From NCBI GenBank assembly GCA_019915015.1, contig JAHBBC010000010.1, positions 1,426,001-1,490,000 of the forward strand: 64,000 nt of DNA. The letters run 5' to 3'. Positions 1 through 64,000 of the stretch are shown here, in pieces; the first letter of the stretch is position 1; each line of letters opens with the position of its first letter. The position numbers and the translations under genes are program-made. Below the pieces are notes generated by a model. That model did no database searches. It saw nothing but the letters and a program-made list of their open reading frames with translations, and was not told the DNA's origin. Source of the DNA: Auriscalpium vulgare (taxonomy: Eukaryota; Basidiomycota; Agaricomycetes; Russulales; Auriscalpiaceae).

Positions 1-691
1 CGCCAGATTGTTCACAACTCGTCACCCTGCTCAGAGATCGCTGCCCGAGACTGCAGGTGGGTATACCAGAAGGCCTTTGTGCGCATCGCTCATCCCTTAC
101 CTCATACAGGAGCTATTTCTTCAATTCACATCGCATCCCGAAGATGGCTTTGCGCCCCCGAACCTTGGGGAAACTCTGTTCACGACGCAATGGCGCGACT
201 TGAGAGCGGTGCGGCTGCAGAATGTTGCCAGCACGCCCGATGCCGTTGCTTCATTCATCTCCGCACATCCTAGCCTGCGCAGCTTGTGGATTGACGATTG
301 GTTCGGCTGCTCCTCTCTCTTCCATGACAATTTCGAATTCCCCAGTTGGGATCCCACCATCGCGCTGCGACTCCCACTGCCTCCCGGTGTTCTCCCGAAC
401 CTAGAGTCCCTCCATTGCGCTCCAGTACAGGCCACTAGTATCATCCGGTCCATTTTGTCATCGGATCCCGCCGGTCGCATGACGGACTCAACGCTCTCAG
501 TGAGTGTCAACGTGGCACCGCACCTTGGAGACGGTGGAATGGAGGATCTGGAAGAGTTTATATCCATCATGAAGGACCTTCCGCCAACTATAACGGTGGA
601 GAATCGTGAATATGTAGAGGACGCGGTTCATGATCGGCGGTGGTTCAGAGAGAGATGGCGGGAGAAGCTTGCGGCCACAGCAACGTTGTAG
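1..691 (+). CDS. F-box/LRR-type protein, 3' part (5' end outside window)
   Basis: This is the C-terminal part of a basidiomycete F-box/leucine-rich protein. The first exon piece (to 56) encodes a segment ending RDRCPRLQ and is followed by a GT..AG intron at 57-109. The second exon (110-691) is open to a TAG stop. It contains LRR-like lines such as LRAVRLQNVASTPDA and LPNLESLHC, and it matches the paralogue at 2296-3878 in order and intron position. Proteins of this family are thought to act as substrate adaptors of SCF ubiquitin ligases, but the F-box itself lies outside the window, so the call rests on the paralogue. The C-terminus is highly charged (WFRERWREKL). No defect is visible in the part present. 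Confidence 0.6.
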   Translation, partial: ARLFTTRHPAQRSLPETAGGYTRRPLCASLIPYLIQELFLQFTSHPEDGFAPPNLGETLFTTQWRDLRAVRLQNVASTPDAVASFISAHPSLRSLWIDDWFGCSSLFHDNFEFPSWDPTIALRLPLPPGVLPNLESLHCAPVQATSIIRSILSSDPAGRMTDSTLSVSVNVAPHLGDGGMEDLEEFISIMKDLPPTITVENREYVEDAVHDRRWFRERWREKLAATATL

Positions 692-869
692 AGGGTTGCT
701 TTAGGGTACGTTCCTTTACTTCTCCGCTCGCTCCGTTTTCTTCTATAGCATGATAGATTGTGCTTCGCGCACGTCGTGAGGTAGACAGCGTAACGCTACA
801 GAGGTTATAAATTGTCACGGAATCGCAAAGCCTACGCGCGGCCATGCGCCACGAGACGGTGAGATTGGC

Positions 870-1583
870 TCAGTCGCCGTTACAGTACGGATTAGTGTTT
901 CCGTAGAAGCAAACAGCGATGCTGACGCAGTACTGAAGGCGGCGGCGTTAGAGAAAGCCACATGATATCGCAGTGCGACTTACTGGGTTCCCAATCAGGA
1001 GGTTATCACATGCACTGTCAACATTGTTGTTGAGCCCGTAGAAATCCGCGGTCGTCAGGTTGTAGAATGTGGCAATTGGCACACAAGACGTCTCAGTCGC
1101 GGTAACGTTGAGCGTGCAGGCCGGCTTCAGTTCGCGTGAGCACAACATGTTCGACGCTTCGTGCTGGAAAGATTACTTACATCCTAAGCAGACGAATTGT
1201 CCAGGAGTGAGAGAGTTGCCTGGAGAGAAGGGTCAATTCTCAACCTGCGTCCGCATTACGTCTGGAATCTCACATTGAACGTCCGGGTTGAGCGATTCAA
1301 TCTGCGAAGCGGTGATCCCTGACCATGCGTAGATGGTGCTGCACGTATCGCCCTCCCTGCATAAAGAAAAGGCTGTCGATGAGGGCCAATCTAGCATCCT
1401 TCCATCATCCAAACATGCGAGATTTTGTAGGTTTCTGGTGTCCAGATTAGCGTGCAGGCTAGGTCGTGCATCATAGCACTCACCAAAGCACGTCGGCCTC
1501 GGCCCATCAGCCTTCACGCTGCTGAGAGACATCCCCCATAGGAAGAGGCAAAGCAAGGCTACAGCAGTTGTAGAGGTGAGCAT
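870..1583 (-). CDS. secreted protein with two LysM domains
   Basis: A chitin- or peptidoglycan-binding LysM protein, probably secreted. The start at 1583 gives a signal peptide of about 25 residues (hydrophobic core AVALLCLFLW, ending SSVKA). Exon 1 carries the first LysM (GDTCSTIYAWSGITASQIESL, then NPDVQC), and a 54-nt intron (1273-1220) leads to NSLTPGQFVCLG. A second LysM follows around 1124-960 (TSCVPIATFYNLTTADFYGL, then NNNVDSACDNLL). A further intron leads to a final exon (YCVSIAVCFYGN..., stop 870-872). The LysM pattern with paired Cys is typical of fungal LysM effectors and chitin-binding proteins. The junction between the two LysM exons (1181 to about 1124) does not close in frame with a standard acceptor. 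That is either an unusual splice site, a sequencing slip or a real lesion. Confidence 0.7.
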
Positions 1584-1651
1584 GATGACAATCGGAAGCG
1601 TAAAAGTGGAATCCCCAGTACAGAGATAGAGATCCGAGTGACGAGGCGACG

Positions 1652-1664
1652 AGTATTTATACCG
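1652..1664 (-). promoter_or_regulatory. TATA-type core promoter of the LysM gene
   Basis: Read on the minus strand the site is CGGTATAAATAC, about 70 nt upstream of the LysM start codon. The same CGCG-GTATA arrangement precedes both CFEM genes. Confidence 0.45.
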
Positions 1665-2199
1665 CGTCAGACCGAGTAGATCATCTTTGAAAGCCACGCG
1701 GAGGATTTCTCCAAAACGTACGGCAGAGGTCGAAGAGGCAAGGCAATAATTCGGAACGACAGCAGCGCATATGCTTCTGCTTGCTACTAATGTCCATCAT
1801 GATTGCGAAGACGCGACACATGTTAGGCCGCATGGACAACCCCTGCACATTCACCTCGGAGGTAGTCTCCGTAGCTTGACCTTATGGTATCAGAAAGATA
1901 GTCGTTCTGAATATAAGCCTCGGAGGTGAATTTCATCCGACCAAGCATACGAGGCAACGCTAGCTGGATGTCCGTCATGAAATGACAAACGTTAGATGCC
2001 GGAAAATTCTCCGTGCCGACCGCTGAATATCCAGATGGACGATTCATCTGTGGCAGTCATGCGCGAGGAACAGCGGTTCTGATGGATCCGAGAGTACTCC
2101 ACGCGGTGGGTTGAAGCAGTGACTGTGTTGTGGAAGCTGGTGGCCGACTCGGATTCGGATGATGCAGCGACCCGTTCCGACTTTTCCGGCTGAGTTTGA

Positions 2200-2241
2200 A
2201 TAGGCACTCTGGCCCGCTCTACACCTGCTCTACACCCTCTA
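2200..2241 (+). repeat. direct repeat copy 1 (F-box promoter segment)
   Basis: Forty-two bases beginning ATAGGCACTCTGGCCCGCTC recur at 3875-3916. Looser similarity extends on both sides (about 2135-2280 against 3838-3950). This copy lies 55 bp upstream of the F-box start. Confidence 0.8.
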
Positions 2242-2295
2242 TAGCCGCATCGTCCTGGAGTTACGAGTGGAGTAGGTACACTTCATGCCAGCACC

Positions 2296-3878
2296 ATGAC
2301 CGTGCTATTTTTCCTTTCCTTTCCCGTAGAGATCATAGAGGCGGTCATCGATTGGATGGATGACCCCGATGACCTTCGGTCGTTGGCTTGCACTTCCAAG
2401 GCCTTCTACTCGCCAGTAGTCCCTCGCCACACCGACGCACGCATCCTCCGCCTCCCACTCTTTGACCGTTGTGCCTGGTCGGTTCTCGTCAATGACCCGC
2501 GTCTTGCAAGAAACATACGCTCCTTCAACATCGTCTCCTCTTTCGAAGTGGACGAGAAACACTTTCCGCGTACGCTCTTCCCGTTCTTCGACCATGACTG
2601 CTGGCACTGCACCCCTCGATCTTGCGGGACACCCGTCGATGTGGCATACTGGGACGTTTTTTCAGCGGGAGAACGAGATTCTGTTGATGGGTGCGATAAC
2701 CAACATGTCGGGGCTCACGTCTTTCAGCTGGAAAGACGGTTTTGCGTCGGTTGTCCGTGCAAAATCGGAGCCCAGCGGACGGGACGTATGGACAGCGCTT
2801 GCAGCGTGTCGAAATGTCACGGAGCTTATTGTGCACGAGCCACCCGGAGCATATACATGCACCGATCTGTGGGAAACCGCCGTACGTGCTGTCGTGACTG
2901 CTGGAGGAAACTTGGTGTGCTAACCCGCACGTCGACAGATCTTCTCGATGTCCAACTTGACCGTGTTTGACTTCGAAATGCTAGATATACCCCGGGACGC
3001 CTGGAATTTTGCGAGGCTGGAGCCCATGCTCCGAGAAAGATGTCCCGGTCTTCAGGTTCGTGCGCCGTCATTCTTACATCTCGCAATGCAGCCGCACTGG
3101 CTCTGACTCCGAAAGCGACTCCACCTGATCTTGAGCTATGATTTCCCCCTCGAGGTGCTGCCGGCGGACATCTCGGACACTGTCCTTGGAGGTCGCTGGC
3201 CGCAACTATCCTCGCTGGTCCTCCGCAACGTCTCGAGTACTCCGGACGCGTTCGTGGCGTTTCTCCATGCGCATCCGGGAATCGTCAACCTCGCCTTTGA
3301 CCACTGTCTCGCCTGTTATCCTCATCCTGGTTGGGAGGATGAAAGCGATCGTGCGGGGGAGTGGCCATTCCCTGCCCCGCTGGCATGCGATGCCGAGAAT
3401 CGTTCCCAATTTGAAATACCTGGCATGCTGTCCCGGCCCTGCGATCGATATCCTCGCAGCAACACTTCATTCGACGACTGGCGAGCGCAAGATAGCCGTC
3501 GACATCTGGAGTAGGAAACAGGGGGTCAACCCACGCCTCCAAGAGTTCATTAATTTTGCGAAGGTAAACAGTTCGTTGAGTGTGTTGAGGGTAGAAGACT
3601 TGGCAGCTTTTGTGGATCCGCAAGATAGCCTGTTTAGGCAAGTAGAGCAAGGCTGTTTTTGTATTTTGTTTGCTCTTGCACAGAGGTGTGTGCAGCTGTG
3701 GCTTGCCTACGATGCCAGACTGACTTGTGTAGATAAAAGGGCCACCGCATGCTGTACGCCAAAATGTGCCTCAGGCGTCGTCGACTCGTACTCTCTTACG
3801 ATGTATCCTCTGCCTTTACGACAAGTTGTCACAGTGGAAGCTGGTGGCCGATACAGCGACCCGGCTGGATTTAGATAG
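2296..3878 (+). pseudogene. F-box/LRR gene with two frame disruptions
   Basis: An F-box protein paralogous to the gene at 1-691. It starts at ATG 2296 with an F-box-like N-terminus (FPVEIIEAVIDWMDDPDDLR, then SLACTSKAF). The reading frame must shift near 2600, where the line after FFDHDC continues one frame over as ENEILLMGAITNMSGLTSFS. Introns at about 2880-2937 (GTACGT..CGACAG) and 3058-3115 are well formed. The last exon gives LSSLVLRNVSSTPDAFVAFL, matching the paralogue. A second shift near 3380-3400 is needed to continue as MPRIVPNLKYLACC. The frame then runs to a stop at 3876-3878, although the original stop may be earlier. Two single-base-type shifts suggest a decaying copy. Assembly error is the alternative. 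Confidence 0.6.
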
Positions 3879-3916
3879 GCACTCTGGCCCGCTCTACACC
3901 TGCTCTACACCCTCTA
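3875..3916 (+). repeat. direct repeat copy 2 (orphan F-box promoter segment)
   Basis: An exact copy of 2200-2241 placed at the 3' end of the F-box copy, with no F-box gene after it. This suggests a tandem duplication whose next unit was lost. Confidence 0.8.
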
Positions 3917-4329
3917 GTATGGCCGCATCATGCTGGAGTAGGTACTCGATATAAGTATACTGGCATAGTGGAATGTGATGTACCGGTGGTCCGCACAGCG
4001 GAGCTCCCACAGCGCGGCCACATCTTCTGCATGGTCATGGCATCGGTGCGGCATGGTTCCTTCGTCCGGATCAGATCTTACTTGATGATCAGATGTCACA
4101 GAGCTGATTCCCCCATAGCCCGCGTAGACATGCGAGCGGTACTAATACCTCCACCCGCGTTTCCCAATGCATCTAAGCTTCGCCAGCCGTGTCGAGAGGT
4201 CATCTGGTAGTAGTAGAGGAACCGCCACGGGGCGAGGGTCGCGTCCGTAGGGGAGGGGACGTGCTGAGGGTTGGGTGTCAGCCGCACCGCAGGTGGGTGT
4301 AGAGCGCTGCCCCAGCGCGCTTAGTGGCC
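3879..4329. other. intergenic without recognised gene
   Basis: Apart from the repeated promoter piece at its left end I see nothing here. Short frames exist on both strands but none resembles a known family. Confidence 0.4.
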
Positions 4330-5172
4330 CAGCATGCGCGGCGTGTCGCGCAGCCGAGCCTCTGCACCGGCATATACGCTGGACAAGCGATGCCCATATG
4401 CGCGGGCTGGAAGACCTCGCGCTTTGGCCGACATGGACCGGTGCCGGTACTCGACTGTGTTAGCGTCAGCGAGCTTGGCGCGCGGGAGACAGGGCGGACG
4501 CACCGCAGGTGATGACCTTCTCCACGAACAGCTTCCGCCCGTGCTGTGGGATCAGCGCCTTCTTGTCGTCCGGTACTGTGATACACCACAGCTTTCGCGT
4601 GGTGGGTTCCCGGTCTGCGCGCGGGATAAGTGAGATGAGCATGGAGGCGGGTCGAGTACGCATGGAAGCTGGGGAGGACGGACGGTGAATGAGCTATGTC
4701 AGAGAGCCGCGCACCTGTCCGTTGATGAACATCTGTATGCTCATCAGCCGCTGCTTCCCGTCCACGCACACGCGTGTCTCCTCGCCGTCGTTGTCGACGA
4801 CCGCCGCGAAAATAACCGGCGGCACGTAAACGTTGTGTAGATCAAATGCATGATCTCCATCTGCTTCGCCTTCGACCACACGACCTCTGCGCGCGTCATT
4901 GTGAGGTACGCGCGCCGGACGGACGACGCAACTCACCGCACTGGTAGTAGTACGCCAGCTCGAGGTCGATACGCCCCTGGCATCATCCCTGCCGCTGCGT
5001 CAGCCGCCCGTCCAACCCAGCAGCCAAGAGGCGCAGAGAGAACACGCACAGTGCAGCCGCTCTGTCGTGGTCGCGGGTCCCTGTCATCCTCGTCATCCTC
5101 GTCGAATGCCGCGTCGTCGTCCGCCTCGCGCTCCGGCGCATGCTCATCGCGTTCCTCGTCCTTGCCTGACAT
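4330..5172 (-). pseudogene. DUF262/ParB-like domain protein, decayed
   Basis: Scattered blocks of a basidiomycete DUF262 (GmrSD N-terminal-like) protein read in order on the minus strand, but in different frames. The acidic start is MSGKDEERDEHAPER at 5172. It is followed by VVWSKAKQMEI (about 4880), YVPPVIFAAVVD with VCVDGKQRLMSIQMFINGQ (about 4830-4720), and RKLWCITVPDDKKALIPQHG (about 4600). The last block is REVFQPAHMGI (about 4420). VCVDGKQRL is the hallmark DGxQR motif of the family. Introns at about 4717-4621 and 4510-4460 look genuine, but frame shifts are needed near 4835 and 4430, and the expected EYQR motif is degenerate. I therefore call it a pseudogene. No function can be assigned in fungi. 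Confidence 0.65.
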
Positions 5173-5208
5173 GCGTGAGAGTGTCGTGGTGTATCGGGTG
5201 AGTGGCTA

Positions 5209-5706
5209 GTGGGAGGCAGGGCGTCAGTATCGCGCGGAGAAAGTGACATGGCAGACTACAGTCAAGAGCGGGGAAATAGGGAACGTTCACTTGAGTTTCC
5301 AGACTGCTTCAAGTACTGTAAGGACCCCGGTGCACCCCCTCCCCCACAAAGACCCCATCTCGGATTTTGCCGGTCCGTGTTGCAAACAAGTCACGTTCGA
5401 CGCGGAGCGGGATGGCCAGTTTGGTTTGAACGTCTCCATATGCTCGACGGTCAGGAGGGCGAGCAGATCAAGAAAAATGGCGCATGAGCTCTACATAACT
5501 GGAGAAACTGAGTGGCGGCGTGCACTGGAAAGGCAGTTTATGCCGCGTAAGAACAGAAAATGGCCAAACAAACCCCAACCGACGGTCATCTAGTCGCACA
5601 GTAATCGTGCTGAACTTCTATCCACCGAGACTCCTCGCAAACCCAAGCAGAGTCCTCACGTACAGCTCGGGTTCTCCCATACAGAGTCCAGAAATACATT
5701 TCCACA
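5209..5706 (+). repeat. FunK1 5' flank, duplicated upstream of the second kinase copy
   Basis: This 0.5-kb flank of the first kinase gene recurs in inverse orientation upstream of the kinase at 14495-16992 (about 17480-17083). It includes a shared run of C-rich sequence near 5335-5360. The flank was therefore duplicated together with the gene. It presumably contains the kinase promoter. I see no independent gene in it. Confidence 0.7.
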
Positions 5707-8194
5707 ATGGAACACCATCTAATGTCCTGCACTCCCGAACAGTGGCTTGACTCGCGCACACCCGAGATATTGTCCGCAGCATCATCCCTCGACGAACTTA
5801 CCGATGCACTCAAGAAAGAGAACTCTCTCGGTGCAAATGGCTGGACAGATCTCATCACGGCTCAAGGAGACGAAGACACGGTGTTCACCAAAATCTCTTC
5901 CATCGCCGATGCTATCCGCACCGCAGCCGCAAAACTTTTTCCCTTAGAGCCTACGTCCATCATACAGACCGAACCTCGAAAAGGAACTCTTTCAGAAGTG
6001 CGAGGCTACCGCTACCTGCATGAGGCTCCCGCCACCCTCCTCAATTTCGATAGGTCTGTACCTCCTCCTAGCTCCCCACGTCTTCGTAAATCATCTATCC
6101 TTTCGAACAACACGTCCGAGACGGTATGCATAGCCGAAGTCAAGCTGAATGATACAAATGAAGATCGACAAGACGTTAGTTTTCCGTCCCGTGTATGCCT
6201 GCCTGGTGTCCATAACTTCACATCTAGAACGAGACGGAGATTATGAGTGCCGCTACCGACGTCATCTATAATGACCCTTGCCGTCGGTTCATGACCGGCT
6301 TCACGATCGAGAAGGACCAGATGCGTCTCTGGTATTTTTGTCGGGCACATATTCTCGTTTCCCATTCCTTCAACCTCCACGAGGTAAGACTCTCTTTAAG
6401 TTGTCTCGGGCAAATTCTGACTAGCTTTCAGGAACCACAACTCCTCATACGTTTCCTCTTATACGTTCAGTGCGCGCCCCGCTTTGATCTCGGATATGAT
6501 CCGACCGTGACACGCTGCTGGGTCAACGTAGAGGGCAAGACAGGTCAGCAGATGGCATACGAGTATAGAATCGGGGGCCGAAAGTTCCTCACCAAGGGCA
6601 CTCCCTTGTCGGAGAATTCGGCCTTCGACATCGTCTCGCGCGCGACACGTGTCTGGGAAGTCTTCGAGATACTTCCTGGAGGTCGCCTCAGTGAAGAGTC
6701 CTACGTCCTCAGAGATGCATGGCTCTACGAAGACGCGATGCTGGAGCAAGAAATTCATACGGCCATCTTGAAGAGACTGGCCGAACTTGACGCTGAGACT
6801 AGCGGCGAGTCCACGCACTACGAGTCTGACGCTCGGCACCATCTCTTGACCTTTATTTGCGACGGGTGGGTCACGATCGAGGACGGTTCCCAGGAGCACG
6901 ACATAACCGCTGCACTTCCCGGATCAAGAACGGCTGCTACTTGCACGAAAGTCGGAGTCGCCGCAAAGTCACTCACCCCAGGCTCGCAACGAGACTCGAG
7001 GCAAGATCGGCAAAGGATGCATATGCAAAGCAAAGCCGGGCCTCCCTATCTGAAACATCATCGTCTGAAGCATGCTCGTACCGTCTTCAAGGAGACGTGT
7101 GAGAGTGTGGACGAGATCAAGGATTTCCGGTCGCTCGTTTCGTGTCTTGCAGACATCGTCAAAGGTGAGGTTTCGTACAACCCTGTGCGCCATGTCTGAC
7201 AAGTTGCTCTAGCTTTGAATCTCATGCGACTCGCGGGGTATGTCCACCGCGATGTTAGTGCTGGGAATTGCCTGTGGCTTCCGGCCGCAGGCAATGAGCC
7301 CGGCAGAGGCATACTCGCCGACCTGGAGTACGCGAGACCCTACGCAAGTATGAATGGCCATGACCCCAGGACGGTACGTCATGCTTGGCAATGTTCTCAG
7401 CTCCTACTGACAATCGCCAGGGTACACCAGCATTCATGGCAACGGAGTATCAGACAAGGCTATACTTCTTCTTGCCCAAACCCAAAGATATCTTTTCTGC
7501 CAAGCCCCCCGAGTTTATATTTAACTTCTACCACGACTTGGAGTCTGTGTTCTGGATCTTCGTATACTTCATCCACTATCGGCCGCCTATCATCCTGGAG
7601 AACAAACCCGAAGACCTCGTCGAGACGGTCCGCAAATCAGCCATAGATTACCTCAGCGACGACGTCCAGGGCAACTCATCACGAGCAGCTCTCGTGTCCG
7701 GCGGGACCTACTACCTGTATTCTCACCTCGCACCCCTCTACGGCGATGAGAGCTGGCTGTTGTCGGGTGTAGATGTCTTGGACACTCTCCAATTGGCGTA
7801 CAAAGACCTCGAGAAAAGGCCGATCAGCAATGGGAGGTGGGGCGAGGATTGCTTCGCCAGTCAGCCCTACTCGGACATCATGAAGCAGCTGTCGGAGCTC
7901 ATGCCGGAACATGCGGACGACGTCCCGGTCGGGGATATTAGAAATATGGGAACCAAGCTCCAGGAGGACGAGGAGCTGGGAAAGGGCCAGAGCGAACACG
8001 CGACGGCGGACGAGGAGATGGCCCAGGAACCAGAGAAGCGCAAGGCGGAAGAGGAGGCGAGCGAGGAGGTGGAAGAGGAGGCGGGCGAAGACCAGGCCGA
8101 GCAGTCGACGGCGGGCGAGAAGGTGGGCGAGGGTGAGGCCCAGGCCAAGCGGTCGATAAAGACGGCAAAGACGAAGCGCGGCAGGATGAATTAG
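5707..8194 (+). CDS. FunK1-family protein kinase, copy 1
   Basis: A fungal-type kinase of the FunK1 family, which is expanded in Agaricomycetes. Exons are 5707-6174, 6228-6383, 6432-7164, 7213-7373 and 7421-8194, giving 763 aa with all phases closing. The N-terminal domain contains the family block NDPCRRFMTGFTIEKDQMRL. The kinase core shows the catalytic loop YVHRDVSAGN, the metal-binding DLEYAR and the activation-segment end GTPAFMATEY. The beta3 position reads VLRDAW, with Arg where a Lys is usual, so activity is uncertain. The tail is an acidic Glu/Ala/Lys repeat region. The gene is intact and is the inverted relative of the copies at 14495-16992 and 18525-21015. The homology extends past the stop to about 8275. 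Confidence 0.85.
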
Positions 8195-8420
8195 AAGCAG
8201 AAGGGCCATAACGAGTAAAAACTTACCAAATGTATGACTTGGACACACAGAGATTCACTCTATTTGTTGTTGAGGTGCAAACTTCACAGCCGTCTCTACC
8301 TCATACCCGTAAATATGTAGTCGGGTCGTAGTCGCTTTTCAAACTGATCCAACGAAGATATGCCCGTACACCTTGTTTTCCTCTTCTCTTGTCCGGAACG
8401 GCCACTGGCGTTGTGGCTTA
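8195..8420. other. 3' flank of FunK1 copy 1
   Basis: The first 80 bases match the 3' flanks of the other two kinase copies. The rest, up to the TA at 8419-8420, is unique spacer. Confidence 0.5.
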
Positions 8421-9537
8421 CAGCCGTTTTCATAAGTGATGACAGTGCCGCGTTTTTTTGTTCAAAGAGGCAAGTGTGGCGACGCGACCCCAACGCTGTA
8501 GCCTCTCGACTTCCTCAGTCAAGTTCTCATCTCCATGCAGCCGGGACCACCTATGATACCTCCTAACTGAGCTCACAATACCCCCTTGTATGCACATAAG
8601 AGGACTTCCGAACCAGCAAGCCAACATCAATCCGCACTCACGACGATCAAGCTGCGAGGATGTTCAATATTTCACCACACAGTCAGTCATAATGAAGCTC
8701 CCATCATTCTGGATGGTGAATCCGGTGTCACAGAGGCGGTGACGCCTAAGAATAAGTGCGCATACAAGAGGGCAGAGACTCGGACTGGGAGAGAGAGCAA
8801 GTATGCATCACGAATACTGTATCCGTACCAGTATGCCTCCCTATCCCTCCCTTCCCATAGTTCTGCCCTTGTCATGACACTCATTGAGGATGTGGTTTTG
8901 CGCCTGAGGCCTGAGGTTCATCTTCGGTCAAACGACATCGCCGGTGTCGTCTGGAGTGCTCGGGCGAGTCAGCTGACAGCGCTAGGAGCGGCGCACTCTG
9001 GCGGCGAACGGACGCGAGCGGCGAAGGTGATGTGCGAGGGTGTCCGCGGTCCGTGAAGATGCTGCTCTTGTTCGAGATGGTCGGGGACGGTGGGCCGCGG
9101 CGCGGGCACGGGCGCGGGGAGCTGGGCGAGCGAGGGCGCGGCCGACACCGCGAGCGGCGAGCAGCGGCGGCGGCGGGGCATCGAGCTGCGTGACGGACTA
9201 CGATGCAGCGAAGGCTCAGCCGCTTAGGTCGTGTCATCGGCCTTGGGCATCTGTGGGTACGTGCTGGGGAGCGAGGCGTGCGAGGAGCGCGATACCCCTT
9301 CCAAGACTGTGTCGAGGGTGTTGCACACACACAGCGAGCTTGGTGTTGCGGGAAATTGACTGGCCAGCGATGGTGTTGATAATAACACAGTCTATTGGCA
9401 GTAGAGAGGTACAGATGAGCCTAAGGAGGTACCTAGAGTACTTAGTACGCAGGTAGTACGACGCGCGTGCAGCCGTCGCCACACTTGCCTCTTTGAACGA
9501 AAAACCGCCGCACTGTCATCACTTATGAAAACGGCTG
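8421..9537. mobile_element. non-autonomous DNA transposon with 64-bp terminal inverted repeats
   Basis: The left end (8421-8484, starting CAGCCGTTTTCATAAGTGAT) and the right end (9474-9537) are inverted copies with a few mismatches and one small gap. They enclose 1117 bp and are flanked on both sides by TA, as expected for a Tc1/mariner-like TA target duplication. The interior has a 156-codon plus-strand frame at 8586-9056, but no transposase motif (no DDE/D blocks) that I can see. It is probably a MITE-like or internally deleted element. Confidence 0.7.
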
Positions 9538-10147
9538 TAAAGTTAGACGGCTTTTCTGTCAGATGATTGCAAGAATTGGGAATCTGCTTCCGCTACCACC
9601 ATCCTGGCGGGTCACGGTGGCAACGGCAACGGGTGCACACTGCACTTCCGCAGGCTCCATGCGCATGTCACTCAAGGGCGAAGGCGGACGTGCTGGGAGA
9701 CATCCATGGCGGGGGTGGCGTCGATGTCAACCGAGCAGGAGGCTGGGAAGAGCGCGGGCGTCACTGGAGGGAGAGACGAAGGGCCTGGCGACAGGGCGAT
9801 ACTCGAATACGTATCAAATCTGTATGCTCAGACTCGTTTCTCCGCGTCAGGGTCCGTCGTCGGTTGTGCACAGTCGAGCTATCCTGCTGACCTCCACCTC
9901 TCCACGCCGCGATCTGAGAACCTCAGAGTCAGAAATATAAACGGTGATGGGATGGAGCGCTAACCAACGGGTGCAGTTCGCCCATGTCCCAGCGCTATAT
10001 CACATGTTAGCGTGACGTCTTCCATATCTACAGGCTCATACTCGCTCGCCTCTCGCACCTATACACCAGACCTACACAGTCCTCTCTCGGGCCTCATCGA
10101 CATCTCTCTCCGCAACCAGCACCCCACCCGCGCATCTCATCCCCGCA
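9538..10147. other. intergenic, upstream of SCP2 gene
   Basis: Several short overlapping frames are present, none recognisable. The last 100 bp are pyrimidine-rich and likely form the promoter and leader of the lipid-transfer gene. Confidence 0.4.
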
Positions 10148-10697
10148 ATGTCTGACATCAAAGTCGAGGGCTTCAAGGTAGCGTCGTTTTGACGGCGGCG
10201 ACGCACGCGCTGACGCGACTGCAGAGCTCCGAGATCCTCGACCAGCTCGCGCAGGTCTTCGCAGCCTACAGCGACGAGGAGAAGGCCGCCCAGATCAAGA
10301 AGGTGCGCCCCATCCCATCCCTCTGTCGTCGCCAACTGACCCGGCGCGGCAGACGAAGGGCATCTTCGAGCTGCGCGTGAAGAACGACGCCGGCGCAGAG
10401 GCCGTGTGGACGATCGACCTCAAGACCGCGGGCACCGTCTACGCGGGCCCCGCGAAGCCCAAAGCCGACGTCACCATCATCCTCTCCGACGACACCTTCG
10501 GCGCGCTCGCCACGGGCAAGCTCGACGGCCAGAAGGCGTTCATGACCGGCAAGCTCAAGACAAAGGGCAACATGATGCTCGCCACCAAGCTCGACGGCGT
10601 GCTCAAGGTGCGTTTCGCCTGGCTTGTCTGTCAACGAGCGCCGGCGGCTGATCGTCCGTTCGCGCTGCAGTCGGCGAAGGGCAAGGCGAAGCTATAG
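10148..10697 (+). CDS. SCP2 sterol-binding domain protein (non-specific lipid transfer)
   Basis: A single-domain SCP2-type lipid carrier of 129 aa from four exons: 10148-10177, 10225-10302, 10353-10607 and 10671-10697. All junctions are phase 0. It opens MSDIKVEGFKSSEILDQLAQ and contains the family core AEAVWTIDLKTAG, KPKADVTIILSDDTF and GALATGKLDGQKAFMTGKL, so length and order fit stand-alone SCP2 proteins. Such proteins bind fatty acyl-CoA or sterols and are often peroxisomal. The C-terminus ends KGKAKL, which is not a canonical SKL signal, so location is unclear. It is convergent with MGM1, with only 164 bp between the stops. Confidence 0.92.
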
Positions 10698-10861
10698 TAC
10701 CGCCCGCGCTCGTTCCTACATTATCCTCGCCTATTCGTTGCTGTGTATATCCGGGGTCATTATCGTGCCAATAATATGAGCGGTGCGATGTAGTGTAAAA
10801 AAAAGCGGCGAAAAGTGGTGGTAGAGTCCTAACGCTAGGTAACACGGACCCGAATAATCAA

Positions 10862-13800
10862 TCAAAAAATCCCGCTGAACAGCCCGCGCGGCCGCCGCTG
10901 GGCCGGCTGGACATCTGCACGCAGCGTTGACAGGCCATTCAGTTGCTTCATGACCTAAACCGAGCATCAACGACGCGCCCAGATGAAACACTTGAACACG
11001 CACCTCCTCGAGCTTGTCCTTCCGCTCCTGCAAGTCCAGATGCCGGCGCACGGTTGGGTTCTCGCGCGCAAACTCGACGATGTCGGTGCGGTCGAGGTTG
11101 TACAGCAGCCGCGAGTCGATCTCGCGCGGGAACTGGTAGAAGAACTGGTCGAGCAGCTCGATGTTGATGAACATCGACGACGTGTGCGCGAGCTTGTCCG
11201 CGACGACGTTGAGGAACGCCTCCGGGCAGAGCAGGTCGCTCTCGGGCCCGGCTTTGCAGCGGGTTGCCTTGAGTGCGGCAAGGCGCAGCTTGAGCGTGCC
11301 AAGACGGTCGGCATACAGAGAAGCGTGTCGTGCTGTTTGCGAGATCAGATGCTGAGCTGCGTGTAATCATTGGCACGTACCGTCCACAATCTGCGCAGGA
11401 GGATACTTGTACGACTCCTCCGGGACATCCGCAGGGTCCTCCTCCTCGCCCGCCGCGACCAGCGCCAGCCTCTTCCGCTTCCTCTCCCTCTCGCGCTCCT
11501 CCAAGCTCCTCACATACCCAATCAGGTTCCCCAGCCTCCGGCTCCCGCCCACCTTCTTCCTGATCTCCTTCAGCTTCTCCTCGCACATGCCGACCTCGCG
11601 CTCGAACAGCTCGACCGCCTCCCTGCGGCCGTTCTCCCACTCGCGGTCGTCGACCTCGACCTCGTACTTGTACGGCTTGATGCAGTTCTCGACCTGGTCG
11701 GCGGTGAGCGGGATGCGGTCGCGCAGGATCGCGTGCGCAAACTCGACGAGGCGCTCCGCCGCGCGCGGGTGGTGGCTGAACGGCTCGCCCGCGGCGATGC
11801 CGTCGATCAGCGCGCGCAGCCCGTCCGCGACGAGCAGCGTCGCGTCGCGGCCGACGCCGGACTTGGTGAGCAGCGACGACGCCGCCTCGAGCTTGTAGCG
11901 CCAGTACGCCTCGACGTCCTCCGGCTTGACGCGCTTGTCCTGGCCGAGCGCGTTGAACTCGGGCAGGCGCTTGTCGCTCCAGTACAGCTGCTCCAGCACG
12001 TCCATCACGCGCTCGTCGAGCATGCCCTTCAGCTTCGCGCGCACCGCGGGCTTGCGGAACTGCGTCGTGAACTCCTTGAAGCGCGCCTTGAGCGCGTCGA
12101 CCGTCTCCGCGACGTACGACTCGGGCGACGTGCGCCGGTCGTTGTACTGCACCTTGAACTGGTACTGCGCCTCCTCCAGCTCGAGCTGCACCGCGTTCGT
12201 GATGCCATGCAGGGACGACGCCATGGACGACTCGAGCACCTCCATGAGGCGTCGCCGCAGCGTGTCGGTGCCCACCATGAGCGACGAGCTGCTGGAGAAC
12301 TCGTTTTTGTGCTGCCGGAAGTACTCGTCGCCGCGTTTCGTGACGGCATCGGTCGTTTCGCGGCGGCCCTTCTTGCCAGAGGGCTTGCACACGACACCAA
12401 CGTAGCCGAGGTGGAGAGGGTATCGGTTGCCGGACAGGATGCTCGCGCCTTGCTCTGGCGGTACCAAATCCATCTTGGTGATGACACCAATCGTGCGCAG
12501 GCCGAGCGGGTCCACCTTCCGGCTCGCTCGCAGGGCGGGCGAGTTGGCGAGGTCCACGTCGGCGGCACATACAGCGAGCACGATGTTGGGCTCGCGGATG
12601 TACCGCTCGCACAGGGCTGCGATCTTCTCCTTCAGGGTCTCCGGCTGGTCCAAAGACGAGATCTGCACGTAGCCCGGGAGGTCAATGAGCGTCAAATCCG
12701 GAACATGGGGGCTGTATATTCGGAGGTCGATGGGCTCGTTTGACACGGCTTCTGATGCGGGTACGGCGAGATTCAGGTCGGTCAGCGTCTTCTGGATTTG
12801 CGAGAAGTCCGTGATTTTCCCGAGGCCCAGCGCGGGGAACTCGCCGTACTCGGGAGCCTCGCCGGTGCCGCTGGGTGGCGTGTGGATGAGCGTGAGCTCG
12901 ATGGGCCGCCGAGTGACCATGTTGTTCCCCCTGGTAATTGTTGTGAGTCGGCTGTCGCAAGAATAAGCAACATGCAGCGTACTTGGGGAGGAACTCGTGC
13001 CCAACGATCGCCTCGAGGACAGAGCTCTTGCCAGAGCTCTGGCTGCCGATGACGACGATGCTCGGCAGCTTCAGCGCGTCGCTCTGGTCGATGCTGAGCA
13101 GCATGCTCCGGATTTCGATCAGCTTCTTGGTGAGATGCATGAGGCCGTTCTGCCGCGAGTCCGTGAAGCCGTCCGTGTCCTCGACGGTGACCTTCGAATC
13201 CGAGGGCGACGCGAGAGTAGCAGCCATGATGCTTGCGATGGCCGCAGCGTCCTCGCCATCGGGGTTGCCCTTGCCCGATGAGCCCGACGACTCTCCCTGA
13301 CCACTTTCGTGCTTCTGGTCACTACCGTCCCCTTTCGCAGCGAAGAGATCCTTCAAAAACTGCGGTGTCTCGAACTCCGGTAGCTTGACTTCAGAGACGC
13401 GGCCGGATACGGTCTTGATGCCATCCGAAGCAGTGTCGAAGATGTCCGTGGCAGTATCTTTCACGGTGGAGATCCATCCCTCCGACTTCTTCTTAAACTC
13501 TGCCAGAACGCCGGTCAGGTCTGATAGGGCCGTGGGCACGAGATACGGACACACGCACCTTCGAACTTGTAGTTCGCATACGTAAATCCTCCAGCACCTA
13601 TTGTCGCACCAGCTATTGGCACGCGGAAAGCGCGCGCGACGAATCTCGGTATGGAGCCATACGAAAGGGTCCTGGCGGATGCGCGGCGCAGCCCAGGAGC
13701 AACAGAAGATGAATATCGGGGGCGTAAACGGGCGGGGTGGGGCATCATGATAGTCGTAAACTGGCGGTGTGCGGCCCTGGCAGAGTCTGGCGTCCGTCTG

Positions 13801-13865
13801 GACGCGTGCAGCCCATATGTGACGGTTTTCTGAGCGGAGAGGGAGCGGAAGGCGGGGAGTGACAT
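10862..13865 (-). CDS. MGM1: mitochondrial dynamin-like GTPase Mgm1/OPA1
   Basis: An inner-membrane dynamin needed for mitochondrial fusion and cristae shape. There are five exons on the minus strand (13865-13559, 13520-12983, 12930-11381, 11332-11004, 10954-10862), giving 938 aa with every phase closing. The N-terminus is Arg/Ser-rich, like a mitochondrial presequence, followed by the hydrophobic stretch [13 protein letters not shown], a likely membrane anchor. GTPase motifs are present: P-loop GSQSSGKSS, switch Thr in [15 protein letters not shown] in LIDLPGYVQ, and TKMD. Middle, stalk and GED-like regions follow, including [10 protein letters not shown] at the end. The length is close to yeast Mgm1. 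One intron (13558-13521) is only 38 nt. The gene is intact. Confidence 0.95.
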
Positions 13866-14278
13866 GTTGGCGAGCTGGCGACGGTGACGAGAAGGAGGAG
13901 TGTGAAGAGCAGCGGGCGCGGCACGATGAGCAAGACCTGACGCCTGCTCAGAGGTGCATGGAGACCGTGGTGGTGGGGAAGAGAGCGCAGTCTAAGATCG
14001 AGGAGTCGCGGCGACGGCAGACTGGACGCGTCCTGGGCGGCAACCAACTGTCTCCCAGCCCGTGAGAACCTTCAATTGGGCCCTACAGAACCTTTCCTCT
14101 AGGCCACCACTGCAGTCTACTGGGTCTGTCACGGTCTGCGCGACATAGACACTGCAATCTCACTGCAATCAAATGGCACAATCACCGCAGACGAATGTCT
14201 CGCGCCCTTTGGTATCAGCAGCGTCTCCTTTGTTGCATCCTATCCTATCCTCAAGCAACCCACCGCCCCTCCTGCACC
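13866..14278 (+). repeat. duplicated module A: 5' flank piece plus MED22 promoter/exon-1 fragment
   Basis: About 13870-14070 matches 17930-18075 and, in part, 21125-21175. From about 14070 the sequence resembles the region before MED22 (26160-26295). It includes a copy of the MED22 start region (14173-14205, reading like MAQSPQTNVSRPL) before switching to a leader shared with the small secreted gene. No complete gene lies here. Confidence 0.7.
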
Positions 14279-14388
14279 ATGCTCGCCGTATTCATCGCCG
14301 CCGGAGCCCTCGCAGCTAGCGTTGCTGTCTCTGCCCCCACCGCATACCATGCAGACGCAGACACAGTTCCAGTAGCAGCGCCAGCCAG
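14279..14388 (+). pseudogene. orphan exon 1 of the small secreted protein (copy A)
   Basis: ATG 14279 starts a signal peptide (MLAVFIAAGALAASVAVSAP) and a short tail ending at a GTACGT donor. It is almost the same as exon 1 of the complete gene at 21604-21913. The second exon of that gene is absent. Instead the opposite-strand 3' end of a FunK1 gene begins 107 bp further on. It is probably non-functional unless a new acceptor is used. Confidence 0.65.
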
Positions 14389-14494
14389 GTACGTCTGCCT
14401 TGCGCCCCTAGTTTCCTTTATAACCAATAAAGTGATCTCTGTGTGTCCAAGTCATACATTTGGTAAGTTCATACTGGTTATGGCCCTTCTGCTT

Positions 14495-16992
14495 CTAATT
14501 CATCCTGCCGCGCTTCGTCTTCATCGACCGCTTGTCCTGGGCCTCGCCCTCGCCCACCTTCTCGCCCGCCGTCGACTGCTCGGCCTGGTCCTCGCCCGCC
14601 TCCTCCTCCTCGCCCGCCTCTCCTTTCACCTTGCGCTTGGGTCTCACTGGTGGTTCCTCGGCTTGGTCCTGGGCCATCTCCTCGTCCGCCGTCGCCTGTT
14701 CGCTCTGGTCCTTGCCCAGCTCCTCGCCCTCCTGGAGCTTGGTTCCCATATCCCTAATATCCGCGACCGCGACGTCGTCCTCACGTCCCAACATGAGCTC
14801 CGACAGCTGCTTCATGATGTCCGAGTAGGGCTGACTGGTGAAGCAATCCTCGCCCCACCTCCCATCGCTGATCGGCCTTTTCTCGAGGTCTTTGTACGCC
14901 AATTGGAGAGTGTCCAAGACATCTACACCCGACAACAGCCAGCTCTCATCGCCGTAGAGGGGTGCGAGGGGAGAATACAGGTAGGAGGTCCCGCTGAGCA
15001 CGAGACCTGTTCGTGATGGGTTGCCCTGGATGTCATCGCTGAGGAAATCTATGGCTGATTTGCGGACGGTCTCGACGAGGCCTTCGGGTTTGTTCTTCAG
15101 GGTGATAGGCGGCCGGAAGTGGATGAAGTATACGAAAATCCAGAACACAGACTCCAAGTCATGGTAGAAGTTGAATATAAACTCGGGGGGCTTGAAAGAA
15201 GAGATATCTTTGGGTTTGGGCAAGAAGAAGTATTTCCTTGCCTGATACTCTATTGCCATGAATGCTGGTGTACCCTGGCGATTGTCAGTGGGAGCTGAGA
15301 ACATTGCCAAGTATGACGTACCGTCCTGGGGTCATGGCCGTTCATACTTGCGTAGGGTCTCGCGTACTCCAGGTCGGCAAGTATGCCTCTGCCGGGCTCA
15401 TTGCCTGCGGCCGGAAGCCACAGGCAATTCCCAGCACTAACATCGCGGTGGACATACCCCGCGAGTCGCATGAGATTCAAAGCTAGAGCAACTTGTCAGA
15501 CATGGCGCACAGGGTTGTACAGAACCTCACCTTTGACGATGTCTGCAAGACACGAAACGAGCGACCGGAAATCCTTGATCTCGTACACACTCTCACACGT
15601 CTCCTTGAAGACGGTACGAGCATGCTTCCGACGATGATGTTTCAGAGAGGGAGGCCCGGGTTTGCTTTGCATAGGCATCCTTTGCCGATCTTGCCTCGAG
15701 TCTCGTTGCGAGCCTGGGGTGAGTGACTTTGCGGCGACTCCGACTTTCGTGAAAGTAGCAGCCATTATTGATCCAGGAAGTGCAGCGGTTATGTCGTGCT
15801 TCTGGGAATCGTCGTTGATCGTGACCCACCCGTCGCAAATAAAGGTCAAGAGATGGTGCCGAGCGTCAGACTTGTAGTGCGTGGACTCGCCGCTAGACTG
15901 GGCGTCAAGTTCGCCCAGTCTGTTCAAGATGGCGGTATGAGTTTCTTGCTCCAGCATCGCGTCCTCGTAGAGCCAGGCATCTCTGAGGACGTAGGACTCT
16001 GCACTGAGGCGATCTCCAGAAAGCATCTCGAAGACTTCCCAGACACGTGTCGCGCGCGAGACGAGCTCGAAGGCCGAATCCTCCGACAAGGGAGGGCCCT
16101 TGGTGAGGAACTTTCGGCCCCCAATTCTATACTTGTATGCGATCTGCGGACCCGTCTTGCCCTCTACGTTGACCCAGCAGCGTGTCACGGTCGGATCATA
16201 TCCGAGATCAAAGGGGAGCGCAAACTGAACGTATAAGAGGAAACGTATGAGGAGTTGTGGTTCCTGAAAGCAAGTCAGAATTTGCCCGAGACAGATGAAC
16301 GAGTCTTACCTCGTGGATTTTGAAGGAATGGGAAACGAGAATATGTGCCCGACAAAAATACCAGAGACGCATCCGGTCCTTCTCGATCGTGAAGCCGGTC
16401 ATGAACCGACGACAAGGGTCATTATAGATGACGTCGGTAGCGGCGCTCATAATCTTCGCCTCGTTCTAGATGTGAAGTTATGGACACTAGGCACGCATAC
16501 ACGGGACGGAAAACTCACGTCTTGTCGATCTTTCTTTGTATCATTCAGCTTGAATTCGGCTAAGCATGCCGTCTCGGACGTTTTATCCGAAAGGACAGTT
16601 GATTTATGAAGACGTGGGGAGCGCCGAACGCTAGGAGGAGGTACGGGCCTATCGAAATCGAGGAGGGTGGCGCGAGCGTCAGGCAGGTAGCGGTAGCCTC
16701 GCACTTCGGAAAGAGTTCCTTTTCGAGGTTCAGTCTGTATGATGGACGTAGGCTCTCGGGAAACAAATTTTGCGGCTGCGGTGCGGACAGCAACGGCGAT
16801 GGAAGAAATTTCGGAGAACACCGTGTCTTCGTCTCCTTGAGCCGTGATGAGATTTGTCCAGCCTGTTGTATTGAGAGAGTTATGTTTCTTGAGTGCATCG
16901 GTGACTTTGTCGAGGGATGCGGCGGGCAATATCTTGGGTGTGCACGAGTCAAGCCATTGTTCGGGAGTGCAGGACAGTAGATGGCGTTCCAT
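14495..16992 (-). CDS. FunK1-family protein kinase, copy 2
   Basis: A second full kinase gene with the same five-exon structure as the copy at 5707-8194, here on the minus strand. I place the start at 16992 by alignment with the other copies (MERHLLSCTPEQWL). An in-frame ATG at 17082 would add 30 residues. The first intron has donor GTGAGT and the same TAACTTCACATCTAG acceptor context as its paralogues. The family block NDPCRRFMTGFTIEKDRMRL, HRDVSAGN, DLEYAR and GTPAFMAIEY are all kept, as is Arg at beta3 (VLRDAW). The acidic tail carries an insertion (PPVRPKRKVKGEAGEEEE) absent from copy 1. The gene is intact. The 5' flank to about 17480 is also duplicated. Confidence 0.83.
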
Positions 16993-17082
16993 TGTGGAAA
17001 TGGTAGCATTTCTAGACTCGGTATGGGATAATCCGAGCTGTACGTGAGGACTCTGCTTGGGTTTGCGAGGAGTCTCGGTCAT

Positions 17083-17480
17083 GGCGGGTTGGATAGAAGT
17101 TCAGAACGAGTGTACTCTTACTTTAAGATTATGACGACCGTCGGTTGGGGTTTGTTTGGCCATTGTCTGTCCCTACGCGGCATGAACTGCCTTTCCAGTG
17201 CACGCCGCCACTCAGTTTCTCCAGCCAGAGCTCATGCGCCATTTTTCGTGATCTGCTCGCCCTCCTGACCGTCGAGCGTATGGCGACGTTCAAACCAAAC
17301 TGGCCATCCGTCCGCGCGCCGCGGCGAACGTGGCTTGTTTGCAACGCGGACCGGCAAAATCCGAGATGGGGTCTTTGTGGGGGAGGGGGTGCACCGGGTC
17401 CTTACAGTACTTGAAGCAGTCATGGAAACTCAAGTGAACGTTCCCTACTTCCCCGCTCTTGACTGTAATAGTCTGCCATG
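17083..17480 (-). repeat. FunK1 5' flank, second copy
   Basis: Inverse-orientation match to 5209-5706, with scattered substitutions and small indels. It is likely the promoter of the kinase copy to its left. No separate gene is seen. Confidence 0.7.
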
Positions 17481-17489
17481 TCTGACTCC

Positions 17490-18307
17490 TGCCAAAGAAC
17501 ACGATGAGACAGACCCCGACAACGGCTTTCCAGAAACTTCATAGTGCCAGTGTCTTACACTTTCAACCTCCCTGTCTCGAGCCGTGAGGAATTGAATGGG
17601 CCGCGCTTGTCGATCTCGAAACTGCACACTCGACGTGATGGCACCGGATCTATGATGGGTTCACAGAAACTGTGGACTGAGAGCTTTGATGAGGCGACGA
17701 GTGCGTACAAAAGCGAAGCTCTCCGGCCGCAGGCAGCTGAAGATCGTGCACATTCACCGCTCAGCTTGACTGTCAATCACAATGAAAGTTGACTACCATT
17801 TCCGGCGACTTGCTAGGGTAGGGTTCCCCTAGGCCACGGCCACCGGACGTCCTAACGGACGGCATATTCTGCCATTCTGTAGTTACATGCGACTTGAAAA
17901 TGAGCGGCCAAAGCGCGTCGGCAGCCAGAGTATCTGACATGGTCGGCGAGCCCACGACCATGACGAGAAGGAAGAATCTGAGGAGCAGCGGCGCGTTCCG
18001 GTGAGCAAGAGTCTACGATCGAGTCGCGGCGACGGCAGACTGGACGCGTCCTGAGCGGCAACCAACTGCCGTGAAGACCTTAATATATAATTCCCTACCT
18101 TTCCTTTAGGCCACTGCAGTTTACCAGTGGGTCTGTCACGGTCTGCCTTCGAGACTCACAAGTCCATCGCGACATAGACACTGCAATCTCACTGCAGTCA
18201 AATGGCACAATCACCGCAGACGAATGTCTCGCACCCTTTGGTATCAGCAATGTCTCCTTTGTTGCATCCTATCCTATCCTCAAGCAACCCACCGCCCCTC
18301 CTGCACC
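17490..18307 (+). repeat. duplicated module B: MED22 upstream region and exon-1 fragment
   Basis: 17490-17760 resembles the DNA upstream of MED22 (25750-26130): shared blocks include the GATGGCACCGG and GTGCGTACAAAAG stretches. 17930-18075 matches 13870-14070. 18190-18240 repeats the MED22 start region, joined to the leader of the small secreted gene as in module A. The left part is therefore a longer remnant than in module A. Confidence 0.65.
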
Positions 18308-18417
18308 ATGCTCGCCGTATTCATCGCCGCCGGGGCTCTCGCAGCTAGCGTTGCTGTCTCTGCCCCCACCGCATACCATGCAGACGCAGACACGGTTCCA
18401 TTAGCAGCGCCAGCCAG
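18308..18417 (+). pseudogene. orphan exon 1 of the small secreted protein (copy B)
   Basis: Nearly identical to the orphan exon at 14279-14388, with the same signal peptide and the same donor position. It is likewise followed, after about 107 bp, by the antisense 3' end of a kinase gene rather than by its own second exon. Confidence 0.65.
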
Positions 18418-18524
18418 GTACATCTGCCTTGCGCCCGTAGTTTCCTTTATAACAAATAAAGTGAATCTCTGTGTGTCCAAGTCATACATCTGGTAAGTTC
18501 ATACTGGTTATGGCCCTTCTGCTT

Positions 18525-21015
18525 CTAATTCATCCTGCCGCGCTTCGTCTTCGTCGACCGCTTGTCCTGGGCCTCGCCCTCGCCCACCTTCTCGCCCGCC
18601 GTCGACTGCTCGGCCTGGTCCTCGCCCGCCTCCTCCTCCTCGCCCGCCTCTCCTTTCTCCTTGCGCTTGGGTCTCACTGGTGGTTCCTCGGCTTGGTCCT
18701 GGGCCATCTCCTCGTCCGCCGTCGCCTGTTCGCTCTGGTCCTTGCCCAGCTCCTCGTCCTCCTGGAGCTTGGTTCCCATATTTCTAATATCCCCGACCAG
18801 GACGTCGTCCGCATGTTCCGGCATGAGCTCCGACAGCTGCTTTATAATGTCCGAGTAGGGCTGACTGGTGAAGCAATCCTCGCCCCATCTCCCATCGCTG
18901 ATCGGCCTTTTCTCGAGGTCTTTGTACGCCGATTGGAGAGTGTCCAAGACATCTATACCCGATAACAGCCAGCTCTTATCGCCGTAGAGGGGTGCGAGGC
19001 GAGAATACAGGTTGTAGGTCCCGCCGAGCACGAGACCTGCTCGTGATGCGTTGCCCTGGATGTCGTCGCTGAGGTAGTTTATGGCCGATTTGCGGACGGT
19101 CTCGACGAGGTCTTCGGGTTTGTTCTTCAGGGTGATAGGCGGCCGGAAGTGGATGAAGTATACGAAAATCCAGAACACAGACTCCAAGTCGTGGTAGAAG
19201 TTGAATATAAACTCGGGGGGCTTGACAGAAGAGATATCTTTGGGTTTGGGCAAGAAGAAGTATTGCCTTGTCTGATACTCCGTTGCCATGAATGCTGGTG
19301 TACCCTGGCGATTGTCAGTGGGAGCTGAGAACATTGCCAAGTATGACGTACCATCCTGGGGTCATGGCCATTCATACTTGCGTAGGGTCTCGCGTACTCC
19401 AGGTCGGAGAGTATGCCTCTGCCGGGCTCATTGCCTGCGGCCGGAAGCCACAGGCAATTCCCAGCGCTAACATCGCGGTGGACATACCCCGCGAGTCGCA
19501 TGAGATTCAAGGCTAGAGCAACTTGTCAGACATGGCGCACAGGGTTGTACAGAACTCACCTTTGACGATGTCTGCAAGGCACGAAACGAGCGACCGGAAA
19601 TCCTTGATCTCGTACACACTCTCACACGTCTCCTTGAAGACGGTACGAGCATGCTTCAGACGACGATGCTTCAGAGAAGGAGGCCCGGGTTTGCTTTGCA
19701 TATCCATCCTTTGCCGGTCTTGCCTCGAGTCTCGTTGCGAGCCTGCGGTGAGTGACTGTGTGGCGACTCTGGCTTTCGTGAAAGTAGCAGCCGTTCTTGA
19801 TCCGGGAAGTGCAGCGGTTATGTCGTGCTCCAGGGAATCGTCCTCGATCGTGACCCACCCGTCGCAAATAAACGTCAAGAGATGGTGCCGAGCGTCAGAC
19901 TCGTAGTGCGTGGACTCGCCGCTAGACTGGGCGTCAAGTTCGGCCAGTCTCTCCAAGATGGCTGTATGAGTTTCTTGCTCCAGCATCGCGTCTTCGTAGA
20001 GCCATGCATCTCTGAGGACGTAGGACTCTGCACTGAGGCGACCTCCAGGAAGTATCTCGAAGACTTCCCAGACTCGTGTCGCGCGCGAGACAAGCTCGAA
20101 GGCCGAATATTCCGACAAGGGAGTGCCCTTGGTGAGGAACTTTCGGCCCCCGATTCTATACTCGTATGCGATCTGCTGACCTGTCTTGCCCTCTACGTTG
20201 ACCCAGCAGCGTGTCACGGTCGGATCATATCCGAGATCAAAGCGGGGCGCGCACTGAACGTATATGAGGAAACGTATGAGGAATTGTGGTTCCTGAAAGC
20301 TAGTCAGAATTTGCCCGAGACAAATTAAGGAGAGTCTTACCTCGTGGAGGTTGAAGGAATGGGAAACGAGAATATGTGCCCGACAAAAGTACCAGAGACG
20401 CATTTGGTCCTTCTCGATCGTGAAGCCGGTCATGAACCGACGGCATGGGTCATTATAAATGACGTCGGTAGCGGCACTCATAATCTCCGTCTCGTTCTAG
20501 ATGTGAAGTTATGGGACACCAGGCAGGCATACACGGGACGGAAAACTGACGTCTTGTCGATCTTCATTTGTATCATTCAGCTTGACTTCGGCTATGCATA
20601 CCGTCTCGGACGTGTTGTTCGAAAGGATAGATGATTTACGAAGACGTGGGGAGCTAGGAGGAGGTACAGACCTATCGAAATTGAGGAGGGTGGCGGGAGC
20701 CTCATGCAGGTAGCGGTAGCCTCGCACTTCTGAAAGAGTTCCTTTTCGAGGTTCGGTCTGTATGATGGACGTAGGCTCTAAGGGAAAAAGTTTTGCGGCT
20801 GCGGTGCGGATAGCATCGGCGATGGAAGAGATTTTGGAGAACACCGCGTCTTCGTCTCCTTGAGCCGTGATGAGATCTGTCCAGCCTTTTGCACTGAGGG
20901 AGTTCTGTTTCTTGAGTGCATCGGTAAGTTCGTCGAGGGATGCTGCGGACAATATCTCGGGTGTGCGCGAGTCAAGCCACTGTTCGGGAGTGCAGGACAG
21001 TAGATGGTGTTCCAT
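18525..21015 (-). CDS. FunK1-family protein kinase, copy 3
   Basis: The third kinase copy, minus strand, start MEHHLLSCTPEQWLDSRTP at 21015. Exon order and intron positions match the other two, and the reading frame is open through YVHRDVSAGN, DLEYAR and GTPAFMATEY to the stop at 18525. By eye the N-terminal exon is closer to copy 1 (both have LNFDRSVPPPSSPRLRKSSI), while the C-terminal tail is closer to copy 2, which suggests exchange between copies. Beta3 again has Arg. Only about 100 bp of 5' flank is shared with the other copies, so its promoter may differ. Confidence 0.83.
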
Positions 21016-21119
21016 TGTGGAAATGTACTTCTGAACTCTGTATGGGATAACCCGAGGTGTACCTGAGGACTCTGCTTGGGTTTGCGAGGAGTCTCGGTGG
21101 ATAGAAGTTCAGGACGATT

Positions 21120-21603
21120 ACTTTGCGATTCAACGGCGACGGCAGACTCCGACTGGACGCTGCCTCCGAGCTCGTGAGAACCTCAATTCCCTACCTTTCC
21201 TCTAGGCCACCACTGCAGTTTACTGGGTCTGTCACGGACTGCCTTCGAGACTCACAAGTCCATCGCGACATAGACAGTGCAATCTCACTGCAACCAAATG
21301 GCGGAATCACCGCAGACGAATGTCTCGCGCCCTTTGGCACTCCCCCAAGTGCCCCAACTGCCAATCTCCTCCCGCCGCGGACTCCCGGTGCTCTGCTTCT
21401 GCTCCGCGGGCGGCGTCAGATTGGGGACAAGGACCTACAAGCAGAAGCCTCTTCAGTCACAAGAAAGCGACATGTACACGAGCTTGTAGCCGTCCCACGG
21501 CCGCTCCACCTCCACCGCCCCTGTTCGAGCGTAGCTATATCAGCAGCGTCTCCTTTGTTGCATCCCATCCTATCCTCAAGCAACCCACCGCCCCTCCTGC
21601 ACC
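21120..21603 (+). repeat. MED22: module C: MED22-derived fragment joined to the secreted-gene leader
   Basis: The MED22 5' flank and start (21298, MAESPQTNVSRPLALP) are followed by pieces recognisable as MED22 exon 1 and the beginning of exon 2 (the TCAGATTGGGGACAAGGAC stretch at 21416-21434). Frame and order are broken. It then runs into the same leader that precedes the orphan exons A and B. Modules A and B lack about 200 bp of this middle part. Confidence 0.6.
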
Positions 21604-21913
21604 ATGCTCGCCGTATTCGTCGCCGCCGGGGCCCTCGCAGCTAGCGTTGCTGTTGCTGCCCCTGCTGCACACTATACAGACGGAGCAGTCCTTACCGCGC
21701 CAGCCAGGTATATCTACCTTGCGCCCCTAGTTCTCGCGATCCTCGCCACTGACCCATACATCGCGCAGCACAACGTTTCCTCACACCGCGTCCGCGTACC
21801 CCACACCGACGGTGGTCTCGACGCCGGTTTACTTCACTGCGTCGGCAACATCGGCACCCGTGGACAGACACGCGCACAATGCGCAGGCGGTCCTGCAGCG
21901 CGCCGCTGCGTGA
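21604..21913 (+). CDS. small secreted protein, unknown function
   Basis: Two exons (21604-21707 and 21769-21913) give 82 aa. The first 18-20 residues form a clear signal peptide (MLAVFVAAGALAASVAVAAP). The mature part is short, without Cys, and rich in Thr, Pro, Ala and Ser (YPTPTVVSTPVYFTASATSA), ending VLQRAAA. The intron has GTATAT and GCGCAG ends and a CTGAC branch-like site. No known domain is seen. It is the only complete member of a three-copy set in this window, and its promoter adjoins a MED22-derived fragment. Confidence 0.6.
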
Positions 21914-22804
21914 TGCGACGGCCCCTGTGCTCCATCGTGGCCAGCAAGGAAGGCGCTTGCTATTGGGTATGACGCATGCGATCGGTGTTCACCCGGAGGA
22001 CGCCACTGACGCCATGGGACTCTCCATCGTACCTCAGGCTCTTCATTCACCGCCCGCCACCGACCCACGTCTCCACCTACCCAGCCGTTCCCCTCCGCGC
22101 TTCCCTAACGTCCAACCCCACAATTCGATCGCGCCTCGCACAGTGACGCGCCAGCTGCGTCACTGCAGCAGAGCAGGCATGGCATCAACACGAGGCACCG
22201 GCTGACGTTCGGCTGAGATCACCGCACGGTAGGCTTGCGGCGTCTCGTCCGCGCGGTGTGGCGCGCAGGAGGCATCATTTGCGCAGGACTACGTACATCG
22301 CAGGATGGACGCTGATTGTCGCCGCCTAACCGAGGGCGCCGGTAGTGTCGTACAATATCACATATGTCTCCCTCTTGTCTCCTTCTGGCCTCCCTGACCC
22401 TCTGTGTCCATCGCACGAACGTGTGCTTCGGGATTCGCATCGCGCGCGGTGATAATTATGTGGAGGACCGACGTCGGGTGAGCGAGAATCCACCTGCACC
22501 GCATGGTGAAGGTGAAGGTTCTCTGTCGGACTCGCAGCGCGCCGCCGTTGCTCCCACGATTTTCAGAGGTAGCGAGATTTCTCTTTTATTAAACAGCGCA
22601 TGAACAACGCCATGTACGTACGGAACATAAGGGGAAATGTGCGTGGAAACAGCTCGTGGGGTACGGCATTACAAGATACAGCAGGTGACAGCAGGATGAC
22701 GGCTGAAGAAAGAATTGAAGAAGTGAAGAAGAAGCAGTCCATCGTCCACAGCGGTGCACATCAGCCGCGCACCACGCTCGCACCACTCATCAACATCAGC
22801 GCGC
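21914..22804. other. intergenic without recognised gene
   Basis: Short frames only. The right part (22580-22800) is the likely 3' UTR region of the CFEM gene transcribed from the right. I see no repeat or family match. Confidence 0.4.
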
Positions 22805-23504
22805 TCAGACCACGAGCGCACCGCCCGCCAGCACACCGGCTACGGCCACGGCGACCGTGCCCCACGCGCCCGCGCCCATGCCGGCCCACGCCTTCTGGCC
22901 GGCGTTCGCGGACGTGTTGAGGGCGCTCGAGGCCGCGCTGCTCAGGCTGGACAGCACGGACGAGGCCGCGGACGTCGCGGACGACGCGCGCGACGAGAGC
23001 GAGGACTTGGCGGACGACTCTGCGGAGGAGAGCGACGAGAGGGCAGACGAGGCGGCGGAGGAGAGCGAGGAGAGCGTGGAGGACGCGGCCGAGCCGGTGG
23101 ACGAGGCGGAGGCGGCGGATGAGGAAACTGTCGGACGCCGGCGGTGAGCAAGGGCGCGTGAGGAGAAGAGAGGGACGTACTGGAGGCGCACTGCGACTGC
23201 TGCAGCTGGCGTGCGGCGTTTTGGTCGGCAGTCGAGCACGTCGAATTGAGGCACGACGCCGCGCTGTCTTGATACTGGGTGCTCGTGCAGACGCACTGGA
23301 TGTCCGTGCTGCATGACATAACGGTCAGCTCACGCTGACGAGGACGTGCGGCGGGACGCACAAACTGCTGCAGCCTTGCGCGCTCGTGAGGCAGGTGAGG
23401 ATGCACGGCGAGATGCCCGCGATGCCGGACGGCACGGCGGACGAGGACTGGGCGAGCGCGGGCGCGGCGAGCGCGAGGGCGGCGAGGGCGAAGGCGAACT
23501 TCAT
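22805..23504 (-). CDS. CFEM-domain, Ser-rich GPI-type cell-surface protein 1
   Basis: Exons 23504-23362, 23308-23181 and 23127-22805 give 197 aa with phases closing. It has a signal peptide (MKFAFALAALALAAPALAQ), then a CFEM domain with the eight-Cys pattern (ISPCILTCLTSAQGCSSF, TDIQCVCTSTQYQDSAASCL, STCSTADQNAARQL..QC). A long Ser/Ala region of SSLSSAASSAL-like repeats follows, then a hydrophobic C-terminus (WGTVAVAVAGVLAGGALVV) typical of a GPI-anchor signal. CFEM proteins act at the fungal surface, in some species in heme uptake or host contact. The Asp of the usual CFEM D-x-x-C region is present (TDIQC). Its paralogue lies 1 kb upstream. Confidence 0.85.
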
Positions 23505-23591
23505 CGTGATGGCGCGGGGATGTGGATGACGGTCTCGTATGGAGGAGTCGACGAGGAAGAGCGGGGTGTAGATTCAACCGCGCACGCGGGT

Positions 23592-23600
23592 TTATATACC
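23592..23600 (-). promoter_or_regulatory. TATA-type core promoter of CFEM gene 1
   Basis: On the minus strand the site reads CGCGGTATATAAACC, about 90 nt upstream of the start codon. The same GTATATAA core precedes CFEM gene 2. Confidence 0.5.
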
Positions 23601-24526
23601 GCGCGGTCTGGGGCACGAGTGACAGCAAGTGGAAAATGATCATGCATGACGTCTGCAAAATGAAATGCAGACCTCATGGCCGAGCGGAGCTCTGCGGACA
23701 AGTCAGGTAACATCGATCTGCAGACCGCGAAGGAAGGACGAACGCATGCGGGTGCTCAGCGCTCAGCGCGCCGGCGGCGGCCAGGCCGAGGCGTCGACGA
23801 GGGGCGCGCGGCTGATGCTGCTGATGCGCTGAAGGCTTCAGAATTGAGATAATGAAGGCGCGGAGGAGCGAGTCCAGACGCCTGCATGGCGGGGGCCGGT
23901 CAGCTGGAAAGTGGATCTCCCGAACCCGGTTCCACCAAGAGGTAAATTGGAGAGGGAACGTGACCCGCCGGACACAGCAATGGGCTAAACTCACCTTGTG
24001 TGTCTCAGCAGCTCCAGTGCAGCTCGCTGCTCGTCGCAGGAACGGCTGTCACGCAGCTGGGACGCAAATCGAATAGAATATTGGTTTGCGACAAGACGTC
24101 TGAGGTCTCTCTCGTCGGAGTCTTCTCCCCGAAAGTGTCTTAGGATATTTGCCTGTGTTTGTCCTTTCCCCACGCCTATTGTGTCAATGTCAATTTGTGT
24201 CAATGTCGCGTTTGGTCAGACAAGATGATCCTGAGCTTGCGAATATTTGAATCTGTCTACTCCGCCTCTGGGAGACTACTGTACACGCGGCCAGGCAGAA
24301 ATTCGCTACCACGGCATTAACTGTGCAGTGCAGACAACCGTGTGAACCTGAACCTGAGCCGGCAACCCCGGTCGCCTCAAGTGGCTGAAAGCTTGAAGGC
24401 ATCCTGCATATGAACGAAAATCTGGGCTCGGGAAAGAACGCAAGTGGAATGCATTTCGTTTAAATTGTGAATTGTATGACTGTTACATCCAGAGCAAATG
24501 ACCGCCCGCACAACCTCGCTCGCACC
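23601..24526. other. spacer between the two CFEM genes
   Basis: It contains the upstream region of CFEM gene 1 and the 3' flank of CFEM gene 2. Nothing else is recognised, and the duplication did not carry an obvious shared spacer. Confidence 0.4.
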
Positions 24527-25358
24527 TCACACGACAAGCGCACCCCCCACAAGCACGCCCGCGACCGCGACCACCACGGTACCCCACGCGCCCGCACCCA
24601 TACCGGACCACGCCTTCGGCGCGGCGTTCGGCGACGTGTTGAAGGCGCTCGAGGCGGCGCTGCTCAGGCTGGACAGCACAGACGACGCGGAGGCCACGCG
24701 GGACGAGAGCGAGGACCTGGCGGAGGGGCTGGCAGAGGAGAGCGAAGAGAGCGCGGAGGACCCGGCGGAGGAAAGCGAGGAGAGCACGGAGGAGAGCGAC
24801 GACTCGAGGTCGCGGGGGGCGACCGGCCCGGTGGATGAGGGGAAGGGTGCGGAGGAGACTATCGATGTGAGGTTGGTGAGCGGCACGGGGAGAAGAGGGA
24901 GGAGCGTACTCGCGGCGCACTGCGCCTCATGTTGCTTGTCTGCGACGAATTGGTCGGCAGACGAGCATTCATTGTAATCGAAGCACGCTTTCACCTCGTC
25001 TCGGTATTTGGTGCTCGTGCACGAGCACGCGACGTCCCCGCTGCGTGTTATGATATGGTCAGCACATGCCGGCAGATATGTGCGGTAGGACGAACGGCTC
25101 GCAGCCCTTCGAGCACACGAGGCAACTTTGGATGCACGACGGGAGGTCGGCGATGCCCGAGGGCGCGGCGGAGTCTGCGGAGGACGGACGGTGGTCGGTA
25201 AGCCGCACGTTCAGGGAGGAGAGGAGCATACGCGGGGAGCACCCATTCTGATGCAGCTGGATGGCGGCGTCTCGTTCGGCGCCGATGCGGGAGGGCGGGG
25301 CGTCGGCGAGGGCGGGCGCAGCAAGCGCGAGGGCGGCGATGGCGAGCGTGAACTTCAT
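24527..25358 (-). CDS. CFEM-domain, Ser-rich GPI-type cell-surface protein 2
   Basis: Paralogue of the gene at 22805-23504. Exons 25358-25096, 25040-24910 and 24858-24527 give 241 aa. The signal peptide is MKFTLAIAALALAAPALA. Compared with gene 1 there are about 40 extra residues (RIGAERDAAIQLHQNGCSPR and following) before the CFEM core (LPSCIQSCLVCSKGCEP, GDVACSCTSTKYRDEVKACF). The Ser-rich SSLSSVLSSLSSAGSSAL repeats and the hydrophobic tail ending VGGALVV match gene 1. The first intron uses a GTTCGT donor, the only choice that closes the frame. The extra segment could be an unrecognised intron, but it is open and I see no clear splice pair. Confidence 0.8.
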
Positions 25359-25420
25359 GGCGATGGTGCGGTGGGTGTATGTAGAAGTCGACAAAGAGGA
25401 GTCTGTGGGACTGCGCGCAA

Positions 25421-25430
25421 TTATATACCA
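25421..25430 (-). promoter_or_regulatory. TATA-type core promoter of CFEM gene 2
   Basis: The minus strand reads CGTGGTATATAATTG, 65-72 nt upstream of the start. It aligns with the site of CFEM gene 1. Confidence 0.5.
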
Positions 25431-25624
25431 CGCGGGCTAGGGGGAAGGTGCAGACTGCGTCGGCGCAGTGGCCGAGGCATCGACGACAGAGGGCGGGTGT
25501 CAGATTCGATGCGTTGCTACCGCCGCGTCGAAAAACCGTTGGCGGCGGCGGCAGAGCCCAGAAGCCGTGTGTAGGGGCGTTGGAGCGCGGTTATAAGCTT
25601 GACAGGAGTGCATCCGTTCTCCCA

Positions 25625-25760
25625 AATCACATTCCTCCTCCTCCTCCTCCTCCTATTATCAGACGAGGCGCAGATTGAGCACAGGAGAGACGCGGAGCTG
25701 CGACCACTCAGCGCGAGACGGAAGAGGCAACCCAACTGCGAACGACTGGTCGGCGTCAAA
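25625..25760 (+). pseudogene. MED22: MED22 last-exon fragment
   Basis: An exon-3-like piece (LLSDEAQIEHRRDAEL in frame, then decayed) preceded by an expanded CTC triplet run. It precedes the intact MED22 gene and lacks the earlier exons, so an older upstream duplicate of MED22 has mostly been lost. Confidence 0.7.
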
Positions 25761-26295
25761 GAACACAATGAGATAGATCCCGAAAACGCTTTCCAGAGAC
25801 TTTGGCATAGTTACACAAACTGTCAATTCTAGAACATTTGCAGTACCTGAGCACCCACATACTGAAGATCATGGATGTCGGACATCGTTTTCAGCGTTTT
25901 TGGCGTCGCGCGGCCCGCGGGAGATTGTTCGTGAGGAGGGTACGACGGGCTTGTGGCAGGGCATATTGATCAAGCTAGGTCTTCAAGTTGTCTCGAGCGT
26001 TGAGGGAAACGAGTGGACCATGGTTGTCGATCTCGAAGCCGTGCGCTCGATGTGATGGCACCGGGTCGATGCGTGAGTCACAAGGATGAGTGAGGTGCGT
26101 ACAAAAGACGGCCGCAGGCAGCTGCGCATCGGCGGCCCGCTCGCAAAGAGCCCGTGAGAACCTCTGTGGCGGTGGCAGCCTTCGTTACAACATACTTCAA
26201 GTCTCTTCAAGTTCGTCTGTCACGGTCTGCTTTCCAGACAGCCTTGTCTGCATAAGCCCATCGCGACATATACACTTTGATTTAACTGCAATCGG
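25761..26295 (+). repeat. MED22 5' region, source of the dispersed fragments
   Basis: This upstream region of MED22 is the likely parent of parts of modules A, B and C (14070-14205, 17490-18240, 21160-21330). It presumably holds the MED22 promoter. No separate gene is seen. Confidence 0.55.
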
Positions 26296-26870
26296 ATGGC
26301 GGATCCACCCCAGACAGATGTCTCGCGCCCTTCGGCACTCCCCACTGCCAGTCTCCTCCCGCGCGGTGCACAAGCCAGGCCGACTGTCGATGAGACCTCC
26401 TCGGAGTATCTGGACGCCGTCGAGGAGGAGTGGAACAAGAAGGTTGATGTTGAGGTCGAGACATTGGCAGAAGGCATGGTCGATCTGGTGAACCTGGCAT
26501 CGGTACGTCGTGGTTTGGTGAAGCCATCTGCTTCTGCTCACCAGGTCGCGTCAGATTGGGGACAAGGACAAGTTTACCATTGCGCAGGAAGCTTTCCAGG
26601 CCGAGTTTCGCGCGGAGTCTATGGTGAGCTCTACGCGACACGTAGGCTCTCATGTCCACGTCTGACTATGCCCACAAGGTTCGGGCAGCCAATTCTCTTC
26701 TCTCCATCGTCCACTCCATGAAGCTCCTCCTCCTCTTGTCAGATGAGGCGCAGATTGTGCACAGGAGAGACGCGGAGCTTGCGACCACTCAGCGCGAAAA
26801 GGAAGAGGCAAAGCAGAAAGTGGCCGACCTACTCAGCGAACTCCTTCGCCAACCTTCCGACCGCCAATAG
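26296..26870 (+). CDS. MED22: Mediator complex subunit 22 (Surf5 family)
   Basis: A head-module subunit of Mediator, the RNA polymerase II co-activator in the nucleus. Exons 26296-26502, 26555-26623 and 26679-26870 give 155 aa with phase-0 junctions. Conserved blocks include VEEEWNKKVDVEVETLAEGM, IGDKDKFTIAQEAFQAEFRA and VRAANSLLSIVHSMKLLLLL followed by SDEAQIVHRRD. A helical, charged C-terminus closes the protein, and the length fits the family. The gene is intact and is the only complete copy here, although its 5' and 3' pieces are scattered through 14-26 kb. Confidence 0.92.
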
Positions 26871-28241
26871 GCTCGTGCCGCATCACTGCACATTTTGCGC
26901 CGGCCTCCGAAATGCTTTTTCACGCGCCAAAGGGCCCATCCCTTGTTTTCTTGTCTGAAGGAAGAAACATCATCTGACCTGAGAACATGTGCGTCGTCAG
27001 TCCTGAGTCCGCCCTGTCCTGACGAAGCATCTGATGTGCTCTTCTAGGCTTTGTTGCTTGGAAGTGCTACGTCGACATCCTGAGGGCCGCAGGGCTCTCC
27101 CGCGCTGCTGTCCACGAGGATCCTCCAGAAGCGCTCTGTACTCGAGGCTCGCAATCCGGGTGCAAATTTGCCAGGTTGTCTTGCAGCATAGCCGGTACCA
27201 CTTCCCGCCTAGTTTTTGAATGCTACAGGTTCCGCGATATCATATTCCTGGTGCAAATGAACTAGGTTTGTTTGGCCCATACCGCAGCCGCGGCGAATGA
27301 AGCTGTATGGACTGTCCCGTGTTCTGCCCTCCCGGATCACAGATCACAGTTCTCGAATAATATTGATCGATAGACTTCAGGGTCCGGTTGACCTCACAAG
27401 ACCAGAGAAGGCATGTATATGCGGCTATTCTTGGTAGTTCTTGCCCTTTTTGACAAGCCGGCAGGTTTTACAGTAGGCCGGTTTCTTATTGAGAGGTCTC
27501 CGCCATTCCACATCAGCGTTGCTATCCGCATCTGCCTTCTCCGAACCTAGCATCATCCGAACCCGATTCCGCGTGCACGTCACAGGGCCTGGCGGCATGG
27601 CTTGTCCACGCCACGCAGAGACGATCAGCAGCACTACCAGATGGTCTTGCAGGGCAAGCTCGTAGCTGTCTGCAAAGCAGGGACACGTAGTGGTCAGCTC
27701 TCGTGCGTTTGGTCATGATGCGGGTGTGGTCTCGCAATCAAGATGAGAGCGAGCAAAGTTTCACCCGACTTCTATCGACTTCGCCATAGCTTCCCCAAGC
27801 TTCGCGGCGGGGTGTTTCTCAGCTGCACTGCTATGGGGGCGAGCCGTACGTCACCTGTGCACGATGGCAAAGCGTCGCCGGGCAGAAGTTAAGCTCTGCC
27901 ATCAGCTGCCTGAATGGCCACGCGACGCGCAACTCGAGGACCTCAGCTACAGTGTAGCCCTTTTCTGTGCTTCGTCAAGCGCTGATCTCTTTTTGGTTCA
28001 TTGGGGTCGAATTTTTAGAGTCTTTTGCCGGATGCGCTCATGGAACGACAGGGCTGAGTATGCGATGGTATTAGATTGTTGTCACCTGCTCGTTGATTGT
28101 ACGTCAGAGTATCGGGACGTGCATGCGCACCTGCTCTCAAAATTTTCAACCATGGTTTTGAACTTTACTTTGAAGTTGGGTCGACTTGGTATAAAAGGTT
28201 CGTCGCCATTCTGAAGCTCCCAACCTAAAGCTCTCACAGAC
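26871..28241. other. intergenic without recognised gene
   Basis: It contains a 116-codon plus-strand frame (27864-28214) that overlaps the GH81 promoter, and a 69-codon minus frame (27425-27634) ending in a Cys/Lys-rich stretch. Neither resembles a known family, so I support no gene. Confidence 0.4.
28190..28197 (+). promoter_or_regulatory. TATA box of the GH81 gene
   Basis: GGTATAAAAGG lies 45-52 nt before the start codon at 28242, a normal distance for a fungal TATA-driven gene with a short leader. Confidence 0.5.
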
Positions 28242-31200
28242 ATGCGTTCTCTCGTCCAGTCTCTAGCTCGAGCGACCGCTATCTTGGGTGCTGCGGGTTG
28301 TGTCTCTGCGAACCTCTTCGGCCCTATTGGCACCGACAGGCCAGCACCTGCCGGAGGCAGTATCGCCGTCGACCAACCGCCAAACACTTTCTTCCAGGGT
28401 TTCTCACCACCGTATCCTACGAACAACTGGTGGGCGGGCTATGCTGCCGGCGACGGGACTGCGTAAGTCGTTGTGCTATCGGTATCTCTTCGAGCAAGCA
28501 CTCATGCGCGCGGTGTAGTGTCTCGGCGGGTCCGTTCCCATACGAGTCTAACCTGACGCCGACGAGCATCCAGTTCGGGATTTCTACCTCTCGTCAATGG
28601 GATGGAGTATCCATCAAGCAGCCAACTCAAACGGACTGGGGTGCGGGCTTCGTCGAACACAACGGCAACGCACAGAATCACAAGGCTCTGTCATGGGTCA
28701 GTCTATATTCTAGAGTCCGCCACGTCGACCTCATGTCATCATATCGTCTGCAGGACACGCAAACCGTCACGCTGCAGTATTTCACGGGTGCCAGCACATT
28801 GACATCGTATCTTGTGCCGGGATCTCCATATCTGACGTTCAACTATGCGGGCGCCACGCCTGTATTCACCAGCGGACAAGGTCTCATTACCTCCTTCGGA
28901 GGCACTGCCGTGCCGAATGGGGGCAGTGGTAAGTCACGACATTCGCTGGTCATTCTACACTATTTGTCTCATTGTTGTCGCCTCACTCGTTAGTCACCAA
29001 GTCTGGAACCCAGTTCCTCGTCGTTAACACCGCAGGGACCTACATCATCTACTCTTTGAACGGCAACATCACATTGACGGCGACGGCGGCGAATGGGGCT
29101 GGTACCGTCAAGGCGTCGGCGCAGTTTAACGGCGTGATACGTGTCGCCAAGCTTAATGATCCAAGTCACAAGGCCCTTCTGGACCAATATGTCGCCAACT
29201 ATCCGACAGCGGTGACGCTCGACTACTCCTTCTCGAGTACCGCGCCGCAGGCCACCCTCAAGTTCATCTGGACGGTCACCGGCAACTCTGCCAACCTTCT
29301 CTTGTTGACCTGGCCGCACCATCGGTACGTCTGTAGGATTCTCCAAAAGTGTCTTCGCATCTCACCAAAAACACGTGTCCAGATCAAAGTTGCAGTCCCC
29401 GAACTTCCCCGCAACGACGGCTCTCAATTATCTGACCACCAAGGGCTGGATGTACCCCGTCCTTGGAAATACCTGGAATTTGCTGTACAATTTGCCTACC
29501 ATCGATTGGAACGCTCCCCGCACACCCGACAGCTCCTGCACGTCGCAGATCATCCAAGGGCTCGTCTATGAGGTCGGAAAGCTGAGCACAACGACGCCGA
29601 GTATACCCGGAGACTTCTACAATTGGGGCAACGCCATCGCCGCCAAAGCTAGACTTGCGTACGTTTTTTCGAGCATTCCTCGATGAGGAAGTCGCTGACG
29701 GCACTATCTTGAAGGCTCATTGCAGATCATATGGGGCGGCAGGACTTGATTCCTCCTGTAATTGCGTATCTCAAGGCCAGCTATGCGTACTGGGTAGGAG
29801 CGAATCGTATACCTCCTGGTCAATTGTTTTAATCCTGGTTTTAGTTCCAAGCGTCATCCGCCGTCGTACCAGCATTCGAAACCGCATGGGGAGGAATCAT
29901 TAACAAGGCCGGCTACAACAACGTCTGGGTGGATTATGGTAACGGGTATTACAATGTGAGTGCCGTCTTGCGCGGCATTTTCAAGGACAAATGAATAACT
30001 TTCTCCCTTACTTTCTACCTATCTAGGATCGTGCGTATCGCAAAACAACAATTCTCAGACGCACTCACCTATGTATTCATAGACCATTTCCATTATGGAT
30101 ACTTCCTTACCGGAGCCGCCGTGATTGCGAAGTGCGTAGATGACTATTTAGACCTGACGCTCGCTAGGCTGACTGTCTATCATCAGATACGACAGCACAT
30201 GGCGCTCACAGTATCAGACGCAGATTAACTGGTACTTGCGCGACATCGTGAACCCCACACCTGCAGATCCATTCTTCCCTGTTACTCGCCACCGCGATTG
30301 GTTCGCCGGGCACTCTTGGGGTGAGCAGTCATATTGCAGCGGCTGTGACGCGACTTAACTTGAAGCTTTGACAGCATCCGGCATTGCTAACGGCGCAGGG
30401 TCCCGCGACCAGGAGTCTTCAGGCGAAGCGATCAATGGATACTACGGTAGGTTCACGCACGGATTTACCTATATATATCTTCCTCAATGATTCTAGGTGC
30501 CATGCTATGGGCCGAAGTCATTGGCGATACAGACATTAAGAACTACGCACGACTGCTCATCGCCACGGAGCAGCATGCCACGCAAGTCTATTGGCATCTG
30601 TATCCTTCTGCAAGCCCCACCGATCGCGACAACCCTTACCCCGAAGCATCGGTACGGAGCCTCATCACGATGGGCAATGTCGAGGATTGGCAGTCTGGCG
30701 CATGGCTGTAAGTCATCTGATCTCTCTGTGCTTTTCCCCTCTGATGACGTTGCTGCCACGATAGCTTCTGGGGAGCCCAGAAGGTCGAGATCGCCGCGAT
30801 CCAGATTCTGCCCGTCACCCCAGTCAACGAGTATCTCTACGACTCAGCATGGGTCAACAACATTATCTCCTACACGGCTAACGAGCTCAGCAACTCGACG
30901 TACGCCGACGCCTGGAAGAGCGTCATTTACCTCGCGTACTCGAACGCCAACCCGCAGGACGCCGCCACGCGTTCCGCCGGGCTCACGGACTGGGGTACCG
31001 GCAACACGTACACCAACCAGGTTTACTTCCTCTCCACACGCCCGAACACCAGAGGCGCAATCTGCAGCGCCGCGCAGGCAAACCCGCTCGGCAACTACAC
31101 CATTCAGGTGGCGTCGTCGGGCAAGTATGTCGTCGCGTCCGCGGCCTCGCCCAACCTCGTCGCGTCTGCCACGACCAAGTCCGCTGCGAGCGTGTTCAAC

Positions 31201-31473
31201 TTGGCGTTCGCGCCAAACGCGGGCACGCTGCAGCTCGTGGCGTCAAGCCAGTACGTGACCGCGGACCAGTCGGGCACGTTCGCGCTGGCGGCGGCGCGCG
31301 CAGTCGCGTCGGCGTGGGAGGTCTTCGTGGTGAGGCAGAAGGTGGGCGCGGCGGCTGGTGTCTACTCGATCAAGGCGGCGTCGAATGGACAGTATGTCAC
31401 GGTAGGAGCAGACGGGTCGCTGCTCAACAACGGGGCGACGGAGGCGTCCAGTATCGGGTTCAAGTTTGCCTGA
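28242..31473 (+). CDS. GH81 endo-beta-1,3-glucanase with C-terminal trefoil-like domain
   Basis: A secreted glucanase acting on beta-1,3-glucan. Thirteen exons sum to 849 aa: 28242-28462, 28519-28696, 28754-28928, 28994-29324, 29383-29658, 29715-29793, 29845-29955, 30027-30030, 30083-30131, 30187-30320, 30375-30446, 30497-30707 and 30765-31473. The start has a weak signal peptide (RATAILGAAGCVSA). GH81 landmarks are PPYPTNNWWAGY near the N-terminus, YNDHHFHYGYFLTGAAV (the catalytic Asp region) and RDQESSGEAINGYYG (the catalytic Glu). The last about 130 residues are a separate domain with repeats like GKYVVASAASPNLVAS and SQYVTADQSGTFALA, resembling fascin/ricin-type trefoils. The Asp codon of DHH falls in a predicted 4-nt exon. 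Stops converge with the next gene 113 bp away. Confidence 0.9.
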
Positions 31474-31586
31474 GTTCCCAGATAATACAAGTCGAATACA
31501 CGGCGTATGTACGAGAATGAGGATATAATCAAGAACGTAGTTTGCGCATGGTACAATGGTCATCGAATCGACTACTTGATTTGACT

Positions 31587-33191
31587 TCAGAGCTTGGACT
31601 TCTGTGCTGGGGATGCAATCCCGACGATGTCAGCCTCGACGAGGTCTGCGACTTCGTCGGCGTGTAAACCTGCCTCCAACAGTACTTCCTTTGAGTGCTG
31701 TCCAGGCGGCAGGACGTCCGGAAAGGGGAGGTGTGCATTTGCCGGCGTCCTGGACAGCGACGGGGAAGGCGAAGGTACCAAGGATGGGACCACATCGCCT
31801 GGAGCTGCCAGGGCAGCTGCCTCTATGGGGTCAAGCACGGGGGTCACACATGCGTCGACTCCTTGGAAGATGTGGTATCAAGATGTCTTCTCGAAGATAA
31901 AAAGACGGACCATGGAAAACCGCGGCCCACTCGTCTCGAGGTTTCAGTCTGAAAGCTTTCTCCATAAACTTCCTGAAGACGGGCCACTCCTCCTTTCGTC
32001 TATGAGACGCGATATCCGGAATCCATGACTGCTTCTTGAGCCATTGCGACGGTAAGGCCATCAAGAAGCGATCGAGAAAAATCCGAAAGAACTGGGGCTC
32101 GAGGCATCCAACCGCAACGTGTCGCTCGTCGGCGCATGTGTAGACGTTGTAAAAAGGCGCGCCGCCGTCGAGTAAGTTGGACTGGCGTGGCGACTCTGAA
32201 GAGGCAACGACTGAGCTTTGCAGGGCGGCGTGCAGCATTGGAAATGTGGCGACATAACGGGTTCCGGATACCTGGATGCATATTTAAGATGGATCGTGGA
32301 GAAGTGAGTCAGGTCGGCGTACCATGTCGGCATCGACCACTTGTCCCTTGCCGCTTCTCTGTCGCTCTATGAGGGCGAGAAGCACACCCATAGCGCACAT
32401 AAGTCCTCCACCCGCGAAGTCGGCCAGTAGGTTGAGCGGGAACGACGGGCGTTCCGAAGTTCCTGGGAGAAGCTGGAAAGTAGCAGGCCGTAAACAATTA
32501 CTTCTCGCATGAAAGGTGTTGAAAGGTCATACCGAGAGCACACCGCTTGATGCCAGGTAGTTGATGTCATGACCTGTGGCGGTCTCAGCATGCCAGAACA
32601 GGAGAAGGGAGCAACTGCAAACTAACCAGCCCTATCGCTATTCGGTCCTACAGCGAGTAAGCCTGAGGATCCACGCGGGCAGAAATGGCCTACCTCCTTG
32701 CTTGAACCTATGCGTGGCACAATTCAGTTTACATGCGGTACGAATCAGTGAATGAATTTACGCACCCAGGAAGTCTGGCGAACACGAGATTCCCGTTCTG
32801 CCCACTAGAACCCAGCCATACATCGGGACCGAGGCCCATTTTCTCTAGCACGCCCGGTCTGAACGAGTCGATGAGGACGTCCGCGCGCCTGATGAGCCTT
32901 TTGATTGTCTCGAGTCCGCGAGGGTCCTTCAAGTCGATCGCCAAAGAACGCTTGTTGCGGCATAGAAAGTCTGGCGAAACTGGGGCATGGGAGGGTACCG
33001 GGCGGTCAATCCTGATAACGTTAGCCCCAAAGTCTGCGAGTATGAGGCCCGCAAAGGGAGCAGGGGCAAGGCCTGCAAACTGTTGTCATTGGCATACATG
33101 AGCGTCGCCTCTGAGAAGGGGGAATGATTAGACGCACCTCGACGACTGTGACGCCGCTGAGTGGGCCTGCGGTCTTCAGCAGCGGGGTCAT
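31587..33191 (-). CDS. family III CoA-transferase / alpha-methylacyl-CoA racemase, peroxisomal
   Basis: A CaiB/BaiF-type enzyme; the closest functional class is alpha-methylacyl-CoA racemase, which acts on branched-chain acyl-CoAs. The start at 33191 gives [18 protein letters not shown]. Further exons read [103 protein letters not shown] and [14 protein letters not shown]. The HDxNY and DACVTPV blocks are diagnostic. The protein ends AQKSKL, a PTS1 peroxisomal import signal. The small exon before AGHDINY (about 32710-32640) is the least certain: its acceptor follows TTCAAG and adds about 15 unusual residues. No frame lesion is seen. Confidence 0.87.
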
Positions 33192-33895
33192 TGCAGAAGA
33201 CAACAACGTCGTCGTCGCTGCCAGCGCATGCAGTTACTGAGCATCGTAAGGGCGCAAGTTCGAGTACGGTAATAACATTACGGACCTACGGTGGGACTCG
33301 GCGGCGGCGGCACCGGAGCTCACCGGACAGCACCGGACAGCACCGGACGCGCCGCGCGCCCTGCGCGGTCGTTCTCTTCTTTTCACGACCTCTGGCATCA
33401 GGCTTCAGCTTCAGCTTCAGCTATACAGTCACCACCAGCTCAAGCCTGGTCGGTGGTGCAGATATGCGCTTCACAATTGCAACATTTCCATCATCCGCCG
33501 AAGACAGGCAAGTAGACGATGTCCGATGACGCCTGTTTCATGCCAACGTTTGGCATAGTACTAAACTCGAATCGATCATGCAGACAAGACACAGTACTTT
33601 TTGAGGTTCATAGCATGACGTGAGTGCATATAGTATGTACTACGCGGTCCTGTTCTGACTACTTGATAGCCCGTGCACGCTATGCATGATGACGCGTGGC
33701 GACTCCATGCGATTGGTATCTTCAGACCACCTCTCTGAGTGACATCCACGTACGGACGGCGTCCCTTGTGAGTAAGTAGTCGTCGCCAGCGGCCACGAGC
33801 CTTAATAAGATCTTATCAGATTGCTTCTGTTGACGTCATGAACATCTCCAACGGAGAGCTTTTCCTCGTTGCCTCCTACGTCCGACACTGCCAGC
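33192..33895. other. divergent intergenic region
   Basis: Promoter space of the racemase and the GH5 gene. It holds a short tandem repeat of CACCGGACAG (33318-33350) and a CTTCAG hexamer repeat (33405-33420). No gene is seen. Confidence 0.4.
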
Positions 33896-35777
33896 ATGGA
33901 CAAGATAAAGTCATTTTTGAACAAACATGGCAACGACCACGCGCCCTCCCAGCCAATTTTACCCTCAGTGCCCCAGGCGCCTCCGTCTCTGACGGTTGGC
34001 TTCCCCAACGCCCAAGATCTATATCGCTATAGAAAGCAGCGCGGAGTTAATCTAGGTGAGAGACTCTTCCTTTGGCATCGGTGTGCTTTTCCAACTACCG
34101 CGCATCTTAGGTTCGTGGTTTGTTCTGGAGAGATGGATCGCGGATGCTCCTTACCGCGCCGCGGCATCGCCTGGACAAAGCGATCACGACGTCGCTCGCG
34201 GGTCGGATGCCCGGCGCATCCTTGAGGAACATTGGGACAATTGGATCACGGAGAATGATTGGAGATGGATAGCAGAGAGAGGCTTCAACACTGTCAGGAT
34301 ACCGGTACGTCTCAGGCTCTTTTGCGATTAGGTCATTATGAACGCAACTCCCAGATCGGCTTCTACGAACTTTGTGGCATCGATCCATCGGTGCTCGTGG
34401 GTACCGACTTTGCAAGCCTCGGGCACATTTTCGAGGGCGCATGGCCCCGCATCATGAACGCCATCGCGACGGCACACCGGTTTGGTCTAGGCGTGTTGAT
34501 AGGTAGGTCGCACGCTCTTCTGGCGTCGAAACGCGTCGCTAAAGGATCGCTGATTGCAGACATCCATGCTGCACCTGGAAAGCAGAACCAAGATTCCCAC
34601 TCCGGCACGTCTTCCAAACAAGTCTCGTTTTTCAATTCCTCAAATTTTGCGCGCACAACACAAATTCTCACTTTGCTTCTGGCTCGTCTGTCCGCCTTCA
34701 CTCGAGCCCACAACCCCCCTCTTCCGAATGTCGTTGGCATCGAGCTGGTCAATGAGCCCAACCCTCCGGACAGCAAGGCGCTGCAGCAATGGTATCGGAC
34801 CACAACTGCTGCTATGCGACAAGTAGACCCGGACATGCCTTTATACATCGGGGATTCGTGGCGCACAGACGAGTACGCTGGATTCATTAAGTCGCTGGGC
34901 GATCAGTCGCCATCATCACATTCCTCTTTCATGGCGCTCGATCATCACCTCTATAGGTGCTTTACCTCATCGGACAATTCTACTCCAGCCTGGAAACACG
35001 CGCAGAATCTACGAACGCCGTCTGAAGGAACACCAGGGACGTTCGAGCGCGTGTCCTCCGCGCTTGCCTCTGTTGGCGCGGGCCTCGTTGTTGGCGAATG
35101 GTCTGGCGCACTCAATCCGGGCTCCTTACACGGAGTCTCGGATGAGATCACTGCGAAACGCGATTTCGTCAACGCGCAGCTTGCTCTCTACGAGCAACAT
35201 TGTGCGGGCTGGTTTTGGTGGACCTACAAGAAGCAGTCGGCCGGCGACAGTGGGTGGAGCATGCGGGACGCCGTTGACAAAGGCGTCTTCCCGCTTTGGG
35301 TCGGTATCCGCGTCAGGCGGCAGTTAGACCAGGATCCTGGGCGTGTATCAAGAAGAGAAGTGGCGCAAAACTCAGCTCTCGGTATGTTCTTACGTCTCGT
35401 TAGAAAGTACCCGTCTCATCCTCTCTTTGTACTCGGCCGGTTCTCAGGGGACCATGCAGGATGGTGGGCCAAGTATCCTGATGGAGAATACGAGCACTGG
35501 CGCTTCGCCGAAGGGTTCGCGCAAGGCTGGGAGGATGCGTACGTGTTCTTGACTTCAGGCTCACCGAACGGCTCGGCTCCCGAGATTGGATTCAAGGCGG
35601 CTTGGGCAAAGCGTCGCGCTACTGAGCACACGAGAACGAAAGGGAATCGAAATGTGTGGGAATACGGTGGGCAGCGTTTGCATTGAGTACTCAGGGCAGG
35701 CTAATCCTTCACTAGAACATGGGCTAGTCCAAGGCATCGATGCTGCTAAGAGCGACTTCCGGCGTATATGTGCTTGA
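33896..35777 (+). CDS. GH5 family glucanase-like protein (intracellular exo-beta-1,3-glucanase type)
   Basis: Six exons (33896-34055, 34111-34304, 34355-34502, 34560-35381, 35448-35666, 35716-35777) give 534 aa. There is no signal peptide, so it is probably cytosolic. The order of blocks fits fungal GH5: GSWFVLERWIADAPY, WITENDWRWIAERGFNTVRI, DIHAAPGKQN, then acid/base Glu in VGIELVNEPNPP, the nucleophile Glu in GLVVGEWSGAL, and WFWWTYKK. The C-terminal extension (EYEHWRFAEGFAQGWEDAY, then EHGLVQGIDAAKSDF) is typical of the basidiomycete subgroup with a helical tail. The start at 33896 was chosen because the frame matches the family N-terminus. An upstream ATG at 33838 is in another frame. 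The gene is intact. Confidence 0.88.
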
Positions 35778-36006
35778 AGTTTAATGATGAGCATGTGGTT
35801 GTAGACACTCGAACTCGCTCGACAGATGAGAGAGTCCACTATGGTTCAGTACTATATTTCAGAAATATTCCCTCTCAGTCTATTTTGGGGATGCTGGACA
35901 GCTGTCACGCCACAACCGCCGCCGCCGCCGTCGGCCGGCCGCTGCGCAACGTTGTCTCCTACCACCACCTAGCCAAGCACTGAGCATTGTACGAGACGTC
36001 AGCACC

Positions 36007-39000
36007 ATGGCCGCATCGCTTTCGGCTGTTGCAAAATCGTCTTCGCACCCATCTGGTTAGTACAGTATGCTATGCTCTTTGGATTTCGCTCATCTCGGCA
36101 TCTCCAGGCATCACAAGCCTACGTGATGCCAGCAAGGCATCCAAGACCGATATGGCGTTCAGCACCGTCGGCACAGCGCTAGATATCCTCAAGGAGGTGG
36201 GCGAAATGACCGCAAATGTCCCGTACATCAAGGCGCTTTCGGGCCTTGTACTCCAGATCATAAAGATTAAAGATGTACGTCCTCGCCAGCTTCCCATGGG
36301 AAAAAGCTGATGCCAGTACACAGGACGTCGATACGATGAAGGAGAAGTGGGCGGAGAATATGCGACTCGTGTTACAGATCCAAAAGATCATCGATGATTT
36401 CCACGATGCGTGCGTGGCCGACGGGAAGTCTGATGGTGATCTCCCCGATTATTTGGTGAGGGCGCTGCGTGGGCTCGAAAGGTCAGTCAGGGCTCTACTG
36501 TTTTACCGAGTCGGCTCGTCTGACGGATGTGTACATTCAGCACGTTGCAGGATGTCCTCAGTGTGCTCGCGCAGTGCACAGGCAAACGCAAGCGCGATTT
36601 CATCAGGAAGATCGCAAACCGCAGTCAATTGACGAAGGCAGTCGATGCCTGCGGCCGCGATGTCCAGAATGCCCTTACCATTCTCAATGTCAGTCCGGAT
36701 GGTGGCTTTATGACGTGTGCTAACTATATTGCCTGATTCATAGATGCGACTGGTCCTGTACCAGGGCAGCACGATGAACGACGTCGCTCTCGCGATCAAG
36801 GCTCAGGTTGGTTGACTAGAGCAAATATGTCAGTTACTTCTTACTCATCCGACGGCATAGATGGCCTCCCGGTCTTCGCCGGCATCTAAACCGTGCGTCC
36901 GACGGATTCTATTCACGGAGGCTTATTCAACTGACCTCTTGGACAGCGCACCGCCGGTCCTACGAAGGCCATACCCGTTCATCGGACGTGATGTCGAGGT
37001 CAACGACATTGTCAATCGCATTCTCCAAAAGACACCCGCCAGGATTGCCATCCTAGGCCCTGGGGGCATGGGCAAGACATCCGTTGCTCTTGCAGCTCTG
37101 AACATGGTTCAGGACCAGGAGCTCTACCGCGATGCATGCTACTTTGTGTCTTGCGAGGCCATCTTGTCTGCCAACGACTTGATCACCAAGCTTGCTCAGA
37201 CCTTTGACATTGCCATTGAGCCTGGTGATAACTCTATTGAGAGAAAAGTCATGGCATATCTGAACTCTGTGACATGCATGCTCTGCCTGGATAACTTTGA
37301 AACTCCTTGGGAGGCCCAAACCATTGCAGTGGAAGAGCTACTAGCTCAAATTTCTTCTTTGCAGAATGTGGGCTTGGTTATAACCGTACGAGGGGAAGAG
37401 TATCCTGCTTCTACCTCATGGGATAAATCTCCCCTAGATATTATCAAGCCACTTGATTTTGAATCTGCAACACAGACGTTTGAAAATGTTTCACAGAAGT
37501 CTGATGAATTCTCAGCCAAGCTGATTCAAGCTGTTGATTGTATCCCCTTGGCTGTGAATCTCCTTGCACATCTTGCTCAAACTGAGTCAACAGCTTCATT
37601 GTGGCAAAGATGGGAAAAAAGTCACACTACCATGGTTAAGAGAAATGTCAGCAAATCTAGATTGACAAGCCTTGATCATTCTATCATGTTGTCTTTGGAA
37701 AGTGCCAGAATGGCTGCATGCCCACTTGCAACAGAATTTCTGGGCATTCTTAGTATGCTCCCAGATGGCCTACATCTCAGCAAGGTTTCTGATTTACAGC
37801 TTGCATATGATGAAGTTATGAATATTGAGGAAGTCATTGCAGTTCTCAAGCAAAACTCTCTTGTCTATATCTCTCTCAATGACAGGCTATCCATACTGTC
37901 ACCCATCCGATTGGTAGTCCTACAGGTTTTGAACCCCTCTCAGGAAATGAAGATAGTTCTGCAGGAATATTACATGCAGCAGATTGAGGAGCAAGATAGC
38001 AATGGGACATTTGGAACAGCAAGAGCTGTATTTATGCCCGAGATAGGCAATGTACAAGCTGTGCTGGAAAATTCCCTACATGACTATGAACAGAAAGAGA
38101 GAGTTGTAGGCACCATAGCAAAGTTTTCAGAAATATGTTACTGTTTGGGGCTTAGTGATATAGGCTTAATATCCAAGGGAACTTCAATTGCAGTTGATAT
38201 CAATCAAAAACTCTATGGGAACTGTTTATATCAGTGGGGCAAATTGTATTTGCAATCTGCTCAATATGAAGAAGCAGCTGAGAAGCTACATGATGCTCTT
38301 TGTGCCCATGTGAATGTGCATGATTTATCAAGACAAGCCCAAGATCACTATTATATATCTATTATACATGGCCACCAGGCCAAGACAGACCAACAGGGTA
38401 GATCTGGAGAAGAAACAGAGCTTGATATTTCTCTTGATTTATATACCCAGGCAGACAACAAAATGGGAAGGGCTCACTGTTTGAATGCATTAGGATGCCT
38501 ATATAGAAAATACGGAGAACTGGAGAAAGCAGTATGTTCAATGAATGAAGCACTTCAATTGCACCAAGAGGTGAAAGATGTTCTTGGTCAGGCAAATGAT
38601 CTGCAAGGCTTGGGTGAAATTTACCTTCACAAGTCAGATTATGTAGAAGCAGAGAAGAGATTTCTACAAGCTTTGAAGCTTCACAAAGAAGAAGGTTCAC
38701 TGTCAGGTCAAGCTGATGATATGAGGCAGTTAGGGAAAGTGTATTATATGCATTTGTCAGATTATGTGAAAGCAGAAGAGTACACAAGACAAGCCTTGAC
38801 TTTGAATATTGAAGCCAATGATGTTCTTGGACAAGGACATAATTTCCTACAAATTGGTCATATATACTCTTTGTCACATCAGCACACAGAAGCAGAAAAG
38901 GCATTTGTAGAAGCAGAAAAATTATATGATCAGGTATCAGATGTTCCAGGCCAAGCCAGTGTTGCCTATAGACAGGCAGAAACTATGCATAGCAGGCATG

Positions 39001-39086
39001 AGTGGAGGAAGACTCAAATTATTTTAGACAAAGCATTGGTATTGTATGTGAGAGACAACAATATGCAAGGGCAAGCAAATTGTTAG
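36007..39086 (+). CDS. NLR-type receptor: HeLo-like N-terminus, NB-ARC, TPR repeats
   Basis: A fungal NOD-like receptor candidate. Exons 36007-36055, 36108-36274, 36324-36481, 36541-36688, 36744-36806 and 36861-39086 give 936 aa. Residues 1-200 form a helical bundle like the MLKL/HeLo-type N-terminus common in Agaricomycete NLRs. The NB-ARC follows with P-loop GPGGMGKTS, Walker B MLCLDNFETPW, ITVRGEEYP and a GLPLA-like CIPLAVNLLA. After a linker come TPR units of about 40 residues (ALGCLYRKYGELEKAV, LGEIYLHKSDYVEAEKRFLQ, LGKVYYMHLSDYVKAEEYTR). Family members are thought to trigger incompatibility or defence cell death. From about 37.1 kb the last exon is strikingly AT-rich with different codon use, unlike the five short GC-rich exons before it. 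The stop lies 45 bp before a dispersed repeat. Confidence 0.85.
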
Positions 39087-39131
39087 GAGAGACAAACCTT
39101 TTGCTTACTGAACTGAAGAGTGCAAAAGAAA

Positions 39132-39332
39132 ACTAGCTGTTAGAGAGCCATTGCTAATCATGGCGGTACGATTCCTGAGCTTCCCCCACATGATTAATCC
39201 AACACCGCCAGCACACGCGGTTTTCCATTGCCGCCCACGCTGACACCGACTCCGTATGTGCCGACCGCGTGGCCGTCTTCGACATATTGGGCAATTTTGG
39301 CGACGGAGCAGGTTCTCAGGCGCGCCGCACGC
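39132..39332 (+). repeat. 201-bp direct repeat, copy 1
   Basis: Begins ACTAGCTGTTAGAGAGCC just after the NLR stop. By eye it is identical to 44527-44727. In copy 2 the match ends exactly where the outer gypsy LTR begins, so this copy shows what the empty target looked like. Confidence 0.85.
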
Positions 39333-41037
39333 CTGCTCATGAGCTTCGCCAGTGCGCGGCAGAACTGGCGCTCCGCGAGCGTCGTCTCGAGTGCAAGGAA
39401 GTGAGTGAAGATCAATGATCACGAGCAGCTCTTCCGTTAGGTCACTAGATTGGGATTCCACGTTAGAATAGAAAAAGAGAAGGCAAACGGGCGGTGTACC
39501 TCTCCAATGGAGGGACAGGAGTCCGCGAGCGAGAGACCGAGGAAGCTTCAGATGGACGGGGACCTGAGTATCGTGTCTTCCCGACGCGCATGTACTAGGC
39601 ATACAATGAGCGAGCTTCCTGCACGAATTAAACTGAAAACTCACCACGCCGCAGCGGCTCGAACACGCTGATGTGCACGCTGGACCGAAGCGCCGCGAGT
39701 CAGCCAGAGGGCCGCTGCAGCCCCAAAATACCACCGCTATGCCCCTCACGCTTGGTATGATGCTTCGTGGGTCCCCTTGGCGGCACTTGAGAGGGGTCTG
39801 GATAGAGAAGGAGCACCATTGAGAATTGCAGGAGACGACTGAAAGTGGACGACGACGTACCTTGCGCGCGGCGGCGCTCGGACAACCGACACATAACAGA
39901 CTCCAACTATTGACACGCCTGCGTCCCTCGGGCATTCGTGATCTTCAGCGCGCGTGGAGTTTGCAACGTTGAGGGTGATGGCATTGGAGGCGGAGGCACA
40001 TGGAGGGGGCGGATACGCGCCGGCCAGTGTTGGGGCGGCGTGTGACAGCGCGGTGTTGACTGGCGCATGTCGAGCAGACGCAGGGGGCTCGGTCGCGCTC
40101 GCCATGTCGATGTGGGCCTGCGACTTTGGCGTGGGCGGTGACGCGGGCGTGGGCTTGCGTCGAGCGGGTGCGGGGGACGCGGACGCGGGCGTGGGCGTGC
40201 AGCAGGGTGGTGGGGCGACGAGGACGGGCGCGGTTGCGGGTTTGGGGTTGTATAAGTCTCGCGGGACGCCTGCTCACCGGCCTCGAGCCCCTTGGGCTCG
40301 TCTCCTCGACCTGCTCCTCCTCTCTTCACTCCTTCGCCCTTCATCCTTCTCCTCCTCCCGAGCACGTGCGACACGGCTGACGTGGGGCCAGCGCGCGACA
40401 CGTCGTCGAGTGCATGTCGATGCGCTGGCGCCACTGAGCGCGGTGACGTGGCGGCGGTGCATGGCACGTCGTTGGCGTTCGAGTGCATCTTGATGTGCAG
40501 TGCGTCGAGTGCATGCGCGGCAGTGCCGTGATGGCTCGGCATCGGCCGGCAATTTTGTGACATCCAACTCTGTGCACGAAGGAAGAGAAGGCGGAGGGCC
40601 GTGGTGAGGAGGACGCGCGTGGGCGCGTCGCTGGTGGATGAGAGTGCAGGATGGAGGTGCCTGGTGAGTTGCGCGCGGCGACCGACAACGCGCGACGTGC
40701 AGGCAAGAAAACCTTCAGGTGCAAAGCGTACGACTGTTGGTAATGTGCGTCATGCATAAGCAGTTGGATCACATACTGTTGTGGCATAGTACACAAGTCT
40801 TGGAAGCCAGAGTATAGAATAGAGCCATGTGCATTGTGTCCGTGGTACGATGGGGATGGGCAGCATTGGTAGAACGCGGGCGCGAGGTCGGGCCGGCCGG
40901 ACAAACACCACCGGATGGCGCCGGCAATCAAAAAGGCAATCAAACCGGCACCCGGCGACCATGACCGAATAGATGCAGGCACGACCTCGAAAAACCCCCT
41001 AGTAAACGATTCAACTTCGTAAACTCAGGGAATCGTA

Positions 41038-41142
41038 AAGGTCTCGCCGACTCGCAGACGTACAGCAGTGACACACCCATCCACGAAGCTTGCACAGTCG
41101 CTCTCAAGCTCAAGGTCTCGCCGACTCGCAGACGTACAGCAG
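41038..41142 (+). repeat. 31-bp direct repeat pair
   Basis: The 31 bases 41038-41068 (starting AAGGTCTCGCCGACTCGCAG) recur exactly at 41112-41142, 74 bp apart. Confidence 0.8.
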
Positions 41143-43966
41143 ATTGTCACAAGCCTGCGCCCGGGCCGCTGCGTGTCTGCAGTTCCTCCCGTTCCGCGCC
41201 TGGATCCTCAAAAGAGAATCGAAACGCACATCGACAGCACTTTCTCGGGGCTGGTGATGCCGGGTACGGTGACCGCGCGCGGCACGGCAAGAATACTGCC
41301 ATTGACTCCCGGCAGACAGCTGGGCGCAACTTGATCATCCTGATGTCGGACGACCGCGTAACCGATTTGGCGGAGTCGTTGATGTCCTGGATGTACCTGC
41401 GTCTTGCTACCATGATATCATCTTCTTCGTATTCCTTCCGGACTGTCTTGCTCCCTCCATCATGTCCGTTCGCCATATCTCATTCAATTTCCTCTCTGTC
41501 TGTTACATACATAGTGTCTGTTTTCATCCCATTGTGCTCGATTCACGATCATTTGCCGCATACATCACTCGCATCTACTTATTCCTGGCTGCATCTGTAT
41601 CTACGAAGCATCACTATGTAACGGATGATCGAGAGAGCTTATCATGTGTTTAGCACGCCCCACGCGGGGTGTTCGAGAGTCGAGAACGAGCCGAGCGCGC
41701 TCGTTGTGAGGGTCGGGCAACGACGTCTCGTCCTGCACTAAATCGCACGTCGGCAGTGACTGAGGCAACAGTGACTAGGTATGAAGCACAGGAGTGCCGG
41801 AATCCATCATTGTTCGTAGAATTTGGGGCCTTGAGCGTCCGTGTACCACCGCGGCTCCTTGTCCACAACCTTCGTCAGTCCATCAGCTTTGATTTGCGCC
41901 TGGATGGGGCGGAAGTGATGCTCCTCCTCTGAGCAACCGTTCTCACAGACGATGAAATGGAGTGAGAGCGTTGATATCATCGCTCCAAGCATTGCATGGC
42001 CGTGGCAATGATACTCAACTCGTTGGTATGTTGATACACCTTGCTCCGCTGATATGCTTCGAACATAGTGATATGCCTCCTACGTGGGTGGCTACCATTT
42101 ACACAGTTCTGATGCACGTACTACTTCAATTCCGTGAGGGACCCTCCGGGCCCACTTGGTGTACTCCGCGGGGACCCTGCGGAGTCCCGCACGCCATGCA
42201 CCCCGCGGGCTCAGGTGCACCCAGCCATTGCTGGAGCGGCTGGAGCTCGCGCGCAGCGCACGAGATGTCGCGAGGTCCTCGCGGGAGCTGACAGGCCAAA
42301 CACCGTCCACGCTGCCGCCGCCTGCGCCCCGCGGGGACCCTGCGCACCCGCAAGGACCCTGCGTGCCATGCGTTGAGCGAACAACGAGCCGCGCTTTGGC
42401 GGCAGAGCGGGGCACGGAGACGCGAGCGGAATGTCCGGCATGGGCGTTGGCAGCGGTGAGCTTGGGTGCGAAGCAGTGCCCGGGATGCGCTTGTCAGAGA
42501 CGAAAGTCTCGAGCATCGCGGTGGGAACACTGTCAGACTTGAGCGCGGAGAAATTGAACGTCAAGAAGCTGCGTGTTGGCGAGGAGTCTTCCAGGGGTCA
42601 GTAGAGGGTGTGGGGTGGGATGGGAGGCGGCGTACCTGGTTTTCTCCTCGAGATACGGGTGCAGTCACCCTCCACGCAAATCTCTGCTCGTTGTCCCAAT
42701 GTGCGCCCCTGCACATCGCCCTCGCCCTCCTCGCCCTCGCCCTCGTCGTATTCGCTGAGTGTTCCTACATGTCGTGCTCATCGTCTTTGTTGTGTTCACT
42801 GTGTGTCACCCTTGTCGCACTGCGCGCCCATGTGTGTCGTCCTCGCTGCACAGCCAGGAGGCACCTGGTGTGGCGCCATACAAGACTGCGCAAAAATCAC
42901 GATTGTCAGGGGGGCATGAGGATGCGGAAGCGACACAGGAGGGCGAGTGACTGAGGGAGAGAATCTGACAAACTGTAAGCTGTAGCCTCCTGTAGCCAAA
43001 GGCTGATTCCCATGACGGGCAATCAACAAACACACATGACCGCGTGACTGTGCGGCTCTGTTCAACGCAGCGGACTTGTACCACATGCCTCCACCTGCTG
43101 CCAACCCCTGCGCCTTCCCCCCACCCTCGCGCCTCCCCCTCACACTACCAGTGCCCAGCTCAGCTATGCGACAAATCGCCAACAACGAGGATGTTAAAGG
43201 CGCGCGACGACAGGGTGCACAACCAAGACAACCGCCAGGGGTGTACAATGAGAGCAACAACAAGGAGCAGCGCACAGCAAGGGCGACGTGCAGGGGCGCA
43301 GAATGGCACGCAACACAGGCAAGGAGCAGGGGCAGACCACGACGGCGACAGGGTCATGCGGCGGCGAGGGGCACGGGCGACGACTGCAACAAGGGGTGGA
43401 CAACAACGGCGCCGACGGGCGCATGGCGGCAGCGATAGGGTGCGCGCGCTGCGGGCGACGAGGGGCGTGCGCGTCGACCAGGTGGAGCACCAACGGCGGC
43501 CGCCAATGCCGTGGCGGGGTGTACCGCAGCACCCGAGCGGCGTGCAGACCGGGCGGTATCCGCCCAGTCCTGGCGCACAACGATGGCAACAAGGGGCACG
43601 GACGTGGACCAGGCGGGCCCGTTGATAGGCCGGGTGGGGCACACGATGACGGGGTCACGGCGTGCTACAAGGGCCACGGAGGCGCGGCAAGGGCAACAAG
43701 TAGGGGCGCGCTTTGAGAGACGTGCGCGGGGTGCCAACGACGGCGGTGACAGCAGCGGCGGGCACTCGAGCGGCAGGCAGCCTGGGGCGGAGTCCGCCCG
43801 GTCCTGGCGGAGTCCCTCGGGAGAGCAATGGTGAGTGCCGCTTGACTCCTGCGGCACGGGTTTCTGTCGGTTGCGCAGGGCCCTTGCGTGGGCGAACGGC
43901 AGCTGCATCGACGGTGCCGCTGAGCCCCCGCCACACACGGTCCTGGCGGCTCAAGGTAGTGTTTTG

Positions 43967-43988
43967 CACGGGTTAGACCAACCCGTGC
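43967..43988. repeat. hairpin at a GGGTACGGGTAC tract
   Basis: CACGGGTT-AGACC-AACCCGTG forms an 8-bp stem. It is followed at 43996-44050 by GGGTACGGGTACGGG and then its complement TACCCGTTACCC. Confidence 0.6.
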
Positions 43989-44319
43989 GGGTCGCGGGTA
44001 TGGGTGACCGCGGGTACGGGTACGGGTACACGCTAGGGGTACCCGTTACCCTTCGTGTCTTTAGCATTACCCTCGCAGTTAATCAATTCAATTTTATTAT
44101 CTATTATACTGCCGTAGCCTTATTTTATAGTCAACTTGCTGGTAGTGGGCCGGTGCTAAGCACGGCAGGTACGATTTCATTTCTAATGGTTTGTAAATAT
44201 CATCATGTAGTCAATCTTAGTACACCCTACCACATGTGGGTGCCCATCATCGCTGTGCAAGAACTTGCTCAGCAACATTGTGCATTGCTCCGTGAAACAT
44301 GGACCAACCATGCCTCAAT

Positions 44320-44369
44320 CAATACCTGGCCGGCCTCGCTCGCAAGCTCGCGCAGGCCGCCAGGTATTG
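44320..44369. repeat. imperfect inverted repeat
   Basis: CAATACCTGG(C)CGGCCT at 44320 pairs with AGGCCGCCAGGTATTG ending at 44369, with a loop of about 17 nt. It may be a small element remnant. Confidence 0.55.
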
Positions 44370-44526
44370 ATCAAGGGCACAGTCTGCAGTTCAATTTCTA
44401 ATAGAAACACTTATATGTATTTCACTCTAGGTAGTACGTTGGCTAGAGCTCAGACATGACATAATTTCTGGATGCACGAATGAGGTGACAGACTTAGAGG
44501 CTTTCAAAAGCCTACAGGACTAATCT

Positions 44527-44727
44527 ACTAGCTGTTAGAGAGCCATTGCTAATCATGGCGGTACGATTCCTGAGCTTCCCCCACATGATTAATCCAACAC
44601 CGCCAGCACACGCGGTTTTCCATTGCCGCCCACGCTGACACCGACTCCGTATGTGCCGACCGCGTGGCCGTCTTCGACATATTGGGCAATTTTGGCGACG
44701 GAGCAGGTTCTCAGGCGCGCCGCACGC
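44527..44727 (+). repeat. 201-bp direct repeat, copy 2 (split by retrotransposon)
   Basis: Matches 39132-39332 base for base as far as I can see. The outer gypsy element starts at the next base. Confidence 0.85.
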
Positions 44728-45278
44728 TGATACGCCTGCCCAGCCGTCTAGCGGAGAAACACCCGAATTTTGGCATTTTCGGCATCTTCCGAAATCACGT
44801 GACCTCGGCCTGCCGGCCTCGGTCCGCACCATCAGGTTTCACTACCACCCCGCAGCGTCTATCGAAAGCGCCCCAAACACACTCGAAATAGCCTACACGC
44901 CCCACCAAGCGCCCCGAGCCACACGCCACAATCCTACGGCCCCGCACAACAAGTCACCCAGCGGCTATCTGACTCGGAGCCACACGCCACAATCCTTCCC
45001 CGCCGTGATGCGCCGCTGTCAATCATACTTCCCTTCTGCGTTCCCCGATTTCTCGATATTCCCCACATCTTGATCCACGATACGGTCCCGCCTACGTTAA
45101 TCCACAGCCGTCCGAGATAGGCAGGAGCGCTACACAACGAGCCAAGACCGCCCGTCGTACGTCCCTCCCTTCAATTTACACTCGAAATACATCGGATACC
45201 CCGCTCGACTTTACGATACACCACCAGCGCCTTACGATATAAGCGCTAGCGCGCTAATCGCACTTCGCCCCCTAGCGG
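44728..45278 (+). repeat. element 2 5' LTR, left part
   Basis: Starts TGATACGCCTG, as does the LTR of element 1 read in its own direction. It contains an imperfect version of the CACGTG palindrome near 44788-44808. The last four bases, GCGG, are repeated after element 1. Confidence 0.8.
45275..45278. repeat. target-site duplication of element 1, left
   Basis: GCGG at 45275-45278 recurs at 58025-58028, directly outside the two ends of element 1. Confidence 0.65.
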
Positions 45279-46709
45279 TGATGGGCACCAGACGGTAGTA
45301 GGGCGGATATGGGTAGTTTCCTATCCCTAGAGCGCTGTCAGTGGTACCGCGTTGTTGTGCGAGCGAGTCGTCACGTTCCCAAAGGTTCGCGAAGTGACTC
45401 CACCGATACGTGGATCGTGGTCGTAACGAGGATTCGGATCGGAATGAGGGTTCGGCGTGTGCGCCGGACCAGGAGACGAGAAGGAGTGAGCGTACGAGTC
45501 ACCGAAGTGACGAACAAACGAAGTCGCGACGAGCGAGCTCCGAAGTTGGACGCGGAGGAGCGCGGAATGACGATGGAGGGAGGGAGAGAGAGATCGACGT
45601 AACACGAAGTTCGGCTTTATACGTTGATCGGTGCGATGGGTAGTTGGGTGACTTCGGACAACTTCGGATTGAGGACGAAGTTATGTGTAATGGGGAACGC
45701 GTTCGTCGTGGGCCTGAACTTGAGGAGGCCTCGAAGGTGATATCAAAGTGGATGAAGGTCTGTCGATGGCGGTGTTCGAGAGGCGAGGTTCGGTCGTCGA
45801 TGTTCGAGAGGCGAGGTTCGGGAGACGAGGTTCGGAAGGCGAGGTTCGGAAAGCGAGGTTCGGAAAGCGAGGTTGGGGTTCGTGGTGCGAAAGGCGAAGG
45901 TCGAAAGCGAAGTCGAAGGCGAGCGTATTGCGGCGTGCGGCGTAGTCGAAAGTGAGGTTACGGGCGATAAGGAGGACGAGGGGTACAACGACAGTAAGAG
46001 CTGTCGATGCGGGCGGTTTGCAACGTCTCTTTCGAGATGCTGACTATGGGGGGGAAAGTAACTTGTTATTCGGTGTGCTATCGAGTCGTATTTAAGCTAC
46101 AACGAGTGCGAGACCGTATCGTACGGAAACGAACATAGGTAGGTGCGTACAGAGACGAAACACGAGCGAAGTGGATAAAGATCATGTGTCGCAAGTCGAG
46201 GTGGGTCGGAACGAGCATATGTAGCGAGAGGGAGCTCTTATGGGGAACGAGAACGATGGATACCAGACAAACGATCAGCGCTGTCGCTACGATGTGATAT
46301 ACAGAAGGATGAAGTACGAACGATATTGTGGAGACGCGCCTCAGCGGTACAAGGCGCGCCAAACGTATACCCGCGAGCCGAAGTCGCAGCGAGTGGCGGA
46401 CGATCTTCCGAAGTGGCTGGGAAGGTAGCCATGGCTTCGGGCTCGGTTCGCCTCGGCTCGGAAAGGTCGGGACGATAGAAGGGATCAATCGGGAACGCTA
46501 TAAGTGAGGGGGAGAATCGGACAGGGAAGTACCGGGTGACAGCCGGTTATCTCGGAGATACGCTCACGGGGCGTTTCACTACACTGATCTTGGTCCGGCA
46601 GCGACTTTGTGGCGTGTCTGCTGCTGATGGGCCGAAAGGCCTCGACCGAACCACGTGCGGGCGCCTCGGGGTGACTGGAAACGAGGCCGAAGCGCTGGGA
46701 AGTTCGGAG

Positions 46710-46729
46710 CCGAAGTCACGTGACTTCGG
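46710..46729. promoter_or_regulatory. 20-bp perfect palindrome with CACGTG core (3' LTR)
   Basis: CCGAAGTCACGTGACTTCGG, about 130 nt inside the U3 end of the LTR. The centre GTCACGTGAC fits bHLH sites of the Cbf1/USF class. The copy in the 5' LTR is at 57873-57892. Confidence 0.6.
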
Positions 46730-46778
46730 AACTTTCCGAAGTGGCTGTGCCGAAACGGCGGAAACGACGGTCCGGAGA

Positions 46779-46798
46779 CCAAAGTCACGTGACTTTGG
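46779..46798. promoter_or_regulatory. second 20-bp CACGTG palindrome (3' LTR)
   Basis: CCAAAGTCACGTGACTTTGG, 50 bp from the first. The 5' LTR copy is at 57942-57961. The conserved ten-base core with varied flanks suggests a duplicated protein-binding site. Confidence 0.6.
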
Positions 46799-46861
46799 TT
46801 CGAAATGAAAAACCGAAAAGTCGCGGTGGAATCCCCGCTCGACGGGGAATCAGGCGTATCA

Positions 46862-46897
46862 CCTCCTCCATACTTTGATAGTGACCGTCCACGGTCA
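46862..46897 (-). promoter_or_regulatory. polypurine tract and preceding stem-loop (3' PPT)
   Basis: Read on the minus strand, a TGACCGTGGACGGTCA inverted repeat is followed by CAAAGTATGGAGGAGG directly abutting the 3' LTR. This is where plus-strand DNA synthesis would be primed. A near copy lies in pol at 51290-51325. Confidence 0.7.
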
Positions 46898-47438
46898 CCG
46901 AGATGAGGGGAGATGTGATCCGAAGGCAAATGTGGCAAGTGATGGGAAACTCGGGAAAAGTCGGAACGTGGAAGCGAAGTCGGAAGCGATGTCGGGGGCG
47001 AGAAACGAAGCGGCGGGCATGTCGGGATGATGATGCGATCATGATTTGCGCCGGGGGCCGAGGCAGAATTGATGAGCCGTGGTCGTGGGAGCGATCGGAA
47101 TGTGGAGGGTAGAGGCGAAGTCGAATTGGGTCGATGACGTCGTGATGATGTCAGATATGATATCATGGTCTAGGCGCTATTGGAAATATACCCAAATCGG
47201 TGTACCTGGTTGCCGAGCGCGTTCGGCTGTGCGTCGCTAGCGTGGGATCAGGGTCGAGGGTCGGAAGATTTTTACGAAGTCGGCGGATGCCTCTTTGTTC
47301 GTCTTGGGGGCGCCTATTTGCCGAACAATGGGAGGGGAAAAGGGATAAAAGGAGGCGAACTTTTCCGTGGTTCGCCTTCAACTTTCCTCCCTTCCCCTTT
47401 ACCTCTCACCTCGGGCGCTCCCTTCCATAACCACTACC
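46898..47438 (+). promoter_or_regulatory. promoter and leader region of the opposite-strand gene
   Basis: It contains GGGATAAAAGGAGG near 47340-47355, about 90 nt before the start codon, then a pyrimidine-rich tract (47385-47430) leading to the start context CTACCATGTC. The rest is noncoding for the gypsy element. Confidence 0.5.
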
Positions 47439-49404
47439 ATGTCGGCATCCACGTCCTCCAGGTCCACCAAGGCGAAGGTCTCGCTCCGCGAGATTCACCT
47501 CGGCATCAACGGCCTGCTTGACTCCTTCAACCCGGAGGCGACCGAAGACGCGAAGCGCGCCTGGTGCAAGTCCATCTTGCTCGGGCTGGTAAGTCCTCGT
47601 CGTCTTCGGTCGAGAACCTTACGCTGACTTCGTCTCCCTAGAAAATGGGTCGGCCGCACCCGCAGTTCCAAGTCGAGCTCGGAGGGTGCCTAGCGCGCCT
47701 TCAGTACTATGCGGACCACCACGGCACGCCGGCGTGGGTCGACGACTCCGACGGCCTCCTGCAGCCGCTGCCTCCAGTAAGTCGTCTCCCGTTTGTTGAC
47801 TTCGCATGATCGCTAACTCGGTTCGCTTCTAGAAACGCAGCGCCTTTGAGCTCATGCTCGAAGGGCAGCTCGCCGGCGACGACGTCGAGCTCGACTTGGG
47901 CGAAGTCGACTACGGACCCGCGGGGGCGGCTATTGCCACGCTGCCTGTCGCGAAGTCCGAGGGTGAGTCCGAGGTGCCGGGCGAGGAGCTCGAAGACGGC
48001 GAAGTCGCGGACGACGAGCCCGCAGAGGACGAGCTCGCCGACGAGGAGAAGGAGGAGGATTTCGAGGCGAAGAAGACGAAGAAGAAGGCGACCAAGCACC
48101 TCGTCCTCGAGTTGGACGACCCGACTTGGGCGAGGGACGCGAAGTGGGGAGCGCAGTACCGGGAGGCCAACGCGCTCGTGAAGACGATCCAGACGGGGAA
48201 GTACGACTACGAGTCGTACGGTTCGGTAAGTCGTTCGGCTTTGTGTCTTGGGTTCGGCGCTGACTTCGGCTCGTTTTCTAGGTATGCGACTATTGTCGCG
48301 GGTACATCGCGACGCACGGGCACGCCTGCGCGCCGCAGATCGTCAAGATCCAAACGAAGGTGAAGGTGTCGTGCGCCCGCTGTATGATAGCGGTGCACGG
48401 GTGTTACTGGACGAACGGTCCAGTTGTTGAGTCAAGTAAGTTCGGTTTTGTCCTGTACGCATTCGAGTCGGAGCTGATCCCTTCGTAACAGAGAAAAAGG
48501 GCAAGACGGAAGATTCGGGCCTCAAGCGCGTGCCCGAGGCCTCGCCGGACCATGACGACGATGTCGTGCAGCCGGCGGCGAAGAAGGTGAAGGCGACGCC
48601 CAAGGCGACGCCGAGGAAGGAGACGCGCGCCCAGGCGCAAAGTAAGTGACTTCGATTGACTTCGTTCGAGGAGGAGAGCTGACCCGAACCCACAGAGAAA
48701 AAGGCAGTGGTGTCGTCCGAAGTCGACCTGACTTCGGACGTCGAGATGGCAGGGCCGTCGCAGACGCAAGCGACGATGCCAGGTAAGAGCACGCCGCTCT
48801 TCCTGCCTAGTCCGAAGTCTGACTCGGAGCAAGACGTAGGATTCGGGACCGCGGGGGAGGACATGTGGGAGGAGATGGGAAAGGACCTCGAGGGTAAGTC
48901 GTCGCCTGATCGTGATCGCATTCCGAAGCTAACACAATCCTAGAAACCTCGGTTCGGCCTCCAAGCGCGCCGGTCGCGGGCCCGAGCAAGCCGAAGAACA
49001 AGGGCAAGGGCAAGGCCAGGGCGAAGTCGTCCCGAACGCGCCGCGTCATCCCCGTGCCCATCTACGGGAACGAGACGAGGGTGCGCGGGCTGCCTCAGTC
49101 CGACCGCTTCACCGACCACACCCTCCCCGAGCCGCCGACGCTGGACGACCTGGAGGCCATGGCGAGAGCGATCGACGAGGTGCCGACGGACATCGGGCTC
49201 ACCGAAGCTGAGCGCCGCATCGTCCGGATGATCCGGATCATGAAGGCCGATGCCATGACGCTCGCCTACCTCGTCCACAACCGCATCATCGACCTTAACT
49301 GGGCCGAGACGCGGTACCTCAACCGGGCGCTGTGGGAGCGGTACAACGCGGGCGAACCGGTGACGCTGTACGGCGGAAATGAGGACGACGAGTCGGAGGA
49401 TTGA
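47439..49404 (+). CDS. opposite-strand seven-exon gene inside the gypsy element, unknown function
   Basis: Exons 47439-47588, 47642-47776, 47833-48225, 48282-48435, 48492-48641, 48696-48893 and 48944-49404 sum to 546 aa. All phases close. Nearly every donor is GTAAGT and acceptors are C/TAG. Residues 1-95 form a mixed helical domain (IHLGINGLLDSFNPEATEDA). Residues 96-226 are very acidic. 227-277 hold a Cys/His cluster (CDYCRGYIATHGHAC, then CARCMIAVHGCYW) that could bind zinc. 278-393 are Lys/Ser-rich and look nuclear-targeted. 394-546 form a conserved-looking C-terminal domain (LTEAERRIVRMIRIMKADAM, then NLNW-like DLNWAETRYLNRALWERY). No family is recognised. It is convergent with pol, with 418 bp between the stops. 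Confidence 0.75.
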
Positions 49405-49822
49405 GCGAAGTCGAGGGAAGTCGGCGAAGTCGAGGGGAAAGGGGCGAAGTCGAAAAGAAAAGGGGAAAGGTGGAGGAAAATGTAAAATAGAAAGATTGTG
49501 CTTGTTCTTGAGGCGTGAGCCTTGAATAGGATTTGTTTCTTGCGTTCGAACTGTGTGAGATCAACACGAAGTGAACGTACGAAAGCCGAAGCGACTTCGG
49601 GACTCTGAAGCGCACACAGCTAAGTCAGGAAAGGTGAAAATTCGATTCTTTTGTTTAAGTCTCAGTACTCCTTCATAGACTTAGGACTTTGATCTTGAGT
49701 AGCCCTGCGCTACAGCGGTAAACGCGAGCGACTTAGTATAGTACAAAAGAAAATGAGATAAGAGACACGATGGGGAGGAGAGGGAAGTGGTGTGGATTCT
49801 GGAATGCGCTCCGTCGCGTTCT
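49405..49822. other. spacer between opposite-strand gene and pol
   Basis: Opens with a GCGAAGTCGAGGG-type repeat, then A/G-rich and plain sequence. Likely 3' UTR for both genes. No coding potential is recognised. Confidence 0.4.
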
Positions 49823-52800
49823 CTACTCTTGTTCGGCTTCTGCTTCATCATCAGGGGGCTCTACGTCGCGTTGCTCAACGTCGGGTGGATCTGCTTCGTC
49901 TTCGTTGCCTTGCGTCTCGCTTTGCTCGAGCTCGCGAAGTCGCTGAGTATCTATGTCGATGTCGCGAATGTCAATCTCGATCGGTTCTCGACGAGCGAAG
50001 TAAGGAATGACTCGGAACGCGGCAATGGGGCGATCTAGAACGGAAGCGTCGAGGTCGGCGAGGATGTATGCGCCGCCTCGGTTGCGCGAAATGACGACGA
50101 GGGGACCGAGGTAACGTGGACGCATCTTGCGGTTGAGCGACTTCTCTATTGCGGTGTTGCGCATGAGTACGAGTGTTCCTCGTTTGAAGTCGAAGTCGCG
50201 AATCGTGTGCGAATGTTCAGCTTCAAAGCGTCGAGCGTTCTCGATGCGAGTCTCGTAGACTTGGGAGCGAAGTGCCGAGATGTCGTCGTAACGCTTCTGG
50301 AGAGCGATGGCGCGGCGAGCGATGAGATCTGTAGTCGAGAGTATGGAATCTGGAGGGGGCTGGAGATACGTGGCTTCAGCAATGTCCAGGGGAATGAGCG
50401 GGTGACAACCCGTGACCGCGAAGTAAGGCGAACAGCCCATGCGTTTCCGAACCGTGAGGCGCTCCGACCAGAAGACAGAGTGAGCGTGGCGCGCCCATTG
50501 TGACTGGTCTCCGTCTGCTGCTTTGAAGAGTGCCTGCCGAACATCGTAATGTGAGCGTTCGACTATACCGTTTGCTCGGGAGTTGTAGCCGCTGATTCGA
50601 ATATGTCGGATGTGGTACAGCGTTTCGAGGTGCTCGAGGGCTTTGATGAACGGTTTGCCGTTGTCGGTGACGATCTCGCTAAGCGAACCCCAACGGGAGA
50701 TGATTTCCTCGTAGAAGAACTTCGCGAGTGCGACAGAGTCCTCTTTCTTGAGTAGACGGAATTCGGGATACGAAGTGATGGAACATCGACCTTGGACGAT
50801 GTAGCGGTACCCGTTCGAGGGCGGCATGTGCATGGTGTCGACGTAGATCTTCGCGAACAAAGAAGCGGGTGGCGCGACGGTTGGGGGTAGGAGGATTTGG
50901 AGTCGTTGACGCTGTTGGCAGATTAGACATGTCCGAACATACCACAGGACGTCGGCTTCGTAGGACGGCCACCAGAAGCGTTGGCCGATGAGCGAGCGTG
51001 TTGCGAACACTCCTCGATGGCCGACTTTGTCATGGCAGTCGATGAGGATGTCGACGCGGCGTTTCTTGTGCGGGACGAGCTTGTGTCCGCCATCTTTGTT
51101 ACGACGCCAGAGGCGATCTCTAGTAACGAAGAACTTGGTGGCGTAGCGAACGAATGTGGTGAACTCGGAGTCGGTCATTTTCTCGGGACGTACTGGGTCT
51201 TCTAGCCAATCTCGGACGTAGATGATGCGTTTGTCGGCTTTGTGTGCGGCTTCGGTGCGCGGGATCTCGCCATATCGCAGCACCGGGGGCTCCTCCTCCA
51301 TACTTTGATTCTGACCGTCCTCGGTCAGTGCGAACACCTCGTGGACGGACGCGGAAGGGGTAGAAGGAGTCCAAGTCGGTTGCTCGTTCATGCTGGCGGT
51401 GTGGGCGATGTTCAGGAAGCCGTACAACTCGTCGATCCAATCGTCGAAGTCGTCGTCTTCAACTTCGGGAGGATCTCCAGGCTGCCGAACGCGTCGGGAG
51501 AGACCGTCGGGGCCGTGAAAAATTCCTGGGACGTGCCGAAGTAGAAATTTGAAGGCGAGGATGGAGATAATCCAGCGATTGGTGCTCGCAGTGGGGACTA
51601 GATCAGGGTGCTTCAGCATACCGCCAATGGAAAGAGCGTCAACCTCGACGATGAGGTTCCGAAGTCCGATGAGGTAGATCTTCAGCGTCTTCAATGCGCG
51701 GTAGAGACCATAGATTTCGAGCTTCGGCTGCGAGAAGCGACGTTCGCGATCGTTTAGCGATATTGATCCGAACCGACTGTAGTATCGCTTCTTTTTATTC
51801 TCTTCGTCTTCTTGGGCGAGGATGTAGCCAACGGCGATGTAGGAGGTGTCGACGGCGAGGATGACGGCGGCGGGAGATTCGTAGTCGATTGCTCGAAGTG
51901 CTTCGGAATGAACGAGTGCGTCCTTGAGGTACTCTTGTGCGATAAGTTGCTCGGTACCATACTCGAAGTCAACTCCTTTGCGCGTGAGCTTCGTGAGGGG
52001 CCAAGCGTGCTTCGCGAAGTCCTTGATGAAGATCCGACAAACGCCAACGGTTCCGAGGAACGCGCGAACATCTGAAAGATCTTTACAAGGCCCCCAATTG
52101 GTGATCGCGGAGATGGTGGTAGGGTCTGCACGTCTGCCTTCTGGAGTGCAGAGATGGCGAAGAACCGTGAACTCGCGCGATATGAGGATCGACTTCGTAC
52201 CGGAGAAGGTGCCCTCCGAATAGCGCATGCGTTGGAGGATTCGGTTCGTGTTGAGGAGATGTTCCCAGACGAAGCGACGGATGTCTGGGTTCTCTGGTAT
52301 CATCTCATACGAACCGTCCGCGAGCTTGTAGTCCGACTTCGGGCCTTTGATGGGGACATCGTCGATGAAGGGGATGGTATATGTCGGAATCTCTTCGCGA
52401 AGTATGTGGGTGACGTCGTCGTGGAAAATCGGGACCGAGTTCGTCCAACCCATCGGCAGGGTGACGAGGCGATGCGCGCCGTAGGGGGTTTGGAAGGTGG
52501 TGAAGTCGCGGGATCGTTCGTCAATGACTCGCTCGTCGTAGCCGACGTACAGGTCGAGGATACCACCGCAAGCACGACCTCCGAACTGCTCGGCGAGGTG
52601 CTCTTGGATAGGCGGGACTCCGGAATGTGCGACCGTGACGGCGTTGAGCGGTTCGAGCGAGTGGACGATGCGAAGCTTACCGTCCTTCTTCGCGACGCAA
52701 AACCACTTCGATCGATAGGAGGAGTTGGAAGGTTCGTAGACGCCTGCATCGATCTTCTTCTTGATCATTCGGCAGACTTCGTCGCGGATGCCTGGGGGTA

Positions 52801-52990
52801 TGGGGATGTTACGATCGACCCAAGGGACATGCGCGACCACTGGGATTTGAATAGGCGGAAAGTACTCCTCTTTGAAGCTTCCTCGCTCGTTCTCGGCCCA
52901 GGCGAACGCTTCGTTTTGCTCGGAGATGGTGTTGTGGAGGAGGTCGCGCTCGGTCGGTGTCAAGAAATCGTAGTTCGGAAGGGCGTCCAT
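49823..52990 (-). CDS. pol: element 1 pol: reverse transcriptase, RNase H, integrase
   Basis: 1055 aa from ATG 52990, enzymes of a Ty3/gypsy (Metaviridae-type) element. The RT has KWFCVAKKDGKLRIVHSL, LPMGWTNSVPIFHDDV and the active site as PFIDDV (Phe for the usual Tyr). The RNase H region follows (VILAVDTSYIAVGYILAQ). The integrase has an HHCC finger (HDKVGHRGVF, then CLICQQRQ) near residue 650. Its catalytic triad is D (YVDTMHMPPSNGY, about 717), D (VTDNGKPFI, about 778) and E (NGIVERSHYD, about 811). A GPY/F-like module (RPRYLGPLVVISRNRGGAY) comes near the end. No chromodomain is seen. The frame continues upstream to 53017, where a TGA interrupts it. Confidence 0.95.
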   Translation of the reverse strand: MDALPNYDFLTPTERDLLHNTISEQNEAFAWAENERGSFKEEYFPPIQIPVVAHVPWVDRNIPIPPGIRDEVCRMIKKKIDAGVYEPSNSSYRSKWFCVAKKDGKLRIVHSLEPLNAVTVAHSGVPPIQEHLAEQFGGRACGGILDLYVGYDERVIDERSRDFTTFQTPYGAHRLVTLPMGWTNSVPIFHDDVTHILREEIPTYTIPFIDDVPIKGPKSDYKLADGSYEMIPENPDIRRFVWEHLLNTNRILQRMRYSEGTFSGTKSILISREFTVLRHLCTPEGRRADPTTISAITNWGPCKDLSDVRAFLGTVGVCRIFIKDFAKHAWPLTKLTRKGVDFEYGTEQLIAQEYLKDALVHSEALRAIDYESPAAVILAVDTSYIAVGYILAQEDEENKKKRYYSRFGSISLNDRERRFSQPKLEIYGLYRALKTLKIYLIGLRNLIVEVDALSIGGMLKHPDLVPTASTNRWIISILAFKFLLRHVPGIFHGPDGLSRRVRQPGDPPEVEDDDFDDWIDELYGFLNIAHTASMNEQPTWTPSTPSASVHEVFALTEDGQNQSMEEEPPVLRYGEIPRTEAAHKADKRIIYVRDWLEDPVRPEKMTDSEFTTFVRYATKFFVTRDRLWRRNKDGGHKLVPHKKRRVDILIDCHDKVGHRGVFATRSLIGQRFWWPSYEADVLWYVRTCLICQQRQRLQILLPPTVAPPASLFAKIYVDTMHMPPSNGYRYIVQGRCSITSYPEFRLLKKEDSVALAKFFYEEIISRWGSLSEIVTDNGKPFIKALEHLETLYHIRHIRISGYNSRANGIVERSHYDVRQALFKAADGDQSQWARHAHSVFWSERLTVRKRMGCSPYFAVTGCHPLIPLDIAEATYLQPPPDSILSTTDLIARRAIALQKRYDDISALRSQVYETRIENARRFEAEHSHTIRDFDFKRGTLVLMRNTAIEKSLNRKMRPRYLGPLVVISRNRGGAYILADLDASVLDRPIAAFRVIPYFARREPIEIDIRDIDIDTQRLRELEQSETQGNEDEADPPDVEQRDVEPPDDEAEAEQE
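51290..51325 (-). promoter_or_regulatory. candidate central polypurine tract within pol
   Basis: Thirty-three of 36 bases equal the 3' polypurine segment at 46862-46897, including the TGACCG..CGGTCA inverted repeat and AAAGTATGGAGGAGG. Element 2 has a related sequence at the same place in pol (63937-63973). Confidence 0.6.
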
Positions 52991-53014
52991 GGCGTCGTGT
53001 CGCTCTTGGGTATA

Positions 53015-53669
53015 TCAACCGGTAGGTGTGAACTTCGGAGGATGAGGGTTGAGCGGCGGCATGGACGCGAGTGGATCGCCGGTGATGTTGCGCTCGATTC
53101 GGAAGCCTTCAGGAAGCGTACCTAGGACGGGTTTGACTTTCTGCCCGACTGGTTTGTACTTCTTCTTGCCGATGAAGGTGTCGTGTATGTCGGCGTCGTG
53201 TGTCGAAGGCGAAGTCGCGAGCGTGGCCAAGAAAGGAGTCGAAGTGTGCTGGGTGCCAAGATAAGAGTCTGGGGATGTTTGGGAAAGTGAGGGGGATGGC
53301 GTCATCGGTCCTGTGGAACTGGGCGGGGATTGCAAACCGGGACCGAGGGGTTGCGAACTGAGAACGTAAGTACGCGAGGACTGAGGAGACGAGGACGATG
53401 CGGCAAACTGATTCGGAACTGCGTGTTTGGGATCAAGATGGGAGTGCTCAGCCGCCAGTGGCTTGCGAGGCGGGGCGGGACAGATATTCTGCATGAAAGA
53501 AGGCGCGGAGTGTTCGGGAAGATGTGAGCGTGCTTCGGAAGCGGTGACGTATGCGTGGCGAACCGCCGACTCGTCCGAGGAGTCGATTTGGGTATAGGCG
53601 ATGATCCGGACATTGTCTCCTTCACCTTCGATGATCATGGCGATGGAGTTGCCTTCGTCGACTTCGTCT
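53015..53669 (-). CDS. element 1 protease-pol linker, broken from pol by TGA
   Basis: The stretch between the gag-protease stop and pol reads in the pol frame (DEGNSIAMIIEGEGDNVRII, then FIGKKKYKPVGQKVKPVLGT). It is Ser/Pro-rich in the middle and homologous to 61688-62276 of element 2. It ends at a TGA (53017-53015), eight codons before the pol ATG. Element 2 has CGA there, so the linker was once continuous with pol. Confidence 0.7.
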
Positions 53670-55979
53670 TCAAAGTCGGGCTTGAGCAATTTGCTCCTCG
53701 CGAAACCGATGGTGTCCCCGAGGATATGTGGGGATGACGAGGCGGTCGCCTGTGTTCGGGTTGCGGATGGTGACCGTCTGGTCCTCGTTCTGGAAGTTCT
53801 GAACGATCGACTCGGTGAGGACGTCGAAGGGGCGACCGAGGAGAATGTCGTAGGCAACGTTCCGCACGATATGAACCTGGAGGTACAATGTCATGCTTCC
53901 GAACTTGATAGGAACGTTACGTGCCAGCCCGAGCGACTCGGAAACCTGCTTGTTCGCCGATTGGAGGCGAATTTTGATCTCGGGGTCGTAGTGAAGCTCG
54001 AGGAAGTGACATACCTCCTCGCTCATCGCTATTACCTGAGATCCAGGGTCGAGAAGGCATTCGATGGCGACTCGGCTGGCGACAATCCCGTCGATGGACC
54101 GAAGCGAGTGGGAGTCGTTTGCGACGGTCAACGCGTCGGGATCGAACATGCTGTCGTGCGTGTGAGAGTTCAGGTAGACCTCGATCGGGTCGCTCATGAC
54201 ACCTTTGTTCGATGCCGGCCAAACGGAGTCGACGGTCGACCTGCGTGGATCGGGGGCGTAGTGGGCGAGGAGTACCGTTTCCGAAGCTCGGATTGCCGCT
54301 GCTGGCGAAGTGAGCTCCTCGTCGGGTACCTCCTCGATCGTGACTTTGTGGCTTGGCTCTACTTCCTGGACGTTCGCTGCTCGACGAGGCGTAATCGCGT
54401 CGCGGAACTTCTGGCGAACCTCGGGGGCGAGCGAGAGCAGTTCTTCCGGCGTGAGCGAAAGTCGAACCTCCTTCATGGCGCGTTCGAAGACGGCGTCGGC
54501 CAATTCGGTGCGGTGAACCGGCGGCGCGTTGCGAAATTGTGGTTCGCGAACGGCTGGTTTGCTCGGATCGGCTGGAACCGTCTTCGGTTTGATGGGGGCG
54601 GAGGTCGCGTCGCGGACGTTGCGGAATGGGTGAACTGGAATTTGCTCAACTTCGCTTGCCTCGGGTTCGGGTGCCTGTGGCGCTTGCTTCGGAGGCTCTG
54701 CTTGCGCAATCTTCGGAGGCGGTGGGCCAACTTTGGCTTTAGCCGGGCGAGTAATCTCGACCCCATCGAAGACTTGCGCATATGCAGCATGTTGCGACCG
54801 AAGTGCAGCCAGTTCGGCTTCAAGTCCTGCGATGCGATCTACCTTCGTGAGCGAAAACGTCTGAAGCGGAGTGGGGAGCAATTCCATCATGAGGGTTGAA
54901 GCTACCACGGGTTTGACCGAAGGGTTGCGACGATACCACTCCTGGACTCGGTCGCGCAAGAAGTCGCCGGTGATGGCCCGAGGAACGAAGCTGCCGTTCG
55001 CTAGCGTGACCTTGCCTTCGCCGTTCCGAACGATAAGGCCTGCGCGAACGTCTTCTTCGACGAGCTCGCAAGACGATATACGATGTTCGGAGCTTCCACA
55101 GTACAAACAACGTCCGGCAAGGCGCAGCATTGCTGCTGCGCGTGCGTCCGCTGAGGAAGTACTTGCGGTGGAAGACGCGACTGCGGCTGGTGCTGCTGCT
55201 GCTTCGACTGCGTTCGCTGCCGCTTTGATCGGGCCCGATAGTGTTGCGAGCGAACCACCTTGCATCAAGCTTCGGACGAGTGTCGCAAGGAGATCTTCTG
55301 CTTTGATGGTTGGGGCAGGTGAAGGCGTGGCGGCGACGACAACTGGCGCTGGGGGAACGACTGGGGTGGCTACGTGCGCGCCGGTCCGAAACGCGTCGGC
55401 GTCGGACTGGAGGACGTACTGCCCGGCGAGATAGGCGTCCGAGACGTCGTAAGGGTCGCCTGCGATGACGTCGGGTTTCTTGATCTGGAGCCGAGAGTTA
55501 ACCTTCGGCCAGAGGGCGTTCGGGATACCTCGGGAGAACGCTCGGTTCTGCTCCATCGTCGACAGACGTCCTTTGAGCACTAGGAAGCCCGAAATGGTCA
55601 GATACTCTCGATGATACGTAGCGAAGTCGTCGAGAGTCAACGTAGACTTTGCTCGCGTCTGTTTGACGAGCTCGTCTAGGTCGGCCGTTGTATACGCTCG
55701 GTCGGCGTCGGCTCCTGGATAGAGCTTACCGACGGCTACCTTGAACTCGTCGTATGTGGCGTTGCCAGTGAATTCGATCATTGCGTCGAACAGGTCGGCG
55801 GTTGCTGTGGGGACGTAGTTCTTCGTCCAATCCTTCTTCGCGCGGTCAGTGACGACGCCCGCAGGTCCGAAGAACGCTTCAAGGTCAGGCCAAAACCTAC
55901 GGATCTCGCGGGGTTTGTCCGGCGTGAACACAGGCGCTGTTCGGGCGAGCCTAGATGGCATCGGGACGAGGGCGGCCAT
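53670..55979 (-). CDS. gag: element 1 gag with fused aspartic protease
   Basis: 769 aa from ATG 55979, chosen because the same Met (MAALVPMPSRLARTAPVF) starts the equivalent frame in element 2. The capsid-like region begins REIRRFWPDLEAFFGPAG. One zinc knuckle (CLYCGSSEHRISSC, CX2CX4HX4C) lies near residue 290. The protease has the active site as LLDPGSQV near residue 640 and the C-terminal YDILLGRPFDVL. The stop TGA at 53672-53670 is where the frame changes by +1 to the pol frame, as in element 2. Confidence 0.9.
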   Translation of the reverse strand: MAALVPMPSRLARTAPVFTPDKPREIRRFWPDLEAFFGPAGVVTDRAKKDWTKNYVPTATADLFDAMIEFTGNATYDEFKVAVGKLYPGADADRAYTTADLDELVKQTRAKSTLTLDDFATYHREYLTISGFLVLKGRLSTMEQNRAFSRGIPNALWPKVNSRLQIKKPDVIAGDPYDVSDAYLAGQYVLQSDADAFRTGAHVATPVVPPAPVVVAATPSPAPTIKAEDLLATLVRSLMQGGSLATLSGPIKAAANAVEAAAAPAAVASSTASTSSADARAAAMLRLAGRCLYCGSSEHRISSCELVEEDVRAGLIVRNGEGKVTLANGSFVPRAITGDFLRDRVQEWYRRNPSVKPVVASTLMMELLPTPLQTFSLTKVDRIAGLEAELAALRSQHAAYAQVFDGVEITRPAKAKVGPPPPKIAQAEPPKQAPQAPEPEASEVEQIPVHPFRNVRDATSAPIKPKTVPADPSKPAVREPQFRNAPPVHRTELADAVFERAMKEVRLSLTPEELLSLAPEVRQKFRDAITPRRAANVQEVEPSHKVTIEEVPDEELTSPAAAIRASETVLLAHYAPDPRRSTVDSVWPASNKGVMSDPIEVYLNSHTHDSMFDPDALTVANDSHSLRSIDGIVASRVAIECLLDPGSQVIAMSEEVCHFLELHYDPEIKIRLQSANKQVSESLGLARNVPIKFGSMTLYLQVHIVRNVAYDILLGRPFDVLTESIVQNFQNEDQTVTIRNPNTGDRLVIPTYPRGHHRFREEQIAQARL

Positions 55980-56437
55980 TGCTGGTGGTTGTGCGGAGTA
56001 TGCGGGTGGTGGGTGGATAGGGCGGAGCGAAGTGAGTTGCGAAGTCTGTGGGCGTTTCGGAAGCGAAGGCGAAGGCGAAGGCGGAGTGCACGGGGTCGGA
56101 GGTTGCGATGGGTGAAGAGGGGTGAGAGTCGATAACGGTGGCAGCGGCGAAAGAGATCGCAGAGGCGTAGAAAATCCTCCGGGAACGTGGAAATCGAAGT
56201 CGAAGTCAGGGTCGGCGTCGTGCTGAGTACCTGAAGGTTCGGGGAGAACGTCGTTGTTTTCCTCGTCTTCGGAAGCCTCGTCGGAATGCGGGCCGTCAGT
56301 GGCGGGGTAGACGACGTGGGACCGACGAACTTCGTCGGCGAGGGTGGCGGAGCGAAGTTGATAGCGAGAGACGAAAGGCGAAGTTGCTTCGGAAGGCTTT
56401 GGAGGAATGGTGACAGAAACCCTCGCGGTGGGCTCCA
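55980..56437 (-). other. open N-terminal extension of gag without an ATG
   Basis: The gag frame stays open for 153 codons upstream of ATG 55979, back to the primer binding site. It encodes an acidic then Pro-rich sequence (FHVPGGFSTPLRS, TPLHPSQPPTPCTPPSPSPS). Element 2 has a clearly similar protein sequence in the same place. No in-frame ATG exists back to stops inside the LTR. Confidence 0.6.
56420..56437 (-). promoter_or_regulatory. tRNA primer binding site, element 1
   Basis: TGGAGCCCACCGCGAGGG, four bases from the 5' LTR. It begins TGG, as expected for pairing with a tRNA CCA end, and is identical in element 2. The tRNA was not identified. Confidence 0.7.
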
Positions 56438-56441
56438 AAAG

Positions 56442-58024
56442 TGATGGGCACCAGACGGTAGTAGGGCGGATATGGGTAGTTTCCTATCCCTAGAGCGCTG
56501 TCAGTGGTACCGCGTTGTTGTGCGAGCGAGTCGTCACGTTCCCAAAGGTTCGCGAAGTGACTCCACCGATACGTGGATCGTGGTCGTAACGAGGATTCGG
56601 ATCGGAATGAGGGTTCGGCGTGTGCGCCGGACCAGGAGACGAGAAGGAGTGAGCGTACGAGTCACCGAAGTGACGAACAAACGAAGTCGCGACGAGCGAG
56701 CTCCGAAGTTGGACGCGGAGGAGCGCGGAATGACGATGGAGGGAGGGAGAGAGAGATCGACGTAACACGAAGTTCGGCTTTATACGTTGATCGGTGCGAT
56801 GGGTAGTTGGGTGACTTCGGACAACTTCGGATTGAGGACGAAGTTATGTGTAATGGGGAACGCGTTCGTCGTGGGCCTGAACTTGAGGAGGCCTCGAAGG
56901 TGATATCAAAGTGGATGAAGGTCTGTCGATGGCGGTGTTCGAGAGGCGAGGTTCGGTCGTCGATGTTCGAGAGGCGAGGTTCGGGAGACGAGGTTCGGAA
57001 GGCGAGGTTCGGAAAGCGAGGTTCGGAAAGCGAGGTTGGGGTTCGTGGTGCGAAAGGCGAAGGTCGAAAGCGAAGTCGAAGGCGAGCGTATTGCGGCGTG
57101 CGGCGTAGTCGAAAGTGAGGTTACGGGCGATAAGGAGGACGAGGGGTACAACGACAGTAAGAGCTGTCGATGCGGGCGGTTTGCAACGTCTCTTTCGAGA
57201 TGCTGACTATGGGGGGGAAAGTAACTTGTTATTCGGTGTGCTATCGAGTCGTATTTAAGCTACAACGAGTGCGAGACCGTATCGTACGGAAACGAACATA
57301 GGTAGGTGCGTACAGAGACGAAACACGAGCGAAGTGGATAAAGATCATGTGTCGCAAGTCGAGGTGGGTCGGAACGAGCATATGTAGCGAGAGGGAGCTC
57401 TTATGGGGAACGAGAACGATGGATACCAGACAAACGATCAGCGCTGTCGCTACGATGTGATATACAGAAGGATGAAGTACGAACGATATTGTGGAGACGC
57501 GCCTCAGCGGTACAAGGCGCGCCAAACGTATACCCGCGAGCCGAAGTCGCAGCGAGTGGCGGACGATCTTCCGAAGTGGCTGGGAAGGTAGCCATGGCTT
57601 CGGGCTCGGTTCGCCTCGGCTCGGAAAGGTCGGGACGATAGAAGGGATCAATCGGGAACGCTATAAGTGAGGGGGAGAATCGGACAGGGAAGTACCGGGT
57701 GACAGCCGGTTATCTCGGAGATACGCTCACGGGGCGTTTCACTACACTGATCTTGGTCCGGCAGCGACTTTGTGGCGTGTCTGCTGCTGATGGGCCGAAA
57801 GGCCTCGACCGAACCACGTGCGGGCGCCTCGGGGTGACTGGAAACGAGGCCGAAGCGCTGGGAAGTTCGGAGCCGAAGTCACGTGACTTCGGAACTTTCC
57901 GAAGTGGCTGTGCCGAAACGGCGGAAACGACGGTCCGGAGACCAAAGTCACGTGACTTTGGTTCGAAATGAAAAACCGAAAAGTCGCGGTGGAATCCCCG
58001 CTCGACGGGGAATCAGGCGTATCA
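56442..58024 (-). repeat. element 1 5' LTR
   Basis: Counterpart of 45279-46861, offset exactly 11163 bp. It carries the same palindromes (57873-57892, 57942-57961) and should drive transcription leftwards. Confidence 0.92.
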
Positions 58025-58028
58025 GCGG
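58025..58028. repeat. target-site duplication of element 1, right
   Basis: GCGG, matching 45275-45278. Confidence 0.65.
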
Positions 58029-58925
58029 CGATCGTAAGTCGGAACTAAACCTAAATCCGTCCGTAATTCAACGATCCTCTCTTGCCACATCCCTCGTATA
58101 CTCACTCCCCCGCGTCCACTTCGTACACCCCGTGATATCTGACCCACGTCTACCGCGTTTTAGATCGTATTTGTCTTCACTATGTCACGTCCGTACGATA
58201 CGGATTTCTGACTCGCTTGTCGTACAAATAGTTCTGAGTCGCTAGACAGACAGAATAACAAGTTACTATTCCCCCTCGTACTCAGGATCTCGAAAGAGCG
58301 CCTGAAGTGGTCTGACTTCACCACAACCCGTCGCTCTAGCTCTTAGACGCACGAAACTTCGACACCAATACCACGCCGCAATATCAATACGAATACCAAT
58401 ACCGCGACCCTCGACAAATCCCCTCTTGCCCTTCGAAATCTCCCTACGCCTCGCTACTCTCCCCCTCGACACCCCGCACCTTCAACGCAGAGATCAGGCC
58501 TATATACGCCCCTCTGTTCCTTCGTCACCGCCTCATACTTCGTCCCTCTCGTCCTCGATATATTCCCCCGACCATTGCCACCGCTGCGTAATTCCCCTTC
58601 GACTCTCGAAATAGTCCTCGCGTCCCCTCCGACATTCCTAGCTTCCGTGACACATTCTTGGGAGCTCGCCCGTCGCGTCTCCAGCACTGTATCATTTCGG
58701 TGATCCGTGCCGTGTCTAGCTCTCGCACTATCGTCCTCTCCCCCAGCCTCTCGCGCCCTCCGATCCAAGTCCTAGTCACTGTGTCCCACTCGTACACCGA
58801 GCAGGATTTGCCGTGCGTAGTCTCGGGACCCTGACTGCACTCCCTCAACTCGATACATTCACTACTGCGCTCTGAGGATTGGACATCAATATATATCCGC
58901 CTCACTACCAGTTGGACGCCCATCA
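58029..58925 (+). repeat. element 2 5' LTR, right part
   Basis: Continuation of the LTR begun at 44728. It is pyrimidine-rich and ends GCCCATCA, followed after ACTT by the primer binding site. No gene is seen in it. Confidence 0.8.
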
Positions 58926-58929
58926 ACTT

Positions 58930-58947
58930 TGGAGCCCACCGCGAGGG
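58930..58947 (+). promoter_or_regulatory. tRNA primer binding site, element 2
   Basis: The same 18 bases as in element 1, again four bases from the LTR end. Confidence 0.7.
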
Positions 58948-59398
58948 TCAAGTCAGAATTCCTCCGCGACTTCCATCCGCACCTGCTCCCTTTCGAACCT
59001 ATCATCTCCGGTCGCACGCAGACGACGTACGACAAACCCATATCATCTACCCAGCCCCCCTCTCCGACGACACAGCCGAAGAAGAGGATAGTCCGGAAGC
59101 CGCAGACGTTCCCCTCCCCGCAAGTCCGGAGCCGATCGTCCCTGTAGCCGAAGAAGAGTTCTCTACCCGGTATCACGTACCAGGCGGATTTCGCACACCT
59201 TCCCCGCAGCTTCCACCTCTTCCCCCACTTTCCGATCTCACCCCGCTACACCCGAGTAATCCTCCAACTCCGCGCACACCTCCCTCGCCCTCGCCTGTTA
59301 TTTCGAAACCCCTCACGATCACCCATCTAATTCCGATCCCTCGAAATATCCCCGTACCCCCACGCAATATCCCAGCCCCACCAGCACCTCTCCCAATC
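58948..59398 (+). other. gag N-terminal extension of element 2, no ATG
   Basis: In the frame of gag this reads RSHADDVRQTHIIYPAPL, RYHVPGGFRTPSPQLPP and TPLHPSNPPTPRTPPSPSP, clearly related to the extension in element 1. A one-base difference near 58948 puts the very first codons out of frame. Confidence 0.6.
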
Positions 59399-61687
59399 AT
59401 GGCCGCAATCATCCCCATGCCCGCTCGCAAGTCGCGTACTGCACCCGTCTTTGACCCAGCGAAGCCGCGCGAAATTCGCCGCTACTGGGAAGATCTCGAG
59501 CCCGCACTCGCGCAAGCTGGTATCACCGGAAATCGGGAGAAGAAGGACTGGTCCAAATTCTACGTCCCCTCGGGCGAGGCAGACATGTTTGACTCAATGC
59601 CAGAGTTTACGGGCAACAACACGTATGAGGAATTCAAGACCGCAGTTGGCAAACTGTATCCAGGAGCCGAAGAAGACCGAGCGTACACATTAGCGGACCT
59701 GGAGTCACTGGTCCTGAAGACGCGCACCAAGACGGACTTGACGTTGGACGACTTTGCCGTATACCACCGCGAGTACCTGACCATATCCGGGTTTCTTGTA
59801 CGCAAAGGACGGCTCTCGACAATGCAACAAAATCGAGAATTCTCCTGCGGCATTCCCGACTTCGTCTGGCTCACTCTAAATCCGCGTCTGCAGATTAAGA
59901 AGCCAGATGTCGAGCCTGGCGAAGCGTATGAGATTGCCGATGTTCACCAAGCCGGGAAATTCGTCCTCGCCTCGGCCACCGACACCTTTCGAAATGTCGG
60001 TCACGTAGCTGCGGTCAACATACCCATCCCCACCGTCCGAATCACCTCTCCCACGCCTCAGCCGAGCATCAAGACTGAGGATATCCTTGCGCAACTAGTC
60101 CGCACCCTCATGCAGGGTGGCAATTTACCGAGCGTCACTTCCACTTCCACCAGCGCGGCACCTGTTGCAAAGGCCTCAGCAACTCCCGCAGCTACTACAG
60201 CAGCCGATGATGCCAAGTCCGCCGCTATGACCCGCCTAGCCGGCCGGTGTCTTTATTGCGGATCGTCGGACCATCGCATCAGCGCGTGCACCATCGTGGA
60301 AGAAGACATACGCACCGGAGTTGTCATTCGCAATGGAGAAGGAAGGGTTACGCTCGCCAATGGTTCCTACGTCCCCCGCACAATTTCGGGCGACTTCCTG
60401 CGCGATCGCGTGCAGGAATGGTACAGGCGCAATCCTAGCGTCAAACCAGTTGCCCAGTTGATGATCGAAACGAGCACCACCCGAAACCCCAACATCCTCG
60501 AATTATCCAAGGTCGATCGGATTCAATTCCTAGAGGAGGAACTGGCCGCTTTGCGCGGAAGAGAGAGTTACGCGCAAGAGACCTACGCGCAGATCTTCGA
60601 CAGGGTCGAAATCACCCGCGCAGCCCGAGCAAAGCCGCGCGACGTGGTACCCGCACCCTCAGTCCCTCCTCCAGCTCCCGCCGCAGCAGCAGAAGTCGAA
60701 GCGCCAGTTCAGTCGCCTCAGCACCCATATCGAAATGCCAAGGATGCTACAGGCGCACCGGTCAAAGCCAAGACCACGCCTGCCGATCCACCCAAAGCTA
60801 AGGCACCAGAACCCGCATTTCGACACGCTGCCCCCATCCATCGACCAGAGATTGCCGACACCATCTACGCTCGCGCTATGAAGACAGCCCAAATCACGCT
60901 CACGCCGGAGGAACTACTGTCACTTGCGCCAGAAGTACGCGCCAAGTTCCGGGACGCGGTCACGCCGCGTCGCGCTGCTACCACTCAAGCTGCAGTACCT
61001 CCGCGCAAGGCCTCAGTTGAAGAAGTGCCGGATGAGGAATATGTTTCAGCAGCCGCAGCAACTGAAGCGGCTGAGAACAAAGCATTCCTCCACTATCTGC
61101 CCGACCCACGCACTGCTACCAAAGAGGACCTCTGGACAGAGAAGGAAGGCGACTTCTACATGGCCGACCCTATCGAAATGTACCTCAACGGAGTAGGAGA
61201 TGCGAACGACAGCGACGATGATTGCCTCATCGTTGCTAGAGAGTCTCACGCATTACGCTCCATCGACGGACTCATTGCCAACCGAGTGGCAATAGAATGT
61301 CTCCTCGATCCCGGGTCTCAAGTCATCGCCATGTCGGAAGAAGTCTGTCATTTTCTAGAGCTCCATTATACCCCGGACATCAAGATTAGGCTTCAAAGCG
61401 CAAATCGTCAATATTCAGAATCCCTAGGACTTGCGCGCAATGTTCCAGTTCGCTTTGGGAACATGACGATTTACCTCCAAATTCATATCGTCCGAAATGT
61501 CGCCTACGACATCCTATTGGGCAGACCCTTCGACGTCTTGACCGAGTCGGTCGTCCGCAACTACGCCAATGCGGACCAGACAGTCACGATGGTCAACCCC
61601 AATGGAGGCGCCACGCTCGCACTCCCGACATTCCCTCGAGGCCACCATCGGTTTCGCGACGAGCAAGTTAAACAACAACGCGCTTGA
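59399..61687 (+). CDS. gag: element 2 gag with fused aspartic protease
   Basis: 762 aa from ATG 59399 (MAAIIPMPARKSRTAPVFDP). It has the same layout as element 1: capsid-like start REIRRYWEDLEPALAQAG, zinc knuckle CLYCGSSDHRISAC near residue 283, protease LLDPGSQVIAMSEEVCHFLE near 637, and YDILLGRPFDVL. The stop TGA is followed by A, and the next frame (+1) continues the polyprotein. Intact. Confidence 0.9.
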   Translation: MAAIIPMPARKSRTAPVFDPAKPREIRRYWEDLEPALAQAGITGNREKKDWSKFYVPSGEADMFDSMPEFTGNNTYEEFKTAVGKLYPGAEEDRAYTLADLESLVLKTRTKTDLTLDDFAVYHREYLTISGFLVRKGRLSTMQQNREFSCGIPDFVWLTLNPRLQIKKPDVEPGEAYEIADVHQAGKFVLASATDTFRNVGHVAAVNIPIPTVRITSPTPQPSIKTEDILAQLVRTLMQGGNLPSVTSTSTSAAPVAKASATPAATTAADDAKSAAMTRLAGRCLYCGSSDHRISACTIVEEDIRTGVVIRNGEGRVTLANGSYVPRTISGDFLRDRVQEWYRRNPSVKPVAQLMIETSTTRNPNILELSKVDRIQFLEEELAALRGRESYAQETYAQIFDRVEITRAARAKPRDVVPAPSVPPPAPAAAAEVEAPVQSPQHPYRNAKDATGAPVKAKTTPADPPKAKAPEPAFRHAAPIHRPEIADTIYARAMKTAQITLTPEELLSLAPEVRAKFRDAVTPRRAATTQAAVPPRKASVEEVPDEEYVSAAAATEAAENKAFLHYLPDPRTATKEDLWTEKEGDFYMADPIEMYLNGVGDANDSDDDCLIVARESHALRSIDGLIANRVAIECLLDPGSQVIAMSEEVCHFLELHYTPDIKIRLQSANRQYSESLGLARNVPVRFGNMTIYLQIHIVRNVAYDILLGRPFDVLTESVVRNYANADQTVTMVNPNGGATLALPTFPRGHHRFRDEQVKQQRA

Positions 61688-64000
61688 AGACTTAGAGGAA
61701 GGAGAATCCATTGCCATGATACTCGAAGGCGATGGAGACGACGTCCGCGTCCTCGCATATACCCCCATAGATTCCTCGGACGAGTCAGCGGTCAAACACG
61801 CATACATCACCGCTTCTGAAGCTCGATCCCATCTTCCCGAATATGTCGCCCCCGCTTTCTTGCAGAACATATGCCCCGCACCCCCTCGTAATCCTCCAGC
61901 GACTCCCGACTCTTATCTTGGACCTCAACAGAAAATTCCGAAGACCTCAAGACCCGCGGTTCCCATTTCGACTCAACATCTTGACACGCCCACTTCGAAA
62001 TTCAGTGGGCACGCTACGGACTCGCCACATAATTCCTGGGAACCACATACGACAAATTCCCCTCACTCAGAACCCCAGTCTCGTGCTACGTTTATAGGCA
62101 AGAAGAAGTACAAGCCAGTCGCACTCAAAGTGCGCCCAGTTCTCGGAACGCTCCCTGACGGATTCAGGATCGAGCGCAATATTCTTGGAGACCCGCTAGA
62201 ATCAATGCCCCCTCTTGCCACACATCCCCCCGCATTCACGCCGACTGGTCGATACACACAGGAACGCCACGACGCCATGGATAACTTGCCCAATTTCGAA
62301 TTCCTCACCCCCACCGAACGCGACCTCCTTCACGATGTCATTTCGAAACAAAACGAAGCGTTTGCTTGGGACGACACCGAACGCGGCAGCTTCAAAGAAG
62401 AATACTTCCCTCCCATCAAGATTCCAGTCGTCTCCCACGTCCCGTGGGTAGAGCGGAATATCCCTATTCCCCCTGGAATCCACAATGAGGTCTGCGGAAT
62501 TATTAGGAAGAAGATTGCCGCCGGTGTCTATGAACCCTCCAACTCCTCATACCGTTTGAAATGGTTTTGCGTTGCGAAGAAGGACGGGAAGCTCAGGATC
62601 GTCCACTCCCTCGAACCGCTCAACGCCGTCACGGTCGCACACTCAGGAGTCCCGCCCATTCAAGAACACCTCGCTGAACAATTTGGCGGACGTGCTTGCG
62701 GCGGTATTCTGGACCTTTACGTCGGTTATGACGAGCGCGTTATTGACGAGCGATCCCGCGACTTCACCACCTTCCAAACCCCATACGGCGCGCACCGACT
62801 CGTCACCCTACCAATGGGTTGGACGAATTCCGTTCCTATCTTTCACGACGACGTCACATTCATTCTTCAAGACGAGATCCCGGACTACACCATCCCCTTC
62901 ATCGACGACGTGCCTATAAAAGGCCCAGCTTCCGACTATAGAAATCCCGACGGCACCTACGAAATGATCCCAGAGAATTCCGACATACGGCGCTTCGTCT
63001 GGGAACATTTCCAGAACGTCAACCGTATCCTGCAGCGCATGCGTTATTCTGGCGGTACATTCTCCGGCACCAAGTCCATCCTCATCTCGCGCGAATTCAC
63101 CGTCCTCCGCCACCTTTGCACACCCGAAGGTCGCAAAGCAGATCCTACCACCATCTCAGCAATCACCAACTGGGGTCCGTGTAAAGATCTGTCGGACATC
63201 CGCGCATTTCTAGGGACTGTCGGAGTCTGCCGCATATTCATCAAGGATTTCGCCAAGCACGCATGGCCTCTCACAAAGCTCACTCGCAAAAGCGTCGAAT
63301 TCGAGTATGGCCCAGCCCAACTTGAGGCTCAAGAATACCTCAAGGACACTCTAGTGCATTCCGGAGCACTGAAGGCCATCGACTACCAATCCCCTGCTCC
63401 AGTTATCCTCGCCGTCGACACTTCCTATATTGCTGTTGGGTATATCCTCGCCCAACAGGATCTTGACAACGCCAAACGCCACCACTATTCACGTTTCGGA
63501 TCAATTTCGCTCAACGACAGGGAACGCCGGTTCTCCCAACCCAAGCTAGAAATCTACGGCTTATTCCGAGCCCTCCGTGCGCTCAGAGTATACCTTATTG
63601 GACTTCGAAATCTCATCGTCGAGGTCGACGCATCTTCCATCAGCGGTATGCTGAAGAATCCGGACCTAGTACCCACAGCAAGCATCAATCGCTGGATTAT
63701 AGCGATTCTAGCCTTCAAATTCCTGCTGCGCCACGTCCCCGGAATTTTTCACGGCCCCGACGGACTTTCTAGACGTGTCCGACAACCCGGCGATCCTGAA
63801 GAACCACTCGACGGCGATTTCGACGACTGGCTCGACAACTTATACGGATTTCTAGTTGCCACTGTTACCCCGAATGATCCAGAACCAGTCCCGCACTCTC
63901 CCATTTCCTCCCCCACAAGCCTCGCAGTTTTCGCCTTGACCGAGGACGGTCAAGATTTCAATAAGGAGGAGGAGCCAGGGCTCGAGTACAGCGAAGTACC
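61688..64000 (+). CDS. pol: element 2 pol, 5' part (runs off window)
   Basis: In the frame +1 to gag the sequence is open from the gag stop to the window end, with no interruption seen. Linker: EDLEEGESIAMILEGDGDD, then FIGKKKYKPVALKVRPVLGT. CGA is present where element 1 has TGA. The RT follows from the Met at 62277 (FLTPTERDLLHDVI, KWFCVAKKDGKLRIVHSLEP, LPMGWTNSVPIFHDDV, PFIDDVPIKGP), then RNase H (LAVDTSYIAVGYILAQQD). Integrase would lie beyond the window. This copy looks more intact in pol than element 1. Confidence 0.88.
63937..63973 (+). promoter_or_regulatory. candidate central polypurine tract, element 2
   Basis: TGACCGAGGACGGTCA inverted repeat followed by AATAAGGAGGAGGAG, at the same pol position as the candidate in element 1. 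Confidence 0.5.

Follow-up and report, generated by a model that had tools for sequence, protein, structure and literature searches.

A gene of seven predicted exons lies inside a gypsy retrotransposon and is read against the direction of the element. It was located in a window of 64,000 nucleotides, meaning the whole stretch of DNA that was analyzed, and its relatives accompany pol in three gypsy families of the same genome. Based on its recurrence, its retained frame, the constraint on its amino acids, and its diverged homologues, all of which are sequence observations, we conclude that this is a long-standing accessory gene of a gypsy clade, maintained under selection and not a chance neighbor.

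Antisense gene and its carrier element

The initial annotation had proposed an antisense gene of seven exons and 546 amino acids between pol and the 3′ LTR, and this proposal was confirmed: the gene occupies positions 47439–49404 of the plus strand, and all of its exons are in frame up to the stop codon that follows the 546 amino acids. The layout also bears out its convergence with pol, as the gene is on the plus strand and pol on the minus strand. The features of the element, which reads on the minus strand, and of the gene are as follows.

45275–45278 (left) and 58025–58028 (right), target-site duplication GCGG, 4 bp
45279–46861, minus strand, 3′ LTR
46862–46869, minus strand, polypurine tract GGAGGAGG (sense), adjoining the 3′ LTR
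47345–47350, plus strand, TATA-like box (ATAAAA) preceding the start codon of the antisense gene by 94 nt
47439–47588, plus strand, exon 1 of the antisense gene
47642–47776, plus strand, exon 2
47833–48225, plus strand, exon 3, with an acidic stretch
48282–48435, plus strand, exon 4, with a six-cysteine motif
48492–48641, plus strand, exon 5, with a Lys/Arg-rich stretch that we take to be NLS-like
48696–48893, plus strand, exon 6, with a conserved SQTQATMPGKSTPLFL motif
48944–49404, plus strand, exon 7, with a KGKGKA stretch and a conserved C-terminal part
49646–49737, minus strand, conserved non-coding element between the antisense gene and pol
49823–53014, minus strand, pol ORF with RNase H and integrase domains
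53670–56483, minus strand, gag-protease ORF with an aspartyl protease domain
56442–58024, minus strand, 5′ LTR

The element has the hallmarks of Ty3/gypsy elements, namely, two LTRs, a target duplication, and a polypurine tract, and its LTRs are 100% identical over the aligned 1584-base repeat. Its domains follow the order protease, RNase H, and integrase. No RT model reached an E value of 1, and a FIDD motif visible in the pol ORF is presumably the RT motif. Pol is open for 1063 codons in the window, versus 1355 codons in 8 of 12 family-1 rows; thus, the frame differs near the start of pol despite the identical LTRs. Additionally, the window contains an ORF for a 741-aa NB-ARC/TPR protein upstream of the element (36861–39086) and a second gypsy element, of family 2, at about 61.7–64.0 kb (L053). 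The antisense gene of this second element lies past the window end and is split, with about 4.7 kb, including LTR-like sequence, separating its first exons from the remainder.

The six introns of the window gene are 50–56 nt long with GT-AG ends, the donor is GTAAGT in all six, and each contains a CTRAY branch-like site. The TATA-like box pointed out in the initial annotation recurs at a similar distance in other families: in the other three element gene copies examined, such boxes lie 72–76 nt upstream. The box is present in all four element genes examined and absent from the solitary host copy (L051, described below).

The window protein matches no Pfam family at an E value of 1. Pfam and PDB searches with five relatives returned nothing significant, and their weak Pfam matches included neither TRP28 nor SMC; a TRP28/SMC protein such as those of Retand and PvRetro13 was likewise rejected for the window protein, which has no such Pfam match. 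The description of the protein as belonging to no known family needs revision, as the protein does have relatives: it is a member of an unnamed family present in three gypsy families, in Auriscalpium vulgare, and at a solitary locus. AlphaFold2, run on the predicted A. vulgare protein P0001 with P0002 and P0003, gave a pLDDT of 36, and the predicted fold is useless. The cysteine motif of exon 4 is spaced C-x2-C-x10-C-x14-C-x2-C-x6-C-x-W. Of the Cys/His cluster claimed earlier, six cysteines and one tryptophan are invariant across the five aligned relatives, whereas no histidine is. Zn2Cys6 clusters are spaced C-x2-C-x6-C-x5-12-C-x2-C-x6-8-C. The spacings observed here are wider (C-x10-C and C-x14-C) and no Pfam match was obtained, which led us to reject a fungal Zn2Cys6 regulator, although the six-cysteine motif may still work like such a cluster. 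The motif looks similar to a zinc cluster and by this look suggests nucleic acid binding, to which Pfam, PDB, and AlphaFold2 lend no support. Finally, the DNA of the SQTQATMPGKSTPLFL motif in exon 6 is a 57-bp stretch common to 16 other places at 82–84% identity.

Recurrence, constraint, and divergence among gypsy families

In a search across all 96 contigs of the genome (51.6 Mb), 40 of 222 candidate pol places were scored and sorted by identity and neighboring gene into family 1 (n = 16), family 2 (n = 9, including the second element of the window), and family 3 (n = 15). A gene match lies within 6 kb of pol at 16/16 places in family 1, 8/9 in family 2, and 14/15 in family 3, that is, at no fewer than 38 of the 40 places pooled. 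In family 1, the distance from gene to pol is 575–598 bp in 15 of the 16 copies and 3.2 kb in the remaining one. The expectation that the gene sits at the same place in many copies thus holds; it is neither absent from the other family copies nor an unrelated host gene near a chance insertion, as gene and pol travel together at all 16 family-1 places. A chance neighbor is ruled out by this joint recurrence. At one exceptional pol place, C2:1661853, the nearest gene match among the matches listed is about 48 kb away, perhaps owing to a nested insertion; at the other, C4:430035, no gene is found among the matches listed (77 of 114 candidates). Moreover, three places on C14 (679548–680148, 684347–684947, and 708180–708780) align with the initial exons of the family-2 gene at 64–81% and are perhaps a further family or fragments. 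The gene is antisense to gag-pol, lies between pol and the 3′ LTR, and is conserved in most family copies, which are attributes of an antisense accessory ORF in this position (aORF-3R); TATA-like boxes are the observation that bears on a further attribute, transcription from an internal promoter.

Of the 20 family-1 loci, 16 were aligned, 14 of them at full length; the fragments L017–L020 were left out. The frame is retained through the last codon in 13 of the 14 full-length copies, and 12 of the 14 retain both the frame and every splice site (L011 has one altered acceptor). The introns are present in each of the 16 aligned copies reaching them. An apparent stop at 12 of 508 in L014 is an artefact, since its 5′ truncation shifts the translation out of frame. 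In the 13 copies with an intact frame, variation affects 145 of 1641 sites in exons and 72 of 325 in introns, a 2.5-fold higher frequency for the introns. Variable sites at codon positions 1, 2, and 3 number 38, 29, and 72.

The gene has a pN/pS of 0.283, with a median of 0.24 over 105 pairs from 15 copies, and 71 of 139 changes are replacements, versus 96.5 under random placement by mutation type (sd 5.1, minimum 77 in 5000 placements). The contig-end copy L012, which has exon indels and an early stop, was excluded from both analyses, and the truncated copies L014 and L016 were also excluded from the random placement. After correction for mutation type, N/S is approximately 0.46 of neutral, which represents moderate constraint. 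These values agree with the purifying selection that the initial annotation had named as a check, and a non-coding open frame is ruled out by frame retention and constraint. For comparison, the pol end (last 359 codons) has a pN/pS of 0.20 in 12 copies, excluding L004 with its insertion beside pol, and of 0.29 in 10 copies when L013 and L015 are also excluded.

L008 matches the window copy in all 577 bases before the gene and at 99.9% in the pol end, yet at 97.5% in the gene. The 116 informative sites are grouped in blocks common to different sets of copies, and some family-3 gene copies are 77–94% identical to the query near the C-terminus and 48–58% identical in the first half. We read these mosaic copies as probable products of recombination between element RNAs.

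Between families 1–3, the proteins are 26–28% identical, while pol is 74–77% identical over 713 shared columns of a trimmed part, the family-3 copy having a non-homologous start. Gene models were obtained for L054 of family 2 and for L052 and L055 of family 3, the last with one in-frame stop. The intron phases are 0,0,0,1,1,1 in all five modeled genes (the window gene, L054, L052, L055, and L051). Junctions 1 and 3 each share one alignment column in the five genes, and junctions 2, 4, 5, and 6 fall within 3, 14, 6, and 37 columns, respectively, in gapped parts of the alignment. Homology guided the manual choice of the models outside family 1 and hence part of the agreement in introns, but it had no part in the open frames or the GT-AG ends. 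Four of the six family-2 introns are without a CTRAY match.

A fourth family, with pol at C4:2144832–2147987, is 66–69% identical in pol to families 1–3, and in 997 of 1000 resamplings every pol identity within families 1–3 exceeded every identity to family 4. In the one family-4 copy read, the LTR begins a few hundred bases past pol, and no match beyond chance to any searched protein was found. Since this family-4 copy is without the gene, the gene either entered on the stem of families 1–3 or was lost in family 4.

The stretch of approximately 90 bases at 49646–49737 is also kept in families 1–3 (40 of 40 scored places; 54 candidates), and no counterpart was seen next to pol in the single family-4 copy. 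On the element sense strand, three pairs of a 14-pair structure differ in both partners when three lineages are compared; among 500 shuffles, 88 match this count of changed pairs and none matches the covariation score. Single-sequence folding energies of this stretch are unremarkable, and an Rfam search gave one sub-threshold match, radC, which was taken as chance. Small RNA helices on the element sense strand are a possible feature of this stretch.

Homologues in Auriscalpium vulgare and at a solitary locus

P0001 is 58% identical to the window protein at 97% coverage; it aligns continuously across junctions 3 to 6 and departs near junctions 1 and 2. This continuity, like the recurrence of frame, splice sites, and intron phases in diverged relatives, speaks against a gene structure that arose by chance. 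P0001 and P0002 are 84% alike, which suggests that the element-borne form is multi-copy in A. vulgare.

In the present genome, a solitary homologue (L051) lies at C1:2322.2–2324.0 kb. One of the genes flanking it encodes a KH domain (E = 7.8e-12) and the other a CID domain (E = 4.7e-5, which slightly exceeds the cut-off), and the 7 kb around L051 contain no DNA similar to the window. A relative with shared gene structure is thus found outside elements, as is characteristic of a captured host gene. In our model of L051, the donor of intron 4 is weak, and the A. vulgare orthologue suggests that this boundary lies 12 nt further on, in the same phase. This orthologue, P0003, is 89% identical over the core and 81% over the whole protein, the latter value being lowered because the exon 7 frame of L051 is disrupted. 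Given this disruption relative to the orthologue, L051 may be decaying or misassembled. No host orthologue other than P0003 was found in a search that detects relatives sharing five-residue words. P0003 is 32–38% identical to family 1, P0001, and P0002 and 25–29% identical to families 2 and 3. In the tree, the host gene and families 1, 2, and 3 form a near-star with one of four inner branches open, and the host gene is not placed. Downstream of the solitary gene (L051 3534–4158), perfect 26-base inverted repeats surround approximately 570 bases in a MITE-like arrangement.

Function, origin, and intron retention

We consider it somewhat better than an even chance that, in this Agaricomycete, this is a clade-borne, intron-bearing antisense accessory gene with its own promoter that encodes a nuclear regulator of the element. 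A nuclear regulator is our best bet for the gene product, a role suggested by the features of the predicted protein. The gene would have entered the stem of families 1–3 after their split from family 4; transcription would start from the internal TATA-like box, against gag-pol, and the plus-strand mRNA would be spliced. Retroelement cargo is expected to lose introns. We propose that these introns survive because they lie in antisense in the genomic RNA used for reverse transcription, where they are not splice signals, an argument that fits the recurrence, the constraint, and the intron retention. Judging by its six-cysteine motif and its acidic and Lys-rich stretches, the protein is most likely nuclear and nucleic acid-binding and may act on the expression or integration of its own element. 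Its rapid divergence between families would then reflect matching to family-specific partners or host defence.

The working product could instead be the antisense RNA, which would pair with the 3′ part of the genomic RNA, limiting copy number, or feed small RNAs. The convergence of the gene with pol is in line with this role, and Vicient and Casacuberta, in the accessible part of their article, discuss it for antisense genes (PMC7264820). However, amino acid changes fall below the neutral expectation, 13 of 14 full-length copies are without a stop, and relatives with 26–28% identity retain both the frame and the intron phases. Because an RNA role needs no conservation of frame, phase, or amino acids, these observations count against an RNA-only function, which we regard as unlikely; both products may act. 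An annotation artefact, or a chance insertion beside an unrelated host gene, is hardly credible with gene and pol together at 16/16 family-1 places and the gene positioned between LTR and pol.

Other readings concern the solitary locus. If L051/P0003 descends from the donor, the gene may be captured host cargo that brings the element no specific benefit, or tolerance by the host at most. The lone homologue stands between ordinary genes with equal intron phases, its A. vulgare orthologue is 89% identical over the core, and the six short introns resemble those of a host gene; yet retention in three families through 72–74% protein change, together with constraint inside family 1, is unexpected of idle cargo, and the search by shared five-residue words found no further host orthologue, so that this reading seems improbable. 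The opposite direction, in which the solitary gene was domesticated from an element of the clade and may now restrain it, is rather doubtful as well. It agrees with the presence of the solitary gene only in the present genome and A. vulgare and with the slightly closer similarity of P0003 to family 1 proteins (32–38%) than to families 2 and 3 (25–29%), but the tree leaves the place of the host gene open, no stretch similar to the window element occurs in the 7 kb read, and the disrupted exon 7 frame of L051 may mean decay or misassembly. A broader version of capture is tentatively possible: a gypsy ancestor would have acquired an entire host gene with its six introns in antisense and would have passed these introns on through RNA since then. 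The gene would have become a fast-evolving regulator of the element, and the host counterpart, either left behind or re-domesticated, might be an opposing control factor. If this is true, a retroelement regulator and its cellular counterpart have been caught together.

Elements already described as having an antisense gene in the interval from pol to the 3′ LTR are Grande, RIRE2, Retand, PvRetro13, and Boty, according to the accessible parts of the sources (PMC7264820; PMC11963269; PMC8365987). Similar to the gene described here, maize Grande gene23 and the RIRE2 gene of rice, both in plant gypsy elements, are antisense, lie between pol and the 3′ LTR, and occur in most copies; their ORFs have their own promoter, and the gene23 protein is nuclear, as far as the available text relates (PMC7264820). 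They differ in being plant elements for which that text mentions no introns (PMC7264820), and the antisense TRP28 genes of Retand are called ORFs, with introns unmentioned in the text available (PMC11963269), and their protein is a different one, as the window protein has no Pfam match. In Botrytis cinerea, Boty is likewise a fungal gypsy element with an additional antisense gene, brtn (PMC7264820; PMC8365987), but its host is an ascomycete, and brtn was compared by title and mention alone, which limits the claim of novelty. HTLV-1 HBZ is also an antisense gene of a retroelement and, in the excerpted account, a spliced nuclear regulator; in contrast, its promoter is in the 3′ LTR and its protein is of the bZIP type (PMC10186651), whereas the gene described here has six introns and an internal promoter-like box. 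Our searches of mostly non-subscription literature, without the Boty paper, turned up no LTR retrotransposon described as carrying an antisense gene with many introns. Antisense accessory genes are already known, and what appears to be new here is the six retained introns and the host-resident relative.

Collectively, six introns kept through repeated retrotransposition in three gypsy families make the orientation argument testable with ordinary data. Moreover, many near-identical copies, three diverged families, a gene-less sister, and a host homologue make the function of an antisense accessory gene approachable.
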